A stretch of DNA of 64,000 nucleotides, from contig SVGL01000002.1 of the NCBI GenBank assembly GCA_015056325.1, forward strand, positions 124,001 to 188,000, written 5' to 3'. The DNA comes from Clostridiales bacterium. Its GTDB lineage: Bacteria > Bacillota > Clostridia > Christensenellales > Aristaeellaceae. The translations under genes and the position numbers were made by a program. The notes below the pieces were generated by a model. The model worked only from the letters and a program-made list of their open reading frames with translations. It was not told where the DNA came from and searched no databases. This document shows positions 1-64,000 of the stretch, piece by piece (the first letter of the stretch is position 1; every line of letters starts with the position of its first letter).

Positions 1-1
1 G

Positions 2-1498
2 GGCAAGCGCACCAGCGCCAAGGTCAGCCTTCTCAAGGAGTATACCGCTGACTGCCTCACCCAGCTCAAAGAAGCCGGCGTGGACGTGGGCATGGTACAG
101 CTGGGCAATGAGACCAACAACGGCATGGCCGGCGAAAAGAGCTTCACGAACATGGCCAAGCTTATGTCCGTGGGTGCAGAGGCTGTGCGGGATATCTACC
201 CCGGGGCGCTGATCGCCGTGCACTTCGCCAACCCGGAGAACGCGGACAACTACTACGGCTACGCACGAAAGCTCGCGGAAAACAGCGTAGACTATGACGT
301 GTTTGCCTCCAGCTACTACCCCTACTGGCACGGCACGCTGGACAATTTGAAGACTGTGCTGGGCACCATCGCCTCTGAGTACGGCAAGAAGGTCATGGTG
401 GCGGAGACCTCCTACGCCTACACCATCGAGGACGGCGACTTCTCCGGCAACACCATCGGCGAGGGCGGCGCATACTTGAAGCCCTACCCCTTCACCCTCC
501 AGGGCCAGGCGAATAACCTCACGGATGTCATCCGGGCCATGCATGACATCGGCGGCATCGGCGTTTTCTACTGGGAGGGCGCGTGGGTGCCCGTGCCCGG
601 CGGCAGCTGGGAGGCCAACTCCGCCCTGTGGGAGCAGCACGGCGCCGGCTGGGCTTCCTCCTACGCCGCGGAGTATGATTCCCAGGACGCGGGCAAGTAC
701 TACGGCGGCTGCGCCTGCGACAACCAGGCCCTGTTTGATTTTTCCGGCAAGGCTCTGGAAAGCCTCAAGGTATTCAAGCTCATCCGCCAAGGCAATGACG
801 TGCCTGTCACCGTGGATGCGCTGGACGACGTGACCCTCATGATCGACCTGACGGCGGAAATCGTGCTGCCGGACACCGTCAACGCGGTCATGTCCGACAA
901 CACACGGCAGGCTGTGCCCGTGGAATGGGAGCCCTACGACGCCCAGGCCATGAAGGACGGCGGCGTGAAGACCTACACCATCAAGGGCATGGCCGGCGGC
1001 ATGGAGGCCACCTGCCAGGTCGCGATGATCGAGTACAACCACCTGCAGAACTGGTCCTTCGAGGATGCAGACAAGGGTGAGTGGGTCGCCAATAACCTGG
1101 GCGGCTGCGAGCAGCTCTACATCGAGGAGAAGAAGACGGACTCCGTCACCGGCGAGAAGCACTATCACTTCTACTCCGCCCAGGCGGGCACAGTGGAATT
1201 CACCCTGGAGCAGACCGTCGAAGGCCTCCCCGCCGGCACCTATCGCTACGAGATCGCCATCATGGGCGGCGACGGCGGCACCGTGGACATCTACACCTAC
1301 GTCAAGGTGAACGGCGTGGAAGTCGCCCGCACCCCCTCCACCATCACCTCCTACAACGTGTGGGACAAGCCTCTGATTGAAGGTATCCAGGTGCAGGACG
1401 GCGACATGGTCACCGTAGGCGTGTACGTCAAGTGCTCCGGCAGCGGCAACGGCGCCTGGGGCAAGATCGACGATGCGAAACTGAACGCCAGTCGCTAA
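2..1498 (+). CDS. Arabinogalactan endo-beta-1,4-galactanase, GH53, 5'-truncated by window edge
   Basis: Open from the first bases of the window, so the N-terminus (signal peptide and first part of the barrel) is missing; 498 residues are visible. The GH53 acid/base Glu lies in a VQLGNET motif (visible residue 37) and the nucleophile Glu in VAETSYAY (residue 135), the two conserved positions of clan GH-A galactanases. After the barrel, residues about 265-345 look like a bacterial Ig-like domain and about 346-498 like a jelly-roll carbohydrate-binding domain (starts near NWSFEDA). The family cleaves beta-1,4-galactan side chains of pectin outside the cell. The sugar ABC transporter immediately downstream mirrors the gan loci of Bacillota, so the released galacto-oligosaccharides are its probable substrate. 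The substrate assignment is inference; the family is clear. Confidence 0.9.
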   Translation, partial: GKRTSAKVSLLKEYTADCLTQLKEAGVDVGMVQLGNETNNGMAGEKSFTNMAKLMSVGAEAVRDIYPGALIAVHFANPENADNYYGYARKLAENSVDYDVFASSYYPYWHGTLDNLKTVLGTIASEYGKKVMVAETSYAYTIEDGDFSGNTIGEGGAYLKPYPFTLQGQANNLTDVIRAMHDIGGIGVFYWEGAWVPVPGGSWEANSALWEQHGAGWASSYAAEYDSQDAGKYYGGCACDNQALFDFSGKALESLKVFKLIRQGNDVPVTVDALDDVTLMIDLTAEIVLPDTVNAVMSDNTRQAVPVEWEPYDAQAMKDGGVKTYTIKGMAGGMEATCQVAMIEYNHLQNWSFEDADKGEWVANNLGGCEQLYIEEKKTDSVTGEKHYHFYSAQAGTVEFTLEQTVEGLPAGTYRYEIAIMGGDGGTVDIYTYVKVNGVEVARTPSTITSYNVWDKPLIEGIQVQDGDMVTVGVYVKCSGSGNGAWGKIDDAKLNASR

Positions 1499-1609
1499 GG
1501 ATGGTTTGCAGGCCGTAAAAAGGTTGCAAGCCAAGGCGACAAAACTGCACCGAGGGCGTTTATACAGAAGTAAATAACCGACTTTGCAGCCGCAGTCATC
1601 ACAGGAAGC

Positions 1610-1639
1610 AAAAAGTCCGGCTCCCAAGCCGGACTTTTT
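1610..1639 (+). terminator. Rho-independent terminator of the GH53 gene
   Basis: Perfect 9-bp stem (AGTCCGGCT at 1614-1622, complement at 1627-1635) with a CCCA loop, followed by five T. It ends the galactanase transcript about 110 nt after the stop, so the next gene needs its own promoter. Confidence 0.9.
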
Positions 1640-1729
1640 GTTGTATACAAGCAGGACTCTAAAACGGGTTCTTCTCCATAGATGCAATTCACGGTACAAA
1701 TCAGTCGTGAAAAATACTACAAAAATTTC

Positions 1730-1741
1730 GGAAACGTTTCC
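1730..1741. promoter_or_regulatory. LacI/GalR-type operator upstream of sugar-binding protein promoter
   Basis: GGAAACGTTTCC is a perfect 12-bp palindrome with the central CG typical of LacI-family operators and lies 8 bp upstream of the -35 box. Family knowledge suggests control by a LacI-type sugar regulator or CcpA-like protein; no regulator gene is in the window. Confidence 0.6.
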
Positions 1742-1749
1742 AATACCTA

Positions 1750-1778
1750 TTGCACGATGGCGGAAAAGGTGATATACT
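1750..1778 (+). promoter_or_regulatory. Sigma-A promoter of the sugar-binding protein
   Basis: TTGCAC (1750-1755), 17-bp spacer, TATACT (1773-1778). Start would be near 1785, giving a leader of about 115 nt that contains the large hairpin at 1801-1837. Confidence 0.8.
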
Positions 1779-1800
1779 AACCATAACGGAAAGGGACGTC

Positions 1801-1837
1801 CCTTTGTTTTGGCCCTGGAACAGGGCCAAAACAAAGG
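1801..1837 (+). promoter_or_regulatory. Large perfect hairpin in the 5' leader
   Basis: A 17-bp perfect inverted repeat (arms 1801-1817 and 1821-1837) with a GAA loop sits just after the predicted transcription start and about 45 nt before the ribosome binding site. There is no T-tract, so it is not a simple terminator. It could stabilise the mRNA 5' end or act as an operator on DNA. Function unknown. Confidence 0.6.
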
Positions 1838-1900
1838 CCATCGTCATCCTTCCAAATTTACAAGCGGGAAAACCGCACATACTAAAAGGAGGACTACCCC

Positions 1901-3112
1901 ATGAAGAAGATCCTTTCTCTGGTTCTTGCTCTGGCGATGGTGCTGTCTCTGTGCTCTTTCGCCTCTGCTGAAGGCTTCGACGGCGAGATCAAGATCTGGG
2001 TTGCGGAGAACACTGTTGAGTTCACCAAGGCTCAGGTTGAGGCTTTCAAGGCCGCTCACCCCGAGTACGCCAAGATGACCGTCATCGTTGATCCCGTTGG
2101 CGAAGGCGACGCTGCCTCCAACATGCTGACCGACGTTGAGGCCGGTGCTGACATCTTCGGTTTCGCGCAGGACCAGCTGGCCCGCCTGGTTGCCGCTGGC
2201 GCTCTGGAGCTGATGAACCCCGATTACATCGAGACCGTCAAGGCCGCGAACGACGCGGGTTCCGTGGCTGCTGTGACCATGGGCGACGAGCTGTACGCTT
2301 ACCCCATGACCTCTGACAACGGCTACTTCCTGTACTACGACAAGTCCGTCGTGACCGACCCCACCGACCTGGATAAGATCCTTGCTGACTGTGAGGCCGC
2401 TGGCAAGAACTTCTACATGGAGATCAACTCCGGCTGGTACCAGACCGCCTTCTTCTTCGGCGCTGGCGCTACTCTGACCTACGAAGCGGATACCGCTGGT
2501 CAGATTATCTCCATGGATTGTGACTACGCTTCCGAGAACGGCTTGAAGGCCCTGAAGTCCATGATCAAGGTCGCTCAGTCCCCCGCCTTCGTGAACGGCT
2601 CCTCCGCCTCCAACGCCACTAATCTGGGCGCGATCGTTGACGGCACTTGGGATCAGGCCGCTGTGAAGTCCATCCTGGGCGAGAACTACGCTGCTGCCAA
2701 GCTGCCCATGGTGGACGGCTATCAGCTGGGCGGCTTCTCCGGCTACAAGATGCTGGGCGTGAAGCCCCAGACCGACGAGGCCAAGCTGGCCGCTTGTGAC
2801 GCTCTGGCCCTGTTCCTGACCTCTGGCGAAGTCCAGCTGGCTCGTTACATGGACGAGAATATCCAGTGGGGCCCCTCCAACATCGAGGCTCAGGCTAATG
2901 AGGCTGTGAAGGCCAACGAAGCTCTGACCGCTCTGAATGCCCAGCAGGCCTTCTGCATCGGCCAGGGTCAGTACCCCGGCGACTACTGGTCTCTGGCCAC
3001 CGCTCTGGGCGACGACATCCTGGCTGACAAGTATGATGCCTACACCGATGCGCAGCTGATGGAAGTCCTGACCACCTTCCAGGCCACCGCTGGCTCCTAC
3101 GTCGTCAAGTAA
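1901..3112 (+). CDS. Extracellular sugar-binding protein of ABC transporter (family 1)
   Basis: 403 residues starting with a clear signal peptide (MKKILSLVLALAMVL, cleavage near FASA/EG). The mature part has the MalE/GanO-type start (GEIKIWV, then a segment describing a helix and GAADIF-like loop at about 75-85) and the length of maltose or galacto-oligosaccharide binding proteins. No lipobox: Cys in the signal peptide is preceded by SL rather than [AG], so the mature protein appears not lipid-anchored. An AAAGGAGGA ribosome site precedes the ATG. It captures oligosaccharides for the permeases encoded 0.7 kb downstream. It has its own promoter and terminator, which would give more binding protein than permease. 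Confidence 0.88.
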   Translation: MKKILSLVLALAMVLSLCSFASAEGFDGEIKIWVAENTVEFTKAQVEAFKAAHPEYAKMTVIVDPVGEGDAASNMLTDVEAGADIFGFAQDQLARLVAAGALELMNPDYIETVKAANDAGSVAAVTMGDELYAYPMTSDNGYFLYYDKSVVTDPTDLDKILADCEAAGKNFYMEINSGWYQTAFFFGAGATLTYEADTAGQIISMDCDYASENGLKALKSMIKVAQSPAFVNGSSASNATNLGAIVDGTWDQAAVKSILGENYAAAKLPMVDGYQLGGFSGYKMLGVKPQTDEAKLAACDALALFLTSGEVQLARYMDENIQWGPSNIEAQANEAVKANEALTALNAQQAFCIGQGQYPGDYWSLATALGDDILADKYDAYTDAQLMEVLTTFQATAGSYVVK

Positions 3113-3122
3113 TTTAGCCTCA

Positions 3123-3153
3123 AGCGGGCTGGAGGCAACTCCAGCCCGCTTTT
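3123..3153 (+). terminator. Rho-independent terminator after sugar-binding protein
   Basis: Perfect 12-bp stem AGCGGGCTGGAG / CTCCAGCCCGCT with a GCAA tetraloop and TTTT. It may be leaky, because no promoter is evident for the permease genes beyond the repeat array. Confidence 0.92.
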
Positions 3154-3157
3154 GCTT

Positions 3158-3761
3158 ATCGGCCATCCCCCGACTCCGGGTCAGGAACTGGCTACGTGGG
3201 CGCAATGCAAGCATTGCTTCCCACTAGTCGGGCTTATGCCCGACCTCTGTAGTCGGCCATCCCTGCCATTCAGACAGTGCTGGCTACGCGGGCGCAATGC
3301 AAGCATTGCTTCCCGCTAGTCGGGCTTATGCCCGACCTCTGTAGTCGGCCATCCCTGCCATTCAGGCAGTGCTGGCTACGCGGGCGCAATGCAAGCATTG
3401 CTTCCCGCTAGTCGGGCTTATGCCCGACCTCTGTAGTCGGCCATCCCTGCCATTCAGACAGTGCTGGCTACACGGGCGCAATGCAAGCATTGCTTCCGCT
3501 AGTTGGGCTTATGCCCGACCTCATTGTCAGCCACGCGCGAGGCGTTCCGTGCCGCTTCGCGCGTGGTTGACAGGCAAGCTCCGGCCATCCCCCAGCCTGA
3601 AGCTGGGTGCTGGCTACGCGGGCGCAATGCGAGCATTGCATCCCGCTAGTCGGGCTGAAGCCCGACCTCTGTAGTCGGCCATCCCTGCCATTCAGGCAGT
3701 GCTGGCTACGCGGGCGCAATGCGAGCATTGCATCCCGCTAGTCGGGCTGAAGCCCGACCTA
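3158..3761 (+). repeat. Array 1 of the 92-nt structured repeat
   Basis: Tandem units begin (GCTACG) at 3191, 3283, 3375, 3467, 3613 and 3705; spacing is exactly 92 except 3467-3613 (146), which contains an extra palindrome (GTCAGCCACGCGCGA ... TCGCGCGTGGTTGAC). Each unit folds into three hairpins: GCGGG-c-GCAATGC / GCATTGC-tt-CCCGC, GTCGGGC / GCCCGAC, and CTGCC / GGCAG. The first unit has GTGGG/CCCAC in place of GCGGG/CCCGC, a compensatory pair change. There is no credible coding frame. The same family recurs at 46159-46980. Confidence 0.93.
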
Positions 3762-3796
3762 AATATCCCCCATAATACACAAAGGTTGGTGAAAGC

Positions 3797-5533
3797 ATGA
3801 CGGATCTGGAATTTCTGCGGCTTAGCGGCCCTCAAAAGTTCCTGTACAAGCTCCGCCGTTTCCTGACGAATCTGCCCAAGGCCATCCTGAATTTCTTCAA
3901 GGGTATTTGGACATGGTTTGTTGGCGTCTTCAAGGGCGTTGGCAATGAGCTGTACGACATCTTCGACACCTATCGCAAGGGCGACTGGAAGACCCGCGTA
4001 TCCTACACGGTGATGGGCTTCGGCTCCTGCGCCCGCGGCCAGTGGCTGCGCGGCATCCTGTTCTTCGTGTTCCAGACGGTTTTCAATGTGTACCTGTTCT
4101 GCTTCGGCGGCTCTTACCTGGCCAAGCTGGCCACCCTGGGTACCGTCGAAACCCATAAGGAAGGCCGTAAAACCGTCTACGGCGATAACTCCTTCCTCAT
4201 CATGCTCTACGGCGTGCTGACCATCTTCTTCGTCATCGCCTTCCTCTACACCTGGCGCGTGAACGTAAAGCAGAACAAGCTCGCCCAGCAGTATCTGGCC
4301 TCCGGCAAGAAGCTGAAGGGGGCCCGGCAGGATATGGCGGATATGCTGGACTCCCAGTTCCACAAAACCCTGCTGGCCATTCCCGTCCTGGGCGTGACCT
4401 TCTTCACCATCCTGCCCATCATCTTCATGATTCTGGTGGCCTTCACCAATTATGACAACACCCACCAGCCCCCGGGCAAGCTGTTCACCTGGGTTGGTCT
4501 GCAGAACTTCAACACCCTGCTGACGGTGGAAGAGAACCCCATGACCATCGAGCTGAAGGAGAACGCCGACGGCACCGTATCCATGACCGTCACCGCCAGC
4601 AACGGCGATATCATCTCCGCCAAGACCGATAACAAGGACGCTGCCAATGCCGCCGTGGCCCTGATCGCTGACGGAAGTGGCGAATTCGCCCTGACTGACA
4701 ACGGCGACAAGACCGGCGCCATCACCGTCTACGGCGATAACGGCGATCCCGTGGACATGGCCATCACCGGCTTGACCTACGTGCAGACCCCCTCCATGGC
4801 GACCACCTTCAAGCAGGTGCTGCTGTGGACGCTGGTGTGGGCCTTCTTCGCCACCTTCCTGAACTACTTCCTGGGCATGCTGGTCGCCATCATGATCAAC
4901 AAGAAGGGCATCAAGTTCAAGAAGGTGTGGCGTACCATCCTGGTCATGACCATCGCCATTCCGCAGTTCATTTCCCTGCTGTACGTCTCTAAGATGTTCG
5001 CGGCGGACGGCCTGATCAACGGCACCCTGATGAACTGGGGCTGGATCAAGGAGCCGTTGCCCTTCTGGACTGATCCCACCTGGGCCAAGTGCACCATCAT
5101 CGGCATCAACGTGTGGATCGGCATCCCCTACCTGATGCTGATCGCCACCGGCATCCTGATGAACATCCCCGCTGACCTGTACGAGTCCGCCCGTATCGAC
5201 GGTGCGAATGCCTTCCAGACCTACATGAAGATCACTCTGCCCTACATGCTGTTCGTCACCGGTCCCTACCTGCTGACCAGCTTCACCGGCAACATCAACA
5301 ACTTCAACGTGATCTTCCTGCTCTCCGGCGGCAAACCCCTGTCCGTCGGCCTGGCCGGCAATGCAGGCTCCACCGACCTGCTGATCACCTGGCTGTACAA
5401 GATGACCGTTACCGACTCCAACTACAAGCTGGCTGCCGTCATGGGCATCCTGGTGTTCATCGTCTGTGCAGTGATCAACCTGGTTGTCTACAACATGATC
5501 CCGTCGGTCAAAAATGAGGAGGATTTCCAGTAA
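3797..5533 (+). CDS. Sugar ABC transporter permease, MalF-type with large extracytoplasmic loop
   Basis: 578 residues, long for this family (about 300-520). The first 80 residues are amphipathic and basic, followed by membrane segments near 86-107, 131-152 and 192-217. A soluble insert of about 110 residues (about 222-335, rich in D, N, T and G) resembles in position the P2 loop of E. coli MalF. Then come the core MetI-like segments. The EAA loop that docks the ATPase is ESARIDGANAF with downstream ITLP (about 464-483). The ribosome site AAAGGTTGGTG precedes the ATG. The stop overlaps the next start (TAATG), so the two permeases are translationally coupled. It imports oligosaccharides with the 1901-3112 binding protein. 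Confidence 0.9.
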   Translation: MTDLEFLRLSGPQKFLYKLRRFLTNLPKAILNFFKGIWTWFVGVFKGVGNELYDIFDTYRKGDWKTRVSYTVMGFGSCARGQWLRGILFFVFQTVFNVYLFCFGGSYLAKLATLGTVETHKEGRKTVYGDNSFLIMLYGVLTIFFVIAFLYTWRVNVKQNKLAQQYLASGKKLKGARQDMADMLDSQFHKTLLAIPVLGVTFFTILPIIFMILVAFTNYDNTHQPPGKLFTWVGLQNFNTLLTVEENPMTIELKENADGTVSMTVTASNGDIISAKTDNKDAANAAVALIADGSGEFALTDNGDKTGAITVYGDNGDPVDMAITGLTYVQTPSMATTFKQVLLWTLVWAFFATFLNYFLGMLVAIMINKKGIKFKKVWRTILVMTIAIPQFISLLYVSKMFAADGLINGTLMNWGWIKEPLPFWTDPTWAKCTIIGINVWIGIPYLMLIATGILMNIPADLYESARIDGANAFQTYMKITLPYMLFVTGPYLLTSFTGNINNFNVIFLLSGGKPLSVGLAGNAGSTDLLITWLYKMTVTDSNYKLAAVMGILVFIVCAVINLVVYNMIPSVKNEEDFQ

Positions 5534-6690
5534 TGGCTAAGAAGAATAACATTCCGGAAGTCGACATCATTGTTGACGAGGCCGCGGGCATCATCCGCGA
5601 GGTGCAGCCCAACAAGAAGCTGCGCTCCAAGAAGGGGCACGAGATGCGCGTTAACGCCAGCATCTACGTCATCCTGATCCTGATGTCCATCATCTGGCTG
5701 TGCCCGTTCATCTTCCTGGTGCTGCAGTCCTTCCGCTCCTACCTGACCGAGCACGGCGGCATGGTGAGCTACATCGTGCCCAAGCAGTTCTCCCTGGATA
5801 ACTACATCTTCCTGTTCCAGGGCGCAGCCTTCTCCTTCAAGCTCCTGGTCAAGGACGCTGGCGCCATCGCCATCACCGTCCTGACCAACCTGGCCGGCAT
5901 CGCGGCGATCATCGCTTGCCTGATCCGCAAGCCCAAGAACCCCCTGGAGAAGACCAAAGGCAACTTCAAGGCTGCGGCTCTGATCCTGGTTGGCCTCATT
6001 GCCCTGAACCTGGTGCGCTGCGTGGATTCCACCAACTGCGACTTCGTCCGCTGGTTCATGAACACGCTGACCATCGCGCTGTTCTGCGCCGTCCTGCAGA
6101 CGCTGATGCAACTCTCCGTGTCCTACACGCTGAGCCGTATGCGCTTCAATGGCCGCAAGCTCCTGATGAACGTCTGTCTGGTACTGGGCATGTTCCCCGG
6201 CTTCCTGACGATGATCGTTCTGTACTACCTGCTCAAGATGCTGGGTCTGACCCAGGAGGGCGCCATCCCCGGCCTGATCCTGATCTCCTGCGCCTCCTCC
6301 GGTATGGGCTACTACATCTCCAAGGGCTTCTTCGACACGGTTCCCAAGTCCCTGGATGAATCCGCCCGTATCGACGGCGCGACCCGTTTCCAGGTCTTCC
6401 TCAAGATCATCATGCCCATGGCCAAGCCCATCGTCATCTACACCATCCTGATGGCCTTCATGGGCCCCTGGGGCGATTATGTCTTCGCCTCCTACGTTGC
6501 CTTCGGCCACAAGGCCAGCTACAACGTGGCTGTCGGTCTCTACCGCTGGGTCAACACCAACGACTACCAGGGCTACTTCACCCGCTTCTGTGCCGGCGGC
6601 GTGCTGGTCGCGATCCCGATCACCGCACTGTTCATGGCCCTGCAGAAGTACTACGTCGAAGGTGTTACCGGCGGCGCCGTCAAGGGGTGA
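5533..6690 (+). CDS. Sugar ABC transporter permease, MalG-type
   Basis: 385 residues against about 280-300 usually. An N-terminal cytoplasmic tail (about 40 residues) leads to a first membrane segment at about 46-68. The extra length lies at about 95-185, where three hydrophobic stretches separated by a basic loop (RKPKNPLEK) suggest an extra membrane hairpin before the MetI-like core. The EAA loop ESARIDGATRF is at about 276-286. It starts inside the stop codon of the MalF-like gene. It forms the heterodimeric channel with that protein; the ATPase at 7026 is the likely motor. Confidence 0.9.
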   Translation: MAKKNNIPEVDIIVDEAAGIIREVQPNKKLRSKKGHEMRVNASIYVILILMSIIWLCPFIFLVLQSFRSYLTEHGGMVSYIVPKQFSLDNYIFLFQGAAFSFKLLVKDAGAIAITVLTNLAGIAAIIACLIRKPKNPLEKTKGNFKAAALILVGLIALNLVRCVDSTNCDFVRWFMNTLTIALFCAVLQTLMQLSVSYTLSRMRFNGRKLLMNVCLVLGMFPGFLTMIVLYYLLKMLGLTQEGAIPGLILISCASSGMGYYISKGFFDTVPKSLDESARIDGATRFQVFLKIIMPMAKPIVIYTILMAFMGPWGDYVFASYVAFGHKASYNVAVGLYRWVNTNDYQGYFTRFCAGGVLVAIPITALFMALQKYYVEGVTGGAVKG

Positions 6691-7010
6691 CGCCCTTTCG
6701 CAGAAATTCTATTGGAATTTCTGCGAGGTTTGCACTCGTTCGCTGGTCGGTGTTGACACACCTCCCGGCCGCTCTCTCGTGAAAGGACGCGATTCCTAAG
6801 GGAATCGCACGAAAATCGCCGCACATGTCGCCGATTTTCGATTTCAGTCTGCCGACGGCGAATTGGTGAGCCTGCATTACCCGGCATTGCATGATCTTAC
6901 GTTCCAATACAGACTACTCACAAAACAGATTGGAGCCGAAGGGGTGCAGGGGGCGACCGGAAAGCCCCCTGCCCGCCTCCGCAGAGGCGGAATCCCTGCC
7001 CCAATAAACT
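6691..7010. repeat. Intergenic region with hairpins and dispersed-repeat copies
   Basis: No gene in these 320 bases. It holds a perfect 12-bp hairpin (TCGCAGAAATTC at 6698-6709, partner 6715-6726). Next is an element ending near 6865 that shares TTCAGTC-TGC-GACGGCGA with 31770-31786. Then comes a GC-rich palindromic element at about 6937-6992 (core GGGGTGCAGGGGGCGA) that recurs inverted at about 21382-21437. No convincing promoter for the ATPase gene was seen, so read-through from the permeases is likely. Confidence 0.6.
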
Positions 7011-7025
7011 GAGGAGGAAACAACA

Positions 7026-8150
7026 ATGGCAAGCGTCAAGCTTGAAGGCGTCAAGAAAATCTACGACAACAAGGTCGTTGCCGTTCATGACTTCAACCTG
7101 GAGATCCAGGATAAGGAATTCGTGGTCTTCGTCGGCCCCTCCGGCTGCGGCAAGTCCACCACATTGCGCATGGTTGCCGGTCTGGAGGACATCTCCGAAG
7201 GCACCCTGACCATCGGCGACCGCGTCGTCAACGACGTGGAGCCCAAGGACCGTGACATCGCCATGGTCTTCCAGAACTACGCTCTGTACCCCCACATCTC
7301 CGTCTACGAGAACATGGCCTTCCCCCTGCGCATCCGCAAGATGAATAACGATGAGATTCATCGCCGTGTGTGCCAGGCGGCGGAGATTCTGGGCATCACC
7401 CAGTACCTGACCCGCAAGCCCAAGGCCCTGTCCGGCGGCCAGCGTCAGCGCGTGGCCATCGGCCGTGCCATCGTCCGTGAGCCCGCCGTCTTCCTGATGG
7501 ATGAGCCCCTGTCCAACCTGGACGCCAAGCTCCGCAACCAGATGCGCGCCGAGATCATCCTGCTGCGCAAGCGTCTGGACACTACCTTCATCTACGTCAC
7601 CCATGACCAGACCGAGGCCATGACCCTGGGCGACCGCATCGTCATCATGAAGGACGGCTTCATCCAGCAGGTCGGCACCCCCCAGGAGGTCTTCGACACC
7701 CCCAAGAACCTGTTCGTGGCCGGCTTCATCGGCGCGCCCCAGATGAACTTCATCCCCTCCAAGCTGGTCAAGACCGGCGAAGGCTACAAGGTTGAAGTGC
7801 TTGGCACCACCATCACCATGGAAGGCGCCAAGCTGCAGAAGCTGGTGGACAAGAAGGCCGCTTCCCAGGACATCATCCTGGGCGTTCGTCCCGAGCACAC
7901 CACCGTGTGCTTCGAGCAGACCTCCGGCGCCATCGAATCCACCATCCTGGTCAACGAGATGATGGGCAGCGAACTCCACCTGCACGTCACCACCAACGGC
8001 GAGGACAAGATCATCCTGCGCCTGCCCACCATCGACCTGACCGATGAGCAGCGCGCCGGCCTGACCTACGGCAACAAGCTGTACTTCACCTTCGCCAGCA
8101 AGGTTGTGCACATGTTCGATCCCCAGACCGAGGAGAGCCTGCTCTTCTAA
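7026..8150 (+). CDS. Sugar ABC transporter ATP-binding protein, MsmX/UgpC family
   Basis: 374 residues, the normal length for CUT1 ATPases. Walker A GPSGCGKST (37-45), Q-loop VFQNYALYPH, signature LSGGQ (135-139), Walker B with catalytic Glu FLMDEP (about 156-161), switch His in VTHDQTEA, and a C-terminal OB/TOBE regulatory region (about 240-374). In Bacillota one such ATPase often serves several sugar importers, so it may energise other transporters as well as the adjacent permeases. It ends the transporter cluster; a weak GC-rich terminator follows. Confidence 0.93.
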   Translation: MASVKLEGVKKIYDNKVVAVHDFNLEIQDKEFVVFVGPSGCGKSTTLRMVAGLEDISEGTLTIGDRVVNDVEPKDRDIAMVFQNYALYPHISVYENMAFPLRIRKMNNDEIHRRVCQAAEILGITQYLTRKPKALSGGQRQRVAIGRAIVREPAVFLMDEPLSNLDAKLRNQMRAEIILLRKRLDTTFIYVTHDQTEAMTLGDRIVIMKDGFIQQVGTPQEVFDTPKNLFVAGFIGAPQMNFIPSKLVKTGEGYKVEVLGTTITMEGAKLQKLVDKKAASQDIILGVRPEHTTVCFEQTSGAIESTILVNEMMGSELHLHVTTNGEDKIILRLPTIDLTDEQRAGLTYGNKLYFTFASKVVHMFDPQTEESLLF

Positions 8151-8162
8151 TCCGCATCGTCC

Positions 8163-8194
8163 TGGCGGCGGCAGCGATGTCGCCGCCTTTTGCT
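8163..8194 (+). terminator. Probable terminator after the ATPase gene
   Basis: GGCGGCG ... CGCCGCC stem followed by TTTT. It overlaps the upstream edge of the next promoter. Confidence 0.6.
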
Positions 8195-8222
8195 TGCCCA
8201 AATGGAGATATCATGCTATAAT
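8194..8222 (+). promoter_or_regulatory. Promoter of the NahK-like kinase
   Basis: TTGCCC (8194-8199), 17-bp spacer, TATAAT (8217-8222); the start codon is 30 nt further on. Confidence 0.7.
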
Positions 8223-8251
8223 ATGACAAACTAACCTCCCGGAGGCTGCAC

Positions 8252-9316
8252 ATGGAACAGATTTATAGCCAATTCCGCCTGGACGGCCGGGTCATCAACT
8301 GCACCCGCACCGGCGGCGGCCATATCAACCGCACCTACCTCGTCGTCACCGCCCGTCCCCACCTGTACATCCTGCAGTGGATCAACGGCTCGATCTTCAA
8401 GAATCTGACCGGCCTGATGAGCAACGTCGTGGCCGTCACAGACTACCTGCATGCCCGTCTGGACGACCCCCGCCGCGCCCTGAAGCTGGTGCCCACCCTC
8501 ACCGGCGAGCCCTATCTGCTGACCGGGGAGGGCGACTGCTGGCGCGTGTATGAGTACATCACCGACAGCGTGTGCCTGGATGCGGCGGAATCCGCGGAGG
8601 ATCTGCGCCAGTCCGGCGTAGCCTTCGGCATGTTCCAGAATCAGCTGGCGGACTTCCCGGCGGCAACGCTCACGGAGACCATCCCCCACTTTCACGACAC
8701 GCCGGACCGCTACCGCATCTTCCGCGAAGCTATCGCCGAGGATCGCGCCGGCCGCCTGGCCTCCGTGCAGGGCGACGTCGACCGCTACCTCGCCCATGAA
8801 GCTGAGGCGGACGTCCTCCACGCGCTGCTGCGCAAGGGAGAGATTCCCCTGCGAGTCACCCACAACGACACCAAGCTCACCAACGTCATGCTGGACGAAG
8901 CCACCCGCGAGCCCCTGTGCGTGATCGACCTGGACACGGTGATGCCCGGCCTGGCCGCCCATGATTACGGCGACGGCATCCGCTTTGGCGCTTCCACCGC
9001 CGCCGAGGACGAGCCCGACCTGAGCAAGGTGGAGATGTCCCTCGAATTGTACGAAGCCTTCACCGAGGGCTTCCTTTCCGCCTGCGGTGACCGTCTGACG
9101 GAAACAGAGATCGACACCCTCCCCTGGGGCGCCAAGCTCATGACCCTGGAGTGCGGCGTGCGCTTCCTCACCGACTACCTCAACGGCGACGTGTACTTCG
9201 CCACCCACCGTCCGGGCCAGAACCTGGACCGCGCCCGCACCCAGCTCAAACTGGTCGAAGACATGGAGAAAAAGTGGGACGAGATGAACGCCGTCATCGC
9301 CCGGCTGAAAAAGTAA
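8252..9316 (+). CDS. NahK-like anomeric sugar kinase (APH fold)
   Basis: 354 residues with an aminoglycoside-phosphotransferase/choline-kinase fold. The catalytic Brenner-type loop is HNDTKLTN (204-211, catalytic Asp206) and the metal-binding motif is VIDLDTVMPG (224-233). Both closely resemble N-acetylhexosamine 1-kinase, which phosphorylates GlcNAc or GalNAc at C1 in lacto-/galacto-N-biose metabolism. The N-terminal TGGGHINRTY matches the nucleotide loop. Its position next to a galactan-type transporter supports a role in handling an imported sugar; which sugar is not visible. Own promoter, RBS CTCCCGGAGG. A generic APH-family enzyme is the alternative. Confidence 0.75.
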   Translation: MEQIYSQFRLDGRVINCTRTGGGHINRTYLVVTARPHLYILQWINGSIFKNLTGLMSNVVAVTDYLHARLDDPRRALKLVPTLTGEPYLLTGEGDCWRVYEYITDSVCLDAAESAEDLRQSGVAFGMFQNQLADFPAATLTETIPHFHDTPDRYRIFREAIAEDRAGRLASVQGDVDRYLAHEAEADVLHALLRKGEIPLRVTHNDTKLTNVMLDEATREPLCVIDLDTVMPGLAAHDYGDGIRFGASTAAEDEPDLSKVEMSLELYEAFTEGFLSACGDRLTETEIDTLPWGAKLMTLECGVRFLTDYLNGDVYFATHRPGQNLDRARTQLKLVEDMEKKWDEMNAVIARLKK

Positions 9317-9346
9317 AAAATGCTCCCTCGAACGAGGGAGCATTTT
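9317..9346. terminator. Bidirectional terminator
   Basis: Perfect hairpin AAAATGCTCCCTCG / CGAGGGAGCATTTT with a 2-nt loop between convergent genes; A and T tracts allow function on both strands. Confidence 0.92.
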
Positions 9347-9356
9347 CATTTGCGAT

Positions 9357-10316
9357 TTAGTTGAAGGACAGGTACTTCTCCTTGGGTGCGGGGGCGGGTT
9401 CCACGCGCACCTCGGTGAGCAGCAGCATCGGTTCGCCGCCGGAGACCACCTTCTTGCAGGAGGCGGTCATCTTCACGTAATTCTTGCTGCTGGGGCGCTG
9501 CAGGCCCTGGGTGATCCAGCCGATAGGGGCGATATCGTCCGCGCAGCAGGTCATGGCCAGACGGCCGAAGAGGTAGTAACCCTTGGGCATACCCTTCTCG
9601 GAGAACACCTGGCCCACCAGACGCACGGTCTTGCGGTCGTAGCGGTCGGGGTGATCCATGGAGTCGATGTAGAAGGTGGGAATGTGCTCATCGGGGATTT
9701 CGATGACGCCCGCCTTCATGTCGTAGGGCAGATCCTCGTCGGCCACGCCGTCCTCGGAGGTGCCGTCGGTGTTCTCGAACAGCACGTTCACGCGGGGCGC
9801 AACAGCCTTCACCTGGCGGCGCCAGGGGCTCTTGTTCGCCTTGGGATCGCAGCGGTTGAAGATCACCAGATCAGAGACCTTCATCGGGTCAGTCATGATC
9901 TGACGCATATTGGTGAAGTAGTTGTCGAAGGTGGTGGCGTCCACGCAGGTCATGATCTGCACGACCTCCCACAACCGGGGCAGCATGCAGCCGCCCAGGC
10001 GCTCGATGGTCCAGACGCTGTTGTACTCGATGATGACGCGGTCGGGGTCGTACTCCTCGGCCAGGGCAGCCATGCGCTCGGTGGTGACCTCGTCCGCGCT
10101 GTCCAGGTACACGACGGACACGCCGGACTTCGAAAGCTTCTCCTCGTCGTACTCCTCCATGCCCTCTTCGCAGACGATGACCAACGTCTTCTGCTTGCCG
10201 CCGGCACTGCGGCGGGTGAAGTCCTCATCCGCCAGCATGCCGCTGATGAGGGTGGTCTTGCCGCTCTCCAGGAAGCCGGTGATCAGATATACGGGGATGA
10301 ATTCCTGATTGCTCAT
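9357..10316 (-). CDS. CobW-family GTPase lacking the CxCC metal motif
   Basis: 319 residues. Walker A is GFLESGKTT (14-22) and the base-recognition motif is NRCD (about 168-171), both typical of the CobW/COG0523 branch of G3E GTPases. The usual CxCC zinc site after switch I is absent; the equivalent stretch reads IEYNSVW. The C-terminal half is unlike the standard CobW_C domain and is Cys-rich near MTCCADD. The start overlaps the stop of the upstream His-rich CobW gene by 4 nt (ATGA), so the two are translationally coupled and probably act together in metal handling. The exact metal and client are unknown. Confidence 0.8.
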   Translation of the reverse strand: MSNQEFIPVYLITGFLESGKTTLISGMLADEDFTRRSAGGKQKTLVIVCEEGMEEYDEEKLSKSGVSVVYLDSADEVTTERMAALAEEYDPDRVIIEYNSVWTIERLGGCMLPRLWEVVQIMTCVDATTFDNYFTNMRQIMTDPMKVSDLVIFNRCDPKANKSPWRRQVKAVAPRVNVLFENTDGTSEDGVADEDLPYDMKAGVIEIPDEHIPTFYIDSMDHPDRYDRKTVRLVGQVFSEKGMPKGYYLFGRLAMTCCADDIAPIGWITQGLQRPSSKNYVKMTASCKKVVSGGEPMLLLTEVRVEPAPAPKEKYLSFN

Positions 10317-11533
10317 GCGTTCCAGAGCTCCTTCAATGCCTTTTCATCAATGTGCGCGCCGATCACGCAGATGCGGCCGGTGTAATCCGGGCTGCCCGCA
10401 CGGAACTGGCTCTCGCCGGGGACATAGTCGAACTGGAACCACTCGCCCGCGGCGTTCTGCAGAATGCCCTTGGCACGCAGGACGTTGCCGTACTCCTCCT
10501 CGTCGGAGACTTTTTCGAGCATCGCGGCGATGTCGGCCTGCTCATAGCGCTTGGCAGTCTCCCAGCCGATGGACACGAAGACCTCATCTGCGTGGTGGTG
10601 ATGGTGGTGGCCGTGCTCGTGGTCATGGTCATGGCAGCCACAGGTGCAGTGCTCGTCATGATCGTGGTGGTGATGATGCTCGTGCTCATGGTCATGGCAG
10701 TGGCACGCCTCGCCATCCTCGTGGTGATGGTGATGATGCTCATGATCGTGGTCATGGCAGTGGCACTCTTCGCCATCCTCGTGGTGATGGTGATGATGCT
10801 CGTGCTCATGGTCGTGGCAGTGGCACTCCTCGCCATCCTCGTGGTGGTGGTGGTGATGCTCATGGTCATGGCAGCCGCACTCGCAGTGCTCGTCATGATC
10901 ATGATGGTGATGATGCTCCACATGCAGCTCGATGGGGCGGCCGGACTCGACCACCTCCAGCATCACCTCAGCGGGCAGCTCGTCCCAGGCGGTGGTGACC
11001 ACGCGCACGCCGGGATGGGCCTCCTCGATCAGGACGCGGCTCTTCTCTACACGTTCGACGGAGAGCATCTGGGTGCGGCTGAAAATGACGGTATCGGCGG
11101 TCTTGACCTGATCCAGGAAGAACTCGCCGAAGTTCTTCATGTGCATGCGGCACTTGCCCGCGTCCACGACGGTTGCGCAGCCGGAGATCTCCATCTCGGG
11201 ATGCTTCGCCTTGCACTTTTCCACAGCGGACACGATCTCGCTCAGCTTGCCAACGCCGCTGGGCTCGATGATCAGGCGGTCGGGATTGTACTTCTCGATC
11301 AGCTCGTCCACAGCCTTCTGGAAGTCACCCACCAGGGTGCAGCAGATGCAGCCGGAGTTCAGCTCATCCACAATGATGCCGGAATCCTTCATGAACGCGC
11401 CGTCCACGCCCACATCACCGTACTCATTCTCCAGCAGGATGATCTTCTCGCCCTTGACGGCGGTGAGCAGCTTCTTGATCAGCGTGGTCTTGCCCGCCCC
11501 CAGGAAGCCGGAAATAATGTTGATCTTGATCAT
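10313..11533 (-). CDS. CobW/COG0523 metallochaperone GTPase with His-rich domain
   Basis: 406 residues from the ATG at 11533, chosen because GGAG sits 8 nt upstream; an ATG at 11539 is too close. Walker A GFLGAGKTT (9-17), canonical CxCC (CICC, 62-65), then a GTPase core. An extraordinary His/Asp/Glu/Cys-rich segment follows at about 205-315, containing runs of HHHHHH and CHCHDH. It is built partly from 20-residue tandem repeats. A CobW_C domain (about 318-406) closes the protein. Family members deliver Zn or Co to client enzymes; the His-rich part would buffer metal ions. First gene of a two-gene operon with its own promoter. Confidence 0.9.
   Translation of the reverse strand: MIKINIISGFLGAGKTTLIKKLLTAVKGEKIILLENEYGDVGVDGAFMKDSGIIVDELNSGCICCTLVGDFQKAVDELIEKYNPDRLIIEPSGVGKLSEIVSAVEKCKAKHPEMEISGCATVVDAGKCRMHMKNFGEFFLDQVKTADTVIFSRTQMLSVERVEKSRVLIEEAHPGVRVVTTAWDELPAEVMLEVVESGRPIELHVEHHHHHDHDEHCECGCHDHEHHHHHHEDGEECHCHDHEHEHHHHHHEDGEECHCHDHDHEHHHHHHEDGEACHCHDHEHEHHHHHDHDEHCTCGCHDHDHEHGHHHHHHADEVFVSIGWETAKRYEQADIAAMLEKVSDEEEYGNVLRAKGILQNAAGEWFQFDYVPGESQFRAGSPDYTGRICVIGAHIDEKALKELWNA
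10676..10860 (-). repeat. 60-nt in-frame tandem repeats coding the His-rich segment
   Basis: Three near-identical 60-nt copies encode HHHHHHEDGE-[EA]-CHCHD units, flanked by two CGCHDH-type half units. The repeats keep the reading frame, so copy number could vary between strains without breaking the protein. Confidence 0.85.
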
Positions 11534-11592
11534 GATCATATCTCCATTTCGGTTGATTTTCGTGTAGGGCAGCCCATTCGCTGCCACATTAT

Positions 11593-11621
11593 AGTATAGC
11601 ACCTTTGGCAAATAGATACAA
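11593..11621 (-). promoter_or_regulatory. Promoter of the CobW operon
   Basis: On the minus strand TTGTAT (11621-11616), 17-bp spacer, TATACT (11598-11593); start near 11586, leader about 53 nt. No obvious Zur-type palindrome was seen. Confidence 0.65.
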
Positions 11622-11641
11622 GTATGATTTTGGCCGCAAAT

Positions 11642-11666
11642 GAAAAGGCTCCCTTACAGGAGCCTA
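11642..11666 (-). terminator. Terminator of the HAD operon
   Basis: AGGCTCC / GGAGCCT stem followed on the minus strand by TTTTC, downstream of the 11690 stop. Confidence 0.7.
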
Positions 11667-11689
11667 TGAATATCTATGTCATTTGCCCA

Positions 11690-12187
11690 TCAGCGGATAT
11701 ACTCTGGTTCGGGTAGTCCCTGTTTTGTCAGCGCCGCAGTCAACGCCTCACAGAATAGCGGAATAAACTCCGGCCTGTCCTGCCAGTCAGCCCAAGAAGC
11801 CTCCACATGCATGCAAGCCTCTTTATGATCAGGATTGACGCGGGAGCCCTCTGTCACATCAAAGAGGAAGACCTCGCCGCCCTCAGTGCGCGCTGTAACA
11901 AGCGGCGGCTGATCAGGCTGACTCACATCTACCGTAATGCCGAGCACATTTTCATCCAATGGTAACGCATAGATCGACCACTTTGCCACCAACTGAGCAA
12001 TTTCGCGGGTGTCACGCACAAACAAGCTTTCTCCTGAAACTGCTGCAGCAGTCGCTGCACAAGCCTTCTCCCCGAAGAACATGTCAACTGCCTCGTCCTT
12101 GTGCTGCTCAAACAACCTGAGTGCATCTACCATACGCTCACCCTGGGCCATTTTTTGCAGCGCTTTCATCCAGTCCTGCTTGTTCAT
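11690..12187 (-). CDS. Hypothetical protein coupled to HAD phosphatase
   Basis: 165 residues, not recognised. Cytosolic, no signal peptide or membrane segment. The N-terminal third is helical and charged (MNKQDWMKALQKM), followed by a mixed alpha/beta part containing a VAKWSIYALPLDE stretch. The ATG at 12187 was chosen because it overlaps the stop of the upstream HAD gene (ATGA). An in-frame extension upstream would run backwards through that gene and has unlike composition. Coupling suggests co-expression with the phosphatase. No function can be assigned. Confidence 0.7.
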   Translation of the reverse strand: MNKQDWMKALQKMAQGERMVDALRLFEQHKDEAVDMFFGEKACAATAAAVSGESLFVRDTREIAQLVAKWSIYALPLDENVLGITVDVSQPDQPPLVTARTEGGEVFLFDVTEGSRVNPDHKEACMHVEASWADWQDRPEFIPLFCEALTAALTKQGLPEPEYIR

Positions 12188-12822
12188 TTCAGCACCCCCA
12201 GCCGTTCCAGAACTTCGCGCAAAGAGGAAACAACCACCGCATTCTCCGCCGCATCCAGCACCTTGCGCTCCTGGTGCCCACCCTCGATCAGGAAGCACCG
12301 GCACCCGATGGCCTTCGCCGTTTCCGCGTCATGGGTGGTGTCGCCGATGAACACACAGTCCTCCGCTTTTTCGCCGGTGCGGGCCAGATAATCCACCGCC
12401 AGGTGCACCTTGCTCACCGCCAGCTGGTTGCTCAGGCCCAGCACCTCGTCAAAGATGCCGTCAAATTTCTCGAAATGCTCCACCTGGGCCCGCAGCTGAT
12501 CCACCTGGGAGGCGGAGATGATCACCTGCTTGTGCCCGGCTTCCTTGATGCGCTTCACCGCCTCCGCGACGCCCTCGCTCAGGGGCACGCAGTCGAAGCC
12601 CTCCACATAGGCCTTGTTCCACACCTTCGCAATCTTGGGGAAGTCCTCTGCCGTCACGCCCAGGTCGTAGTAGTATTCATGCACCGGATGGCGGAACTTC
12701 GCCCGGTATTCCTCCTCGGAGGTGTGCCGGTAGCCGAACTGCTCCAGCACCAGGTTGTTCATATTTACCACATGGGGCACATCCGCCACCAGCGTACCGT
12801 TCCAGTCCCAGAGAATGGTCAT
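12184..12822 (-). CDS. HAD-superfamily hydrolase, phosphoglycolate phosphatase-like
   Basis: 212 residues from the ATG at 12822, which follows AGGAGGA; the HAD motif I (WDWNGTL) begins four residues later, so longer starts are unlikely. Motif I has Asn where the general acid Asp usually is (D-W-N), as in a known subgroup of DWNGTL HAD proteins. Motif II/III features are IISAS and a Lys at about 150. Motif IV is FIGDTTHDAETAKAIG, the signature of Gph/PGP-like small-molecule phosphatases. A helical cap lies between motifs I and II. Substrate unknown. Promoter overlaps a strong palindrome at 12841-12866. Confidence 0.85.
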   Translation of the reverse strand: MTILWDWNGTLVADVPHVVNMNNLVLEQFGYRHTSEEEYRAKFRHPVHEYYYDLGVTAEDFPKIAKVWNKAYVEGFDCVPLSEGVAEAVKRIKEAGHKQVIISASQVDQLRAQVEHFEKFDGIFDEVLGLSNQLAVSKVHLAVDYLARTGEKAEDCVFIGDTTHDAETAKAIGCRCFLIEGGHQERKVLDAAENAVVVSSLREVLERLGVLK

Positions 12823-12840
12823 GCTTGTCCTCCTGCTTGC

Positions 12841-12866
12841 ATATGATAGGCATGTACCTATCATAT
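12841..12866. promoter_or_regulatory. Operator-like palindrome overlapping -10 of the HAD promoter
   Basis: Perfect 10-bp arms ATATGATAGG (12841-12850) and CCTATCATAT (12857-12866) with a 6-nt spacer. It covers the minus-strand -10 box and the predicted transcription start, as expected for a repressor site, although it could also form an RNA hairpin at the 5' end. Confidence 0.6.
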
Positions 12867-12888
12867 CCGCGAATCCCGCACTTGTCAA
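12860..12888 (-). promoter_or_regulatory. Promoter of the HAD operon
   Basis: TTGACA (12888-12883), 17-bp spacer, TATGAT (12865-12860) on the minus strand. The -35 shares its bases with the -35 of the divergent helicase promoter. Confidence 0.8.
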
Positions 12889-12911
12889 GCACGGGATGGA
12901 TGTGCTATAAT
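12882..12911 (+). promoter_or_regulatory. Promoter of the DEAD-box helicase
   Basis: TTGTCA (12882-12887), 18-bp spacer, TATAAT (12906-12911). It overlaps the divergent promoter on the TTGTCAA heptamer, so only one polymerase can occupy the site at a time. Confidence 0.7.
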
Positions 12912-12949
12912 GCAAAATGGTGTGTTATGCGCCTATTTTATGAAACGGA

Positions 12950-14548
12950 ATGGAAACCATCGAAATGAGCTTTGAATCCCTCGGGCTGATGCCCGTTATC
13001 CTCAAAAATGTACACCGCGCGGGCTACGAGACCCCCACGCCCATCCAGCGTTCCACCATCCCGCTGGTGATGAGCGGTAAGGATGTCCTGGGCTGCGCGC
13101 AGACCGGCACCGGCAAGACTGCCGCCTTCGCCCTGCCGATGATCCAGCAGATGGCGAAAAATCCCCGCAAGGCGGACGCGCCCTGCGTCATCCGTCAGCT
13201 GATCCTCACCCCCACCCGCGAGCTGGCGCTGCAGATCTACGAGAACTTCGTCATTTATGGCAAGAACCTGCCCGTGACCCCCTGCGTCATCTTCGGCGGC
13301 GTGGGCCAGCAGGGCCAGGTGGACGCCCTCCACCGTGGCGCGGACACGGTCATCGCCTGCCCCGGCCGTCTGTGGGATCTGATGAACCAGGGCTACGTCC
13401 GCCTGGACAACGTGGAAACCTTCGTCCTGGACGAGGCCGACCGCATGCTGGACATGGGCTTCATCCATGACGTGCGCCGCATCGCCGCGAAGCTCCCGCA
13501 GAAGCATCAGACCCTGCTCTTCTCCGCCACCATGCCCGCCGAGGTGGAGAAGCTGGCCATGGATCTGCTGCATAACCCGGAATCCGTCAAGGTGGATCCG
13601 GTGTCCTCCACAGTGAAGAAGATCGACCAGAGCCTCTACATGGTGGACAAGGCCAACAAGAAGCTGCTGCTGGCCAAGCTCCTCAAGGAATCCGACGTGG
13701 AGAATGCCCTCGTCTTCAGCCGCACCAAGCACGGCGCTGACCGCATCGTCCGCGAACTGAAGAAGGAAGGCATCCAGAGCGTTGCCATCCACGGCGACAA
13801 GAGCCAGACCCAGCGTCAGAGCGCCCTTGCCAAGTTCAAGTCCGGCGAGAGCAAGGTGCTCATCGCCACCGACATCGCCGCCCGCGGCATCGACATCGCG
13901 GGCCTCAGCCACGTCTTCAACTACGACATGCCCATGGAGCCCGAGGCCTATGTCCACCGCATCGGCCGCACCGGCCGCGCAGGCCGCGACGGCACCGCGA
14001 TCTCCTTCTGCTGCATCGACGAGATCAAGCAGCTGGAGCAGGTGGAAAAGCTGATCGGCAAGCGCCTGCCGGTCAAGCAGAGCGAGTGGCCGATGCTCGT
14101 CACCACCCCCACCGACCCCAAGGAGAAGGAAGCTGCCCGCCAACTGGCGAAGGCTGCCCGCCTGGCTAAGCTGGGACGCACAGCGGAAATGCCCAAGAAG
14201 CTGACTGCCTCCGGCAACGCCGCGCCCGAGCGCAAGGCCGCGAAGACTGCTCCCAAGGCTGCCGCAAAGTCCGCCCCTGCCAAGAGCGCCCCGAAATCAG
14301 AGAAAGCCCCGGTCAAGTCGGGCAAGCCTGCGGTGGAGTACAAGCCCCGCTTCGGCCCCGGCGCGGCGCCCGCGTCCGCAACGGCCCTGCCCAAGGGCGG
14401 ACAGGCCATCGTGATCGGAAAGGGCGGCAAGGTGCAGACGACCTCCGCCAAGCCTGCCCAGAGCAAGCCCGTAAAGCCTGCCAAGCAGGGGCTGGCCAAG
14501 CCCGTGCAGCGCGTCAACCGCGCCCGCGGCCGCAACGGGGAACGATAA
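12950..14548 (+). CDS. DEAD-box ATP-dependent RNA helicase, RhlE/CshA-like
   Basis: 532 residues with all core motifs in order: Q motif TPIQ, I AQTGTGKT, Ia PTRELAL, Ib (CPGRL instead of TPGRL), II VLDEADRML, III SAT, IV ALVFSRTKHGA, V ATDIAARGIDI, VI HRIGRTGRAG. After about residue 380 comes a basic, low-complexity tail rich in Ala, Lys and Pro, probably disordered and RNA-binding. It unwinds RNA in ribosome assembly or mRNA turnover. The ATG at 12950 is used, but an in-frame ATG at 12965 gives an almost equal product; neither has a good ribosome site. Monocistronic, with a terminator at 14558-14586. Confidence 0.92.
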   Translation: METIEMSFESLGLMPVILKNVHRAGYETPTPIQRSTIPLVMSGKDVLGCAQTGTGKTAAFALPMIQQMAKNPRKADAPCVIRQLILTPTRELALQIYENFVIYGKNLPVTPCVIFGGVGQQGQVDALHRGADTVIACPGRLWDLMNQGYVRLDNVETFVLDEADRMLDMGFIHDVRRIAAKLPQKHQTLLFSATMPAEVEKLAMDLLHNPESVKVDPVSSTVKKIDQSLYMVDKANKKLLLAKLLKESDVENALVFSRTKHGADRIVRELKKEGIQSVAIHGDKSQTQRQSALAKFKSGESKVLIATDIAARGIDIAGLSHVFNYDMPMEPEAYVHRIGRTGRAGRDGTAISFCCIDEIKQLEQVEKLIGKRLPVKQSEWPMLVTTPTDPKEKEAARQLAKAARLAKLGRTAEMPKKLTASGNAAPERKAAKTAPKAAAKSAPAKSAPKSEKAPVKSGKPAVEYKPRFGPGAAPASATALPKGGQAIVIGKGGKVQTTSAKPAQSKPVKPAKQGLAKPVQRVNRARGRNGER

Positions 14549-14557
14549 TCGCATGCA

Positions 14558-14586
14558 AAAAGGAGTACGCTGAGCGTGCTCCTTTT
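14558..14586. terminator. Bidirectional terminator
   Basis: AAAAGGAGTACGC / GCGTGCTCCTTTT hairpin (one wobble pair) with a TGA loop, between convergent helicase and methyltransferase genes. Confidence 0.85.
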
Positions 14587-14589
14587 CAT

Positions 14590-15315
14590 TTACTTGCGGG
14601 TGAATTCATACACGCCGATGGCTGCGGCGATGGACAGGTTCAGCGAGTCGATCCGCTCATTGGAGGGGATGCGCACCGGCTGTCCCTTCTTCGAGAAGGC
14701 CGCCGGGAGGCCGCTGCCCTCGTTGCCGAAGACCAGCGTCCAGCGCTCGGGGATGTCCCCGGCGAGCACCTCCGGCAGGGACTTCGAGCCGTCCAGCATG
14801 AAGGGGTAGAGCATGTGGCCTGGATGATCCGCCTCATACTCCTCGAAGGTGTTGTAGGTGTGGATGCGCAGCTGGAACATGCTGCCCATGCTGGCGCGCA
14901 CCACGCGGGGGTCGAACACATCCACGCAGGGGCGGATGAGCGCCACGTCCTCCACGCCAAAGCCCAGGGACGTGCGCAGGATGGTCCCCACGTTGCCGCA
15001 ATCCGAAGGGTTGTGGAGCACGACGTGGGGCCTGGCATCGTTCAGCGGATCGTCGAATTTCTCGAACACCGCCGCCGCAAAGCAGTTCTCCTTGCCGGAA
15101 ATGCGGGCCAGGGCACGGTCTGCCTCCTCCACGCGGACGTGGAGCTTCGCAGCCAGCTCCGTCAGGCGGGCAGCGCCCTCCGTGCCAGCGGATTTGGTAT
15201 GCAAAAGCACGCGCCGGGCCAGGTCGGGCCGGTGCAGCAGGCACTCCATCGCCGGGAACATGCCGGGGGCGTAGGCGTAATCCAGGTCGCTGCGGTAGGG
15301 GGAAAGCGAGGGCAT
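14590..15315 (-). CDS. SpoU/TrmH-family RNA 2'-O-methyltransferase
   Basis: 241 residues. SPOUT-class knot motifs are visible: motif 1 LHNPSDCGNVGTILRT (about 95-110), motif 2 LVFGNEGSGLP (about 190-200) and motif 3 IPSNERIDSLNLSIAAAIG (about 212-230). An N-terminal substrate domain of about 85 residues precedes them. It methylates a ribose in rRNA or tRNA with SAM; the exact site cannot be read from sequence. Starts 23 nt after the AI-2E-family gene, so both are probably one transcript. Confidence 0.9.
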   Translation of the reverse strand: MPSLSPYRSDLDYAYAPGMFPAMECLLHRPDLARRVLLHTKSAGTEGAARLTELAAKLHVRVEEADRALARISGKENCFAAAVFEKFDDPLNDARPHVVLHNPSDCGNVGTILRTSLGFGVEDVALIRPCVDVFDPRVVRASMGSMFQLRIHTYNTFEEYEADHPGHMLYPFMLDGSKSLPEVLAGDIPERWTLVFGNEGSGLPAAFSKKGQPVRIPSNERIDSLNLSIAAAIGVYEFTRK

Positions 15316-15338
15316 ACGACTGCCTCCTTTGGGGAGAT

Positions 15339-16517
15339 TTACTTGAACAAAACGTTTTTCCTGCGAACCTCATGAGGCATATCGAAGAGGGACTTGCCCA
15401 TCTCCTTCGCGCGAAGGTCACGGTCGATCAGCCGGTAGGCCGCGCTGGCCAGAGGGACGCCGATCAGCATGCCGGGGATGCCCATCACGCCGCCGCCCAC
15501 GGTGACAGCCGCCAGCACCCATACGCCGGGCAGGCCAATGGATTCGCCCACCACGCGGGGGAAGATCAAATTGCCCTCGATCTGCTGGAGGACAACCAGG
15601 AACAGCAGGAACAGCAGCGCCGACAGCGGACTTTCCACAAAGAGCATGAAGGCGCCCGCCACCGCCGCGATGTACGCGCCGGCAATGGGGATCAGCGCGG
15701 TGAAGCCCACCATCACCGAGATGGTCAGCGCATTGCTGAAACCGAAGATCATCATGCCGATGAAGCACAGCGCGCCCAGGATCAGCGCCTCGGTGCACTG
15801 CCCGACGATGAAGGAATGGAAGGAATCATCCAGCACCCGCAGGATGTACAGCGTGCGGGTGGTGACCTTCTCGCCCAGATAGGTACGCATCAGGCGGGTG
15901 AAGCGCGCGGCCAGGTTTTCCTTGCCGGCAAGCAGGTAAACGGCGAACACAACCGCCAGGAACATCGTCACCACGGTTGAGAACACGCTGCTCACCGCAG
16001 TGACTGCCGCCTTTGCCGCACCGCCCACGCCCGTCAGCACGAAGCTCACTGCACTGGTGATGGCGGCCTTCCAGTCAAAGTCCGCGCCGGGCAAGCTGAG
16101 ATTCATCTCCGCCAGGAACTCTCCCAGCTGGAAGCGCTCATCCAGCCATGCATAGGCCTTGCTGATAGCCCCGGGCAGCGCCGCAACGATCATCTCCACG
16201 CAGCGGGCCAGCTCCGGCAGCACGGTGGTCAGCAGCCACACGATGGCCACCACCGCCGTCAGGAATGCCAGCGCCATGCAGGCTGGGCGGCGGAGCTTCT
16301 TCACAATGGGCTTCTTGCTCTTCACGAAGAAATGAGCCTCATAGAAGCTCATGAGGATATTGGCCACATAGGCGATCACCGCGCCGATAATCAGCGGCGA
16401 CGCAGCGCTGAGCGCCACGCCTACCGCATGGGTGAGCGCCTTCCAATAGGTGCAGGCCAGGTACACCGCAACCACGGTGACGCCCGCACGGATACAGGTT
16501 TTCCAGGTCAGTTTCAA
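15339..16517 (-). CDS. AI-2E-family transporter (PerM/YtvI-like), TTG start
   Basis: 392 residues from a TTG at 16517, chosen because AAAGGAGGT ends 7 nt upstream; no ATG is suitably placed. Two N-terminal membrane segments (about 10-25, 30-50), a third near 70-95, a soluble helical region, and then about five closely packed segments with the family-typical GIPGMLIGVP near the end. A polar tail ends with MPHEVRRK. Members are multispanning exporters or permeases; some Bacillota relatives (YtvI) link to sporulation. Substrate unknown. Confidence 0.85.
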   Translation of the reverse strand: MKLTWKTCIRAGVTVVAVYLACTYWKALTHAVGVALSAASPLIIGAVIAYVANILMSFYEAHFFVKSKKPIVKKLRRPACMALAFLTAVVAIVWLLTTVLPELARCVEMIVAALPGAISKAYAWLDERFQLGEFLAEMNLSLPGADFDWKAAITSAVSFVLTGVGGAAKAAVTAVSSVFSTVVTMFLAVVFAVYLLAGKENLAARFTRLMRTYLGEKVTTRTLYILRVLDDSFHSFIVGQCTEALILGALCFIGMMIFGFSNALTISVMVGFTALIPIAGAYIAAVAGAFMLFVESPLSALLFLLFLVVLQQIEGNLIFPRVVGESIGLPGVWVLAAVTVGGGVMGIPGMLIGVPLASAAYRLIDRDLRAKEMGKSLFDMPHEVRRKNVLFK

Positions 16518-16558
16518 CAGGACGACCTCCTTTGCTTGTGCCACCAAGAAAAGGAACG

Positions 16559-16610
16559 AACTCCCTCAGTCAGCTCACGCTGACAGCTCCCTCGGGAGGG
16601 AGCCTTTTGG
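16559..16610. repeat. Dispersed palindromic repeat, family A, copy 1
   Basis: CTCCCTCAGTCAG ... variable hairpin ... CAGCTCCCTC-GGGAGGGAGCC. Related copies at 21292-21350, 33489-33540 and 39544-39600. The CAGCTCACGCTG stem differs between copies but stays self-complementary. Confidence 0.85.
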
Positions 16611-16618
16611 TGTGCGCA

Positions 16619-17014
16619 TTACAACAGCCGTTCCAGCTGCCTGCACAGGCGGATGATCTCAGCCCGCTCATTCTCAGCCTGTTCGGGCCGGTTCAGGCAG
16701 CTCCAGCCGCTGCTCCATGCGTCCAGATCACGCTGAAAATCCGCAAGAGCCTCCTGCCCCAGTTCACGCACTGTAACGGGCACAGTAAACGTTTCCGTCG
16801 CGTCCGCCATAATGGTCAGGCGGGTCACGCAGTCAGACTGCAGACACCACGTCCAGCCTTCTGCGTCGAATGTGACATCCGCCGTTCCATGGGTGGAAAG
16901 CGCCCGGATGAACGCCGTCAGCAGCATTTGGGGCACGGGCTCGATATAGCTTATCCGCAGCCGATGCTCGCCAATACAGACCTCCGACCAGCCATGCTCA
17001 GGCCTCGTCAACAT
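16619..17014 (-). CDS. Hypothetical protein downstream of ftsY
   Basis: 131 residues, not recognised. Cytosolic, with five Trp and four Cys, a beta-rich first half and a helical C-terminus (NRPEQAENERAEIIRLCRQL). Its ATG overlaps the ftsY stop (TGATG), which argues for a real, translationally coupled gene. No known ftsY partner (ylxM, ffh) resembles it. Confidence 0.65.
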   Translation of the reverse strand: MLTRPEHGWSEVCIGEHRLRISYIEPVPQMLLTAFIRALSTHGTADVTFDAEGWTWCLQSDCVTRLTIMADATETFTVPVTVRELGQEALADFQRDLDAWSSGWSCLNRPEQAENERAEIIRLCRQLERLL

Positions 17015-17922
17015 CAGAACAAGGCCTCCACAAACTCCTTGGCGTTGAAGGGCTGCAGGTCGTCAATGCCCTCGCCCACGCCGATGTACCACACAGGCAC
17101 CTCCAGCTCCTGACGGATGGCCAGCGCAATGCCGCCCTTGGCGGTGCCGTCCAGCTTGGTCAGGATGATGCCGCCCACCTCGCAGACCTCCTTGAAGGCG
17201 CGGGCCTGGGCCAGGCCGTTCTGGCCGGTGGTTGCGTCCAGCACCAGCATGCAGCGCACCTCGGCTTCGGGCCACTCGCGGTCGATCACGCGGCGCATCT
17301 TGTTCAGTTCGTCCATCAGGTTCTTCTTGTTGTGCAGGCGGCCCGCGGTATCTACGATCAGCAGATCCGCGCCCTGGGATTTGGCGGACTTGATGCCGTC
17401 AAACACCACCGCCGCAGGATCAGCACCTTCGGCATGCTTGACGATCGGCACGCGGGCCCGCTGGGACCAGACGGTCAGCTGCTCCGCCGCCGCCGCACGG
17501 AAGGTATCCGCCGCGCACAGAATAATCCGGCGGCCGATGGACTGGAAGCGCAGCGCCAGCTTACCGATGGTGGTGGTCTTGCCCACGCCATTGACGCCCA
17601 CGACCATCATCACCATGGGCCACTTCAGCGGCGGACGGGGAATGTCCATCTGCTCGACCATGATCTGCTTGAGGATGTTGCGGGCTTCCCCGGCGTCCTT
17701 GACCTTGCCGGCCTCCACGCGGGCACGCAGCTCGTCCATGATGGTCATGGTGGCCTTCATGCCGCAGTCAGACAGGAGCAGGATGTCCTCCAGCTCCTCA
17801 TAAAATTCCTCGTCGATCTTGCGGGTTTCCTTGACCAGCGTGTCCACGCGGCCGGTCAGAGCATCGCGGGTCTTCTGGAGACCTTCGCGCAAACGGGCAA
17901 AAAGGCCCTTCTTTTCGGACAT
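17014..17922 (-). CDS. ftsY: Signal recognition particle receptor FtsY
   Basis: 302 residues, the short Gram-positive type without a long acidic A-domain. N domain (about 1-85) helical; G domain with P-loop [15 protein letters not shown] (about 106-120), DTFRAAA, the VDTAGR G3 motif, [10 protein letters not shown] (G4 region) and the terminal [14 protein letters not shown] typical of FtsY rather than Ffh. It docks ribosome-SRP complexes at the membrane and delivers them to SecYEG. A GAGGAGG-type ribosome site precedes the ATG. smc, ffh and ylxM, frequent neighbours, are not here. Confidence 0.97.
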
Positions 17923-17993
17923 AATCAGGGTTCCTCCTCAGAAATACGGTAGTAAAGATTATTTTACCATAGAATCAGCGATTTGGGAAGTCC

Positions 17994-18896
17994 TCACTGC
18001 TTCTTCCTCATCATGCCCATGCTTCCCATCAAATACAGCACCAGGCCGATGATGGTCACCGAGCCGCCCACGAACAAAAGTGGCGTGGGGATCTCGCCAA
18101 ACATCACCATGCTCCAGAGCATCGCGCCCACGGGCTCGCCCAGCAGCGCGAAGGATACCACCGTCGCCGAGACCTTGCCCAGCGCCAGGGTGAACATCGA
18201 GTGCCCCAGCAGCGTACAGCCCACCGCGAGGCCCGCCACCGCCAGCAGCGCCATCCACGTCATCCTAAAGCCGCCCAGGAAGGGCAGCGTCAGCGCCAGC
18301 AGCAGCGCCGTCTGGGTGTAGAGCAGCAGCATGAAGGGCAGCGCCTCCACCGTGCGGCGGGCGTAGCGGTTGCACAGCCAGTGCCCCGCCATCATGATGG
18401 CGCCGGCCAGGGCCAGCAGGTCGCCCGTGATATCGCCGGACATGCCCGCGATGGAGTTCATGCCGATCAGCAGCGCACCCACCACGGCGACGATCGCACC
18501 CAGCCGGGCGTCCTTGGGCATCTTCTCCTTCAGCACGATGCCGCTGAGCGCCGCCACAAACAGCGGCTGGGTGCACACCAGCGCCACCGATGCAAAGGTG
18601 GACGTCGCGTCCAGCGAGGTCATCCAGGTCAGGTAGTGCAGCGCCAGGAACACGCTGGCCAGCACGCTCCACAGCCACTGCTTCACCGTCATGCGCTTGA
18701 GGGACACGATGGGAGCCTCCGTCTGGCCCTTGCGCCTGACGCACATGATGGGCAGCAGGATCACCGCAGACAGCGCCATGCGCATCATCGCGATGGACGC
18801 AGGGTTCGCGCCGAAATTCAATCCGACCTTCACCAGCGGCCCGGAGTAAGACACCATCGCCACGCCCAGCAGGACGAGCAGGTAGGAAGGGTTCAT
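17994..18896 (-). CDS. EamA/DMT-family transporter
   Basis: 300 residues with ten hydrophobic segments in two EamA repeats of five; the second repeat starts near 150. Conserved features include the Gly/Pro-rich ends of TM4 and TM9 (ALLGEPVGAML). The family exports or exchanges metabolites such as amino acids or nucleotide sugars; substrate not deducible. The ATG follows AAAGGGGTCGAAGACCC, a leader that is a duplicated copy of sequence at the end of the GNAT gene. Co-transcription with mnmG and the acetyltransferase is likely. Confidence 0.88.
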   Translation of the reverse strand: MNPSYLLVLLGVAMVSYSGPLVKVGLNFGANPASIAMMRMALSAVILLPIMCVRRKGQTEAPIVSLKRMTVKQWLWSVLASVFLALHYLTWMTSLDATSTFASVALVCTQPLFVAALSGIVLKEKMPKDARLGAIVAVVGALLIGMNSIAGMSGDITGDLLALAGAIMMAGHWLCNRYARRTVEALPFMLLLYTQTALLLALTLPFLGGFRMTWMALLAVAGLAVGCTLLGHSMFTLALGKVSATVVSFALLGEPVGAMLWSMVMFGEIPTPLLFVGGSVTIIGLVLYLMGSMGMMRKKQ

Positions 18897-18962
18897 GGGT
18901 CTTCGACCCCTTTCTTTTGTTGATTACAGATCGAGCCGCAGCTCGTATTCACCATGTTCAAA
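18897..18962 (-). pseudogene. Duplicated 3' tail of the GNAT gene
   Basis: On the minus strand this 66-nt stretch repeats the last 12 codons of the adjacent GNAT gene (FEHGEYELRL then DL and stop) plus its GGGGTCGAAGACCC flank. The intact copy is 18963-19019. It is a tandem duplication remnant; the flank now supplies the leader of the EamA gene. Confidence 0.85.
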
Positions 18963-18977
18963 GGGTCTTCGACCCCT

Positions 18978-19421
18978 TTATTTCAACTCAAGCCGCAGCT
19001 CGTACTCACCATGTTCAAACCTGCCGGTAGGCTTGAACCCCAGCTTCGTGTACACATGCTCGGCGATCTTGTTGTCCGGCGCGTAGTCGATCAGCAGGAA
19101 GTCGTACTTACCGCTTTCCTTGGCCAGTCGGATGATCTCCCGGATAGCGGCGGTGCCGTAGCCCTTATTCTGATTCTCCACCGGGAACATAATGCGCCAG
19201 ATGATGAGGCACTTTTCGTCGACGTCCTCATCCAGCATCATGAAACCGACGGGGGCGTCGTCGTTATAGATGGCGAAGGGATAGACATCGCCCGCGTCGC
19301 GGTAGAGCCAGGCCTGGGCCAGGGAATAGGCGTTGCTGGCGACGAAATGCTCGTCGTCGGGGCGCTTCATGCGGATGATCGCATCGAAGTTGTCCTCGGT
19401 GATGGCGCGGAAGTTGATCAT
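18978..19421 (-). CDS. GNAT-family N-acetyltransferase
   Basis: 147 residues, a complete single GNAT domain. The acetyl-CoA P-loop is NQNKGYGTAAIREII (about 84-98), beta4 is IIWRIMFP, and the C-terminal YTKLGFKPTG is the usual beta6/7 region. It resembles polyamine or amino-acid acetyltransferases (BltD-like) but the acceptor cannot be named. Its start overlaps the mnmG stop by 4 nt (ATGA), so it is translationally coupled. The 3' end is tandemly duplicated downstream. Confidence 0.9.
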   Translation of the reverse strand: MINFRAITEDNFDAIIRMKRPDDEHFVASNAYSLAQAWLYRDAGDVYPFAIYNDDAPVGFMMLDEDVDEKCLIIWRIMFPVENQNKGYGTAAIREIIRLAKESGKYDFLLIDYAPDNKIAEHVYTKLGFKPTGRFEHGEYELRLELK

Positions 19422-21277
19422 ACATTCACCTTCTGTTTCTCCAAATACACCATCAGGACGGCCACATCCGCCGGAGACACACCGGGGATACGGCTCGCGG
19501 CAGCCAGGCTGCGCGGCTTCTGCTTCTCCAGCTTCTGCCGCGCCTCGATTCGCAGGCCGGTCACAGCAGCATAATCAATATTCTCCGGCAGCAGGGTCTC
19601 CTCCATCGCGCGGGCGCGGCGGATCAGCGCATCCTGCCGGTCCAGATAGCCGGCATACTTCACCTCGATCTCCGCCTGTTCCTTCGCCTGCGGATCGTCA
19701 ATGTCCAGCTCCGGGCTCATCTCGCACAGGTCGCTCAGGCGGATGTCCGGACGGCGCAGCAGCTCTTCCGCGGACGCGCCGGTGGCACTTTCCGGCTGAT
19801 CATGGGCGGCCAGCCAAGCGTTAAAGTCCACGCCGGGGGTATACCGCGTTGTCCGCAGCACGCCCAGGAGCTTCTCCGTCTCGCGGATCTTGCGCTCGGT
19901 GCGCTCCATGCGCTCATCGGTGGCAAGGCCAAGGCCGTGGCCGATCTTCGTCAGGCGCAGGTCTGCGTTGTCCTGGCGCAGCTTCAGGCGGTGCTCCGCG
20001 CGGGAGGTCATCATGCGGTAGGGCTCGTCGGTGCCCTTGGTGGTCAGGTCGTCGGTCAGCACGCCGATGTAGGCCATGTCACGGGTGAGGACGAGGCCCT
20101 CCCGCCCCTGGATGCCCAGCGCGGCGTTCATGCCCGCCAGCAGGCCTTGGCAGGCGGCCTCCTCGTAGCCGCTGGTGCCGTTGATCTGCCCGGCGAAGAA
20201 GAGCCCCTTCACATGCAGGCTCTCCAGCGTGGGGCGCAGCTGACGGCTGTCGATGCAGTCATACTCAATGGCGTAGGCCAGGCGGGTCAGCTCGGCGCGG
20301 CGCAGGCCGGGCACGCTGCGGTACATCTGCCACTGCACATCCTCCGGGAGGCTGGTGGACATACCCTGCACGTACCACTCGTGGCTCTTCATGCCCTCCG
20401 GCTCCAGGAACACCTGATGGCGATCCTTATCGGCAAATTTGACGATCTTGTCCTCGATAGACGGGCAGTAGCGCGGGCCCACGCCGTGGATCTTTCCGGA
20501 ATACAGCGGCGCACGGTGCAGATTCGCGCGGATGATGTCGTGGGTTTCGGGGGTCGTCCAGGTGAGGTAGCACTGGTGGGTGTTGATGAGCTGCTTCTCC
20601 GTCAGGAAGGAAAAGGGCACGACGGGCTCGTCGCCGGGCTGGGGCGTCATTTCATCAAAGTCGATGGAGCGCACGTCGATGCGGGCAGGCGTACCGGTCT
20701 TGAAGCGCCGCAGCGGGAAGCCGATTTCCTCCAGGCTGGCAGAAAGCAGCGGCGCGCTCATCAGGCCCTGGGGACCGCCGGGGGTGATGCTTTCGCCGAT
20801 GATGATGTCCGAGCGCAGGTACACGCCGCTGGCGACGATGGCCGCCCTGCAGGGAATGCACTGGCCGGACGCGGTGTGCACCGCGACGACGCGCCCGTCC
20901 TCCACATCGATGGCGGAGACCTCGCCCTGGCGGACGGTCAGACGCTCCTGGGTGAACAGGGCGCTACGCATGCGGTTTTGATATTCCTGCTTGTCCGCCT
21001 GGGCGCGCAGAGCATGCACCGCCGGGCCCTTCGAAGTGTTGAGCATGCGGCTCTGCAGGAAGGTATCGTCGATGGCGAGGCCCATTTCGCCGCCCAGGGC
21101 GTCCAGCTCACGGACGAGGTGGCCCTTGGCGCTGCCGCCGATGACCGGGTTGCAGGCCATGAGGGCAATGCCATCCATGTTGAGGGTGAGGAGCAATGTA
21201 TCGATGCCCATGCGGGCCGCGGCGAGGGCGGCTTCGCAGCCTGCGTGGCCGCCGCCGATGACAACAAGATCAGCCAT
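19418..21277 (-). CDS. mnmG: tRNA uridine-5-carboxymethylaminomethyl modification enzyme MnmG (GidA)
   Basis: 619 residues from the ATG at 21277 preceded by GGAAGGA; the FAD Rossmann motif GGGHAGCEAA begins at residue 8, so upstream in-frame sequence (which is dispersed repeat) is not coding. Signature blocks ACNPVIGGSAKGHLVRE, GVGPRYCPSIEDK, PEGM and NGTSGYEEAACQGLLAG are all present, and the C-terminal GIDA-associated helical domain is complete. With MnmE it adds the cmnm group to U34 of tRNAs in the mitochondria and bacteria pathway. mnmE and rnpA, frequent neighbours, are not in the window. Confidence 0.97.
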   Translation of the reverse strand: MADLVVIGGGHAGCEAALAAARMGIDTLLLTLNMDGIALMACNPVIGGSAKGHLVRELDALGGEMGLAIDDTFLQSRMLNTSKGPAVHALRAQADKQEYQNRMRSALFTQERLTVRQGEVSAIDVEDGRVVAVHTASGQCIPCRAAIVASGVYLRSDIIIGESITPGGPQGLMSAPLLSASLEEIGFPLRRFKTGTPARIDVRSIDFDEMTPQPGDEPVVPFSFLTEKQLINTHQCYLTWTTPETHDIIRANLHRAPLYSGKIHGVGPRYCPSIEDKIVKFADKDRHQVFLEPEGMKSHEWYVQGMSTSLPEDVQWQMYRSVPGLRRAELTRLAYAIEYDCIDSRQLRPTLESLHVKGLFFAGQINGTSGYEEAACQGLLAGMNAALGIQGREGLVLTRDMAYIGVLTDDLTTKGTDEPYRMMTSRAEHRLKLRQDNADLRLTKIGHGLGLATDERMERTERKIRETEKLLGVLRTTRYTPGVDFNAWLAAHDQPESATGASAEELLRRPDIRLSDLCEMSPELDIDDPQAKEQAEIEVKYAGYLDRQDALIRRARAMEETLLPENIDYAAVTGLRIEARQKLEKQKPRSLAAASRIPGVSPADVAVLMVYLEKQKVNV

Positions 21278-21291
21278 AGAATCAGTCCTTC

Positions 21292-21350
21292 CAAAAGGCT
21301 CCCTCCTCGAGGGAGCTGGCAGCGGGCTTGTCCCGCTGACTGAGGGAGTT
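21292..21350. repeat. Dispersed palindromic repeat, family A, copy 2 (inverted)
   Basis: GGCTCCCTCCTCGAGGGAG then CAGCGGG-CTTGT-CCCGCTG then ACTGAGGGAGTT. It lies in the mnmG leader in the opposite orientation to copies 1, 3 and 4. Confidence 0.85.
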
Positions 21351-21381
21351 GTTCCTGCAATTACAAGTGCACAAGGATTTC

Positions 21382-21437
21382 GCGTCTGCGGACGCGAGCA
21401 GGGGGCTTTCCGATCGCCCCCTGCACCCCTTCGGGGC
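21382..21437. repeat. Dispersed GC-rich repeat, family C, copy 2
   Basis: CGCGTC-TGCG-GACGCG hairpin followed by GCAGGGGGCTTTCCG and CGCCCCCTGC, then CACCCCTTCGG. The inverted partner at 6937-6992 has CCGCCTC/GAGGCGG in the first hairpin, a compensated difference. Confidence 0.8.
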
Positions 21438-21475
21438 CACCCATTGCGAGGGATATCTTTATCCATAACTAAATT

Positions 21476-21504
21476 ATTATAGCACATATTGCACATAATG
21501 AAAA
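21476..21504 (-). promoter_or_regulatory. Probable promoter of the mnmG operon
   Basis: Minus-strand TATAAT (21481-21476) with TTTTCA 17 bp upstream. The -35 is weak. The leader of about 190 nt carries repeat families A and C. Confidence 0.5.
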
Positions 21505-21540
21505 GAAAAAAAGCACGGCCGCCGATGAAAGCAGCCGTGC
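21505..21540 (-). terminator. Terminator of the Ig-like protein gene
   Basis: GCACGGC / GCCGTGC stem (21513-21540) followed on the minus strand by seven T. Confidence 0.8.
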
Positions 21541-21555
21541 GGGGATATCGCTGGA

Positions 21556-23616
21556 TCAGTTATCGCCTTCGCCCAGCACCTTGACCTTCCACTCGCGCTT
21601 CTCCTGGTTGGCGCGCTGGACATAGTAGGTCTGGCCGTCGTCGGTGACATAGCCGGTGATGCGCATGGTCACCATGCCGATGTCCTGATACTGAGGACGA
21701 TTGAACTCGCCGCCGAAGGTGAAGCGACCGTGGCGGGTGGCATCGCCGGGCCCCAGGGTGTAGCCGTAGTAACCCTCGAAGTCATTGGAGCGGCCATCGT
21801 CGTTGCAGACCACCGGGTTGCCCCAGGCGTCGAAGGTCTCAATGACGTAGTAGAAGCGGGTGATGGTCAGGTTGGACTCATTGTACACCTGGATGCGGAT
21901 GGTGTTGCCGTCCTCCACGTAGAGGTTGGTAATCGCCAGGGGCTTGTTCTCATCGCCGACCTTCACGGCAAAGGAGGTGACATAACCGCCGTCCTCGGTG
22001 ACGCCGATGACATTGGTTTCGCCCCAGTTGCGGCCGGTAACGGTCACCTTCGTGCCGGTGCCGGAGACGGTGGCGATGGTAGCGTCCTCCACATGCCAGG
22101 TCATCTTGGTGATGGAGGCGTCCTCGGGGTAGAGGATGGCATTATTGGTGGTCTTCGCACCCACGCCCACGCTGCGCTCGTCATACTTGATGGAAACGCC
22201 CTCCACCGGCTGGGTCACCTGCACCTTGATGGTGGCCTTCTTGCCGGATCCATCGTTGGCGGTGGCGTAGACATAGGCTTCGCCGCGCTTGATGCCGGTG
22301 ACTGTGCCGTCCTGCTCCACGCGCAGGACGTTCTCCTTGTTGGTGGAGAGGGTCACGGAGGTATCGGTGGCGGTGTCAGGGCTGACAGTCCAGGTCAGAT
22401 GGATGCTCTCGCCCACGCCCACCGTGGGGTTCTGCTCATTGAAGGCAACCTTGGTCACCGGCTGATAAACGGTCACGACCGCCTGGGCGAAAACCTCGGG
22501 GTGAGTCTTGCTCTCGCAGGTGATGATGGCTACGCCGGGGGAGACTGCGGTCACGCGGCCGGCAGTGGAGACCTTCGCCACGGTGGCGTCGGAGGAGGAC
22601 CAGGTGACGGTCTTGTCATTGGTCGTCGAAGGCAGAACGGTGGGGCTCAGGGTGACGTAATTGCCGGCCTTGAGGGTGATGTCGGTCTTATTGAGGGTGA
22701 TCTCCTCAGGCTGCTGCTTGACGGTCACGGTGAAGGTGGCATAGCAGCCGGAGCCATCCGCCGCCTTGGCAGTGATGACGGCTGAGCCCTTGGAGTTGGC
22801 GGTGACTACGCCGTACTCGTCCACGCTGGCGTTGTCAGGACGGTCAGAGGTCCAGACCAGCGTCTGGATGGTAGCGGTCTCGGGGGTGATGGTGGGCGTC
22901 AGCACCAGGCTCTCACCCACAAAGATGCTCTTGATGTCGCTGGCCAGGCGCACGCGGGTCACGGGCTGCACCACCAGGGCGCGGTACACCATGGCGATCT
23001 CGGGGTTCTGCACGCTCTCCACCGTAACGATGCACTCGCCTGCCGCGCGGCCGGTGAAGGCAGTGCCGCTGGCCCGGACGATGGAATCATCCTCGGAGGT
23101 CAGCGTCCAGCGGCGGTTGGTGGCGCCGGAGGGGGAGCAGGTAGCGGTGATGGTCTGGGCCTTGCCCACCCGCAGCAGCAGCACAGGCAGCTCCGGCTGA
23201 GGGAAGGCGGGATCCAGGGCATCAGCCACGATGGGATCCCAGGAATCATAGACCTTCAGGTTGCTGCCGGTCACCTCGATGGACTCCACGCGCTTGGCGA
23301 CGGTCACCGTCAGCGTGGCCGTCCAGGTGCGCCGCTCGCCCTTGAGGGTGGCAGTAATGGTCGTCTGACCCTTGGCAAGGCCGGTGACCACGCCGTTTTC
23401 ATCCACGGTGGCAACGCGGCGTGCAGAGGACTTGAAGGTCAGCTCGCCATCCAGGGCGCAGTCACCCTCACGGTTAAGGATCAGCTGCAGCTCCTCATTT
23501 TCAAACACGGTGTTGACCGTGCGGTCAAAGAAGAATTTATTCTCCGCCAGGGCGGCGCCGGGCAGGCAGCACAGAAGCAGCATGACGGTGAGAATCAGGG
23601 GGATCAGTCGCTTCAT
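21556..23616 (-). CDS. Secreted protein with six bacterial Ig-like (Big_2) domains
   Basis: 686 residues from the ATG at 23616, 7 nt after GGAGGA. Signal peptide MKRLIPLILTVMLLLCC... with cleavage near ALA/EN. Six consecutive Big_2-type modules of about 85-90 residues follow (about 25-110, 111-205, 206-290, 291-375, 376-460, 461-550), each with the V-x-G-ES...V...T(S)D...A-V-D-E-x-G-V-V-T pattern. A different C-terminal beta domain (about 555-686) begins LAITNLYVEDGN. No LPXTG, SLH or other anchor is seen. Likely a cell-surface adhesion or scaffold protein. Monocistronic. Confidence 0.85.
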   Translation of the reverse strand: MKRLIPLILTVMLLLCCLPGAALAENKFFFDRTVNTVFENEELQLILNREGDCALDGELTFKSSARRVATVDENGVVTGLAKGQTTITATLKGERRTWTATLTVTVAKRVESIEVTGSNLKVYDSWDPIVADALDPAFPQPELPVLLLRVGKAQTITATCSPSGATNRRWTLTSEDDSIVRASGTAFTGRAAGECIVTVESVQNPEIAMVYRALVVQPVTRVRLASDIKSIFVGESLVLTPTITPETATIQTLVWTSDRPDNASVDEYGVVTANSKGSAVITAKAADGSGCYATFTVTVKQQPEEITLNKTDITLKAGNYVTLSPTVLPSTTNDKTVTWSSSDATVAKVSTAGRVTAVSPGVAIITCESKTHPEVFAQAVVTVYQPVTKVAFNEQNPTVGVGESIHLTWTVSPDTATDTSVTLSTNKENVLRVEQDGTVTGIKRGEAYVYATANDGSGKKATIKVQVTQPVEGVSIKYDERSVGVGAKTTNNAILYPEDASITKMTWHVEDATIATVSGTGTKVTVTGRNWGETNVIGVTEDGGYVTSFAVKVGDENKPLAITNLYVEDGNTIRIQVYNESNLTITRFYYVIETFDAWGNPVVCNDDGRSNDFEGYYGYTLGPGDATRHGRFTFGGEFNRPQYQDIGMVTMRITGYVTDDGQTYYVQRANQEKREWKVKVLGEGDN

Positions 23617-23700
23617 AAGCTCTTCCTCCATTGCGAGAATCGGTGTTTCATCCATTATAACGTATGAGGAATGGAATTTCTTCCCGTTTCCACACATTTT

Positions 23701-23729
23701 AGTATACTGTTTTTTTGCAGGGATTGCAA
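23701..23729 (-). promoter_or_regulatory. Promoter of the Ig-like protein gene
   Basis: Minus-strand TTGCAA (23729-23724), 17-bp spacer, TATACT (23706-23701); leader about 80 nt. Confidence 0.75.
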
Positions 23730-23755
23730 CCGGTTGACTAAAATTCCTGCATCAG

Positions 23756-23778
23756 AAAAGCCCGGCGGCAAGCCGGGC
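23756..23778 (-). terminator. Terminator after the probable beta-propeller gene
   Basis: GCCCGGC / GCCGGGC stem with a 5-nt loop followed on the minus strand by TTTT. Confidence 0.75.
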
Positions 23779-23787
23779 GGATCACCA

Positions 23788-24786
23788 TCATTCCAGAGAA
23801 TATAGCATGCTTTCTCCGGTGGCCAGGTCGATGACCTCCACCGCAGCATCTCCGTAGACGCACCGGATGTACAGCTTTCCATCATTCAGCGCTGCATTCT
23901 GCGGGAAGACCGTTATTGTAACCTGGTTGATGATATCCCAAGTATTCCTGTCAAGCACCCACGCCTGCTGCCGGGTGCTGCTCAGCAGAATGAGCTGCTC
24001 CGGCGCGAGGATGAAGCTGTTCATTTCCTCCGGCAGCGCTACCAGCCGCTCTGCCTGCCCAGTGGACAAATTCAGCGCGGTCAGGCCATTGCCTTTCAGC
24101 AGATACAACACGCAGTTTTCCAGCACCGCCTCCAGCGACGAGCCTGTCAGCGCGTATTCCCTGTCCAGCGCCGTCACATCATGGATCTGTCCGGCGGAAA
24201 AGTCGTACAGGGCAACATATCGGGGCTTGTCTGCATTGCGGTCTCCGATGATGCAGAAGGTTTCGTAGACCCAGGCACGATCTCCGTTCCACCGGGCAAC
24301 AGTCGTCCAGTTTTCCCCATCCAGCCGCTGGAGCATATGGGCTTCCCCCTCGCACACATCACGGTAGACCCTGCCCTGTGCCGCAAAGACATTGCACACG
24401 CCATCCTCCGTGTTCCGTGTATAGCTGGCAATACTGCTTTTCTTCCCCGTCACAGGGTCAAGCCGCGCGGCCCTGCAGGTGGAGGCAGGGATGCTCCCCA
24501 GCATCTCGCCAATATTCAGAACCGGCTCGACGGTCAGCAGCTCGCCGTCAAGGGCATACAGGCCGTTCCATCCGCCGATACGGGTACGCACCTTCTCCAG
24601 CCCGTCCCCGCTGACGTGCCAGATCGGAATAAAGCCTAGTCCGATATTTGCCCCGGCACAATACACCTCACCGTTGACCACCGCCAACCCTGCGTCGTAA
24701 CTTGCACCGGAAAACAAGCCTTCCGCACATGTGCCGCCGCACAGCGCTACCATCACCATCAAAATCGCCAGCCATGTTCTGAACAT
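23788..24786 (-). CDS. Secreted protein, probable beta-propeller
   Basis: 332 residues from the ATG at 24786, 6 nt after GGAGG (an ATG at 24792 overlaps the ribosome site). Signal peptide MFRTWLAILMVMVALCGG with cleavage near TCA/EG. The mature chain repeats short beta units with L-D-P-V-T-G, L-N-L-S-T-G-Q and I-D-L-A-T-G motifs about 45-60 residues apart, as in PQQ/DUF5050-type propellers. No catalytic motif recognised. Follows, in the same direction, the deacetylase-glycosidase gene; a terminator separates them. Confidence 0.65.
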   Translation of the reverse strand: MFRTWLAILMVMVALCGGTCAEGLFSGASYDAGLAVVNGEVYCAGANIGLGFIPIWHVSGDGLEKVRTRIGGWNGLYALDGELLTVEPVLNIGEMLGSIPASTCRAARLDPVTGKKSSIASYTRNTEDGVCNVFAAQGRVYRDVCEGEAHMLQRLDGENWTTVARWNGDRAWVYETFCIIGDRNADKPRYVALYDFSAGQIHDVTALDREYALTGSSLEAVLENCVLYLLKGNGLTALNLSTGQAERLVALPEEMNSFILAPEQLILLSSTRQQAWVLDRNTWDIINQVTITVFPQNAALNDGKLYIRCVYGDAAVEVIDLATGESMLYSLE

Positions 24787-24863
24787 ATGCATCCTCCTGT
24801 GTGCGTCGTTCAACTGTATAGACTCATTTCAACGGCAAAATCCTTCACATATTCAGCATTTTC

Positions 24864-24899
24864 GAAAACAGGGCAGCCCCACACATATCGAGGCTGCCC
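24864..24899 (-). terminator. Terminator of the PIG-L/NAGPA gene
   Basis: GGGCAGCC / GGCTGCCC stem followed on the minus strand by TGTTTTC. Confidence 0.75.
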
Positions 24900-24906
24900 C
24901 CGATAT

Positions 24907-27066
24907 TTACTTGAGCTCGTAGGTACCCACCTGTTCGGAGTAGCCCACGCCCATAACCTCGCAGGTCGGGCGGGAGTTGGTCTTGCCGCCGTCGTAGGAG
25001 CCGATCTTGTTGAGCTGCTGGCCCATGAAGATCAGCACTGCGGTCTGGCCGCCGTCCAGGTTGATGGCATTCTCGCAGCCCTTGGCGCGCATGAGCTTTG
25101 CCAGCTCCTTCATCGTGATGCCCTGGGAGCGGGTCTTCTCCATGCGGCCCTCCACCATGATGTACACATAGTGGCCGGGCTCCACCATGCCCAGGGCACA
25201 GCGGGGATTCTTGGTCTCGTTGGCGTCGTAGGCCTGCTGGGAGAGCTTGCCGTCCTTCATCAGGTAGGGGCCGAAGGAGTACACGTCGTACGCGCCCTTC
25301 TCCAGCAGCTCCTTGGCGGTGATCTCGTGGCTGCGGTACACCTCCAGGCTGCCGTCCTCCATGAAGGCCACCATGTCCAGGTTGGGCATGTAGTTGGGGT
25401 TCATGGCTTTGGATTCCGGATAGGGATCATCGTGGAGCAGCTCTCCATTGCGGATGACCACGCCGGTGTTGCGCCCGGAGGCATTCACGTCCACGCGGTA
25501 GGTGAAGTAGTCGGTGTTGGTGGCGAAGACGATGTTGTGCTTCTTGGCGGTTTCGGCGGCGTCCACGCGGATCTTGGTGCGCTTGACATCGTCGTTCCAG
25601 ATGGTGCGCAGCATTTCGCCCTGCTCAATGTCCGTCCAAATCTCCGCCTCGAACCAGGTCAGGGGCTGGGTGGCGTCGTACTTGCGCTCGATGACGATCT
25701 TGGTGGTTTCGTCCACGAAGATCCACAATCCCGCTTCCTCGGAGGAGTGGATGAACTCGCCTTTATCCATGAAGCCGCGGTCGTTCAGCTCGGGCAGCAG
25801 GAAGGACCAGTAGGGCAGCTCCTGCATGACGGGGGCGGTTTCCACGGGCTTGCCGGAAAGGTCGATGTTCTCCAGGAAGTCGCCGCCATTCACGTCCAGG
25901 CCCACGGTGGTGTGCACCAGACCGAAGGCGCCATTGTCGTATTCCAGGCCGGTAGTCAGCACGCTCTGGCCGGAGGTCTCCTGGGTCTTGTGGAAGATCT
26001 CAAAGGCACTGTCCGCCAGCTCCAGACTGGTGGCGCCGCCCATGCTGGCAAGGGGCACATTCCAGTCGAAATGAATCTGATTTTCCTTCCACAGGTGACG
26101 ATAGAGCTTCTTGACCTCCCAGGTGCCGTAGGCCACGGTCAGGTCGGTGTATTCATCCTCGTTGGCGGCGATCTCGATGGCGTTGTAGGCCGCGTCGGAG
26201 ATCATCATGTGCATGGAGTGGCCGTATTCGCCGTCGATGTCATGGGTGACGACGACCTCAGGCTTGTACTGCCGGTACAGCCCGACGATCCACTCATTGA
26301 CCGCCTTGCGGCCCTTCTTTTCGTTGCCGCCGCCGGCGTACTCATAGGCCTTGGCCATGGTCTTGGACATCTTGTCGCTGGCAGTGCCGATGATGGGGTA
26401 ATTCCGCACGCCCATGTACCACAGACCATTGAGCAGCTCCGAGGAGCGGGTGGGGTTATTGCGGGTGTAGTAGGCCACCACCACGTCGCGCTTGAGCTCG
26501 GTGGCATAGGTGGGAATGGCGCCGCCGAAGAAGATCAGCTCGTCATCCGGATGGGTGGAGATGAACATGATGTCGGCCTTCTCCACAGTGGGCTGCCAGT
26601 CCTGCACCCAGTCGGGCTTGTCACCCACACCCAGCACGAAGAACTCATTCAGGTACAGTTCGTACTGCTTGCCCGTGGTCACCTGCATGCGGACGTAGCG
26701 GGCAGGCTCGGGCAGGGGCACCCAGGCATGCAGGAACGCGGGACCCTGCACCGCAGTCTCCCACTTCTTGCCGTCGGTGGAGACCTGCACCTCCCAGCTG
26801 TCCGGCAGGTTGCCGAAGCAGACGTAGATGCCGCCGATCAGCGTGTCCTTATCCGGGGAGGTCACCTGAATGGAAGGATTCTTGGTCTTGTTGGCCTTCC
26901 AGTAGGTGGTGTACTTGTTGTCGGTCATCTGGGTATACTTGTACTTGCTGGAGGTGACCTTGAACTTGCACTCATCGGTGATGTCCGCCGCCTCAATGGC
27001 GAGGGCAGTGCTGGCAGCAAGGGTCATCAGCAGGATCAACATCAGGGCTGTGAGCCACTTTTTCAT
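24907..27066 (-). CDS. Secreted discoidin / PIG-L deacetylase / phosphodiester glycosidase (NAGPA) fusion
   Basis: 719 residues from the ATG at 27066; a TTG four codons earlier touches the GGAAGGA site and is less likely. Signal peptide (MKKWLTALMLILLMTL). Residues about 25-150 look like an F5/8-type carbohydrate-binding domain. Residues about 160-340 are a PIG-L/LmbE zinc deacetylase: THPDDE (171-176) gives the metal-binding His, Asp and Asp, and EYGHSMHM supplies further His. The C-terminal about 230 residues carry the NAGPA (DUF2233) signature NLDGGQTAVLI and NSRP. Both catalytic types act on GlcNAc-containing glycoconjugates. Good promoter and terminator, so monocistronic. Confidence 0.88.
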   Translation of the reverse strand: MKKWLTALMLILLMTLAASTALAIEAADITDECKFKVTSSKYKYTQMTDNKYTTYWKANKTKNPSIQVTSPDKDTLIGGIYVCFGNLPDSWEVQVSTDGKKWETAVQGPAFLHAWVPLPEPARYVRMQVTTGKQYELYLNEFFVLGVGDKPDWVQDWQPTVEKADIMFISTHPDDELIFFGGAIPTYATELKRDVVVAYYTRNNPTRSSELLNGLWYMGVRNYPIIGTASDKMSKTMAKAYEYAGGGNEKKGRKAVNEWIVGLYRQYKPEVVVTHDIDGEYGHSMHMMISDAAYNAIEIAANEDEYTDLTVAYGTWEVKKLYRHLWKENQIHFDWNVPLASMGGATSLELADSAFEIFHKTQETSGQSVLTTGLEYDNGAFGLVHTTVGLDVNGGDFLENIDLSGKPVETAPVMQELPYWSFLLPELNDRGFMDKGEFIHSSEEAGLWIFVDETTKIVIERKYDATQPLTWFEAEIWTDIEQGEMLRTIWNDDVKRTKIRVDAAETAKKHNIVFATNTDYFTYRVDVNASGRNTGVVIRNGELLHDDPYPESKAMNPNYMPNLDMVAFMEDGSLEVYRSHEITAKELLEKGAYDVYSFGPYLMKDGKLSQQAYDANETKNPRCALGMVEPGHYVYIMVEGRMEKTRSQGITMKELAKLMRAKGCENAINLDGGQTAVLIFMGQQLNKIGSYDGGKTNSRPTCEVMGVGYSEQVGTYELK

Positions 27067-27129
27067 CGTGATTTTCAATCCTTCCGTGGGGGAATAAGTC
27101 GGTCAGTCAGGACATAGGCATACATATTG

Positions 27130-27158
27130 AGGATAGCACATCGGCGGTGGAATGTCAA
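27130..27158 (-). promoter_or_regulatory. Promoter of the PIG-L/NAGPA gene
   Basis: Minus-strand TTGACA (27158-27153), 17-bp spacer, TATCCT (27135-27130). Confidence 0.8.
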
Positions 27159-27278
27159 TCTGTGCGCGGTTCTCCGCTGACATTTTACACCGCCGTCACA
27201 AATGAAATTTTGCTCCCCTGGATGGAAAACTTGCGTTCGTTCGTTAATTGTAGTAAAATATACTTGGAGGTGTATGCC

Positions 27279-28427
27279 ATGAAGCACCGCATGCTGTTGA
27301 TGTGCCTGCTCCTGATGCTGACTTTCTCCCTGGCCCTGGCCGAGACCCCCGCCGTCAATGACGTAGCGCTGGAACTGCTGGGCTCATCCATTCATTATCC
27401 CCAGCTGACCGGCCTCGACCCTGCCGTGCAGCAGACCGTCAACGCCGCCATCATGGAGAAGGGGCAGATCAACGCCCGCCTCGCCCGCATGGCCGTGCTG
27501 GGCAGTGCCCCGGTGAAGCTGAACGTCAGCTATACCTATGAGCTGGATACCACCCACGGCGTGTTCTCCTGCGCCATCCTTGCTGACGGCGCCGTGGAGA
27601 CCAGCCGCGCCACCCAGGTGTGGGCTACGGTCAACTATGACCTGCACACGGGCAAGGAGATCACCTTCGCCGACCTGTTCAAGGATGCGGACGCAGCCAC
27701 GGCCTTTATCGAAAGCTACCTGGACGAGCAGGTCGCCCCGGAGCTCTCCGCCCACCTGGCCGCCGGAAGCCTCACCCCCATCCCGGCGGACTTCACCATC
27801 TCCCCCACCGGGCTGACGCTGTATTATGACATCGACGACTTCCGCACCCTGTCTGGCAAGGCCGGCACGGTGACCATCCTGTGGTGCGAGCTGCGGGAGC
27901 ATTTGCTGCTGGGCCAGGCCGATCCGCTGATGGCCATCGGCGCAGCAGACCATATCGCGCTGGGTATCGAAGACGATATGATGATTGCCGACATGCTGCA
28001 GTCCGGCAGTTTCGTGGGCATCCCCGCGACCCTCGGCCAGCCCATGCAGGAGCTCATCGACCGCTACGCGCTCCTCACCGACCCCGACATCTATGAGGGC
28101 GGCCGCATGATCGCCCTGGAGGACGGCGCGTTCCGCCAGGTGTGGATCCTCACCGACGCGCTGACGGAGGACTTCGACCGCAGCGTCGTGCAGGGCATCC
28201 GCGCGGACCGCTTGAACTTCTACGGCCTGTGCACCGGCGATACCACCATCGACTGGTGGCGCGAGGTGCTGGGCGAACCCGATACCACCCTCACCGTGGA
28301 CGAAAACCGCGCTGAATCCTGGCGCATCGTCCCCGGAACCAGCGATTATTACACCTTTGGCGACTACCGCCTGCGCCTGCATGCCGATCAAAACGGCGTC
28401 CTGCGCAGCGTTTTCCTCACCCGGTAA
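27279..28427 (+). CDS. Secreted RsiV/PdaC-like protein (DUF4163-DUF3298)
   Basis: 382 residues from the ATG at 27279, after TTGGAGG. Signal peptide MKHRMLLMCLLLMLTFSLALA. Residues about 30-215 have the DUF4163 then DUF3298 layout: the YPQL...VNAAI start, Y-T-Y-E-L, the V-N-Y-D-L-H-T-G-K-E-I-T-F-A-D-L-F-K core and the late PADFTISPTGLTLYYD block. These domains occur in lysozyme-binding RsiV and deacetylase PdaC. The remaining about 165 residues are unassigned. It could be a substrate-binding or stress-sensing exoprotein. A downstream FtsK gene is 54 nt away on the same strand. Confidence 0.75.
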   Translation: MKHRMLLMCLLLMLTFSLALAETPAVNDVALELLGSSIHYPQLTGLDPAVQQTVNAAIMEKGQINARLARMAVLGSAPVKLNVSYTYELDTTHGVFSCAILADGAVETSRATQVWATVNYDLHTGKEITFADLFKDADAATAFIESYLDEQVAPELSAHLAAGSLTPIPADFTISPTGLTLYYDIDDFRTLSGKAGTVTILWCELREHLLLGQADPLMAIGAADHIALGIEDDMMIADMLQSGSFVGIPATLGQPMQELIDRYALLTDPDIYEGGRMIALEDGAFRQVWILTDALTEDFDRSVVQGIRADRLNFYGLCTGDTTIDWWREVLGEPDTTLTVDENRAESWRIVPGTSDYYTFGDYRLRLHADQNGVLRSVFLTR

Positions 28428-28481
28428 GCCCCCGTGGTCAGCCGGATGGAGGGACTGACCACCTATACAACGGAGGAACTC

Positions 28482-31400
28482 ATGGCTCAAAAGCACAACA
28501 AAAAGGCGAGACGCACGCCCGCATATTCAACGGACACGATGGTCGTATGCATGATCTTCGGGTTCCTGTTTGTCGCCCTGGGCGTGCTGATCTTCCTGGC
28601 CAACGCACTGGGCATGTCCGGCGACGTATTTGACGGGCTGCGCACCTTCACCCGGGGCCTGTGCGGCATCATGGCTGTCGGCCTGGCCGTCATCCCGGCC
28701 TGGGGCGGCATCATGCTGATGATTTCCATCCAGCGCAAGCCCCCGCTGCGCCCCTTCCTGCTGGCGATCCTCATGCTGGTGCTGCTGTGCACCACGGCAA
28801 CGTTGCTGACCTTCAAGGGCAGCGCCTCCACGCCGCTGATGAACTACATCCAGCAAAACCTGCGCGCCTCCGGCATCGCAGACGCCATGCCCTCCTACCT
28901 GCCCCGCGGCTTCACCTACGGCCAGCACAGCCAGGGCGGCGGCCTCATCGGCATGGTGATTGCCTGGCCGCTGTGGAAGCTGCTGGGCGCCATCGGCGGC
29001 AGCGTAATCGCCATCATCGGCATCATCGTCAGCTTCTGCTTCCTCATCCGCCTGGACGTGAAGGGCATCATCCGCAAGGCCAAGTACCGCCGTGAGGAGC
29101 GCCTTGCCCGCCAGGCCGCCCAGGAAGCCGCCCAGCGCCAGCAGGAGCTGATGTGGCAGCAGGAGCAGATGCGCATCCAGCAGGAACAGCGCCGCATGCA
29201 GGAGCAGATGCGTCAGCAGCAGATGCAGCAGCAGCTCCGCGAACAGCAAATGCACCAGCAGCAGATGCAGACCTATCAGCAGCAGTATGCCGGCTACGCG
29301 GAACAAAGCACCCCCATCGTCAAGCAGGTGCAGCCCCGCAACCAGCAGCAGCAACCCCAGCAGCATGGTTTCCAGCCCACGCCGGAGGAGCTGGGCCAGA
29401 GCGGCGACAGCCTGCAGACCATGCCTGACACCGGCAAGAAGAAGCGCGGCGGCATTTTCTCCCGCGATAAGGGTAATGAAGCTGCCGCCATCCCCCGCAA
29501 GCGCAATTTCTTTGACCAGGAGGCACCGGCGGAGGAAAACGTCCCCGCTCGCAGCACCCGCACCACTGCCCGTCAGCAGACTCAGCCGCAGCCCATCTTC
29601 CCGTCGGAGGAGGAGCAGCCGATGCCCCGCCGCCGCGCAGCCAAGCCGCCGGTGCAGGAGCTGGATGAACCAGAGGTCGTTTACACCCAGGAGCCTCAAA
29701 TCTTCACCCAGCCTGAGCCTGCGCCCCAGCCTGCTGCTGCCCGGCCTGCGCCCGCTGCCCCTGTGCATCCTGCCCGCAAGCCCGCACAGCCGCCGGAGGA
29801 GATCGATACCGACTTTGCCGCGGAGAACGAGACCCCTGCCAACGAGAACAGCTTCCTGTCCCGGCTGAGGGCCGCGAAGAAGGCTGCCGGTCTGGACGTT
29901 CCCGAGGATGACGCCCCCAAGCGTCCGGAAGCCGCCCGGCCCTCCGCCCGCCGCGCCAAGCCTGAACCCGTCGCACCCAGCGAGGACGACTGGGCCAACA
30001 CGCCCCCGTGGGAGGAAGCCGCTGCCCCCGTGGAACCCGCCGCGCCCCTGCGTCCCGTCGTCACCCAGAAGAAGCCCGAAGGCGGCTACGAGCCCGAACT
30101 GAACCTCAAGCCCCGGCGCTCCGGCAGCGATCTGCCGCCCGCCATGTTCGACGAGCCCAAGGAGGTTCCCTACGTCTTCCCCTCAATGGATCTCCTCAAG
30201 ACCCCCGAACCGCAGGCAGGCATCAGCGAGGAGGAGGACGCCCTGCGTTCCCGCCGGCTGGAGAACACCCTGCAGTCCTTCCGCGTTCCCGCCAAGGTGC
30301 GCCACATCACCCACGGCCCGGCCATCAGCCGCTTCGAGCTGGAGCTGGCTGCGGGCATCAAGGTCTCGAAAGTCACCGACCTGAACCGCAACATCGCCAT
30401 GAACATGGAGGTCAAGTCGGTGCGTATCGAGGCGCCCATCCCCGGCAAGAGCCTTGTCGGCGTGGAGGTGCCCAACAAGCAGCGCGCCACCGTCACATTG
30501 CGCGAGGTGCTGGAATCCGAGCCCATGCGCAAGGCTACCAAGCCCCTCGTCGTGGCTCTTGGCAAGGACATTGCCGGTACGCCCATCGTCTGCGACCTGG
30601 CGAAGATGCCCCACCTGCTTATCGCCGGCGCCACTGGCTCCGGTAAGTCGGTGTGCATCAACACCATCATTAACTCCCTGCTCTACCGCTGCAGCCCCAA
30701 GGAGGTCCGCCTGATTCTGGTTGACCCCAAGGTGGTTGAGCTGCAGTGCTACAACGGCATCCCCCATCTGCTGATCCCCGTGGTCAGCGACCCCCATAAG
30801 GCTTCCGGCGCACTGGCCTGGGCCGTGGGCGAGATGATGGACCGCTACAAGCGCTTCCAGGAAGCGGGCGTGCGCGCCATCGACGGCTACAACGAGCAGA
30901 TGCCCGAGGACGAGAAGATGCCCCGCCTGGTCATCGTAATCGACGAGCTGGCCGACCTGATGATGACCTGCAAGAAGGACGTGGAAGAGCGCATCTGCCG
31001 CCTGGCCCAGCTGGCCCGTGCGGCGGGTATCCACCTGATCGTCGCCACCCAGCGTCCCTCGGTGGACGTCATCACCGGCCTGATCAAGGCCAACATCCCC
31101 AGCCGCATCGCCTTCAAGGTGTCCTCCAACGTGGACAGCCGCACCATCCTCGACCGCATCGGCGCGGAGCAGCTCCTCGGCTACGGCGACATGCTCTACA
31201 TGCCCACCGGCGAGTTCACGCCCATCCGCGTGCAGGGCTGCTTCCTGTCCGACCCGGAGGTCAACCGCATCACCGATTTCATCCGCGAGAACTGCCCGGC
31301 GGATTACGATCCCGCGGTGCTGGAGGAGCTGGAGAGATTGCAGGCCGAGTCCGACAAGGAAAACGGCGGCAGTTCCCTCCCCGACATGCCCCAGGCGGAC

Positions 31401-31643
31401 GATTACGTCGGCGGCGACGGCAGCCTCCTGACCCAGTGCATCGAGATGGCCGTACAGGACGGCCAGGTGTCCACGTCGCTCATCCAGCGCCGTCTGCGCC
31501 TTGGCTACGCCCGCGCGGGCCGTCTGGTGGACGAGATGGAGAAGCGCGGCATCGTCGGCCCCAAGGACGGCGCCAAGCCCCGCATGTGCCTGATTTCCCG
31601 CGAAGAGTTCGAAGCCATGAAGGCGACAGGAGAACTGGACTGA
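28482..31643 (+). CDS. ftsK: DNA translocase FtsK/SpoIIIE
   Basis: 1053 residues from the ATG at 28482, which follows CGGAGGAACT. Four or five membrane segments lie in the first 180 residues. Next is a very Gln/Met-rich helical linker (about 215-290, e.g. QQQMQQQLREQQ) and a Pro/Ala/Glu-rich disordered region to about 560. The alpha/beta motor domain has Walker A GATGSGKS (716-723) and Walker B IVIDEL (Asp821). The C-terminal gamma winged helix that reads orienting DNA motifs starts near 980 (QVSTSLIQRRLRLGYARAG). It pumps chromosome DNA through the division or sporulation septum. Confidence 0.96.
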   Translation: MAQKHNKKARRTPAYSTDTMVVCMIFGFLFVALGVLIFLANALGMSGDVFDGLRTFTRGLCGIMAVGLAVIPAWGGIMLMISIQRKPPLRPFLLAILMLVLLCTTATLLTFKGSASTPLMNYIQQNLRASGIADAMPSYLPRGFTYGQHSQGGGLIGMVIAWPLWKLLGAIGGSVIAIIGIIVSFCFLIRLDVKGIIRKAKYRREERLARQAAQEAAQRQQELMWQQEQMRIQQEQRRMQEQMRQQQMQQQLREQQMHQQQMQTYQQQYAGYAEQSTPIVKQVQPRNQQQQPQQHGFQPTPEELGQSGDSLQTMPDTGKKKRGGIFSRDKGNEAAAIPRKRNFFDQEAPAEENVPARSTRTTARQQTQPQPIFPSEEEQPMPRRRAAKPPVQELDEPEVVYTQEPQIFTQPEPAPQPAAARPAPAAPVHPARKPAQPPEEIDTDFAAENETPANENSFLSRLRAAKKAAGLDVPEDDAPKRPEAARPSARRAKPEPVAPSEDDWANTPPWEEAAAPVEPAAPLRPVVTQKKPEGGYEPELNLKPRRSGSDLPPAMFDEPKEVPYVFPSMDLLKTPEPQAGISEEEDALRSRRLENTLQSFRVPAKVRHITHGPAISRFELELAAGIKVSKVTDLNRNIAMNMEVKSVRIEAPIPGKSLVGVEVPNKQRATVTLREVLESEPMRKATKPLVVALGKDIAGTPIVCDLAKMPHLLIAGATGSGKSVCINTIINSLLYRCSPKEVRLILVDPKVVELQCYNGIPHLLIPVVSDPHKASGALAWAVGEMMDRYKRFQEAGVRAIDGYNEQMPEDEKMPRLVIVIDELADLMMTCKKDVEERICRLAQLARAAGIHLIVATQRPSVDVITGLIKANIPSRIAFKVSSNVDSRTILDRIGAEQLLGYGDMLYMPTGEFTPIRVQGCFLSDPEVNRITDFIRENCPADYDPAVLEELERLQAESDKENGGSSLPDMPQADDYVGGDGSLLTQCIEMAVQDGQVSTSLIQRRLRLGYARAGRLVDEMEKRGIVGPKDGAKPRMCLISREEFEAMKATGELD

Positions 31644-31819
31644 CCTGACGGTCTCGTGAAAATGCTCAGGCATTTTCACGAATGATGCTGAGGAATGTTT
31701 TCCGCCGTTCGCGTTGCTCACTATGGAAAACACCCCGCCCGCGCGGCAAAGCCCCGCGATACGAATTCAGTCCTGCGGACGGCGAGTTACTGGGCGATTC
31801 TCCTTTGGGAGGTGATACC
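31644..31819. other. Spacer with hairpin and repeat-element copy
   Basis: A perfect 11-bp hairpin (CGTGAAAATGC 31656-31666 / 31671-31681) lies 12 nt past the ftsK stop without a T-tract. The next 110 nt end in a block (GAATTCAGTCCTGCGGACGG) shared with 6844-6860, indicating another dispersed intergenic element. Confidence 0.5.
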
Positions 31820-32947
31820 ATGCCCAACATGATGGATTACCTGGCCTGGCGCGGCGACGTCGCGCTGGCGTATGCCCCCTTTAACGATGTAGACAGCCTG
31901 ATCCTGGCGTCCTTGAGCTATCTTACCTACCCTCAGGAGGAGGGCTTCCTGCGGGATCTGGCCCTCGCTGTACCGCAGGTGGACAAAAACCAGTTTTCCT
32001 TCGTGCATGAAATCCGCGCGATGCTCAGCGCCGCTGCCCTGACGGAGCGCTTTGCCGGGGTGCGGATGCACCACCCCGTTGCCGTCACCGATCGGGAACG
32101 GGACATGCAGTTCGCCGCCGTCACCTTCGCTCTGCCCGACGGCACCCACTACATCGCCTTCAGGGGCACGGACTCCACCATCGTAGGCTGGCGCGAGGAC
32201 TTCAACATGGCCTTCGAGAGCCCGATCCCCGCCCAGACCGCCGCCGTCAAGTACCTGACCGAGGCTGCCGCCACCACCACCGGGCCCCTCATCCTCGGCG
32301 GACACAGCAAGGGCGGCAACCTGGCCGTCTACTCCGCCGCCCATGCGGATCCCATGCTGCAGAGCCGAATCCGCACGATCTACTCCTTCGACGGCCCCGG
32401 CCTGGACGACGCCACCGTGGCGTCCGAAGGCTACGCAGCCATCGCGCGGCGCATCCGCTCCTTCGTTCCCCAGCAGAGCGTGGTCGGCTTGCTGATGACC
32501 TATCACCCGGAGTACACGGTGGTCAAGTCCGACGGCGTGAGCCTCCTGCAGCACGACAGCTTCACCTGGCAGGTACTGGGCACGGGTTTCATCGCCGTGA
32601 CAGAACTGGACGTCTCCTCCCAGCTGGTGGATCAGACAGTGCACGCCTGGCTCTCCCAGGTCAGCAAGGAACAGCGCAGGGTCTTCGTGGGCACCATCTT
32701 CGATATCCTGGAGGCCACCGGCGCCAACACCGTCAAGGAGCTCCTGCGGGATATCCCCGGCCGGCTCCCCGCCGTCCTCAAGGCCCTGCAAAAGGTAGAT
32801 TTCGAAACCGCAAAGATGATCATTACCCTGTGGGGGCAGTTCGTGCAGATCGGCGCGAGCAACATCCTCGGCCTGCTGCGCCAGCGCCTCAGCCCCGACA
32901 ACACCGAGCATTTGCAAGGAGATACGAACCATGGAACTGAACGCTGA
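31820..32947 (+). CDS. DUF2974 (Mbeg1-like) alpha/beta-hydrolase fold protein
   Basis: 375 residues from the ATG at 31820, after TGGGAGGTGATA. The N-terminal MPNMMDYLAWRGD and the lipase-like nucleophile elbow GHSKGGN (nucleophile Ser163) are typical of the DUF2974 family, which resembles class-3 lipases. The preceding AFRGTDST block (about 115-125) is the usual oxyanion strand. No signal peptide, so cytosolic. Substrate unknown. It overlaps the next gene by 17 nt. Confidence 0.88.
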   Translation: MPNMMDYLAWRGDVALAYAPFNDVDSLILASLSYLTYPQEEGFLRDLALAVPQVDKNQFSFVHEIRAMLSAAALTERFAGVRMHHPVAVTDRERDMQFAAVTFALPDGTHYIAFRGTDSTIVGWREDFNMAFESPIPAQTAAVKYLTEAAATTTGPLILGGHSKGGNLAVYSAAHADPMLQSRIRTIYSFDGPGLDDATVASEGYAAIARRIRSFVPQQSVVGLLMTYHPEYTVVKSDGVSLLQHDSFTWQVLGTGFIAVTELDVSSQLVDQTVHAWLSQVSKEQRRVFVGTIFDILEATGANTVKELLRDIPGRLPAVLKALQKVDFETAKMIITLWGQFVQIGASNILGLLRQRLSPDNTEHLQGDTNHGTER

Positions 32948-33476
32948 AATCTTCTCCACCCTGGACGCCGCCGTGGAAGCCCTCCAGCAGGCGGGGGAAA
33001 TCGCTCCCGGCGGACTGATCGTGCTGGGCTGCTCCACGAGCGAAGTGGCCGGCGCGCGCATCGGCAAGGGCTCTGTGCCTGAGCTGGGCGAGATCATCGC
33101 TGAGGCCATGCTGGAGGCCTGCCGCAAGCGCGGCCTGAACGCGGCCTTCCAGTGCTGCGAGCACCTGAACCGCGCCATCGTGATGGAGGAAAGCGTGCTG
33201 CGCAGCCGCTTCCTCATGCAGGTGAAGGCCATCCCCCAGCCCAAGGCGGGCGGCAGCGTCCCTGCGGCGGCATGGAAGCTCCTGGAGAAGCCCGCTCTGG
33301 CTCTCGCTGTGCAGGCGGAGGCCGCCATCGACATCGGCGACACCCTGGTAGGCATGCACATCCGGCCCGTGGCGGTGCCGCTGCGCATCGAGCAGGGCAG
33401 CGTCGGCCATGCGAACCTGGTCATGGCGTACAGCCGGCTGCCGTATGTGGGCGGTGCCAGGGCGGTGTATGAATAA
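32931..33476 (+). CDS. UPF0340 / TIGR01440 family protein (YwlG-like)
   Basis: 181 residues. Family hallmarks are GLIVLGCSTSEVAG (about 28-41), FQCCEHLNRAIV (about 76-87) and the late GDTLVGMHIRPVAVPLR. It begins within the 3' end of the DUF2974 gene behind AAGGAGATACGAACC, so it is coupled. YwlG in Bacillus is conserved but uncharacterised; no function is assigned. Confidence 0.92.
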   Translation: MELNAEIFSTLDAAVEALQQAGEIAPGGLIVLGCSTSEVAGARIGKGSVPELGEIIAEAMLEACRKRGLNAAFQCCEHLNRAIVMEESVLRSRFLMQVKAIPQPKAGGSVPAAAWKLLEKPALALAVQAEAAIDIGDTLVGMHIRPVAVPLRIEQGSVGHANLVMAYSRLPYVGGARAVYE

Positions 33477-33488
33477 TGGCGGAAAACC

Positions 33489-33540
33489 ACTCCCTCAGTC
33501 AGCCTAACGGCTGCCAGCTCCCTCGAGAGGGAGCCTTTGG
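33489..33540. repeat. Dispersed palindromic repeat, family A, copy 3
   Basis: CTCCCTCAGTCAGCC-TAAC-GGCTG then CCAGCTCCCTCGAGAGGGAG. Directly downstream of the UPF0340 stop. Confidence 0.85.
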
Positions 33541-33587
33541 GTGCGCGGCACAGTAACTAAGCCTCCCTCTCGATGACGGAAGGAGTT

Positions 33588-33642
33588 GCCTTCCCCTTGA
33601 GGGGAAGGTGTCGCCCGGCTTGCCGGGTGACGGATGAGGTGG
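33588..33642. repeat. Dispersed repeat, family B, half-element
   Basis: CCTTCCCCTTGAGGGGAAGG hairpin, GTCGCCCGGC-TT-GCCGGGTGAC hairpin and GATGAGGTGG end. Fuller copies are at 43702-43812 and 45171-45294. Confidence 0.8.
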
Positions 33643-33670
33643 ACGCTCCACCTGCGAATCGCATCATAAA

Positions 33671-33707
33671 AGCGAGTCTGCATCAACACGACGCAGACTC
33701 GCTCTTT
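33671..33707. terminator. Bidirectional terminator before GH31 gene end
   Basis: AGCGAGTCTGC / GCAGACTCGCT stem with T-tracts on both strands (CTTTTTA on plus, CTTTTATG on minus). Confidence 0.85.
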
Positions 33708-33715
33708 TTATGCGA

Positions 33716-35962
33716 TTAGTTATGCACGATCACAGTATAAGGCTTGGTAGAATCCGTCTCCACCTTCGCCTCGCCGTCCACCATGGTCACGGTGAAGTAG
33801 GCCGCCACATTGCCCTTCAGGTCGGGGATGGTGATGGTCTGGCTCTCGCCGTCCTCCAGCTGGTAGACGTGCAGCTCGATACCATCCAGGTAGTCGTAGT
33901 CAGGGCGGCTGTCCACCGCACCCAGGGGCAGCACCGTGCCGGGGCGCACCATCAGCGGCAGGGACATGAAGTCGTGGATCTCCGTCTGCCAGCTGCCGCC
34001 GTTGACGACTTCCTCGTCCAGCAGGCTCGTCCAGGGGCCCTCGGGCAGGTAGTACTGCACGGTGCCGTCCTTGCGGAAGATGGGGGCCACCAGCAGCGCG
34101 TCGCCCATCATGTACTGACGGTCGAGGGTGTCGCAGGCGGGGTCGTCGGGGAATTCGAGGATCATCGGACGCATCATGGGGATGCCCTGCTCGTGGGCCT
34201 CCACCGCTTTGCCGTAGAGGTAGGGCATCAGGCGGTTCTTCAGCTTGACGAACTTGCGGCACACGTCCACGCTCTCCTCGTCAAAGAGCCACGGCACGCG
34301 GTAGGAGGTGGAGCCATGCAGGCGGCTGTGGGAGGAGAAGATGCCGAACTGCAGCCAGCGCTTGTACACATCCGCCGGGGCGGTGGATTCAAAGCCGGAG
34401 ATGTCGTGGCTCCAGAAGCCGAAGCCGGAGTGGGACATGCTGAGGCCCGCACGCAGGGTCTCCGCCATGGAGATGTAGGACGCGGAGTTATCGCCGCCCC
34501 AGTGCACGGGGAACTGCTGGCCGCCCACGGTGGCGGAGCGGGCAAAGAGGATGGCCTCGCCCTCGCCCTTCACGTCCTTGACCACGTCGAAGACCACCTT
34601 GTTGTACAGGTGGGTGTAGTAATTGTGCATCTTCACAGGATCGGAGCCGTCGTGCCACTTGATGCCGCGCACAGGGATGCGCTCGCCGAAGTCAGTCTTG
34701 AAGCAGTCGATGCCCATGTCCATGAGCTTGTACAGGTAGGAGGCGTACCACTTGCAGGCCTCGGGGTTGGTGAAGTCCACGATGGCCATGCCGGCCTGCC
34801 ACATGTCGGTCTGCCACACATCGCCGTTTTCCTTGCAGACGAAATAGCCGCCCTTCAGGCCTTCCTCGAAGAGGGGGCTGGCCTGGCCGATGTAGGGGTT
34901 GATCCAGCAGCACAGGTGCAATCCCTTGTCGTGGTAGCGCTTCAGCATGCCCACGGGGTCGGGGAACACGTCCTTGTCCCACTCGAAGTCGCACCAGTTG
35001 AAGCCCTTCATCCAGTAGCAGTCAAAGTGGAAGACGCTGAGGGGAATGTCGCGCTCCGCCATGCCGCCTATGAAGGAGGAGGTGGTGGCCTCATCATAAT
35101 CGGTGGTGAAGGAGGTGGACAGCCACAGGCCGAAGGACCACGGGGGCAGCAGCGCGGGACGGCCGGTCAGCTCGGTGTAGCGCTCCAGGGTGCCCTTGGG
35201 ATCGCCGCCGTAGATCACGTCGTACACCAGGGTCTCGCCCTCGTGGGAGAACTGCACGCGCTCCACCTTCTCGCTGGCAACCTCGAAGGAGACGTCGCCC
35301 GCGTCCTCCACCAGCACGCCGTAGCCGCGGTTGGTCATGTAGAAGGGGATGTTCTTGTAGGCCAATTCGCTGGCCGTGCCGCCGTCAGCGTTCCACATGT
35401 CGACGACCTGGCCGTTCTTGACGTATGCGCCAAAGCGCTCGCCCAGGCCGTAGACGCACTCGCCCACGTCCAGCTGCAGGGATTCGGACATGTAGGACTT
35501 TCCGTGGGGCAGGAGGCTGCAATCCGTGCCGTCCTTCTCCAGCGCACGGCCCATGCCGCGCCAGCCGGTAGAGGTCAGCAGATGATCGCCCACCAGGTAC
35601 TCCACCTGCCACTGACCGCAGGCTTTGGTGACGCGGGCAGTCAGATCGCCGGAGGTGAAGGAGGCATACTGCTCATCCTCGGTGATGACGGGGGTGACGT
35701 CCTCCTCGTAGGTCTCGAACTTCGGCTCGCGCACCTTGGTGCCGGCGAAGTGGGTGACCTTCACGCGAATGATGTTTTTGCGGGGCGCGGAGAAGGTGAC
35801 GGTCAGCGTGCCGCCGTCCAGGATCGCGCCGCGGTTGGTGATGGGGCGGCAGGCGGTGATGACCTGCATCTCCTTGTCGGTCTTGGTGACGCGCACCGCG
35901 TGGGTCGCGTAGGACATGACGTACTTGTCCTTGATCATCCAGTAACCCTGGGTGAATTTCAT
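33716..35962 (-). CDS. yicI: Alpha-xylosidase, GH31 (YicI-like)
   Basis: 748 residues from the ATG at 35962 behind AAAGGAG. N-terminal beta-sandwich, then a barrel. The nucleophile Asp424 is in KTDFGERIP, the YicI form of the GH31 motif, and Asp491 in WGGDNSASY matches the acid/base. The WCDFEWD and GLHLCCWINPYIGQ blocks further match YicI-type alpha-xylosidases rather than alpha-glucosidases. No signal peptide: intracellular trimming of xylogluco-oligosaccharides such as isoprimeverose. Divergent from a GH3 gene, which would remove the beta-glucosyl units. Confidence 0.92.
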   Translation of the reverse strand: MKFTQGYWMIKDKYVMSYATHAVRVTKTDKEMQVITACRPITNRGAILDGGTLTVTFSAPRKNIIRVKVTHFAGTKVREPKFETYEEDVTPVITEDEQYASFTSGDLTARVTKACGQWQVEYLVGDHLLTSTGWRGMGRALEKDGTDCSLLPHGKSYMSESLQLDVGECVYGLGERFGAYVKNGQVVDMWNADGGTASELAYKNIPFYMTNRGYGVLVEDAGDVSFEVASEKVERVQFSHEGETLVYDVIYGGDPKGTLERYTELTGRPALLPPWSFGLWLSTSFTTDYDEATTSSFIGGMAERDIPLSVFHFDCYWMKGFNWCDFEWDKDVFPDPVGMLKRYHDKGLHLCCWINPYIGQASPLFEEGLKGGYFVCKENGDVWQTDMWQAGMAIVDFTNPEACKWYASYLYKLMDMGIDCFKTDFGERIPVRGIKWHDGSDPVKMHNYYTHLYNKVVFDVVKDVKGEGEAILFARSATVGGQQFPVHWGGDNSASYISMAETLRAGLSMSHSGFGFWSHDISGFESTAPADVYKRWLQFGIFSSHSRLHGSTSYRVPWLFDEESVDVCRKFVKLKNRLMPYLYGKAVEAHEQGIPMMRPMILEFPDDPACDTLDRQYMMGDALLVAPIFRKDGTVQYYLPEGPWTSLLDEEVVNGGSWQTEIHDFMSLPLMVRPGTVLPLGAVDSRPDYDYLDGIELHVYQLEDGESQTITIPDLKGNVAAYFTVTMVDGEAKVETDSTKPYTVIVHN

Positions 35963-36083
35963 ATCGTTTCTCTCCTTTAACGCCCGGATGTGCCGGGCCA
36001 TACTCATCTGTATACCTGAATTCGACGCGCGCTGCCTTTCCCCTGCCGCAGCGCGGGAAAAGGGGCGAAATTTATTCCGAGGA

Positions 36084-36112
36084 TTGCTTTTTCCGTCCGT
36101 TCCATGTAAGAT
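36084..36112 (+). promoter_or_regulatory. Promoter of the GH3 gene
   Basis: TTGCTT (36084-36089), 17-bp spacer, TAAGAT (36107-36112), about 41 nt of leader before a GGAGG site. Confidence 0.55.
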
Positions 36113-36159
36113 ATAGGGTAGAGAAAAACGCCTTCCGGGGCGCATACGGAGGTACATAT

Positions 36160-38631
36160 ATGCTGTCCAATGAAGCCATCAAGCTCCGCGTGGAGGAGAT
36201 CCTCCAGCAGATGACGCTGGAAGAGAAGGTCGCCCAGATGATGCAGGTGCCCTACTCCGTCGTCGGCCGCGAGGAATCCCTCAAGTGGGCCAAGCTGGGC
36301 GCCGGCTCCTTCCTGCACGTGCTGGGCGACAATGCCCGCGAAGTGCAGCGCGTCGCCATGGAGAACAGCCGCCTGGGCATCCCGGTGATCTTCGGCATCG
36401 ACGCCATCCACGGCCATGGCCTGAAGCATGAGGCCACCATCTTTCCCTCCCAGCTGACCGCCGCCTGCTCCTGGGATCCGGCGATCGTGGAGGAAATGGG
36501 CCGCGTCACCGCCCGCGAGGTGGCATCCGACGGTCTGCACTGGACCTTCTCCCCCGTTTTGTGCCTGGGCCGCGACACCCGCTGGGGCCGCGTGAACGAG
36601 ACCTTCGGTGAGGATCCCTACCTCGCCGGCGAGATGGGCTACGCCATCGTCCGCGGCTACCAGGGCGAGAGCCTGGACGCGCCGGACTCCATCCTCGCCT
36701 GCGCCAAGCACTACATCGGCTACGGCGAATCCATGGGCGCCCGCGACGCCATGGACACCCAAATGACCTACCGCAAGATGAAGGAGGTCTTTCTGCCGCC
36801 CTTCAAGCGTGCCATCGACGCGGGCTGCGCCACCATCATGACCGCCTACGGCTCCATCGACGGCCACTCCTTCACCGCCGACCCCAAGACCATGAAGACC
36901 ATCCTCCGGGATGAAATGGGCTTTGACGGCTTCGTCGTGACGGACTGGAACAACTGCGAGTCCCTGATGACCCAGCAGTTTGTGGCGGAAAGCATGGAGG
37001 ATTGTGCCGTTCAGGCCGCCACCGCCGGCAACGACATGATCATGTCTACCCTGGGCTTCTACGAGGCGGCGGTGAACGCGGTGAAGACCGGCAAGATGGA
37101 TGAATCCGTGCTGGACGAGGCTGTGCGCCACATCCTCACCATGAAATTCCGCATGAACCTCTTCGAAAAGCCGGAGAAGACCGGCGTCCCCGGCTGCGTG
37201 GGCTGCCCCGAGCACCTGGACGCCACATTGCGCGCCGCCCGTGCCTCCGTCACCCTGCTCAAGAATGAGGGCGTGCTGCCCCTGAAGCATGTGAAGAAGG
37301 TCGCCGTCATCGGTCAGAACGCCGACGACCTCAACTCCCAGTACGGCGACTGGACCTACTTCACCCACCCCAACGTCCACGAGCCCCGTCCTGCCCGCCG
37401 CCCCTACGTCACCATCAAGGAGGGCTTTGAGTCCCTGTGCGCCGAGCGCGGCATCGAGTGCGTGTACCACATTGGCTGCGGCGTGAAGGAACCCATGGCG
37501 CCCCCTACCGGCCCCGCCCTGTCCGATCCCGTGGCAGAGGCCATGCGCCACCTGAGCTACAAGCGCACCCAGCTCCCCGATGACATCCCCGGCGCGGTGG
37601 AAGCCGCCAGGGACGCCGGGCACATCGTCCTGGTCGTGGGCGACATGATCGACCAGTTCGGCGAATACAAGGACCGCGCCAACCTGGAGCTCTCCGGCAA
37701 ACAGATGGAGCTCTACCGGGCCCTGCGCGCGCTGAACATCCCCCTCACCGTGGTGCTGGTGGCCTCCAAGCCCCTGTGCATCCCGGAGATCGCCGCGACT
37801 GCCGATGCGGTCATTTGCGCCTTCAACGGCGGTATGTTCGGCGGTCAGGCCGTGGCGGAGGCCGCCTTTGGCGTCATCAACCCCGCAGGCCGCCTGCCCA
37901 TCTCCTTCCCCCAGCACTCCGGCCAGGTGCCCGTGTACTACAACACCCTGCCCGGCTGGCATGGCGGCAAGTACATGGATCTGCCCGCAGAGCCGGTCTA
38001 CGCCTTCGGCGAGGGCATCGGCTATGCTCCCTTCACCTATGCCAACTTCAAGCTTGATCCGGAGACCCTCGTTGCCACGGTGGACGTGACCAACACGGGC
38101 GACGTGCCCGGTACCGAGGTCGTGCAGGTGTACATGCACGACGTGGTAGCCAGCGTCATCCGCCCGGTGAAGCAGCTGATCGCCTTCACCCGCGTGGAGA
38201 TCCAGGCCGGCCAGACCGCACATGTCTCCATCCAGCTCAAGAAGGAGGACTTCCAGCTGGTCAACCGGGAGGAGAAGTACGTCGTGGAGCCCGGCAAGTT
38301 CGAGCTCTTCATCGGCCATTCTTCCAAGAATGTCGACCTCCTGAAGCTGACCTTCACCCTGCACGCGGACGGCAGCATCACCCTGGCCCCGACGGCGACA
38401 CCCGTGACCCCTGCGCTGAGCCAGGCCTACCTGGAGTACTACCTGCGGGAGAACCACAGCCTCACGCTGCAGCAGTGGCTCTCCTACTTCGCCAAGCCCG
38501 AGACGGTGGTCGCGATGCTCCAGCGCCTGCCGGAGAAGAAGCCCGCCCTGGACGCGGTGATCGACGCCATCCGCGAGACCGTGGACACTCGCGGTACCTG
38601 CAAGCGCAAGCTGGAGGCGCTGGCGGAATAA
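36160..38631 (+). CDS. Beta-glucosidase, GH3
   Basis: 823 residues, ATG behind ACGGAGGTA. GH3 N-domain with KHYIGYGE and the catalytic nucleophile Asp262 in VVTDWNN; GH3 C-domain with VVGDMIDQFGEYKDR (about 485-510); FnIII-like domain from about 630. An extra helical C-terminal region of about 80 residues (from about 745) is not part of standard GH3 enzymes. No signal peptide, so cytosolic. It would hydrolyse beta-linked glucose or xylose from imported oligosaccharides with the divergent GH31 enzyme. Confidence 0.93.
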   Translation: MLSNEAIKLRVEEILQQMTLEEKVAQMMQVPYSVVGREESLKWAKLGAGSFLHVLGDNAREVQRVAMENSRLGIPVIFGIDAIHGHGLKHEATIFPSQLTAACSWDPAIVEEMGRVTAREVASDGLHWTFSPVLCLGRDTRWGRVNETFGEDPYLAGEMGYAIVRGYQGESLDAPDSILACAKHYIGYGESMGARDAMDTQMTYRKMKEVFLPPFKRAIDAGCATIMTAYGSIDGHSFTADPKTMKTILRDEMGFDGFVVTDWNNCESLMTQQFVAESMEDCAVQAATAGNDMIMSTLGFYEAAVNAVKTGKMDESVLDEAVRHILTMKFRMNLFEKPEKTGVPGCVGCPEHLDATLRAARASVTLLKNEGVLPLKHVKKVAVIGQNADDLNSQYGDWTYFTHPNVHEPRPARRPYVTIKEGFESLCAERGIECVYHIGCGVKEPMAPPTGPALSDPVAEAMRHLSYKRTQLPDDIPGAVEAARDAGHIVLVVGDMIDQFGEYKDRANLELSGKQMELYRALRALNIPLTVVLVASKPLCIPEIAATADAVICAFNGGMFGGQAVAEAAFGVINPAGRLPISFPQHSGQVPVYYNTLPGWHGGKYMDLPAEPVYAFGEGIGYAPFTYANFKLDPETLVATVDVTNTGDVPGTEVVQVYMHDVVASVIRPVKQLIAFTRVEIQAGQTAHVSIQLKKEDFQLVNREEKYVVEPGKFELFIGHSSKNVDLLKLTFTLHADGSITLAPTATPVTPALSQAYLEYYLRENHSLTLQQWLSYFAKPETVVAMLQRLPEKKPALDAVIDAIRETVDTRGTCKRKLEALAE

Positions 38632-38644
38632 CCGCACACAAAAC

Positions 38645-38670
38645 GCCCGTACCGCGATGGTACGGGCTTT
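38645..38670. terminator. Terminator between convergent genes
   Basis: GCCCGTACC / GGTACGGGC perfect stem with a 5-nt loop and TTTCTT. Confidence 0.88.
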
Positions 38671-38672
38671 CT

Positions 38673-39470
38673 TCATGGCTTCCTCGCCAGCTGCAGGTCG
38701 ATGGTATCATAGATGGTGATCACGCCGCCGTGGGCGTTGATAGCCTCCTCCACCGCTCGGAAGAAGGGCAGGCGCACATCCTCCGGCAGGGCAATGTGGT
38801 CGGAATAGGTGCCCAGCAGCTGCACATACTCCGCCGCGGTGAAGTCGCGTGTGCGGCGGTACAGCAGGTAGCGGATGTCGGTAAAACCGTACTTCGCGGC
38901 GATCTCCGCCCGGCGGAGGGCCTGCGCCTCGGTGTACTCGTCCTCCAGCTTTGGCACGGAGCGGTAGTATGTGTGGTAGTATTTCGCGTATACCTCGTCC
39001 AGCGCAGCCGCGAGCCCGGGATTACCCTTGTCCCGCCAGGGATGATTGGCAAACCGGGCAAACGCGCCGCCGCTTTTCAGCATGTCGAACACCTTGCGGT
39101 AGCCGATTTCCTCCGGCACCCAATGGAAGGCCGAGGCCGAATATACCAGGTCGCAGCTTTCCGGCGGGAAGGCCGCGTCCTCGAACTTGCCGGTCGCGAC
39201 GCTGAAGCCCGAATACGTCGCGAACTTCTCCCGGCACAGCACACAAAACTGCTCACCCGGCTCCACTGCTGTGACGGCGCAGCCCGTTTCCAGGATGGGC
39301 CGCGTGGCCTGTCCGCCGCCGATGCCCACCTCCACCGCACAGGAGGACGCATCCAGCGGGCAGTAGGCGAAGATGTCCTTGTACAGCGCGTCCACATAGC
39401 CGGGCCGCAGCTTGACATAGGTATCCGCCACGGTGTCAAACGTCCAGCCAAGACCTTGAATGACAGGCAT
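38673..39470 (-). CDS. Class I SAM-dependent methyltransferase
   Basis: 265 residues. N-terminal WTFDTVADTYVKLRPGY is the usual start of small-molecule methyltransferases of the Methyltransf_11 type; motif I is VEVGIGGGQAT (about 46-56), then AVEPGE (acidic loop) and SASAFHWV. The C-terminal about 110 residues form a substrate cap. Substrate not recognisable. Confidence 0.88.
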   Translation of the reverse strand: MPVIQGLGWTFDTVADTYVKLRPGYVDALYKDIFAYCPLDASSCAVEVGIGGGQATRPILETGCAVTAVEPGEQFCVLCREKFATYSGFSVATGKFEDAAFPPESCDLVYSASAFHWVPEEIGYRKVFDMLKSGGAFARFANHPWRDKGNPGLAAALDEVYAKYYHTYYRSVPKLEDEYTEAQALRRAEIAAKYGFTDIRYLLYRRTRDFTAAEYVQLLGTYSDHIALPEDVRLPFFRAVEEAINAHGGVITIYDTIDLQLARKP

Positions 39471-39485
39471 GTGTATCCCCCTATC

Positions 39486-39520
39486 AAAAAGACCGACTGA
39501 ACGGTTAGATTCAGTCGGTC
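39486..39520 (-). terminator. Terminator after yebC
   Basis: GACCGACTGA / TCAGTCGGTC stem with a 10-nt loop and TTTTTG on the minus strand. Confidence 0.8.
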
Positions 39521-39543
39521 GTATGGTTTATGTCAGCAGAAGA

Positions 39544-39600
39544 ACTCCCTCAGTCTGCGAGCAAGCTCGCAGCCAGCTCCCTCGGGGAGGGAGCCTTTTG
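39544..39600. repeat. Dispersed palindromic repeat, family A, copy 4
   Basis: CTCCCTCAGT-CTGCGAG-CAAG-CTCGCAG then CAGCTCCCTCGGGGAGGGAG, directly after the yebC stop. Its variable stem differs from copies 1-3 but remains base-paired. Confidence 0.85.
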
Positions 39601-39607
39601 GAGTGTC

Positions 39608-40354
39608 TTACTCCTCTTCTTCCTCTTCGGGCAGCTCGGCGTTGTGGTAGACGTTCTGCACGTCGTCGTTCTCCTCGAGCATCTCCAGCATCTTGGTGAT
39701 GTTCTTGATGGTGTCCTCATCGGAGACGGCCACGGTATTCTGGGGGATCATGTCCACCTCAGCGGAGAGGAAGGTCAGGCCCTGGGCCTCGAGGGCTTCG
39801 CGCACGGCGGAGAAATCAGCGGGCGCGGTGTAGATCTCGAAGCAGTCCTCCTGGGTCTGCATATCCTCGGCGCCAGCGTCGAGGGCCTGCATCATCAGCT
39901 CTTCCTCATCGATGCCGGGGGTCTTCTCCACAACCAGCAGGCCCTTCTCGTCGAACATGAAGGACACGGAGCCGGTGGTGCCCAGGTTGCCGCCGTTCTT
40001 GGCGAAGCAGTGGCGCACGTCGGAGGCGGTACGGTTACGGTTGTCGGTGATGGTCTTGACGATCACAGCCACGCCGCCGGGGGCATAGCCTTCGTAGGTG
40101 ATCTCCTCGTACACCACGTTGGACAGCTCGCCGCTGGCCTTCTGGATGGAGCGCTTGATGTTATCGTTGGGCATGTTGTTGGCCTTGGCCTTGGCGATGA
40201 TATCGCGCAGCTTGTTGTTGTTGTCGGGGTTGGGGCCGCCGGCACGAACAGCGATGGCGATCTCACGGCCGATCTTAGTGAAGATCGCGCCGCGGGCAGC
40301 GTCAGCCTTGCCCTTCTTGGCCTGAATATTATGCCATTTGGAATGTCCGGACAT
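39608..40354 (-). CDS. yebC: YebC/PmpR-family regulator
   Basis: 248 residues. [18 protein letters not shown] is the invariant family start, followed by IFTKIGREI and the GGVAVIVK-type block (about 90). The C-terminus ends in a run of six Glu after ELPE. Members bind DNA as regulators or act on stalled ribosomes. AGGAGGTAACACCC precedes the ATG; a good promoter lies upstream. Confidence 0.96.
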
Positions 40355-40401
40355 GGGTGTTACCTCCTGTATATCAAAGCAGATTTAACAAGCAACGCTT
40401 T

Positions 40402-40431
40402 ATTATAGCACCGGGGAGGAGGATTCGTCAA
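40402..40431 (-). promoter_or_regulatory. Promoter of yebC
   Basis: Minus-strand TTGACG (40431-40426), 18-bp spacer, TATAAT (40407-40402). Confidence 0.8.
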
Positions 40432-40470
40432 GCGCCGACCGCCCGGAAATGCTGTATTTCACCGCATTGG

Positions 40471-40499
40471 TTGCAAAATCCAGAAAAACATGCTATCCT
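40471..40499 (+). promoter_or_regulatory. Promoter of the PstS-like membrane protein
   Basis: TTGCAA (40471-40476), 17-bp spacer, TATCCT (40494-40499). Confidence 0.7.
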
Positions 40500-40571
40500 G
40501 TGGCTATGAATGAAAGAAAACCGCCGTATCATGCGTCTTATAGGTAAAGATTTTTCCTGCAGGAGGTACCC

Positions 40572-41789
40572 ATGGAACAGACATCCGCCCGAGGCAAAAC
40601 CGCCCTTCGCGTCGTCCTGAACACGCTACTCATCGTCGGCGGAGTGGTCGTCGGCTTTTTCCTGCTGCTGATGCTGATCTTCGCCCACCCCACGGAGAAA
40701 CTCGCCATTTTCACCCTGTATCCGGCCACCATGGCGCTGCTGCTCCTGCTGGTCAACGGACAGCGGAAGAAGAAGTGGTTCAAGTGGGTGCTGATCCTGT
40801 GGGCAGCGCTGGTGGTGGGCGTAGGCACTGCGCTGGGCCTGTATTACCATGAGCAGTCCATCCCCACGATGGATGACCGCTACATGTCCTACTCTCCCTA
40901 CCACCCCTTCAACGAGGGCACGAAGGCCGTGTCCTTGCCGGAGGAATCAACGCTTCAGCTGACCTATGAGGAGGCCTCCTCCATCCGCATCGACGGTGCA
41001 ACGGCGCTGTATCCGGTGTACGCCAGCTTCGCCCGGAACGTCTTCGAGCCCAGCACGGAATACTACACCTGGGGCGACGATCGCGCCTACACCCTGGACT
41101 GCAGCTCCACCACCTCGGCATATAATCACCTGGTTTGCGGTGAAGCGGACGTGATCTTCTGCGCCGCTCCCTCTGAACAGCAGATCAAGGCCGCCGAAGC
41201 TATTGGCATCCAGCTCCACCTGACCCCCATCGGCCGGGAAGCCTTCGTGTTTTTCGTCAACAGCAAGAATCCCGTCACCGGGCTGACCGTGGAGCAGATC
41301 CAGCGCATCTACACGGGCGAAATCACCAACTGGAAGGACGTGGGCGGCCGGAATCAGAAGATCCGCGCCTACCAGCGGGACGAGGGCAGCGGCAGCCAGA
41401 CCGCCCTTCACCTTGTCATGGCCGGCCTCCCCCTGATGGAGCCGGACAAGGAGGAAGTCGTCGACGGCATGGGCGGTATCTTCACGCAGGTCGCTGCGTA
41501 CCGCAACTACGACAGCGCGCTGGGCTTTTCCTTCCGCTTTTATTCCAATGAAATGGTGGGGAATAACCAGATCCGCCTGCTGGCCCTGAACGGCGTCACG
41601 CCCACCAAGGACACCATCCGCGACGGCAGCTACCCTATCTCAAGCTACTTCTACGCCGTCACCGCCTCCCCCATCGGCCAGCCCTCCCCGGAGGAGACGA
41701 ACCCCACATTGAAGGCCTTCCTCGACTGGTGCACGGGGCCGCAGGGCCAGTGGGTCGTGGAGGAAGTCGGCTACGTGGGCGCGGAATAA
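40572..41789 (+). CDS. Membrane-anchored PstS-like (PBP-type) substrate-binding protein
   Basis: 405 residues, ATG behind GCAGGAGGTACCC. Three predicted membrane helices lie in the first 90 residues (about 14-38, 44-62, 67-88), then a PstS-like type II periplasmic-binding domain: RIDGATALYPVYASF at its start, the CSSTTSAYN loop, FVNSKNPVTGLT, IYTGEITNWKDVGG and YQRDEGSGSQT, the usual phosphate-loop GSG-type region. A normal PstS is a lipoprotein; here three helices replace the lipid anchor. No pst permease is nearby, so it may be a phosphate sensor or orphan receptor. Confidence 0.85.
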   Translation: MEQTSARGKTALRVVLNTLLIVGGVVVGFFLLLMLIFAHPTEKLAIFTLYPATMALLLLLVNGQRKKKWFKWVLILWAALVVGVGTALGLYYHEQSIPTMDDRYMSYSPYHPFNEGTKAVSLPEESTLQLTYEEASSIRIDGATALYPVYASFARNVFEPSTEYYTWGDDRAYTLDCSSTTSAYNHLVCGEADVIFCAAPSEQQIKAAEAIGIQLHLTPIGREAFVFFVNSKNPVTGLTVEQIQRIYTGEITNWKDVGGRNQKIRAYQRDEGSGSQTALHLVMAGLPLMEPDKEEVVDGMGGIFTQVAAYRNYDSALGFSFRFYSNEMVGNNQIRLLALNGVTPTKDTIRDGSYPISSYFYAVTASPIGQPSPEETNPTLKAFLDWCTGPQGQWVVEEVGYVGAE

Positions 41790-41833
41790 TCCACAGGAAA
41801 AGTTATCCACAAAAAGTACACCCAAAATCCTTT

Positions 41834-41859
41834 GGCCCTCTTCCCAAAAGGGGGCCTTT
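41834..41859 (+). terminator. Terminator after PstS-like gene
   Basis: GGCCCTCT / AGGGGGCC stem (one wobble) with a 7-nt loop and TTT. Confidence 0.6.
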
Positions 41860-41906
41860 CGTGTTAAAATATTATATCTGACACTACGTTTACAACGGAG
41901 GAAGCC

Positions 41907-42413
41907 ATGCTGCCCGATATTCTTGCCCGCGCCCGCGCCATTTTGGAGGACGTCACGCCCCTGAAGACGGACTGCGGCCTGCTCTGCAACGGCCTGTGCT
42001 GCCGTCCCCTGGAGGGCGAAATGACCGGCATGCTGCTCTTCCCCGGCGAAGAAAGCTATTACGAGGGCCGCGAGGGCTACCGGATGACTGCCACCGAGCA
42101 CGGCACGCTGCTGATCTGCTCCGGGCGGTGTGATCGGGCGGACAGGCCGCTTTCCTGCCGGCTGATGCCGCTGATCCCGCTCATCCGCGAGGACGGCGTG
42201 AAGGTAGCAACGGACTTCCGCGCCAAGACCGTATGTCCCCTGGCCCGGCAGGGCAAGGACGCCCTCGATCCGGACTTCGTGGCAGCCGTGCGGGAGGTCG
42301 GGCGCATCCTCGCGGAGGATGAAGATCAGCGGGCATTCCTCGTGAGGCTCACAAAAAATCAGGACGAATTGAAGGCGCTGCGAAACCAATTCAGGAGGGG
42401 TATCCATGTTTGA
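41907..42413 (+). CDS. Cysteine-cluster protein, hypothetical
   Basis: 168 residues, not assigned. Its Cys pattern C-x3-C-x3-CC (CGLLCNGLCC, about 23-32) and C-x3-C-x8-C (CSGRCDRADRPLSC, about 71-84), plus a late VCPL, suggests a Zn or Fe-S site, reminiscent of the YkgJ/CxxCxxCC type. The segment RPLSCRLMPL supports this. ATG behind ACGGAGGAAGCC. It overlaps the downstream DNA methyltransferase by 8 nt, so the two are coupled. Confidence 0.7.
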   Translation: MLPDILARARAILEDVTPLKTDCGLLCNGLCCRPLEGEMTGMLLFPGEESYYEGREGYRMTATEHGTLLICSGRCDRADRPLSCRLMPLIPLIREDGVKVATDFRAKTVCPLARQGKDALDPDFVAAVREVGRILAEDEDQRAFLVRLTKNQDELKALRNQFRRGIHV

Positions 42414-43635
42414 AGCGGTCAATGTTACGAGGGAGATCATCGGGCAGGGGCGTGATATGCTCCTGTGCGGGGACGGCAGCGCGGCGCTGTCCGGTGTGCT
42501 GGCGAACTATGCCGCCCAGGCCCAATGCGTGTACATCGATCCGCCCTTCATGACCGGCGACAGCTTCACCCGCCGCCGCCGTTTTGGTCAGGCCGGCTGG
42601 AAAACGGGCCGTCCCGCGCCGGAATTCCCCGCCTATGCGGATCGCTACGGCACCAAGGACGCGTACCTGGCCTTCCTGCGCGGGCTGATTGAGAACGCCC
42701 ACAAGCTGCTCAGCCGCACCGGCGTCCTGGCCCTCCACCTGGACTGGCACACCTCTGCCTACGGCCGGCTGATCTGCGACGAGGTCTTCGGCGAGGAGCT
42801 CTTCCTCAACGAGATCATCTGGAGCTACGAGAGCGGCGGCCGCGCGAAGAAGTACTTCTCCCGCAAGCACGACACCATCCTGCTCTACGCCCGTACGAAG
42901 GATTACCACTTCGATCTGCGGCGCGTCCCCCTGGAGCGCACCGAACACCGCAAGAACCACATGCGCCGCCGCGTGGATGAGGACGGCCGCGCCTATTCCG
43001 AGATCAAGACCGGCGGCAAGATCTACCGTTATTACGACGATGCGCCCGTCTATCCCGGCGACGTCTGGACGGACATCTCCCACCTGCAGCAGCGCGACCC
43101 GGAACGCACCGGCTACGCCACCCAGAAACCCCTCAAGCTCCTCGACCGCATCCTCAAGCCCGTGGTGAAGGACGGCGATCTGGTGATCGACCTGTGCTGC
43201 GGCTCCGGCACGGCCATGGAGGCCGCCCAGCAGCTCAATTGCCGCTACATCGGCGTGGACACCAGCGCCGAGGCCATCCTGACCACCGCCAGCCGCCTGG
43301 ACAGCCGCGATCAGATGATCGACTGCCCCTGCACGATGGACGAAACCCGTCTGGAGGGTATGTACACCGGCGAGGGCGGCATGATGCTGCTGACCGGCTT
43401 CACCGCAACCCACCCGTCCTTCCCCAAGACCGAGCAGGCTATGGACGCCCTGGAATCCTGGGCTGCAGGCCACATTGTGGACGGCGCCTTCGTGGTGAGC
43501 GAGAGCTTCCGCCGCACCCCCCGCACCCCGGAGCTGCCTCTGTTCTGCCTGCTGCCCGCGGGCGAGGGCGAGGCCGCCGTCTCCACCGTGGACGCCGCCG
43601 GACGCAGGCGCGTGTTCAAGTGGGTGCACGAGTGA
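42406..43635 (+). CDS. Orphan DNA adenine (N6) or cytosine (N4) methyltransferase, beta class
   Basis: 409 residues. Catalytic motif IV DPPF (45-48) comes before the SAM motif I DLCCGSGT (262-269), the order of beta-class methyltransferases. Between them, about 100-240 contains the target-recognition region (WSYESGGRAKKYFSRKHDTI, then RRVPLERTEHRK). A C-terminal extension of about 110 residues after YIGVDTSAEAI is not typical. No restriction endonuclease, Res helicase or specificity subunit is adjacent. The only partner is the overlapping Cys-cluster gene. AGGAGGGG ribosome site lies inside that gene. Confidence 0.88.
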   Translation: MFEAVNVTREIIGQGRDMLLCGDGSAALSGVLANYAAQAQCVYIDPPFMTGDSFTRRRRFGQAGWKTGRPAPEFPAYADRYGTKDAYLAFLRGLIENAHKLLSRTGVLALHLDWHTSAYGRLICDEVFGEELFLNEIIWSYESGGRAKKYFSRKHDTILLYARTKDYHFDLRRVPLERTEHRKNHMRRRVDEDGRAYSEIKTGGKIYRYYDDAPVYPGDVWTDISHLQQRDPERTGYATQKPLKLLDRILKPVVKDGDLVIDLCCGSGTAMEAAQQLNCRYIGVDTSAEAILTTASRLDSRDQMIDCPCTMDETRLEGMYTGEGGMMLLTGFTATHPSFPKTEQAMDALESWAAGHIVDGAFVVSESFRRTPRTPELPLFCLLPAGEGEAAVSTVDAAGRRRVFKWVHE

Positions 43636-43701
43636 CATAGATCGGCTCCCGTCCGTGAGGATGAGGCCGTTTTTTGTGGAGGGAACTGCCGTTGCCCATG
43701 A

Positions 43702-43812
43702 GAACCCCTCAGTCCTCACTATCGTTCGGCCACCTCCCCTACGAAGGGAAGGCAAAGTAACCAAGGCTCCCCTTCATCGGGGCGCTGTCGCCGTAAGACG
43801 ACTGAGGGGTTC
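43702..43812. repeat. MITE-like element, family B, with terminal inverted repeats
   Basis: 111 nt bounded by perfect 13-bp inverted repeats GAACCCCTCAGTC (43702-43714) and GACTGAGGGGTTC (43800-43812). Internal hairpins CTCCCCTTCATCGGGG and GTCGCCGTAAGACGAC. No coding capacity. Confidence 0.8.
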
Positions 43813-43902
43813 CCCCACACAAAAAGGCAGACCCATCACTGAGTCTGCCGTCAATGCATATTCACAGGCGCAGAAAACACACCCTCCGCCAGCGGGGCGG
43901 AA

Positions 43903-44163
43903 TCACTTCTTCGGCGCGTTTCCGCCGATGTAGAAGCGCACCAGCTCCTCCATGATCTCGTCGCGCTCCAGGCGGCAGATCATGCTGCGGGCAGAGTTGT
44001 AGCTGGTGATGTAAGTGGGATCGCCGGAGATGAGATAACCCACGATCTGGGTGATGGGGTCGTAGCCCTTGGCCTGCAGCGCGTGGTACACGAAGAGCAG
44101 GATGTCATGGGCCTCATTGCCGGTTTCCGTAAGGGGCTTGAACTTGGTGGTGTTGGTATCCAT
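43903..44163 (-). CDS. ireB: IreB-family regulatory phosphoprotein
   Basis: 86 residues from the ATG at 44163 behind AAAGGAGGGG. The family core is intact: [20 protein letters not shown] and [15 protein letters not shown]. An N-terminal Thr cluster (DTNTTK) sits where Enterococcus IreB is phosphorylated by kinase IreK; IreB restrains cephalosporin resistance there. The usual neighbours ruvX (yrrK) and a DUF1292 gene are missing, so this copy is displaced. Likely monocistronic. Confidence 0.93.
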
Positions 44164-44266
44164 CAGGGCCCCTCCTTTCAAAACATGTTCCATATTATTA
44201 TACACGAAGTGTTACAAAAAAGTAAAGCCCTTTTGCGGGAAAAAGTTGATTAGAACATTGCGCGTA

Positions 44267-44297
44267 CAAAAAAGGACTGCCCCAAAGCAGTCCTTTT
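44267..44297. terminator. Terminator between ireB promoter region and pyridoxal kinase gene end
   Basis: AAAAGGACTGC / GCAGTCCTTTT stem with a CCCAAA loop; T-run on the minus strand ends the kinase transcript. Confidence 0.88.
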
Positions 44298-44299
44298 CA

Positions 44300-45115
44300 T
44301 TATTCCAGCACATCCAGGCAGGTTTCGATGGGGATGCCCACGTAGTGATCCTCGTTGTCCTTGTGGCGGAGGATCATCACGCGGATGGCGTCCATAGCCT
44401 TCTGCGCAGCCTGCTGGAGGGGCATGCCATCCAGCACGCGCCCGGTGAGGATGCCAGAGAACAGATCCCCCGTGCCGGAGAAGAACACCGGCACCATCTC
44501 GAAGGGCAGGCAGAAGCGCTCGCCAGCCTTGTGGTCATAGCCGACCACGCAGAACTGCCCCTCCACCTTCGCGCTGGTGATCAGCACGGACTTGGCGCCC
44601 ATGCCGCGCAGCGCATCCACCAGAACATCGGCTTCCGCGCGGGTCAGGTCATCCTTGATGGGGGCGTCGGCCAGGTAGGCAGCCTCGGTGTAGTTGGGCA
44701 TGACGTAGTCCGCCACGGCGCACATGGCCCGCATGTGGCCCACGGTGGCTTCGGTGACGCCATTGTAGAGCTTGCCTTCATCGCCCATGACGGGATCGAC
44801 AAAAACCATGCAGCCCTTTCCGGCAGCCTCGCGGCAGAGATCACTCACCAGCGCCGCCTGCGCCTCGGAGAAGATCATCCCCGTGGACACCGCGTCAAAC
44901 TGGAAACCCAGATTCCGCCATACGCGCAGGGTATCCCGCATGTAATCGGTCAGCTCCAGGATGGAAAACTCACCGTAATCCAGCGTGTTGCTGACAATAG
45001 CGGTGGGCAGGGTGAACACGTGGTGCCCCATGTGGCTGAGCACGGGCATGATGGCCGCCAGGGCGACCTTGCCGTAGCCGGTCATGTCCTGGACGAGGAG
45101 GATACGCTTGGGCAT
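44300..45115 (-). CDS. pdxY: Pyridoxal/pyridoxamine kinase
   Basis: 271 residues from the ATG at 45115 (AAGGGGTG upstream); the earlier in-frame extension has no ribosome site. Ribokinase-like fold. N-terminal RILLVQDMTGYGKVALA and the PTAIVSNTLDY block match PdxY/PdxK-type kinases, DPVMGDEGKLY is the family signature, and SGTGDLFSG holds the catalytic Asp and anion hole. It phosphorylates B6 vitamers to PLP or PMP. The gene lies upstream of the family-B element and ridA, whose enzyme depends on PLP chemistry. Confidence 0.9.
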   Translation of the reverse strand: MPKRILLVQDMTGYGKVALAAIMPVLSHMGHHVFTLPTAIVSNTLDYGEFSILELTDYMRDTLRVWRNLGFQFDAVSTGMIFSEAQAALVSDLCREAAGKGCMVFVDPVMGDEGKLYNGVTEATVGHMRAMCAVADYVMPNYTEAAYLADAPIKDDLTRAEADVLVDALRGMGAKSVLITSAKVEGQFCVVGYDHKAGERFCLPFEMVPVFFSGTGDLFSGILTGRVLDGMPLQQAAQKAMDAIRVMILRHKDNEDHYVGIPIETCLDVLE

Positions 45116-45170
45116 GGTGGTCACCCCTTTCGAAAGAAACTCATTTACAGTCATTCTGCATCGTCAGCTT

Positions 45171-45294
45171 CCACCTCATCCGTCTTCGCCTTACGGCGAA
45201 TCCACCTTCCCCGCCAGGGGAAGGCTAAGCAACACGCAGACGAAAGGCTTCCCCTTGAGGGGAAGCTGTCGCCCTTGGGCGACTGATGAGGTGG
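45171..45294. repeat. MITE-like element, family B, longest copy
   Basis: 124 nt with 10-bp terminal inverted repeats CCACCTCATC (45171-45180) and GATGAGGTGG (45285-45294). Two internal CTTCCCC hairpins and a GTCGCCC-TT-GGGCGAC hairpin. Confidence 0.85.
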
Positions 45295-45317
45295 ACGCTG
45301 CGCCAAAGACAGGCCGC

Positions 45318-45698
45318 TTACTGCTTACAGGCGATGGCCTCGATCTCCACCTTGGCGTCGCGGGGCAGCTTGGCCACCTGAACACAGGCGCGGGCAGGGG
45401 GATTGGCAGGGAAGAAGGTCGCGTAGGCAGCGTTCACCTCGGCGAAGTCGTTCAGGTCCTTGAGGAAGATGGTGGTCTTCACCACGTCGGCCAGGGTGCA
45501 GCCAGCTTCAGCCAGGATGGCCTCGATATTCTTCATGCTCTGCACAGTCATCTCGCCCACGGAGCCCTCCAGCAGAGCGCCGGTCTCGGGCACGAAGGGC
45601 AGCTGACCAGAAACGAAAACCATGTTGCCGCACTGCACGCCCTGGCTGTAAGGGCCGATGGCAGCGGGAGCATTGGGGGTGTTGAGGATCTTATTCAT
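45318..45698 (-). CDS. ridA: RidA-family enamine/imine deaminase
   Basis: 126 residues, full family length. IGPYSQGV near the N-terminus, VFVSGQLPF, the catalytic Arg in PARACVQVAKLP (about 103-114) and the Glu in VEIEAIA near the C-terminus match RidA (YjgF/YER057c). It removes 2-aminoacrylate and related imines made by PLP enzymes. ATG behind AAGGAGATATCGCG. Confidence 0.96.
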   Translation of the reverse strand: MNKILNTPNAPAAIGPYSQGVQCGNMVFVSGQLPFVPETGALLEGSVGEMTVQSMKNIEAILAEAGCTLADVVKTTIFLKDLNDFAEVNAAYATFFPANPPARACVQVAKLPRDAKVEIEAIACKQ

Positions 45699-45712
45699 CG
45701 CGATATCTCCTT

Positions 45713-46144
45713 TTATACTGCACTGGCAGGCAGGCAGTTGTTGTACAGCGCCAGGCAGAGGAAGCTGAGGGCCAGCACGATGATGCCCACCACAACCACC
45801 GTGTGGGTGAGGGGCTTGGCCTGGCGCTTGTCATTCTGCTCGCACTTGTAGTCGTAATAACGGGGGAACTGCGCATCGTACTTGGAGGGTGTCAGCAGGT
45901 GTACAATACTCTTGAAGGCATAACCGAAGATGTCGAAGAATCCGGTATCGGAAATCCACAGCAGTCCGCCCATGCCCACAAACAGCACCGCGCTGACGAA
46001 GAACCCATCGCACAGGTAGTGCCAGTTGAGGTAGGCTGCCGTAGACAGGGAAAAGCCCCGCAGCACTGCGACGCCCGCCGCAATGATCACCGCCAGCACC
46101 AGCTGCACACCGATGCTGATTAGCGTTTTTTTGTTGAAACCCAT
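45713..46144 (-). CDS. DUF3899 membrane protein
   Basis: 143 residues. Four predicted helices: about 8-28, 43-63, 68-85 and 114-135. The DUF3899 pattern is visible in the central W-H-Y-L-C-D-G-F-F-V and the D-x-G-F-F-D-I-F-G-Y segment. Function unknown. RBS AGGAGATTGTT; it starts next to the repeat array and is followed closely by ridA (14 nt), so the two may be co-transcribed. Confidence 0.85.
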   Translation of the reverse strand: MGFNKKTLISIGVQLVLAVIIAAGVAVLRGFSLSTAAYLNWHYLCDGFFVSAVLFVGMGGLLWISDTGFFDIFGYAFKSIVHLLTPSKYDAQFPRYYDYKCEQNDKRQAKPLTHTVVVVGIIVLALSFLCLALYNNCLPASAV

Positions 46145-46158
46145 AACAATCTCCTATT

Positions 46159-46980
46159 GAGGGAGGGCCAATGCCCGACTAGCGACTGCCATTGCTCGCA
46201 ATGACGGAGCGTAGCCAGCGCTGGGGTTCTTCCCCAGTGATGGCCGATTCGAGGGAGGGCCAATGCCCGACTAGCGCCAGTCATTGCTCGCAATGACGGA
46301 GCGTAGCCAGCGCTGGGGTTCATCCCCAGTGATGGCCGATTCGAGGGAGGGCCAAAGCCCGACTATCGCCAGTCATTGCTTGCAATGACGGAGCGTAGCC
46401 AGCGCTGGGGGACATCCCCAGTGATGGCCGATTCGAGGGAGGGCCAATGCCCTACTAGCGACTGCCATTGCTCGCAATGACGGAGCGTAGCCAGCGCTGG
46501 GGGTATCCCCAGTGATGGCCGATTCGAGGGAGGGCCAATGCCCAACTAGCGACGGCCATTGCTTGCAATGACGGAGCGTAGCCAGCGCTGGGGGCATCCC
46601 CAGTGATGGCCGATTCGAGGGAGGGCCAATGCCCGACCAGCGACAGCCATTGCTTGCAATGACGGAGCGTAGCCAGCGCTGGGGTTCTTCCCCAGTGATG
46701 GCCGATTCGAGGGAGGGCTAATGCCCGACCAGCGACTGCCATTGCTCGCAATGACGGAGCGTAGCCAGCGCTGGGGTTCTTCCCCAGTGATGGCCGATTC
46801 GAGGGAGGGCCAAGCCCGACTAGCGACTGCCATTGCTCGCAATGACGGAGCGTAGCCAGCTCTGGGGGCATCCCCAGTGATGGCCGATTCGAGGGAAGGC
46901 CAATGCCCGACTAGCGACGGCCATTGCTTGCAATGACGGAGCGTAGCCAGCGCTGGGGTTCTTCCCCAGTGATGGCCGAG
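46159..46980 (-). repeat. Array 2 of the 92-nt structured repeat
   Basis: Nine units begin (plus-strand GAGGGAGGGCC) at 46159, 46251, 46343, 46435, 46526, 46617, 46709, 46801 and 46891; spacing 90-92. The reverse complement aligns over its full length with array 1: GCTACGC, GCTAGTCGGGC and TCGGCCAT blocks are identical in the same order. Stem arms differ by paired changes (GCAATGC/GCATTGC in array 1, TCATTGC/GCAATGA here; CTGCC/GGCAG there, CTGGGG/CCCCAG here). Array sense equals the transcription sense of flanking opp and DUF3899 genes. Not coding. Confidence 0.95.
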
Positions 46981-46983
46981 TAC

Positions 46984-47017
46984 AAAAATGCAACCACAGC
47001 CAGGGCCATGGTTGCAT
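46984..47017 (-). terminator. Terminator of the opp operon
   Basis: ATGCAACCA / TGGTTGCAT perfect 9-bp stem with TTTTTG on the minus strand, seven nt after the oppF stop. Array 2 begins 4 nt beyond. Confidence 0.85.
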
Positions 47018-47023
47018 GATGAA

Positions 47024-48073
47024 TCAGCCCTTCATCTGACGCTGATACTCTTCAAATTCCTTGTCGTTGCACTGCACGAAATGACCGGGCGCGATCTCCC
47101 GCAGGCTGGGCTTGTCCACAGAATAATCGTGGGCAGCCAGGGGGTTGTAGGTGATGCGCTTGCGGTTCTTTTCGTAGGCAGGATCGGGCAGCGGAATGGC
47201 GGACAGCAGCGCCTTGGTGTAGGGATGCATCGGGTGAGCGAAGAGCTCATCCGAGGTCGCCAGCTCGACCATCTTGCCGTAGTACATCACGCCGATGCGG
47301 TCAGAGAAGTACTTGACAACGGACAGGTCGTGAGCGATGAACAGGATGGTCAGGCCCAGCTCATGACGCAGGTCGTTGAGCAGGTTGATGACCTGTGCCT
47401 GAATGGACACGTCCAGCGCGGAAACGGGCTCGTCAGCGATGATGAGCTCGGGCTCCATGATGACCGCGCGGGCCACGCCGATACGCTGACGCTGGCCGCC
47501 GGAGAACTCATGGGGGTAGCGGCTGGCGTGCTCACGCACCAGACCAACGCGCTCCAGCACCTTGAAGACCTTCTCGTCAATGACTGCCTTATTCTTCTCA
47601 CCGCGAATCTTGAGGCCCTCGGCGATGGTCTCATAGACCGTCATACGGGGGTCCAGGGAGGCGATGGGGTCCTGGAAGATCATCTGGATCTCGGTCACGG
47701 AGCGATTCTGCTTCGCAAAATGATCATGCTTGGCAGCACGGATGAGCTCCTTCTGCTCCATAATGACCGCCTTGAGCTCCGCCTGGCGTTCAGGGGAGGC
47801 GGTCTTCATTTCCGCGCGGGCCTCGTTGATGACCTTGCGGTAGGAGCCGGTACCGGCAGCAATGCGGCGGCCGTTGAAGTAGATATTGCCGGAGGTGATG
47901 TCGTAAAGCTTGATGATGGAACGGCCCGTGGTGGTCTTGCCGCAGCCGGACTCGCCGACCAGGCCGAAGACCTCGCCCTTCTTGATATCGAAGGAAACGT
48001 CATCAACGGCCTTGTTGACCTTGAAATATTGGCAGAGGTTTTCCACTCTCAGCAAAACGTCCTGTTCAGCCAT
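47024..48073 (-). CDS. oppF: Peptide ABC transporter ATP-binding protein, OppF-type
   Basis: 349 residues. Walker A GESGCGKTTTG (about 39-49), Q-loop MIFQDPIASLDPR, signature FSGGQRQRIG, Walker B LIIADEPVSALD, His-loop FIAHDLSVV, and the C-terminal oligopeptide-transporter tail with PDPAYEKNR. About 40 extra charged helical residues (RKVINEARAEMKTAS...) precede the Q-loop, an unusual place. ATG sits inside the end of oppD (8-nt overlap) behind GGAGGAAGAGG. Last gene of the operon. Confidence 0.92.
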   Translation of the reverse strand: MAEQDVLLRVENLCQYFKVNKAVDDVSFDIKKGEVFGLVGESGCGKTTTGRSIIKLYDITSGNIYFNGRRIAAGTGSYRKVINEARAEMKTASPERQAELKAVIMEQKELIRAAKHDHFAKQNRSVTEIQMIFQDPIASLDPRMTVYETIAEGLKIRGEKNKAVIDEKVFKVLERVGLVREHASRYPHEFSGGQRQRIGVARAVIMEPELIIADEPVSALDVSIQAQVINLLNDLRHELGLTILFIAHDLSVVKYFSDRIGVMYYGKMVELATSDELFAHPMHPYTKALLSAIPLPDPAYEKNRKRITYNPLAAHDYSVDKPSLREIAPGHFVQCNDKEFEEYQRQMKG

Positions 48074-50225
48074 TTGCCTCTTCCTCCATTTCTGCCATTC
48101 TCTCCTTCATCTTGGCAATACGTTCGGTCACGGTCTTGGGGGGCTCCACCTTGGGCGCATCGGGATGCAGCAGCCAGGTAGCAGCCCAGTGGGTATCGGT
48201 GATCTTGAACTCCGGAGGCTGCTGCTCGAAGTCAATCTGCATCGCATAGCGGTTACGCTCTGCAAAGGCGTCGCCCACGGGAGGATAGATCATATCCGGG
48301 GGAGTGCCGGGGATGGCTTCCAGCTTGTCCTTGGAGTCCAGGTCGGGCATAGAGGACAGCAGCGCCCAGGTGTAGGGATGGGCGGGGGAGTAGAACACTT
48401 CCTCCGCGCTGCCGCACTCGACAATCTTGCCCGCGTACATAACCGCAATGCGGTCTGCCATGTTGGCCACGACGCCCAGGTCATGGGTAATGAAGATGAC
48501 GGACAGGTTGCGCTGCTTCTTGAGGTTCTGGATCAGCTCCAGGATCTGGGCCTGGATGGTCACGTCCAGCGCGGTGGTGGGCTCGTCACAGATCAGGATG
48601 TCCGGATTGGCCGCCAGGGCGATGGCGATGACGATACGCTGACGCATACCGCCGGAGAACTCAAAGGGATACTGATTGTAGCGCTTGCGGGCGTCCGGGA
48701 TGCCGACTTCGTCCATCAGCTTGATGGCGCGCTCCTTGGCGATGCCGGGGGTCACCTTGTTGACGATGCCGGAAGCGTTCTCCTTCAGGAAGTCAATCAG
48801 AGCGACCGCTTCCTTCTGGTAGTTGCGTTCACCCTTCTTGGCAATCACAGCCTCGTAGTGGGCGATCATGTCATCCACCGCACGCAGCATGTCCACCTTG
48901 GCCTTCTCCAGGTCGATCAGGGACTTGGGCACCACGTGCCATTCAGGCTCCTTGCCGCGCTTGACCAGCGCGTCGTAGCGGGCGCTCTGCTTGGCAAAGC
49001 GCTTCTCTTCCTTCTCATTCTTCTCGATGCCGCCGAAGTAACGGTTGATGTTATTCTTCAGCACGGAAGAGAAGGTGTATGCACGGTTATCCTTGACATA
49101 CTCCATGCGGTCGATGCCGGCTTCCACAGCGGCCACCATGGTCTTGTGGGCAGCAAGGCATTCCTTTTCATTCAGCTCGGCCGCCTCAAAGACATGGCGG
49201 TTGTCCGCCAGCACCTTCAGCGCAGCAGCCTTCTTGGCGAAGGCCTCATCCGCGCTGTAACGCAGGCCCGTCTCAGCGTTGGCAACGAAGTCCCGCATGA
49301 AGCCTTCATCCAGCTCCTTGAGCAGGAAGGCATTGAGCTCCTTCACGGGCAGCTCGGGCATGGGCTCCTTGCAGAAGGTCTGGTAATAACCCATGGCGAG
49401 GAAGTTGGGCTTCTCGAAGGACACAGCCTCGCGCAGGATTTCCGCCGCGCCGGCCAGTGCAGTCTCCAGCCCCTTTGAGCCTTCCTTCTTCAGCTTGCCC
49501 AGCTGGGCAGGGATCTCCTTGATCAGATTGCCCAGATCAGCCGCCTTCTCATGCACCACGTAGCGCTGGATGGACGTCTGGCACAGGCTGGCAATACGCT
49601 TGGCGCGGTAGGCCACATCGCGGCCGGCGCCGTGGCTCAGCTCGAAAGCCAGGGCGTCAGCATCGCCCAAGGCCTCGGTGGCCGCGTCGAAGGCGCGGTT
49701 GTAGGCGCCCTCCAGTTCCAGATGCTTGCGCTCAAACTTATCGAAGTTGTTGCACTTGTCCTTCACCTCGGCAGGCGCGCCGGCGCCGGCAGCAATCATC
49801 CGCTCCTCCAGCATCTTCAGGAAGCGATTGAAGGTATTGCGGCTTTCCTTCTGGCGGGCCTTGCCCTTGAGGATCATGGCTTCAGTCAGCTGACGGCCGA
49901 TCTTGACGATGGGGTTCAGGCTGGACATGGGATCCTGGAAGATCATGGCGATCTTGTCGCCGCGGATCTTGTGGAACTCGTCCTCAGAAATCTTCAGCAG
50001 GTCCTTGCCGTCATAGATGATCTCGCCGCCCTCGATGATGGAGTTGTTGGCGAGGATGCCCAGAATGGCCTTGGAGGTAACGGACTTGCCGGAGCCGGAC
50101 TCACCCACGATGGCGATGGTCTCGCCCTTGGCCAGGTCGAAGCTGATGTTGCGCACAGCCTGCACCTTGCCATTGGTGGTACGGAAAGAGATCTTCAGAT
50201 CTCGCACTTGCAGCTTAGTTTCCAT
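48066..50225 (-). CDS. oppD: OppD-type ATPase with about 365-residue insertion
   Basis: 719 residues, twice the usual 330-350. From the ATG at 50225 (GAGGAGAGGA upstream): Walker A GESGSGKS (41-48), Q-loop [12 protein letters not shown] (94-105), then a unique highly helical, Lys/Glu/Ala-rich region about 120-490. The normal sequence resumes at [15 protein letters not shown] and the signature FSGGMRQR (Ser524) follows; Walker [14 protein letters not shown] and the C-terminal oligo_HPY tail are normal. In known OppD proteins about 55-65 residues separate Q-loop and signature; here about 425. The insertion lies in the helical subdomain that contacts the permease. Both Walker motifs are intact, so activity is expected. 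Confidence 0.92.
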
Positions 50226-50226
50226 A

Positions 50227-51759
50227 TTAGTCCTCTCCTCTCGTGGTGGGGTTGAATGCATCGCGCAGACCGTTGCCAAAGAGGTTGAAGGAAATCATCA
50301 GCAGCGAGAAGAAAAGCGCAGGGAACAGCATCGCATGGGGGGAGGTGGTCATGGCCGTCTGGCCCTGGCTCATCAATTCGCCAATGCTGGTGCCGACGAA
50401 CTCGGACAGGTTGACGATGCCCAGGTAGGTCATCGAGGTTTCAGAACCGATGACGCCGGGGATGACCATCGCGCAGCTGGTCACGATCGTACCCAGGGAG
50501 TTGGGGAAGATGTGACGGAACATCAGCCGCCAGTCGGAGGCGCCCAAGGTGCGGGCTGCCAGCACGTACTCCTGGCCCTTGAAGCGGTAGAACTGCTTAC
50601 GGGTCAGGGCGGACATGCCGATCCAGCCGGTAAGCACGAAGGCAAACAGGAAGGACGGGATGGTGCCCACCTTCTGGGCCAGATGCAGCTGGAACAGAGT
50701 GGTCGCCACGACGAAGGGAATGCCGGACAGAATGTCGGAGATACGGTCCATCGTCAGGTCGATCGCGCCGCCGTAGTAGCCCTGGATCGCACCGTACACA
50801 GCGCCGATGGACAGGTTAATGGCAGAGACCAGCACGGCGAAGACCAGAGAGAAGCGGGCGCCCATGCCGATGGCGCAGAACAGATCCTGACCCTTGGCGT
50901 TGGTGCCGAAGATGTAGGTGGGTTCCAGACCATTGACATAGGTATAGTAGTTGTAGTAGTTGATGCGGCACTGCACAGCGCCGGACTTGCGGACGCTGTA
51001 AATGTAGCTGCCGTCATCGCCCTCGATGCGCAGAGAGTTGTACTCCCGGCCCTCGATGGTCTTGTTGGTGGAATAGGCAGGGATGAAGTTGCCGTCGGCG
51101 TCCTTATTGGCCTCGCCCTTGGCACTCTTGACCTGATACCAGATGTTGGGGTTGTTGGTGATATCCTTGATATCCTTGGGCTCGACCCAGGGATAGATCA
51201 CCTGCAGACCATGCTCATTCTGCCACGCCTGAATACGATCAAACTCATCGTAGCTCAGGGTCAGGTACATGTTGCCGATTTCGTAGTACTTGTTGTTCTT
51301 CAGCACATAGGTGTGGGTTTCCGTCGTCTTGCCGCGCTGCTTGACGGTCTTGACCGTATCAGAGACGACCTTGATGACGGGGTTCATGCCGGTTTCCTCG
51401 GCAATGCCGCGCCAATAGTCCATGGAGGCGTCGTTCTGGCTGTCGCGGGTCACGCCGCCATCCAGGAAGCCCCAGCCCTTCTCCGCGATCTCGCGCACAA
51501 AGGGAGGCGTATTGGTGTACATCTTGTCCATGTGCTTGACATGGTAGGGGGAAAGCACGGGAGACACGATGGAGAAGAGGATCAGCAGCATGATGATGTA
51601 CGCCGCCACAACAGAAGACTTGTTCTTCTTGAAGCGCAGCAGGGCATCAGCCATATAGCCGCGGGCCTTGGTCTCCAGCTTCTTATCTTTCAGCTCCGCA
51701 TCCAGCTGCGCAAAGGCAAATTTCTCTTGCGGAATGTGCTGATACTGGTTGTTTGCCAT
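50227..51759 (-). CDS. oppC: OppC-type permease with large extracytoplasmic insertion
   Basis: 510 residues against about 300 for the family. The cytosolic N-tail of about 48 residues is followed by TM1 (about 49-70), then about 200 residues without membrane segments (about 75-280, rich in Tyr, Asn and Asp) before GTNAKGQDLF, the position where the GTD-x-G-R-D-x motif normally follows TM1 directly. The core segments and EAA-type loop (ARTLGASDWRLMFRHIFPN) are normal. Stop is 1 nt before the oppD start. The inserted domain faces outside and may meet the enlarged binding protein. Confidence 0.9.
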   Translation of the reverse strand: MANNQYQHIPQEKFAFAQLDAELKDKKLETKARGYMADALLRFKKNKSSVVAAYIIMLLILFSIVSPVLSPYHVKHMDKMYTNTPPFVREIAEKGWGFLDGGVTRDSQNDASMDYWRGIAEETGMNPVIKVVSDTVKTVKQRGKTTETHTYVLKNNKYYEIGNMYLTLSYDEFDRIQAWQNEHGLQVIYPWVEPKDIKDITNNPNIWYQVKSAKGEANKDADGNFIPAYSTNKTIEGREYNSLRIEGDDGSYIYSVRKSGAVQCRINYYNYYTYVNGLEPTYIFGTNAKGQDLFCAIGMGARFSLVFAVLVSAINLSIGAVYGAIQGYYGGAIDLTMDRISDILSGIPFVVATTLFQLHLAQKVGTIPSFLFAFVLTGWIGMSALTRKQFYRFKGQEYVLAARTLGASDWRLMFRHIFPNSLGTIVTSCAMVIPGVIGSETSMTYLGIVNLSEFVGTSIGELMSQGQTAMTTSPHAMLFPALFFSLLMISFNLFGNGLRDAFNPTTRGED

Positions 51760-51783
51760 GTTCTTACATCCTTTCCGTCAAGA

Positions 51784-52743
51784 TTATTTCTTGGAGCCCA
51801 TGCGGATACGGGGATCGATAAAGCCGTAGGAGATATCCACCACGATGCTGGCCAGCAGGCCCACAGCGGTGTAGAACACCGTCAGCAGCATGAAGATGTT
51901 ATAGTCACGGCCGTTGATGGAGTTCAGGTACAAGCCGCCGATGCCGGGCACGGAGAAGATCTTCTCAATGACCAGGGAGCCGCTCATGATGCCGATGAAG
52001 TTGGAGAAGATGGCCGGCAGAATAACGACCATGCAGTTCTTCATCGCGTGGCGGACAGTGGCCTGGCCACGGGTCAGGCCCTTGGTACGGGCCAGCAGCA
52101 TGAACTCGCTGGTCAGCACCTCCGTCAGTTCGGCACGGGTGGTACGGGTGAAGCCCGCAATGGTGCCGAAGGACAGGCTCAGCACAGGGGGAAGCAGGGA
52201 CAGGAACACCGCCCAGTCGAAATAGCTGCGGCCATTGAGCGGCTCCACCAGGAAGGGCAGCCAGCCCAGCTTGAAGGACAGAATGTACTGGATCAGGAAT
52301 GCGTACACGAAGTTGGGCACCGAGATAACCACCATCGTCAGCGTGGAGATGGAGTGGTCGATCCAGGAATTCTTCTTCAGTGCGGCAATGATACCCAGGA
52401 TAATGCCGATCGGGATGGACAGAATGATGGAATACAGGTTGATGATCATGGTCGCGGGCAGCTTGGACACGAACATCTTCGCCACATCCTGACCGAAGTA
52501 CAGCTTATCAGAGATACCCCAGTCAAACTTGGTGAACACGTTCTTCAGGAAGATGCCAAACTGGACCAGATAGGGCTTGTTGTAGCCGAAGGCTTCACGC
52601 TGGGCCAGCACAACCGCGGTGTGGGGATCCTCCGGGGGCAGTTCCACCGGGGGCAGCATACGCACCAGCACAAAGCACATGCAGGTAATGATGAGCAGCG
52701 TCATCATCATCAGCGCGAGTCTTTGCAGTGTATATTTGAACAT
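51784..52743 (-). CDS. oppB: OppB-type permease
   Basis: 319 residues, normal length. From ATG at 52743 (GGAAGGA 9 nt upstream; an upstream TTG touches that site). TM1 at about 9-28, DWGISDKLYFGQDV region, six helices in total, EAA loop ARTKGLTRGQATVRHAMKN, ending PRIRMGSKK. Unlike OppC and OppD it carries no insertion. Stop is 24 nt before the oppC start. Confidence 0.93.
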   Translation of the reverse strand: MFKYTLQRLALMMMTLLIITCMCFVLVRMLPPVELPPEDPHTAVVLAQREAFGYNKPYLVQFGIFLKNVFTKFDWGISDKLYFGQDVAKMFVSKLPATMIINLYSIILSIPIGIILGIIAALKKNSWIDHSISTLTMVVISVPNFVYAFLIQYILSFKLGWLPFLVEPLNGRSYFDWAVFLSLLPPVLSLSFGTIAGFTRTTRAELTEVLTSEFMLLARTKGLTRGQATVRHAMKNCMVVILPAIFSNFIGIMSGSLVIEKIFSVPGIGGLYLNSINGRDYNIFMLLTVFYTAVGLLASIVVDISYGFIDPRIRMGSKK

Positions 52744-52905
52744 AGGCGTCAATCCTTCCTATGGCCGGCCGGGTTGGCCGGCACAGTCTCTATCACGCCC
52801 ATGTCCCATTCTCAGGCAACACAGGCAATCTGCTTTTTTGACGGTAATCTGCATTTTTCGCATATTACAGCCAAAAAAACAGATTCTTCCTTAAGGCAAC
52901 CAAAG

Positions 52906-52935
52906 GGTATACCGGGGTTTTACCCCCGGTATACC
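52906..52935 (-). promoter_or_regulatory. Stable hairpin between binding-protein and permease genes
   Basis: Perfect 12-bp stem GGTATACCGGGG / CCCCGGTATACC with a 6-nt loop, 47 nt past the oppA stop and without a T-tract. It could protect the oppA message from 3' degradation, giving excess binding protein. The arms contain GGTATACC, also seen as part of a GTATAC group upstream of oppA. Confidence 0.6.
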
Positions 52936-52981
52936 ACTTCGGTATAAATTCCTATCCTGTTTTTTACAACAGAGCGGGAAA

Positions 52982-55456
52982 TTAGTAGGTCAGGATGCCA
53001 TCGGGCTGCTCGTTGACGAAGGCAGTCCACTCATCCTCATTGTAGTTATACTTCATGTAGGCGATGCCGCCGCGGCCCATGATGGGGTTGTACTCGTCCA
53101 CGACGTAGAACACCTGCTGGCTCAGCAGAGCAGCGGAAGCATCCTGCAGCATGGGGATGTAGTCGTAGGTGCCCAGAACGATGGTCTCGATGCCGGCCAG
53201 GATGTTCAGACGCTCGTCGACGGACACGCTGTCAGCGCCGAAGCAGTATTCCTTGCCATTGATCTCGACGGTCGCGCCATTCAGAGCGTCGGACCAGGTC
53301 TTCAGATCGGTGGTGATCTCTTCGCCGCCAACGGTCAGGGTCATGTTGACAGTCGCAGCGTTGAACCACTTGGCATCATACTGATAGGCGGGGTTGGTGT
53401 ACAGGTCAGACAGGCCGAAGGGGTTCAGAGCAGAGCCGGACCAGCCAGCCAGAACGGTATCGGACATGCCGGCCTTGATCTTGTTGGACCAGTCATTGCC
53501 GTAGGGAGCAGACTCGTAGAACTCGATCTTGCCCTCGAAGGGAGTGCCCGCGGTGACCTCAGCCATCTTCTCGTTCAGGTAAGCAATGGTGCGGACCATG
53601 AAGTCGGAGGTAGCGGAGGAAGCGTACTCGATGCGGACGATCTGATCGGACTTGCCGTCAGCGTCAGCGTCGGTGATGAAGCCGGCAGCGATCGCCTCGT
53701 CGAAGGCAACCTTGTACAGCTCCTTGGCAGCAACGGGATCGTAACCGGTGATGGAGTCAACGGCCTCGTCCAGGGAAGCGAAAGCAGCAACGTCCACAGA
53801 GTAGAAGTCGCACAGAGCCTTCTTGGCCTGGTCGGTGTCGCGGTACTTGGCACCGGTGTCGGGGTCATAGATGTAGTTGTCACCGATCAGGCCGTAGCCG
53901 CCGGAACGGGCGGGGCTGATGGTGGCAGCGAACAGTTCCTTGTCGTAGGTAACGGCAACAGCCTTGCGGAAGTTGGTCAGGGTCATGGTCTCCAGGTCGT
54001 ACTTGGCGGTGTCGAAGCCATCGTTCGCCTCACGATCGCTGATGACGTCCTTGTAGCCGTTGAAGATCAGGAAGAAGATGGTCTCAGAGGGAGTGAAGTG
54101 GATGAACTCAGAGTTGCGGTAGGTGGCGAAGTCAGCAGCCTGCAGGCCATAGCCCATCAGCTGGCCCTTCAGGAACATCATCTTGCGGGTGTCAGCCTCA
54201 GCAACGACCTGAGTCTGGATCTCGGTGGTCATGTACATGTCGTAGGTCTCGCCGTCGACGGGATCAACATACACGTGCTTGCCATCGGTGTAGCCCCACC
54301 AGTTCTCGTTCTTCACGAAACGCATGGACTTGTCAGTCTCATAGGCAACCATCTTGTAGGGGCCGTAGGACTTGGTGGTCTCCACAGAGGTGTTGTAGGT
54401 GGAAGTCCAGCCGTCGCCGGTCTGCTGCAGGCAGGCGTCGTACATTTCGACGTCGACGATCCAGTTGCCAGACAGGTTGTACAGCAGGTAGAAGCCCTTC
54501 AGGGACTTGCCAAACACCAGGGTGATGGAGTAGTCGTCGTTCTTCAGGATGCCAACGGTGCTGAAGTCGGTCTCAGCCCAGGCCTTACGGGTGACGAAGT
54601 AGTTGGGCAGGTCGGCCTCGGTCTCGCCCCAGGCGGGGTTGCCGTTGACAACGTCAGCGTACAGAGCCAGGTTCTCGTCGGTCAGAGCGATCAGGCCCTC
54701 GTCGTCCATCATGCCCACCAGGGTCTCCCAGTTGGTCATGGAGAAGTAGCCCTCGCCGTAATTGTCAACATAGTCCTTCAGGGTGTTGCCGCCGGTCCAA
54801 TCCAGGGGGAAGTCAACGCCCAGGAACACCTGATCGCCGTCAGCGGTCCAGTAGGTGCCGTCGTCAGCCTTGGTCAGGTCAGCCAGCGCGTACTTGGCCA
54901 GAGTGTCGTTGGCCACAACGCGGCCGCCGTTGGCATAAGCCTCAGCACCAGCAATGCACAGATCGCCAGCGTAGTAGTCGGTGGCGCGGTAGTTGATCAG
55001 CTTGGGATCAAGCAGGCGCTTCATGGACTCCACGTAGGTGTCAGCAGTGATGGGGGTGCCGTCTTCCCAGCAAGCAGCGGGATTCAGGGCGATGGTGTAA
55101 GCATAGCCGGAATCAGCAGACTCGGGGATGTTGAACTCGGGATGGGACGCCTTGATCTCGGCGGTCACGTCCACGGGCATCTCAGCAGCCATCTCGGGGA
55201 TGATCTTGTAGCCGGCGAAGGGGTCCTTGCCCTCGACGGGGTTCAGCTCATCGTTGAAGATGAAGGTGTACAGACCAGTGCGCAGGAAATCAGCGGGATA
55301 CGCATCGTCAGTGGTCTGATAGGTGTGGGGGTTCCAGTTGGTGGCCAGAACAGACACAGAGTCCTTGTACACATAGGACGGAGCTGCATCCTCGGCCATG
55401 GCGAAGCAAGGCAGAGCCATTGCCAGCACCAGCACCAGAGCCAGAATCTTCTTCAT
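52982..55456 (-). CDS. oppA: Extended oligopeptide-binding protein (SBP family 5)
   Basis: 824 residues against about 540-600 normally. From ATG at 55456 behind AAGGAGGATCCCACC. Signal peptide MKKILALVLVLAMALPC... with a probable cleavage AMA/ED; the Cys is preceded by Pro, not a lipobox, so lipid anchoring is doubtful. Family 5 landmarks include TNWNPHTYQ near the start, VYKDS, the AYTIALNPAACWEDGTPI block (WEDG-x-P) and the late PYGNDWSNKI and QQVFYVVDEYNP. Extra length is spread over the middle. Delivers peptides to OppBC. Strong consensus promoter. Confidence 0.9.
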   Translation of the reverse strand: MKKILALVLVLAMALPCFAMAEDAAPSYVYKDSVSVLATNWNPHTYQTTDDAYPADFLRTGLYTFIFNDELNPVEGKDPFAGYKIIPEMAAEMPVDVTAEIKASHPEFNIPESADSGYAYTIALNPAACWEDGTPITADTYVESMKRLLDPKLINYRATDYYAGDLCIAGAEAYANGGRVVANDTLAKYALADLTKADDGTYWTADGDQVFLGVDFPLDWTGGNTLKDYVDNYGEGYFSMTNWETLVGMMDDEGLIALTDENLALYADVVNGNPAWGETEADLPNYFVTRKAWAETDFSTVGILKNDDYSITLVFGKSLKGFYLLYNLSGNWIVDVEMYDACLQQTGDGWTSTYNTSVETTKSYGPYKMVAYETDKSMRFVKNENWWGYTDGKHVYVDPVDGETYDMYMTTEIQTQVVAEADTRKMMFLKGQLMGYGLQAADFATYRNSEFIHFTPSETIFFLIFNGYKDVISDREANDGFDTAKYDLETMTLTNFRKAVAVTYDKELFAATISPARSGGYGLIGDNYIYDPDTGAKYRDTDQAKKALCDFYSVDVAAFASLDEAVDSITGYDPVAAKELYKVAFDEAIAAGFITDADADGKSDQIVRIEYASSATSDFMVRTIAYLNEKMAEVTAGTPFEGKIEFYESAPYGNDWSNKIKAGMSDTVLAGWSGSALNPFGLSDLYTNPAYQYDAKWFNAATVNMTLTVGGEEITTDLKTWSDALNGATVEINGKEYCFGADSVSVDERLNILAGIETIVLGTYDYIPMLQDASAALLSQQVFYVVDEYNPIMGRGGIAYMKYNYNEDEWTAFVNEQPDGILTY

Positions 55457-55508
55457 GGTGGGATCCTCCTTGAAAGATTTTCCGCATCTCACTTGATGCG
55501 TTTGTACT

Positions 55509-55538
55509 ATTATAAGTGGTACGCTTTCCCCTTGTCAA
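55509..55538 (-). promoter_or_regulatory. Consensus promoter of the opp operon
   Basis: Minus-strand TTGACA (55538-55533), 18-bp spacer, TATAAT (55514-55509), both perfect consensus. A small GCATC/GATGC hairpin lies in the leader just before the ribosome site. Confidence 0.9.
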
Positions 55539-55540
55539 GC

Positions 55541-55930
55541 GGAAAAAAGATACTGTTTTGCATTTCGTCCATTCGAATCCTGCACACCCCCGTTGAAAGC
55601 GGTTTCATGCCTCCCATTTTTGACATCTTCTTTGTTCAAAGATTGTATTTTTTCTGTATACACAGTTAAAACTGTACTTTTCGTCGCAGGCGGCGTATAC
55701 TGAAGTTTCAGGCTGTATACAGGATTCGCTGCAAATTTACTCATTTCATATGCATCTCCCCTTTGACTGTTTCATCATGTGGCACATCAGCATAGAGGCA
55801 GTCGGATCCACCGGGCATTCAGCCAGGCCGCCCGGCACAGCCCGATCTGCCGCTCCCCCATCGCAGAGCAGGACAACGGAGGTATACCACCCCGCCCCTG
55901 ACGTGAAACATGCAACGCCTGCCACATAGA
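55541..55930. other. 390-nt intergenic region upstream of opp promoter
   Basis: No gene that I trust. A 69-codon minus-strand frame (55744-55535) has a weak ribosome site (AGGGGAG) and ends inside the opp -35 box, and its composition is unlike neighbouring genes. Three GTATAC palindromes lie at 55655-55662 (TGTATACA), 55695-55700 and 55714-55721 (TGTATACA), plus ACAGT-taaa-ACTGT at 55661-55674. These could be regulator sites for the opp operon. Confidence 0.45.
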
Positions 55931-55959
55931 AAGGGCCGCGTCCAATGGACGCGGCCCTT
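55931..55959 (-). terminator. Terminator of the SH3b protein gene
   Basis: Perfect 13-bp stem AAGGGCCGCGTCC / GGACGCGGCCCTT with a 3-nt loop; the following T-tract is short (TTTCT), so efficiency is uncertain. Confidence 0.75.
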
Positions 55960-55971
55960 ATTACGTTTGGT

Positions 55972-58900
55972 TTACTTCTTGCCGGCAGGGCAGTGGTTGT
56001 ATGCGTACTCGACTGCCTCTGCATGGCTGGGGCTGACCTCCTTGGACTCGTGGCCCTGGGAGTTGTAGAAGTGCAGACAGACCTGACCGTCCATGCCATT
56101 GTTGGAGATGGTATCGTCACCGTGCTGCATGCCGTCCAGGGATGCAGCGAAGGTGCGGGTACCGACGGTCACCAGGCAGGGACGACGCTGCCACTTGTTG
56201 CCGGTGACGATCTCCTGCAGGTTGTTCACGCCGTAGATCTCGCACAGGCGCTTGGAGTCCTCCGCGGTGAGCGTCTCGATGTCCATATGGCGGCTGCCAG
56301 CCTGACGGTAAGCCCACCAGACAATCTTGGTCTTCACATCGTAGATCTTGAACTTGGCGCCACGGGGCAGCAGCTCCTGGATGCCGCCGGTGAACCAGTC
56401 GATCTTTTCCACCGGGTAGAAGTAGAACTCCAGGTTGCTGGTATCGCCGGCCTTGTCCGGACGGGTGCCGAAGAGGGCATGCTGGGTCGCGCTGTCAGCG
56501 GTACCGGTAGCAGACAGATCATTCAGGGTCTGGAAGATCTTGACGGCTTCCTTCACCTGAGTGGTGTAGCTGGAGGTCAGTGCGCCCGTGTAGTAGCCCT
56601 GGTTGATCAGCTCCTGCACCAGGTTGCGCACGCGGTACTGGGTGGTCTCGCTGTTGGTCATGCCCTGGTACAGGGTGACATAGGAGACCATCTGCTGCAT
56701 CTTGGGCGCAGCGGAGAGATCGCCCAGGTCGGGGGTGGGCGTGGGCAGGGGATCGCCGTTCTCCTCACACTTGGCAACCATGTCGGAACGGATGTAGCCA
56801 AACTCTCCGGACGGGGTCTTGATGCGGTACCAGTAGTAGCCGCCGCCCTGGATTTCGTCAGCGTAGTAGGGCAGGACAGTACCCAGGCGCAGCTGGTCGA
56901 AGGCAGTGCCGGCCGCAGCATTGCGGATGTACACATTATCCATGATCAGCTTCACATAGCCCAGGTTGGCATCGGGATCAGGCACAACATCGGGGTTGGC
57001 CGCAATGTAATCCTGATACTCCTTGAGGGTCATGACCTTGACATAGTCGCCATGCACCCACAGGGGCTGATCCTTGTACACAATGCTGTACCAGGTGACA
57101 GTACCCTGGTCCTTGGTGTCGTTGAAGGGCATCACAGTACCCTTGTCCACCTGATACGCCTTGGCAGATTCCTGGGAGTAGCTCTGGCGCAGGTTGACGT
57201 CGTCATAGGTGGTGATCACGTAGGAGGTCAGGATGGAACCGGGATCGGGGGTCTCCTCCGGCACGCCGTTGCCGGCCAGGTAGCTTTCCTCCTGGGTGGG
57301 GGAGAGCTTGAAGGAGAAGTCACCGTGGACGTAGCCGATCTGGCCATTCACGTTGATGGGATACCAGCGAACCTGGCCCTTGTCAACCGCCAGGCCGACC
57401 ATGGGCCACACAGAGCCCTTTTCCAGCTGCTTGTAGATCTTGTTGCCGGCAGGCTCGTTGCGGAAGTTGACCTTCTCGTCATTGATCATGACGTAGCCGA
57501 AGGCAGAGAGGGTCGGGCCGGGGGTGACAGTGCTGCCGGGGGTCAGCTGCAGCAGCAGAGACGCAAGCACATAGCCATCCTGGCCGTTGTAGTTGATCTT
57601 GTACCAGCCATTGACCTTGTCAGCAGGGATGACCTTCACATCCACGATGGTATTTGCGGGAATGACGGACAGAATCTTGCCGTCGTAGCCCGCAGCATCG
57701 CGGAAGTTGGTATTCTTGAGCAGCTTACCCTTCACGTCGGTCACTTCTTCGCCGCCGGGAGTGGGGGCAGGCGTGACTTCGACGCCGCCCTCATCGCAGG
57801 TAACGGCGCAGTCGCCGCGGATGTAACCGATCTTGCCGTCAGCCGTCTTGACGTGGTACCAGCAGTACTGGCCCTTCAGGCCGGCAGGCGTAGTCGGTCC
57901 GATGATGGGCAGGATCAGGTCTTCAGGCAGCTGCACCTGGGAAGCGCCCAGGGGCTCGGTGCGCAGGTTGACATTATTCTTGGTGAGGCGGATGTAGCCG
58001 TAGATAACGCTGCCATCGGTGGGCGGGGTAGGCGTGGGCTCTTCGGGGCCAACGATGCTGCCGCCTGTGGAGGTGCACACGCGCACGCAGTCACCGCGCA
58101 GATAACCAACCATGCCCTTGTAGCGCACCATATACCAGGTGTAGCTGGTGCCGCTCTCCGCGGGGCTCTTGGCCGGGCCCACGCAGGCCAGGATGGTGTT
58201 CTTGGGCACCTGAGCCACGGAGGTCTCGCCGGGATTGATGCGCAGATTCACGCCGCTCTTGGTGGTGATGATGTAACCGTAGGGACTCTCGGGCACGGGG
58301 GCAGGAACGATGTTGCCATCCTCCACCTTCATGACCTTGATCATGTCCGCACGGACGTAGTAAATTGCGTGGGTGCTGGCATAGAACACGGGATACCAGT
58401 CATAATTACCGTTGAAGATGGGTTCACCGGTGATGCGCAGCAGGCTGCCCTTGCCCCTCCACTGGACGACGCTGTCGCCGCCGGCAGTGGCACGCAGGTT
58501 GACAGAGTCCACATCCAGCTGGGCATAGCCGAAGACTTCAGGGGCAGGCAGGCTGTCCTCATCCACGCTCAGCACGCGGATGAAGGGGGACTGGATATAG
58601 CCCACGCGGCCGTTGTAGAGCACCTTGTACCAATGCTCAGCATCGATCCTGGTGGGGATGGACAGCAGCTGCACCACCGTGCCGGCATTCAGCTTGCCAT
58701 AAATGGAGGCAGTCACGCTGTCGCTCATGCGGAAGTTGACCTTATCCGTGGTGATCTCGCCGGTGGCGTTGATGGTCACCTCGCCGTCACCCTGGTCGGG
58801 CAGATCGGGGGCGGGGGTCTCGCCGCTGATGATACGCACAAAGTTGGACTGGATGTAGCCCACCTCGCCATTGTAGCGCACGCGGTACCAGTCGTTGACG

Positions 58901-59997
58901 CTGATCTGATCCGGCACAGTCAGAACCTCGAACTGCTGGCCGGGATTCAGCTTGGCAATCACGTTGGCGTTGTTGGTATCCTTGTGGGCCTCACTGCGGA
59001 AATTGACCTTCTCGGTGGTCACCTCGCCCATGACGCCGGTCACCTCAGTGCCAAAGCCGGGGTTGGGCGTGGGCGTCTCGCCGCTGAGAATTGTCACGAA
59101 GGTCGCCTGAATATAGCCCACCTCGCCATTGTAGCGCACGCGGTACCAGTCGTTGGCAGTGACCTGATCCGGCACGGTGAGGATTTCAAACACCTGACCT
59201 GGATTGAGGACGCAGAGCACATTCGCATTGTTGCCATCCTTGCGGGGCTCGGAGCGCATGTTCACCTTTTCGGTGTTCACCTCGCCCATGACGCCGGTCA
59301 CTTCGGTGCCGAAGCCAGGGTCAGGCGTGGGCTCAGAACCTGCATCCAGCAGATCAATCAGGTCACAGAAAACATAGCCGGTCTTCCCGTTGTGGCTGAC
59401 GCGGTACCAGCCATTGGTATCGCCTTCCTGGGGGATGCCGGTGATGGCTACCTCCGTGCCCTTGGAAATCACGCCGTACACGCTGCCAGTCTTCGTGGAA
59501 GGCTCGGAGCGGAAGTTGGAATCCACCGTCACCTTGCCCTTGGCGCCCACGACTTCCTTGCCGTTGTACTCAGTATGGCCGTCGCCCTCCTGCAGCGCGT
59601 CATCCACGGAAGGCTGCATACCCGTGCCGTCATCGCCGTCATCGGGGGTGCCCTGGCCGTTCAGGTAGTTCTGCACCTCTTCCGCAGTCATCTCACGGAA
59701 GTAGTCCTCCAGGATGTAGCCGACATAGGTGCGGCCGTTGGGGATGGGATGCCCGGTGCTGACCTTGAACCAAAGGTCGCCCTTGATGGACACCTCTTCG
59801 ATAATCTGGGCCACATGCCCCTTATCTACCTTGAACCAGATATCCGCCGCCATACCCTCGTCGGTCTTGCGGACGTTGACCTGGTTCTCCGTCACCACGC
59901 CGTAGCGCACCGTCGCACCCTCCGCCATCGCGCCCGTAGGCACGATCAGCGCAAGGCACATCACGATTGCCAGCAGCTGCTTCCACATACGCTTCAT
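55972..59997 (-). CDS. Secreted cell-wall protein with 12 SH3b repeats, PG-binding and unknown C-terminal domain
   Basis: 1341 residues from the ATG at 59997 (GAGGTGA upstream). Signal peptide MKRMWKQLLAIVMCLALI, cleavage near AMA/EG. Twelve SH3b-type modules, each with a V-N-x-R motif (VNVR, NFR, VNMR, VNFR twice, VNLR three times, NFR, VNFR, VNLR, VYIR), fill about 25-1085. About 1115-1180 is a PG_binding_1 domain (RVRNLVQELINQGYYTG then AVKIFQ). The C-terminal 150 residues carry HMDIETLTAEDS and GQVCLHFYNSQGHES, a domain I know from clostridial wall proteins but of unknown activity. It probably binds peptidoglycan. Consensus promoter, monocistronic. Confidence 0.9.
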   Translation of the reverse strand: MKRMWKQLLAIVMCLALIVPTGAMAEGATVRYGVVTENQVNVRKTDEGMAADIWFKVDKGHVAQIIEEVSIKGDLWFKVSTGHPIPNGRTYVGYILEDYFREMTAEEVQNYLNGQGTPDDGDDGTGMQPSVDDALQEGDGHTEYNGKEVVGAKGKVTVDSNFRSEPSTKTGSVYGVISKGTEVAITGIPQEGDTNGWYRVSHNGKTGYVFCDLIDLLDAGSEPTPDPGFGTEVTGVMGEVNTEKVNMRSEPRKDGNNANVLCVLNPGQVFEILTVPDQVTANDWYRVRYNGEVGYIQATFVTILSGETPTPNPGFGTEVTGVMGEVTTEKVNFRSEAHKDTNNANVIAKLNPGQQFEVLTVPDQISVNDWYRVRYNGEVGYIQSNFVRIISGETPAPDLPDQGDGEVTINATGEITTDKVNFRMSDSVTASIYGKLNAGTVVQLLSIPTRIDAEHWYKVLYNGRVGYIQSPFIRVLSVDEDSLPAPEVFGYAQLDVDSVNLRATAGGDSVVQWRGKGSLLRITGEPIFNGNYDWYPVFYASTHAIYYVRADMIKVMKVEDGNIVPAPVPESPYGYIITTKSGVNLRINPGETSVAQVPKNTILACVGPAKSPAESGTSYTWYMVRYKGMVGYLRGDCVRVCTSTGGSIVGPEEPTPTPPTDGSVIYGYIRLTKNNVNLRTEPLGASQVQLPEDLILPIIGPTTPAGLKGQYCWYHVKTADGKIGYIRGDCAVTCDEGGVEVTPAPTPGGEEVTDVKGKLLKNTNFRDAAGYDGKILSVIPANTIVDVKVIPADKVNGWYKINYNGQDGYVLASLLLQLTPGSTVTPGPTLSAFGYVMINDEKVNFRNEPAGNKIYKQLEKGSVWPMVGLAVDKGQVRWYPINVNGQIGYVHGDFSFKLSPTQEESYLAGNGVPEETPDPGSILTSYVITTYDDVNLRQSYSQESAKAYQVDKGTVMPFNDTKDQGTVTWYSIVYKDQPLWVHGDYVKVMTLKEYQDYIAANPDVVPDPDANLGYVKLIMDNVYIRNAAAGTAFDQLRLGTVLPYYADEIQGGGYYWYRIKTPSGEFGYIRSDMVAKCEENGDPLPTPTPDLGDLSAAPKMQQMVSYVTLYQGMTNSETTQYRVRNLVQELINQGYYTGALTSSYTTQVKEAVKIFQTLNDLSATGTADSATQHALFGTRPDKAGDTSNLEFYFYPVEKIDWFTGGIQELLPRGAKFKIYDVKTKIVWWAYRQAGSRHMDIETLTAEDSKRLCEIYGVNNLQEIVTGNKWQRRPCLVTVGTRTFAASLDGMQHGDDTISNNGMDGQVCLHFYNSQGHESKEVSPSHAEAVEYAYNHCPAGKK

Positions 59998-60088
59998 CCT
60001 GGTCACCTCATCATTTTCGCCCAAAGGCGAACTTCCTTTTGGGTCTCCAAATGCGCCTCTGCCAAAAGGGCGGAAGGCATCTGAATAC

Positions 60089-60117
60089 ATTCTATTACAA
60101 AATCGTTACCATGTCAA
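60089..60117 (-). promoter_or_regulatory. Promoter of the SH3b protein gene
   Basis: Minus-strand TTGACA (60117-60112), 17-bp spacer, TAGAAT (60094-60089). The 59998-60316 gap otherwise holds only the divergent promoter and small CCAAAAG repeats. Confidence 0.85.
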
Positions 60118-60242
60118 GGACGACCGACAGGAATCAACTGCATTTTCCCTTTGTAACATTTGTAAATTTATGTTCTTTTCCGGTTTTATCCGCCCGTTGG
60201 TCCATCCTGCGCCTCTTTCAGGCCCCAAAGGACATTTCCCGA

Positions 60243-60271
60243 TTGACAATGTCGCCCCTTCCCGCTACAAT
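60243..60271 (+). promoter_or_regulatory. Promoter of the NTPase-like gene
   Basis: TTGACA (60243-60248), 17-bp spacer, TACAAT (60266-60271); start codon 46 nt downstream. Confidence 0.85.
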
Positions 60272-60316
60272 AAATGTATACAGATCCCGTTCATTCGACC
60301 TGCACAGGAGGAGCTT

Positions 60317-60835
60317 ATGCAGCAGCTGTATCTATGCGGCGTCCATGCCGCTCAAATGGCCGATCTTCTTTTCACCGCGCTGAACGTGCGCCCCGCAGGC
60401 TACCAGCTGACGCCCTTCACTGTGGGCGGCGGTCTGCGCGGCGACGCGCTGCATCTGCTGCTCCCGCCGGCCGCGCCCATGCACAATGACGTTCCCTGCC
60501 GCATCCGCCTGAGGGATGGCGACGAGACCGTCGTGCCCCGGGTGCTGGACGAGATTGCCGCCCCAAATCTGCTCCAGGCCATCAACGCCCATGCGCCCAT
60601 CCTGCTCGGCGGTCTGAACGCGCAGATGCTCACCTGCCGCGCCTTCCGCGAGGCTGTGGTCACGGTGCTTTCCAGCCCGCGGACGGTGGTTGTCGCCGCC
60701 AGCGATGACGCAGAGGAAATCCTGCGCGCCCTGACTCCCGCTGACGCCCAGCTGTGGGAGCATGTGCCCGACTCCGCCGCAGAACGTGCCCGCTTGCTGG
60801 AGGAGCTCGTCGCCGAGGCCTCCATGCGGCTGTGA
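60317..60835 (+). CDS. Conserved hypothetical protein, degenerate nucleoside-triphosphatase-like
   Basis: 172 residues from ATG at 60317 (CAGGAGGAGCTT). It resembles the THEP1/NTPase group in layout: a strand-helix start (YLCGVHAAQMADLL), GYQLTPFTVGG and GDALHLLLPP after about 25 residues, a NDVPCRIRL strand, and a late TVVVAASDDAEEIL strand followed by LTPADAQLWEHVPD. The P-loop G-x4-GK-[ST] is missing, so nucleotide hydrolysis is doubtful. The resemblance is from memory of the family and needs profile confirmation. Confidence 0.5.
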   Translation: MQQLYLCGVHAAQMADLLFTALNVRPAGYQLTPFTVGGGLRGDALHLLLPPAAPMHNDVPCRIRLRDGDETVVPRVLDEIAAPNLLQAINAHAPILLGGLNAQMLTCRAFREAVVTVLSSPRTVVVAASDDAEEILRALTPADAQLWEHVPDSAAERARLLEELVAEASMRL

Positions 60836-60873
60836 ATTAAGCAGCTTCTCTTCATATTTTAATGAAACATTCC

Positions 60874-60902
60874 TTGAACTGCATGGCGCTGGCGTGTATA
60901 CT
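60874..60902 (+). promoter_or_regulatory. Promoter of the small acidic protein gene
   Basis: TTGAAC (60874-60879), 17-bp spacer, TATACT (60897-60902). Confidence 0.75.
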
Positions 60903-60956
60903 GATTCCGTCAGCAAGGCAAGATAACACTGAGTCATACATAAAGGAGGCACCCAA

Positions 60957-61415
60957 ATGAGCAATATCAAGAATTTCCTGCGCGATGTGGGATATTTCGG
61001 CATCGGCGCCGTCGCATCAGTCGCTGAAGTCGGCGGAAAAGCCATCAAGAGCCTGGTCAACAAGGGCGAGCAGACCCTGCGTGACAATCAGGAGACCATG
61101 GACGCGCTCAAGCGCAAAACCCGCGAGCTGGGCGACAGGATGAAGGCCACTGTGGAGAAGGCCACCACCAAGCCCGCCGCGCCGGTAAACGCCGCCGCCA
61201 TGACCCCCGAGGAGCGTGCCGAGCTGCGCCGCCAGCTGGATGAAGCCGATCAGGCCGACGTGGTCTACCGCACCGATGAGCCCATTCCCGAAGAAGAGGC
61301 CGTCGAAGAAGAAGAAGCCGAGCCCGCTCCCGCCGAAGCTCCAGGCTCTGCAGAGCCGCCGGTTCTGGACATTCCCGAGGAAGACGATCCCCGCGATCCC
61401 TTCACCCGCTACTGA
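60957..61415 (+). CDS. Small helical protein with acidic tail, hypothetical
   Basis: 152 residues, ATG behind AAAGGAGGCACCC. Residues 1-70 are amphipathic helices (MSNIKNFLRDVGYFGIG then KGEQTLRDNQETMDALKR), phasin- or apolipoprotein-like; 95-152 are Glu/Pro-rich and disordered (EEEAVEEEEAEPAPAE). No signal peptide. A membrane- or filament-associated accessory is possible. Function not assigned. Confidence 0.7.
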   Translation: MSNIKNFLRDVGYFGIGAVASVAEVGGKAIKSLVNKGEQTLRDNQETMDALKRKTRELGDRMKATVEKATTKPAAPVNAAAMTPEERAELRRQLDEADQADVVYRTDEPIPEEEAVEEEEAEPAPAEAPGSAEPPVLDIPEEDDPRDPFTRY

Positions 61416-61431
61416 TTCCCATCACATGAAA

Positions 61432-61462
61432 AGCTCCCTGCTCAATCCCAGAGCAGGGAGCT
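61432..61462. terminator. Bidirectional terminator
   Basis: Perfect 12-bp stem AGCTCCCTGCTC / GAGCAGGGAGCT; minus side continues TTTTC, plus side CATATTAT. Confidence 0.82.
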
Positions 61463-61477
61463 CATATTATGTAGGAA

Positions 61478-63715
61478 TTACTTGCCGAACAGGCTGTTCA
61501 CCGCGTTGATAACCGCATTGGAGGTGTAGGTAGCACCGGCCACCACATCAGCATTCTCGAAGGGGCCCTTCTTGCCGATGAACTGGCTCAGGAACGCTTC
61601 CTCGGTGCAGGGCTTCGCGATGGCTTCCGTCTCACCGGAGGCGTCCACAACCATGGTGGCAATGGTGCCATCGGCATTCAGGGTGATCGTCACCTTCACG
61701 TCGGACAGCAGGCCCTTCGCGGAGGCGGTCTTCGCATCGCCAGCGGGGGCAGCTTCCTCAGCAGCGAACAGGCTGTTCACCGCGTTGATCACAGCATTGG
61801 AGGTGTAGGTCGCGCCAGACACAACCTCAGCGTTCTCGAAGGGACCCTTCTTGCCGATGAACTGGCTCAGGAACGCTTCTTCGGTGCAGGGCTTCGCAAT
61901 CGCTTCGGTTTCGCCGGAGGCGTCCACCACCATCGTCGCGATGGTGCCGTCCGCATTCAGGGTGATCGTCACCTTCACGTCGGACAGCAGACCCTTCGCA
62001 GAGGCGGTCTTCGCGTCACCAGCGGGGGCGGCTTCCTCAGCGGCGAACAGGCTGTTCACCGCATTGATCACAGCGTTGGAGGTGTAGGTCGCGCCGGACA
62101 CAACCTCAGCATTCTCGAAGGGGCCCTTCTTGCCGATGAACTGGCTCAGGAACGCTTCCTCGGTGCAGGGCTTCGCAATCGCTTCGGTTTCGCCGGAGGC
62201 GTCCACCACCATCGTCGCGATGGTGCCATCGGCATTCAGGGTGATCGTCACCTTCACGTCGGACAGCAGACCCTTCGCGGAGGCAGTCTTCGCATCACCT
62301 GCGGGAGCGGCTTCCTCAGCGGCGAACAGGCTGTTCACCGCGTTGATCACAGCATTGGAGGTGTAGGTCGCGCCGGCCACCACATCAGCGTTCTCGAAGG
62401 GGCCCTTCTTGCCGATAAACTGGCTCAGGAACGCGTCTTCGGTGCAGGGCTTCGCGATCGCTTCCGTTTCGCCGGAGGCGTCAACAACCATGGTGGCAAT
62501 GGTGCCGTCCGCGTTCAGGGTGATCGTCACCTTCACGTCGGACAGCAGACCCTTCGCGGAGGCGGTCTTCGCGTCACCAGCGGGAGCGGCTTCCTCAGCG
62601 GCGAACAGGCTGTTCACCGCGTTGATAACCGCATTGGAGGTGTAGGTAGCACCGGCCACCACATCAGCATTCTCGAAGGGGCCCTTCTTGCCGATGAACT
62701 GGCTCAGGAACGCTTCTTCGGTGCAGGGCTTCGCAATCGCTTCGGTTTCGCCGGAGGCGTCAACAACCATGGTGGCAATGGTGCCGTCCGCGTTCAGGGT
62801 GATCGTCACCTTCACGTCGGACAGCAGGCCCTTCGCGGAGGCAGTCTTCGCATCACCAGCGGGAGCGGCTTCCTCAGCGGCGAACAGGCTGTTCACCGCG
62901 TTGATAACCGCATTGGAGGTGTAGGTCGCGCCGGCCACCACATCAGCATTCTCGAAGGGGCCCTTCTTGCCGATGAACTGGCTCAGGAAGGCGTCTTCGG
63001 TGCAGGGCTTCGCGATCGCTTCCGTTTCGCCGGAGGCGTCAACAACCATGGTGGCAATGGTGCCGTCCGCATTCAGGGTGATCGTCACCTTCACGTCGGA
63101 CAGCAGGCCCTTCGCGGAGGCAGTCTTCGCATCACCGGCGGGAGCGGCTTCCTCAGCGGCGAACAGGCTGTTCACCGCGTTGATCACAGCATTGGAGGTG
63201 TAGGTAGCACCGGCCACCACATCAGCATTCTCGAAGGGGCCCTTCTTGCCGATGAACTGGCTCAGGAACGCTTCTTCGGTGCAGGGCTTCGCAATCGCTT
63301 CCGTCTCGCCGGAGGCGTCCACCACCATCGTCGCGATGGTGCCGTCCGCGTTCAGGGTGATCGTCACCTTCACGTCGGACAGCAGGCCCTTCGCGGAGGC
63401 AGTCTTCGCGTCGCCAGCGGGGGCGGCTTCCTCAGCGGCGAACAGGCTGTTCACCGCGTTGATAACCGCATTGGAGGTGTAAGTCGCGCCAGCAACCACA
63501 TCAGCATTCTCGAAGGGGCCCTTCTTGCCGATGAACTGGCTCAGGAAGGCTTCCTCGGTGCAGGGCTTCGCGATGGCTTCCGTCTCACCGGAGGCGTCCA
63601 CCACCATGGTCGCGATGGTGCCGTCCGCATTCAGGGTGATCGTCACCTTCACGTCGGACAGCAGGCCCTTCGCGGAGGCAGTCTTCGCATCGCCTGCGGG
63701 GGCGGAGGCTTCCAC
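61478..63715 (-). repeat. Eight 279-bp in-frame tandem repeats
   Basis: Period 279 bp, one FMN_bind domain plus linker per unit. Units differ by scattered synonymous changes and a few residues (CTEEAF or CTEDAF; NADVVAG or NAEVVSG), with blocks of shared variants that suggest recent unequal crossing-over or gene conversion. Assemblers may have collapsed or misplaced copies. Confidence 0.93.
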
Positions 63716-64000
63716 AGAGGGCTGCTCGGCGCCGGCCACAGCAATGCTGTTGATGGCCTTCACGACAGTGTTGGAGGTAATGGTTGCGCCAGACAGAACA
63801 TCGAACTCCATCACCGGCACAGTCTTGCCGATGAACTGGTTCACAAAGTTGGCGTCCTCGCCGCAGCGGGTGCCGTAGCCCTGGGTCTCGCCGGAGGTAT
63901 CCATGGTCAGGGCGGTGATGGTGCTGTTCTCGTCCACGGTGAAGTTCACCTTCACGTCGGACTGGAAGCCAGCGGCGGACACGCTGTAATCGCCGGCAGC
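61478..64000 (-). CDS. Multi-FMN-binding-domain protein (at least nine FMN_bind repeats), 5' end beyond window
   Basis: The frame stays open to the window edge (A-A-G-D-Y-S-V-S-A-A-G-F-Q), so the N-terminus lies outside. Visible: one divergent FMN_bind domain with DVLSGATITSN, then eight almost identical 93-residue domains. Each has SDVKVTITLNADGTIATM, GETEAIAKPCTE, FIGKKGPFEN and the flavinylation motif V-[AS]-G-A-T-Y-T-S-N. In NqrC and RnfG the Thr of [ST]GAT carries FMN attached by ApbE. Domains are joined by AAEEAAPAGDAKTASAK linkers; the protein ends NSLFGK without an anchor. Presumed extracytosolic electron-transfer protein; apbE is not in the window. Confidence 0.88.
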   Translation of the reverse strand, partial: AAGDYSVSAAGFQSDVKVNFTVDENSTITALTMDTSGETQGYGTRCGEDANFVNQFIGKTVPVMEFDVLSGATITSNTVVKAINSIAVAGAEQPSVEASAPAGDAKTASAKGLLSDVKVTITLNADGTIATMVVDASGETEAIAKPCTEEAFLSQFIGKKGPFENADVVAGATYTSNAVINAVNSLFAAEEAAPAGDAKTASAKGLLSDVKVTITLNADGTIATMVVDASGETEAIAKPCTEEAFLSQFIGKKGPFENADVVAGATYTSNAVINAVNSLFAAEEAAPAGDAKTASAKGLLSDVKVTITLNADGTIATMVVDASGETEAIAKPCTEDAFLSQFIGKKGPFENADVVAGATYTSNAVINAVNSLFAAEEAAPAGDAKTASAKGLLSDVKVTITLNADGTIATMVVDASGETEAIAKPCTEEAFLSQFIGKKGPFENADVVAGATYTSNAVINAVNSLFAAEEAAPAGDAKTASAKGLLSDVKVTITLNADGTIATMVVDASGETEAIAKPCTEDAFLSQFIGKKGPFENADVVAGATYTSNAVINAVNSLFAAEEAAPAGDAKTASAKGLLSDVKVTITLNADGTIATMVVDASGETEAIAKPCTEEAFLSQFIGKKGPFENAEVVSGATYTSNAVINAVNSLFAAEEAAPAGDAKTASAKGLLSDVKVTITLNADGTIATMVVDASGETEAIAKPCTEEAFLSQFIGKKGPFENAEVVSGATYTSNAVINAVNSLFAAEEAAPAGDAKTASAKGLLSDVKVTITLNADGTIATMVVDASGETEAIAKPCTEEAFLSQFIGKKGPFENADVVAGATYTSNAVINAVNSLFGK

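Follow-up and report, generated by a model that had tools for sequence, protein, structure and literature searches.

An RnfG-type protein with a multiplied flavin domain, encoded next to apbE in a Christensenellales bacterium

Results

The window analysed here, 64,000 nucleotides of contig SVGL01000002.1 (positions 124,001 to 188,000, forward strand) from the Clostridiales bacterium assembly GCA_015056325.1 (Aristaeellaceae), ends within a single open frame, of which it contains 840 aa and which continues past its right edge. An earlier note made from the window had read this frame as at least nine FMN_bind domains in one chain, spaced by linkers, and had proposed to extend the contig to the gene start. 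On the whole contig the frame comprises 1137 aa counting from the first ATG, and AAGGAGG immediately 5' of the second ATG makes the 1128-aa form starting there the likely product, with apbE upstream. Pfam analysis (PF04205; whole-protein E 9.7e-126, 411 bits) led to 12 FMN_bind stretches in the full protein, which at this E-value are not a matter of chance, and a profile of our own likewise gave 12 segments; acceptor threonines are present at eleven sites (88, 246, 361, 461, 554, 647, 740, 833, 926, 1019 and 1112 in 1128-aa numbering). Nine of the stretches and nine of the acceptor motifs lie in the window (Table 1), and both the domain number and the tandem arrangement with linkers were thereby borne out. 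An N-terminal hydrophobic helix, read by eye from the sequence, is a putative membrane anchor, and with multiple FMN_bind domains in a single predicted extracytosolic chain the protein appears to belong to the published class of proteins with several FMN_bind domains, which carry up to 13 sites. In the first domain, a motif helix with Thr 88 (1128-aa form) precedes a sheet half without its own acceptor (roughly residues 122-176 in 1137-aa numbering), and the two together look like an inserted, circularly permuted unit, which is common to G011 and G002 among the matches listed. TonB, ChAPs and similar Pfam names on the chain were set aside, as no single stretch passed alone.

Table 1. Positions of the features discussed in the text (window numbering unless a locus is given).
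Feature	Position	Strand	Remarks
Expanded RnfG, part in the window	61478-64000	-	C-terminal 840 aa
Expanded RnfG, whole frame	L018:5479-8892	-	reaches window-equivalent 64864
FMN_bind domain	63743..63970	-	FDVLSGATITS, Phe at flavin-stacking position
Tandem FMN_bind unit 1	63437..63664	-	ADVVAGATYTS
Tandem FMN_bind unit 2	63158..63385	-	ADVVAGATYTS
Tandem FMN_bind unit 3	62879..63106	-	ADVVAGATYTS
Tandem FMN_bind unit 4	62600..62827	-	ADVVAGATYTS
Tandem FMN_bind unit 5	62321..62548	-	ADVVAGATYTS
Tandem FMN_bind unit 6	62042..62269	-	AEVVSGATYTS (Ser variant, Glu for Asp)
Tandem FMN_bind unit 7	61763..61990	-	AEVVSGATYTS (Ser variant, Glu for Asp)
Tandem FMN_bind unit 8	61487..61711	-	ADVVAGATYTS, stops 2 aa short of C-terminus
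Tandem repeat	61486-63705		
apbE	window-equivalent 65012-66070, outside window	same strand as expanded RnfG	PF02424
Wall-type protein	55972-60090	-	1372 aa
Long frame over wall-type gene	55945-60084	+	probably a shadow frame
DAVSGAT protein	L018:11326-11838 (window-equivalent 67325-67837, outside window)	+	170 aa
apbE-linked RnfG of G008	L063:4057-4662	-	single domain
Genus relative with six tandem units	L055:9672-12872	+	

The apbE gene (352 aa; PF02424, 272.3 bits, 1-266 of 266) directly precedes the gene of the chain on the same strand, ending 120 bases 5' of the first ATG. It is the sole apbE match in the genome, and the lack of apbE, which the earlier note had named as fatal to its idea, therefore does not apply. 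Around the two genes a rubrerythrin, two peptidoglycan-binding/SH3-repeat proteins and a transglutaminase-like protein are encoded. The wall-type protein of Table 1 combines a peptidoglycan-binding domain with six SH3_3 stretches (on the part within L018). A secreted-looking 170-aa protein with a perfect DAVSGAT and without Pfam family is a candidate new ApbE substrate, and no second copy was found among the loci examined. Other FMN_bind genes occur at six places in the genome (contigs C29, C34 and C58), two of them encoding FAD_binding_2 plus FMN_bind and one C_GCAxxG_C_C plus FMN_bind; five of the six N-termini are signal-peptide-like by eye and the sixth has an anchor helix.

Tandem Repeats Finder detected a period of 279 with 8.0 copies and 93% matches, corresponding to eight units spaced by exactly 93 aa. 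Across the 28 unit pairs the mean dS was 0.285 (0.114-0.511) and the mean dN 0.0077, giving a dN/dS of 0.027 by plain counting across 75 codons, with no averaging over paths, which places the units under strong purifying selection. As the units differ silently while their protein sequence is constant, the copies are old enough to have diverged at silent sites, and a chance or artefactual origin of the repeats is ruled out by the tandem repeat, Pfam and silent-difference evidence. Units of the relative G016 share 75-77% identity with those of the 1128-aa chain (among the matches listed), and as this divergence between species far exceeds the much smaller difference within the chain, it points to homogenisation of the units.

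The motif is ADVVAGATYTS in six of the eight units and AEVVSGATYTS in two, exactly the ratio of Ala to Ser before GAT given before. The idea that the Ser variants could serve as internal control for Ala did not survive, as both Ser copies also have Glu in place of the motif Asp, which the Ala copies retain. Each unit thus departs at one place from the published D-x-x-[S/T]-G-A-[S/T] (PMC12052999), the Ala and the Ser copies at different ones. For one enzyme, loss of the Asp is reported to have little effect and G-to-A or A-to-V to halve the yield (PMC12052999); elsewhere the Asp is described as essential (PMC10722498). No test of Ser-to-Ala at this position was found, and 'AGAT' does not occur in these two papers. 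RnfG of Acetobacterium woodii reads QAITGST up to Thr185, which bears FMN according to PMC11889175, and RnfG therefore tolerates deviation from the motif. Among single-domain RnfGs encoded directly after rnfD, 3 of the 43 readable rows have AGAT and one has ASAT (6 of 49 rows, L158, L176, L177, L179, L214 and L220, were unreadable at the motif and left out, some probably not being RnfG), and Ala before GAT is therefore probably tolerated. The tetrads of 20 genus sequences were SGAT (55), TGAT (29), AGAT (15), TRAT (3), SRAT (3), SYAT (2) and nine singletons. At the acceptor column, 115 aligned genus domains (5 more were gapped) have T in 111 cases, S in 2, C in 1 and V in 1, that is Thr or Ser in 113 of 115, and in family and order loci it is 272 of 272 (11 gaps). 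The threonine is retained in all eight units, and most acceptor sites are expected to be loaded (FLAVINYLATED).

The earlier note had also suggested a search for Rnf. The rnf genes were present on contig C55, arranged as rnfC-D-E-A-B and each above its NCBIfam cut-off; what had not been foreseen is that the operon is without rnfG and that the chain itself is of RnfG type. The chain reaches 161.6 bits with TIGR01947 (RnfG; cut-off 102), summed over several domains, and has the RnfG helix and the Tyr domain with the inserted unit of about 90 aa; because domain 1 is interrupted, no single place of it in the genome search does better than E 3.9e-8 (among the matches listed). Three relatives match TIGR01947 end to end (2-185 of 187). 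From these comparisons its identity as an RnfG-type subunit is well supported. On C55, which is a different contig from that of the chain, neither a gene between rnfD and rnfE nor any FMN_bind match was found, and as D and E overlap the operon has no rnfG; its RnfD has its own motif, DAVTGAT. PplA is an FMN_bind-type lipoprotein of Gram-positives and a flavoprotein of extracellular electron transfer, and identity with it was ruled out by 35.9 bits with NF041941, far under the cut-off of 325.

A scan of genome contigs with the whole protein revealed no relative, and a profile of the N-termini then did; the closest named relatives (best 80 of 175) are metagenome-assembled genomes whose record titles often name ruminant gut samples, in line with the gut organism presumed before. 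In the genus an RnfG-type FMN gene directly follows apbE in 18 of 18 genomes, and a second apbE was found within the genus only in G004 and G014. RnfD was found in 16 of these genomes, in each of which D and E overlap by 8 bases, and all 16 readable operons are without rnfG. The position between rnfD and rnfE, usual in the order, is thus not that of RnfG in this genus (16 of 16), and we take it as typical and not as defining, because L243, L244 and the forms before rnfC deviate as well. Two or more flavin motifs are present in the apbE-linked gene of 17 of the 18 genomes, and three or more GA[TS] in 16, with G015 showing two before its contig ends. The exception, G008, has a single-domain protein with a stop after 201 aa. 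A three-motif, multi-domain fragment was observed at the end of another G008 contig (L062). Per genus genome the apbE-linked gene appears to be the only RnfG N-terminus among the matches listed, and a whole genus of this kind is what we regard as new here.

In the order, D-G-E with a single-domain G is common, and D-E gaps are bimodal: they span -123 to +19 bases where G is absent or fused to D, and at least 398 where G is in place. Expanded G genes were found in the operon place (L141, 925 aa; also L163 and L164, both incomplete at the sequence end), directly before rnfC (L190, L191), after apbE with RnfD on a separate contig (e.g. L225, L226, L228) and, in the two family members L243 and L244, as apbE, expanded rnfG and rnfCDEAB on the same contig; the array lengths are often minima because some contigs end within the array. 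RnfD-RnfG fusions of 516-566 aa occur at ten family loci representing nine genes (L162, L165, L169, L172, L175, L176, L177, L187 and L192, the last identical with L144), and two more in another family (L158, L159). L192 encodes, besides its fusion, a separate 1144-aa multi-FMN protein after rnfB. Outside the genus, 27 genomes of the family have neither a G between D and E nor a fusion, and in every one TIGR01947 matches at another site (among the matches listed), so that in these genomes a G missing from its usual place was found elsewhere; the frame at this site has at least 388 aa in 25 of 27 (among the matches listed), the exceptions being G163 (348) and G202 (211), and 2 of 27 (G131, G162) have an extra RnfD with G behind it. 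In 20 regions around such G genes apbE was present in 14, in 13 of these upstream on the same strand. Two RnfD genes, one with G right behind, were seen in G131 (L145, L146), G162, G195, G198, G217 and G221, and L138 (G082), from another family of the order, is also without rnfG between D and E.

A tree of 84 hand-picked rows, all RnfG-type and without a non-RnfG outgroup, cannot for this reason test RnfG against other FMN_bind proteins. In it the apbE-linked and before-rnfC forms group with one ordinary RnfG (L125) in 41 rows at 82/93, under the usual mark; a 24-row subset containing the source genus has support of 99/100, and the nine family fusion genes form one group (100/100). L151, L154 and L160 have very long branches, and L151 also counts among the three single-domain RnfGs with A-G-A-T.

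Discussion

From the domain content, the RnfG homology, the lack of room for rnfG in the operon, the apbE linkage, the purifying selection and the predicted fold, the chain is probably the RnfG of the Rnf complex. Its gene would have moved to the side of apbE, and the original flavin domain would have been multiplied, with eleven acceptor sites for covalent FMN as the result; this would give electrons an exit to secreted FMN_bind reductases. In A. woodii, electrons pass from RnfA/E to the FMN on the mobile RnfG and on to RnfD (PMC11889175), and a chain hung on RnfG could draw electrons off at this point. Its N-terminal part (one membrane helix and the Tyr-type flavin domain) would be seated on RnfA/E/D and, like the RnfG of Rnf complexes already described, be reduced by the [2Fe-2S] centre in the membrane; the neighbouring ApbE would flavinylate the C-terminal string of domains, and electrons would be handed from FMN to FMN by collision of the flexibly tethered beads and delivered to the secreted reductases, either in addition to or in place of their normal route back to RnfD and NAD+. 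In this way the chain may act as a flavin wire through the thick wall. Assembly with Rnf is suggested by the missing rnfG and by synteny, and flavin occupancy and outward flow are likewise what we infer. More tentatively, and with somewhat more doubt than belief, Rnf as a whole might be an outward-wired respiratory pump, in which ferredoxin electrons reduce secreted flavoenzymes via the expanded RnfG and about ten tethered flavins, the pumping of sodium or protons is coupled to acceptors outside the cell, and the move of RnfG to the neighbourhood of the flavin transferase has let the chain evolve in length and loading independently of the pump.

Several findings count against the RnfG reading. 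The genome is a draft (84.9% complete, 5.3% contamination) from which a normal rnfG could be missing at any place except that between D and E; in the source species, G011 and G002 the inserted unit breaks up the first domain (among the matches listed); the apbE-linked gene of G008 is single-domain, and G131 and G162 have a second RnfD with G. The chain could instead be a stand-alone multi-flavinylated protein with an RnfG-like anchor that takes its electrons from another membrane system, Rnf working without RnfG. This is favoured by the location of the gene off the rnf contig and by L192, where a chain next to a D-G fusion is evidence that such chains are not always part of RnfG. We nevertheless consider it unlikely, as the Rnf of A. 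woodii does not function when its RnfG carries no FMN (T185A; PMC11889175), a genus-wide Rnf lacking G in 16 of 16 genomes would be odd, and apbE, expanded rnfG and rnfCDEAB are syntenic in L243 and L244. Moreover, a search covering the PepSY_TM and DUF4405 types of donor gave none at cut-off in the 18 genus genomes, G004 having one PepSY_TM match under the cut-off and with stops.

Within the RnfG reading, the strongest hint against a simple wire, or for a twist in it, appears to be the flavin-stacking residue. In A. woodii RnfG Tyr113 stacks on the flavin, and Y113A abolishes Rnf (PMC11889175). The N-terminal domain of the 1128-aa chain keeps this Tyr, but all eight tandem units have Leu, which also counts against the RnfG reading, and all five units of G016 have Met. 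Of 88 non-first genus domains aligned at this column 46 have F, 14 Y, 11 L, 8 A, 8 M and 1 V, and in family and order loci (70 further domains gapped, some genes entered twice) 101 of 110 have F, 8 Y and 1 M; the residue is thus non-aromatic in 28 of 88 (8 of them from the 1128-aa chain) versus 1 of 110. These substitutions, together with the large cell-wall proteins encoded nearby, would fit tandem units that serve as a stalk or as a spacer in the wall and whose redox function is diminished or lost, with electrons carried by the N-terminal RnfG part alone. However, the acceptor Thr is kept in every tandem unit and almost throughout the genus (T in 111/115), purifying selection on the units is strong, and SaFMN3-D2 with Tyr14Ala, which matches Tyr113, is still flavinylated and more fluorescent (PMC10339131), which makes a mere spacer improbable. 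With the Y113A and Tyr14Ala data, the Leu for an aromatic residue would mean that the tandem flavins may differ in potential from the Rnf flavin.

That the unit number is an assembly product, the real array being longer, shorter or strain-mixed, is very unlikely: the genome is a draft and the gene is cut by a contig end in 6 of 17 genus relatives, but 8-22 silent substitutions per unit pair make the units distinguishable, the array lies inside a 230-kb contig, and long arrays recur in ten other closed genus frames (700-1066 aa) and reach 1323 aa in the family.

Multi-flavinylated RnfG is known from RNF clusters, including those of Christensenellales, with a second electron exit proposed (Meheust et al. 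2021, PMC8238504). The chain shares with these the RnfG homology, the several FMN_bind domains and the proposed exit from Rnf, but is encoded off the operon beside apbE in a whole genus, whereas theirs lie in RNF clusters and some carry a multihaem domain. RnfG of Clostridium tetanomorphum and A. woodii (PDB 7zc6, 9eri) has one flavin domain in about 190-207 aa. SaFMN3 and CbFMN4 (Tong et al. 2023, PMC10339131) have 3 and 4 domains in contrast to 12 stretches here and a Tyr on the flavin in place of the Leu of the tandem units, and the available part of that report makes no link to Rnf. The permuted multi-FMN models of Huang et al. (2024, PMC11334425) are beads-on-a-string like the present chain, and their displaced motif helix can be likened to the insert in the chain's first domain, but they carry no tie to an rnfG-less Rnf in the part of the article considered. 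A literature search at the level of titles and abstract openings, mostly of open-access papers, found no report of rnfG-less operons, RnfD-RnfG fusions or apbE-linked RnfG.

If the chain takes the place of a subunit in a pump that is well understood, genetics names its electron donor, and the 'flavin wire' becomes a testable claim on the destination of Rnf electrons in gut bacteria. The family offers natural variants: the number of flavin sites ranges from one to eleven, RnfG can be fused to RnfD, and the chain can be a protein of its own. In addition, a genus relative (L055, Table 1) has six tandem units alternating between T-R-A-T and S-R-A-T, not x-G-A-T, which represent a natural test of the motif glycine.
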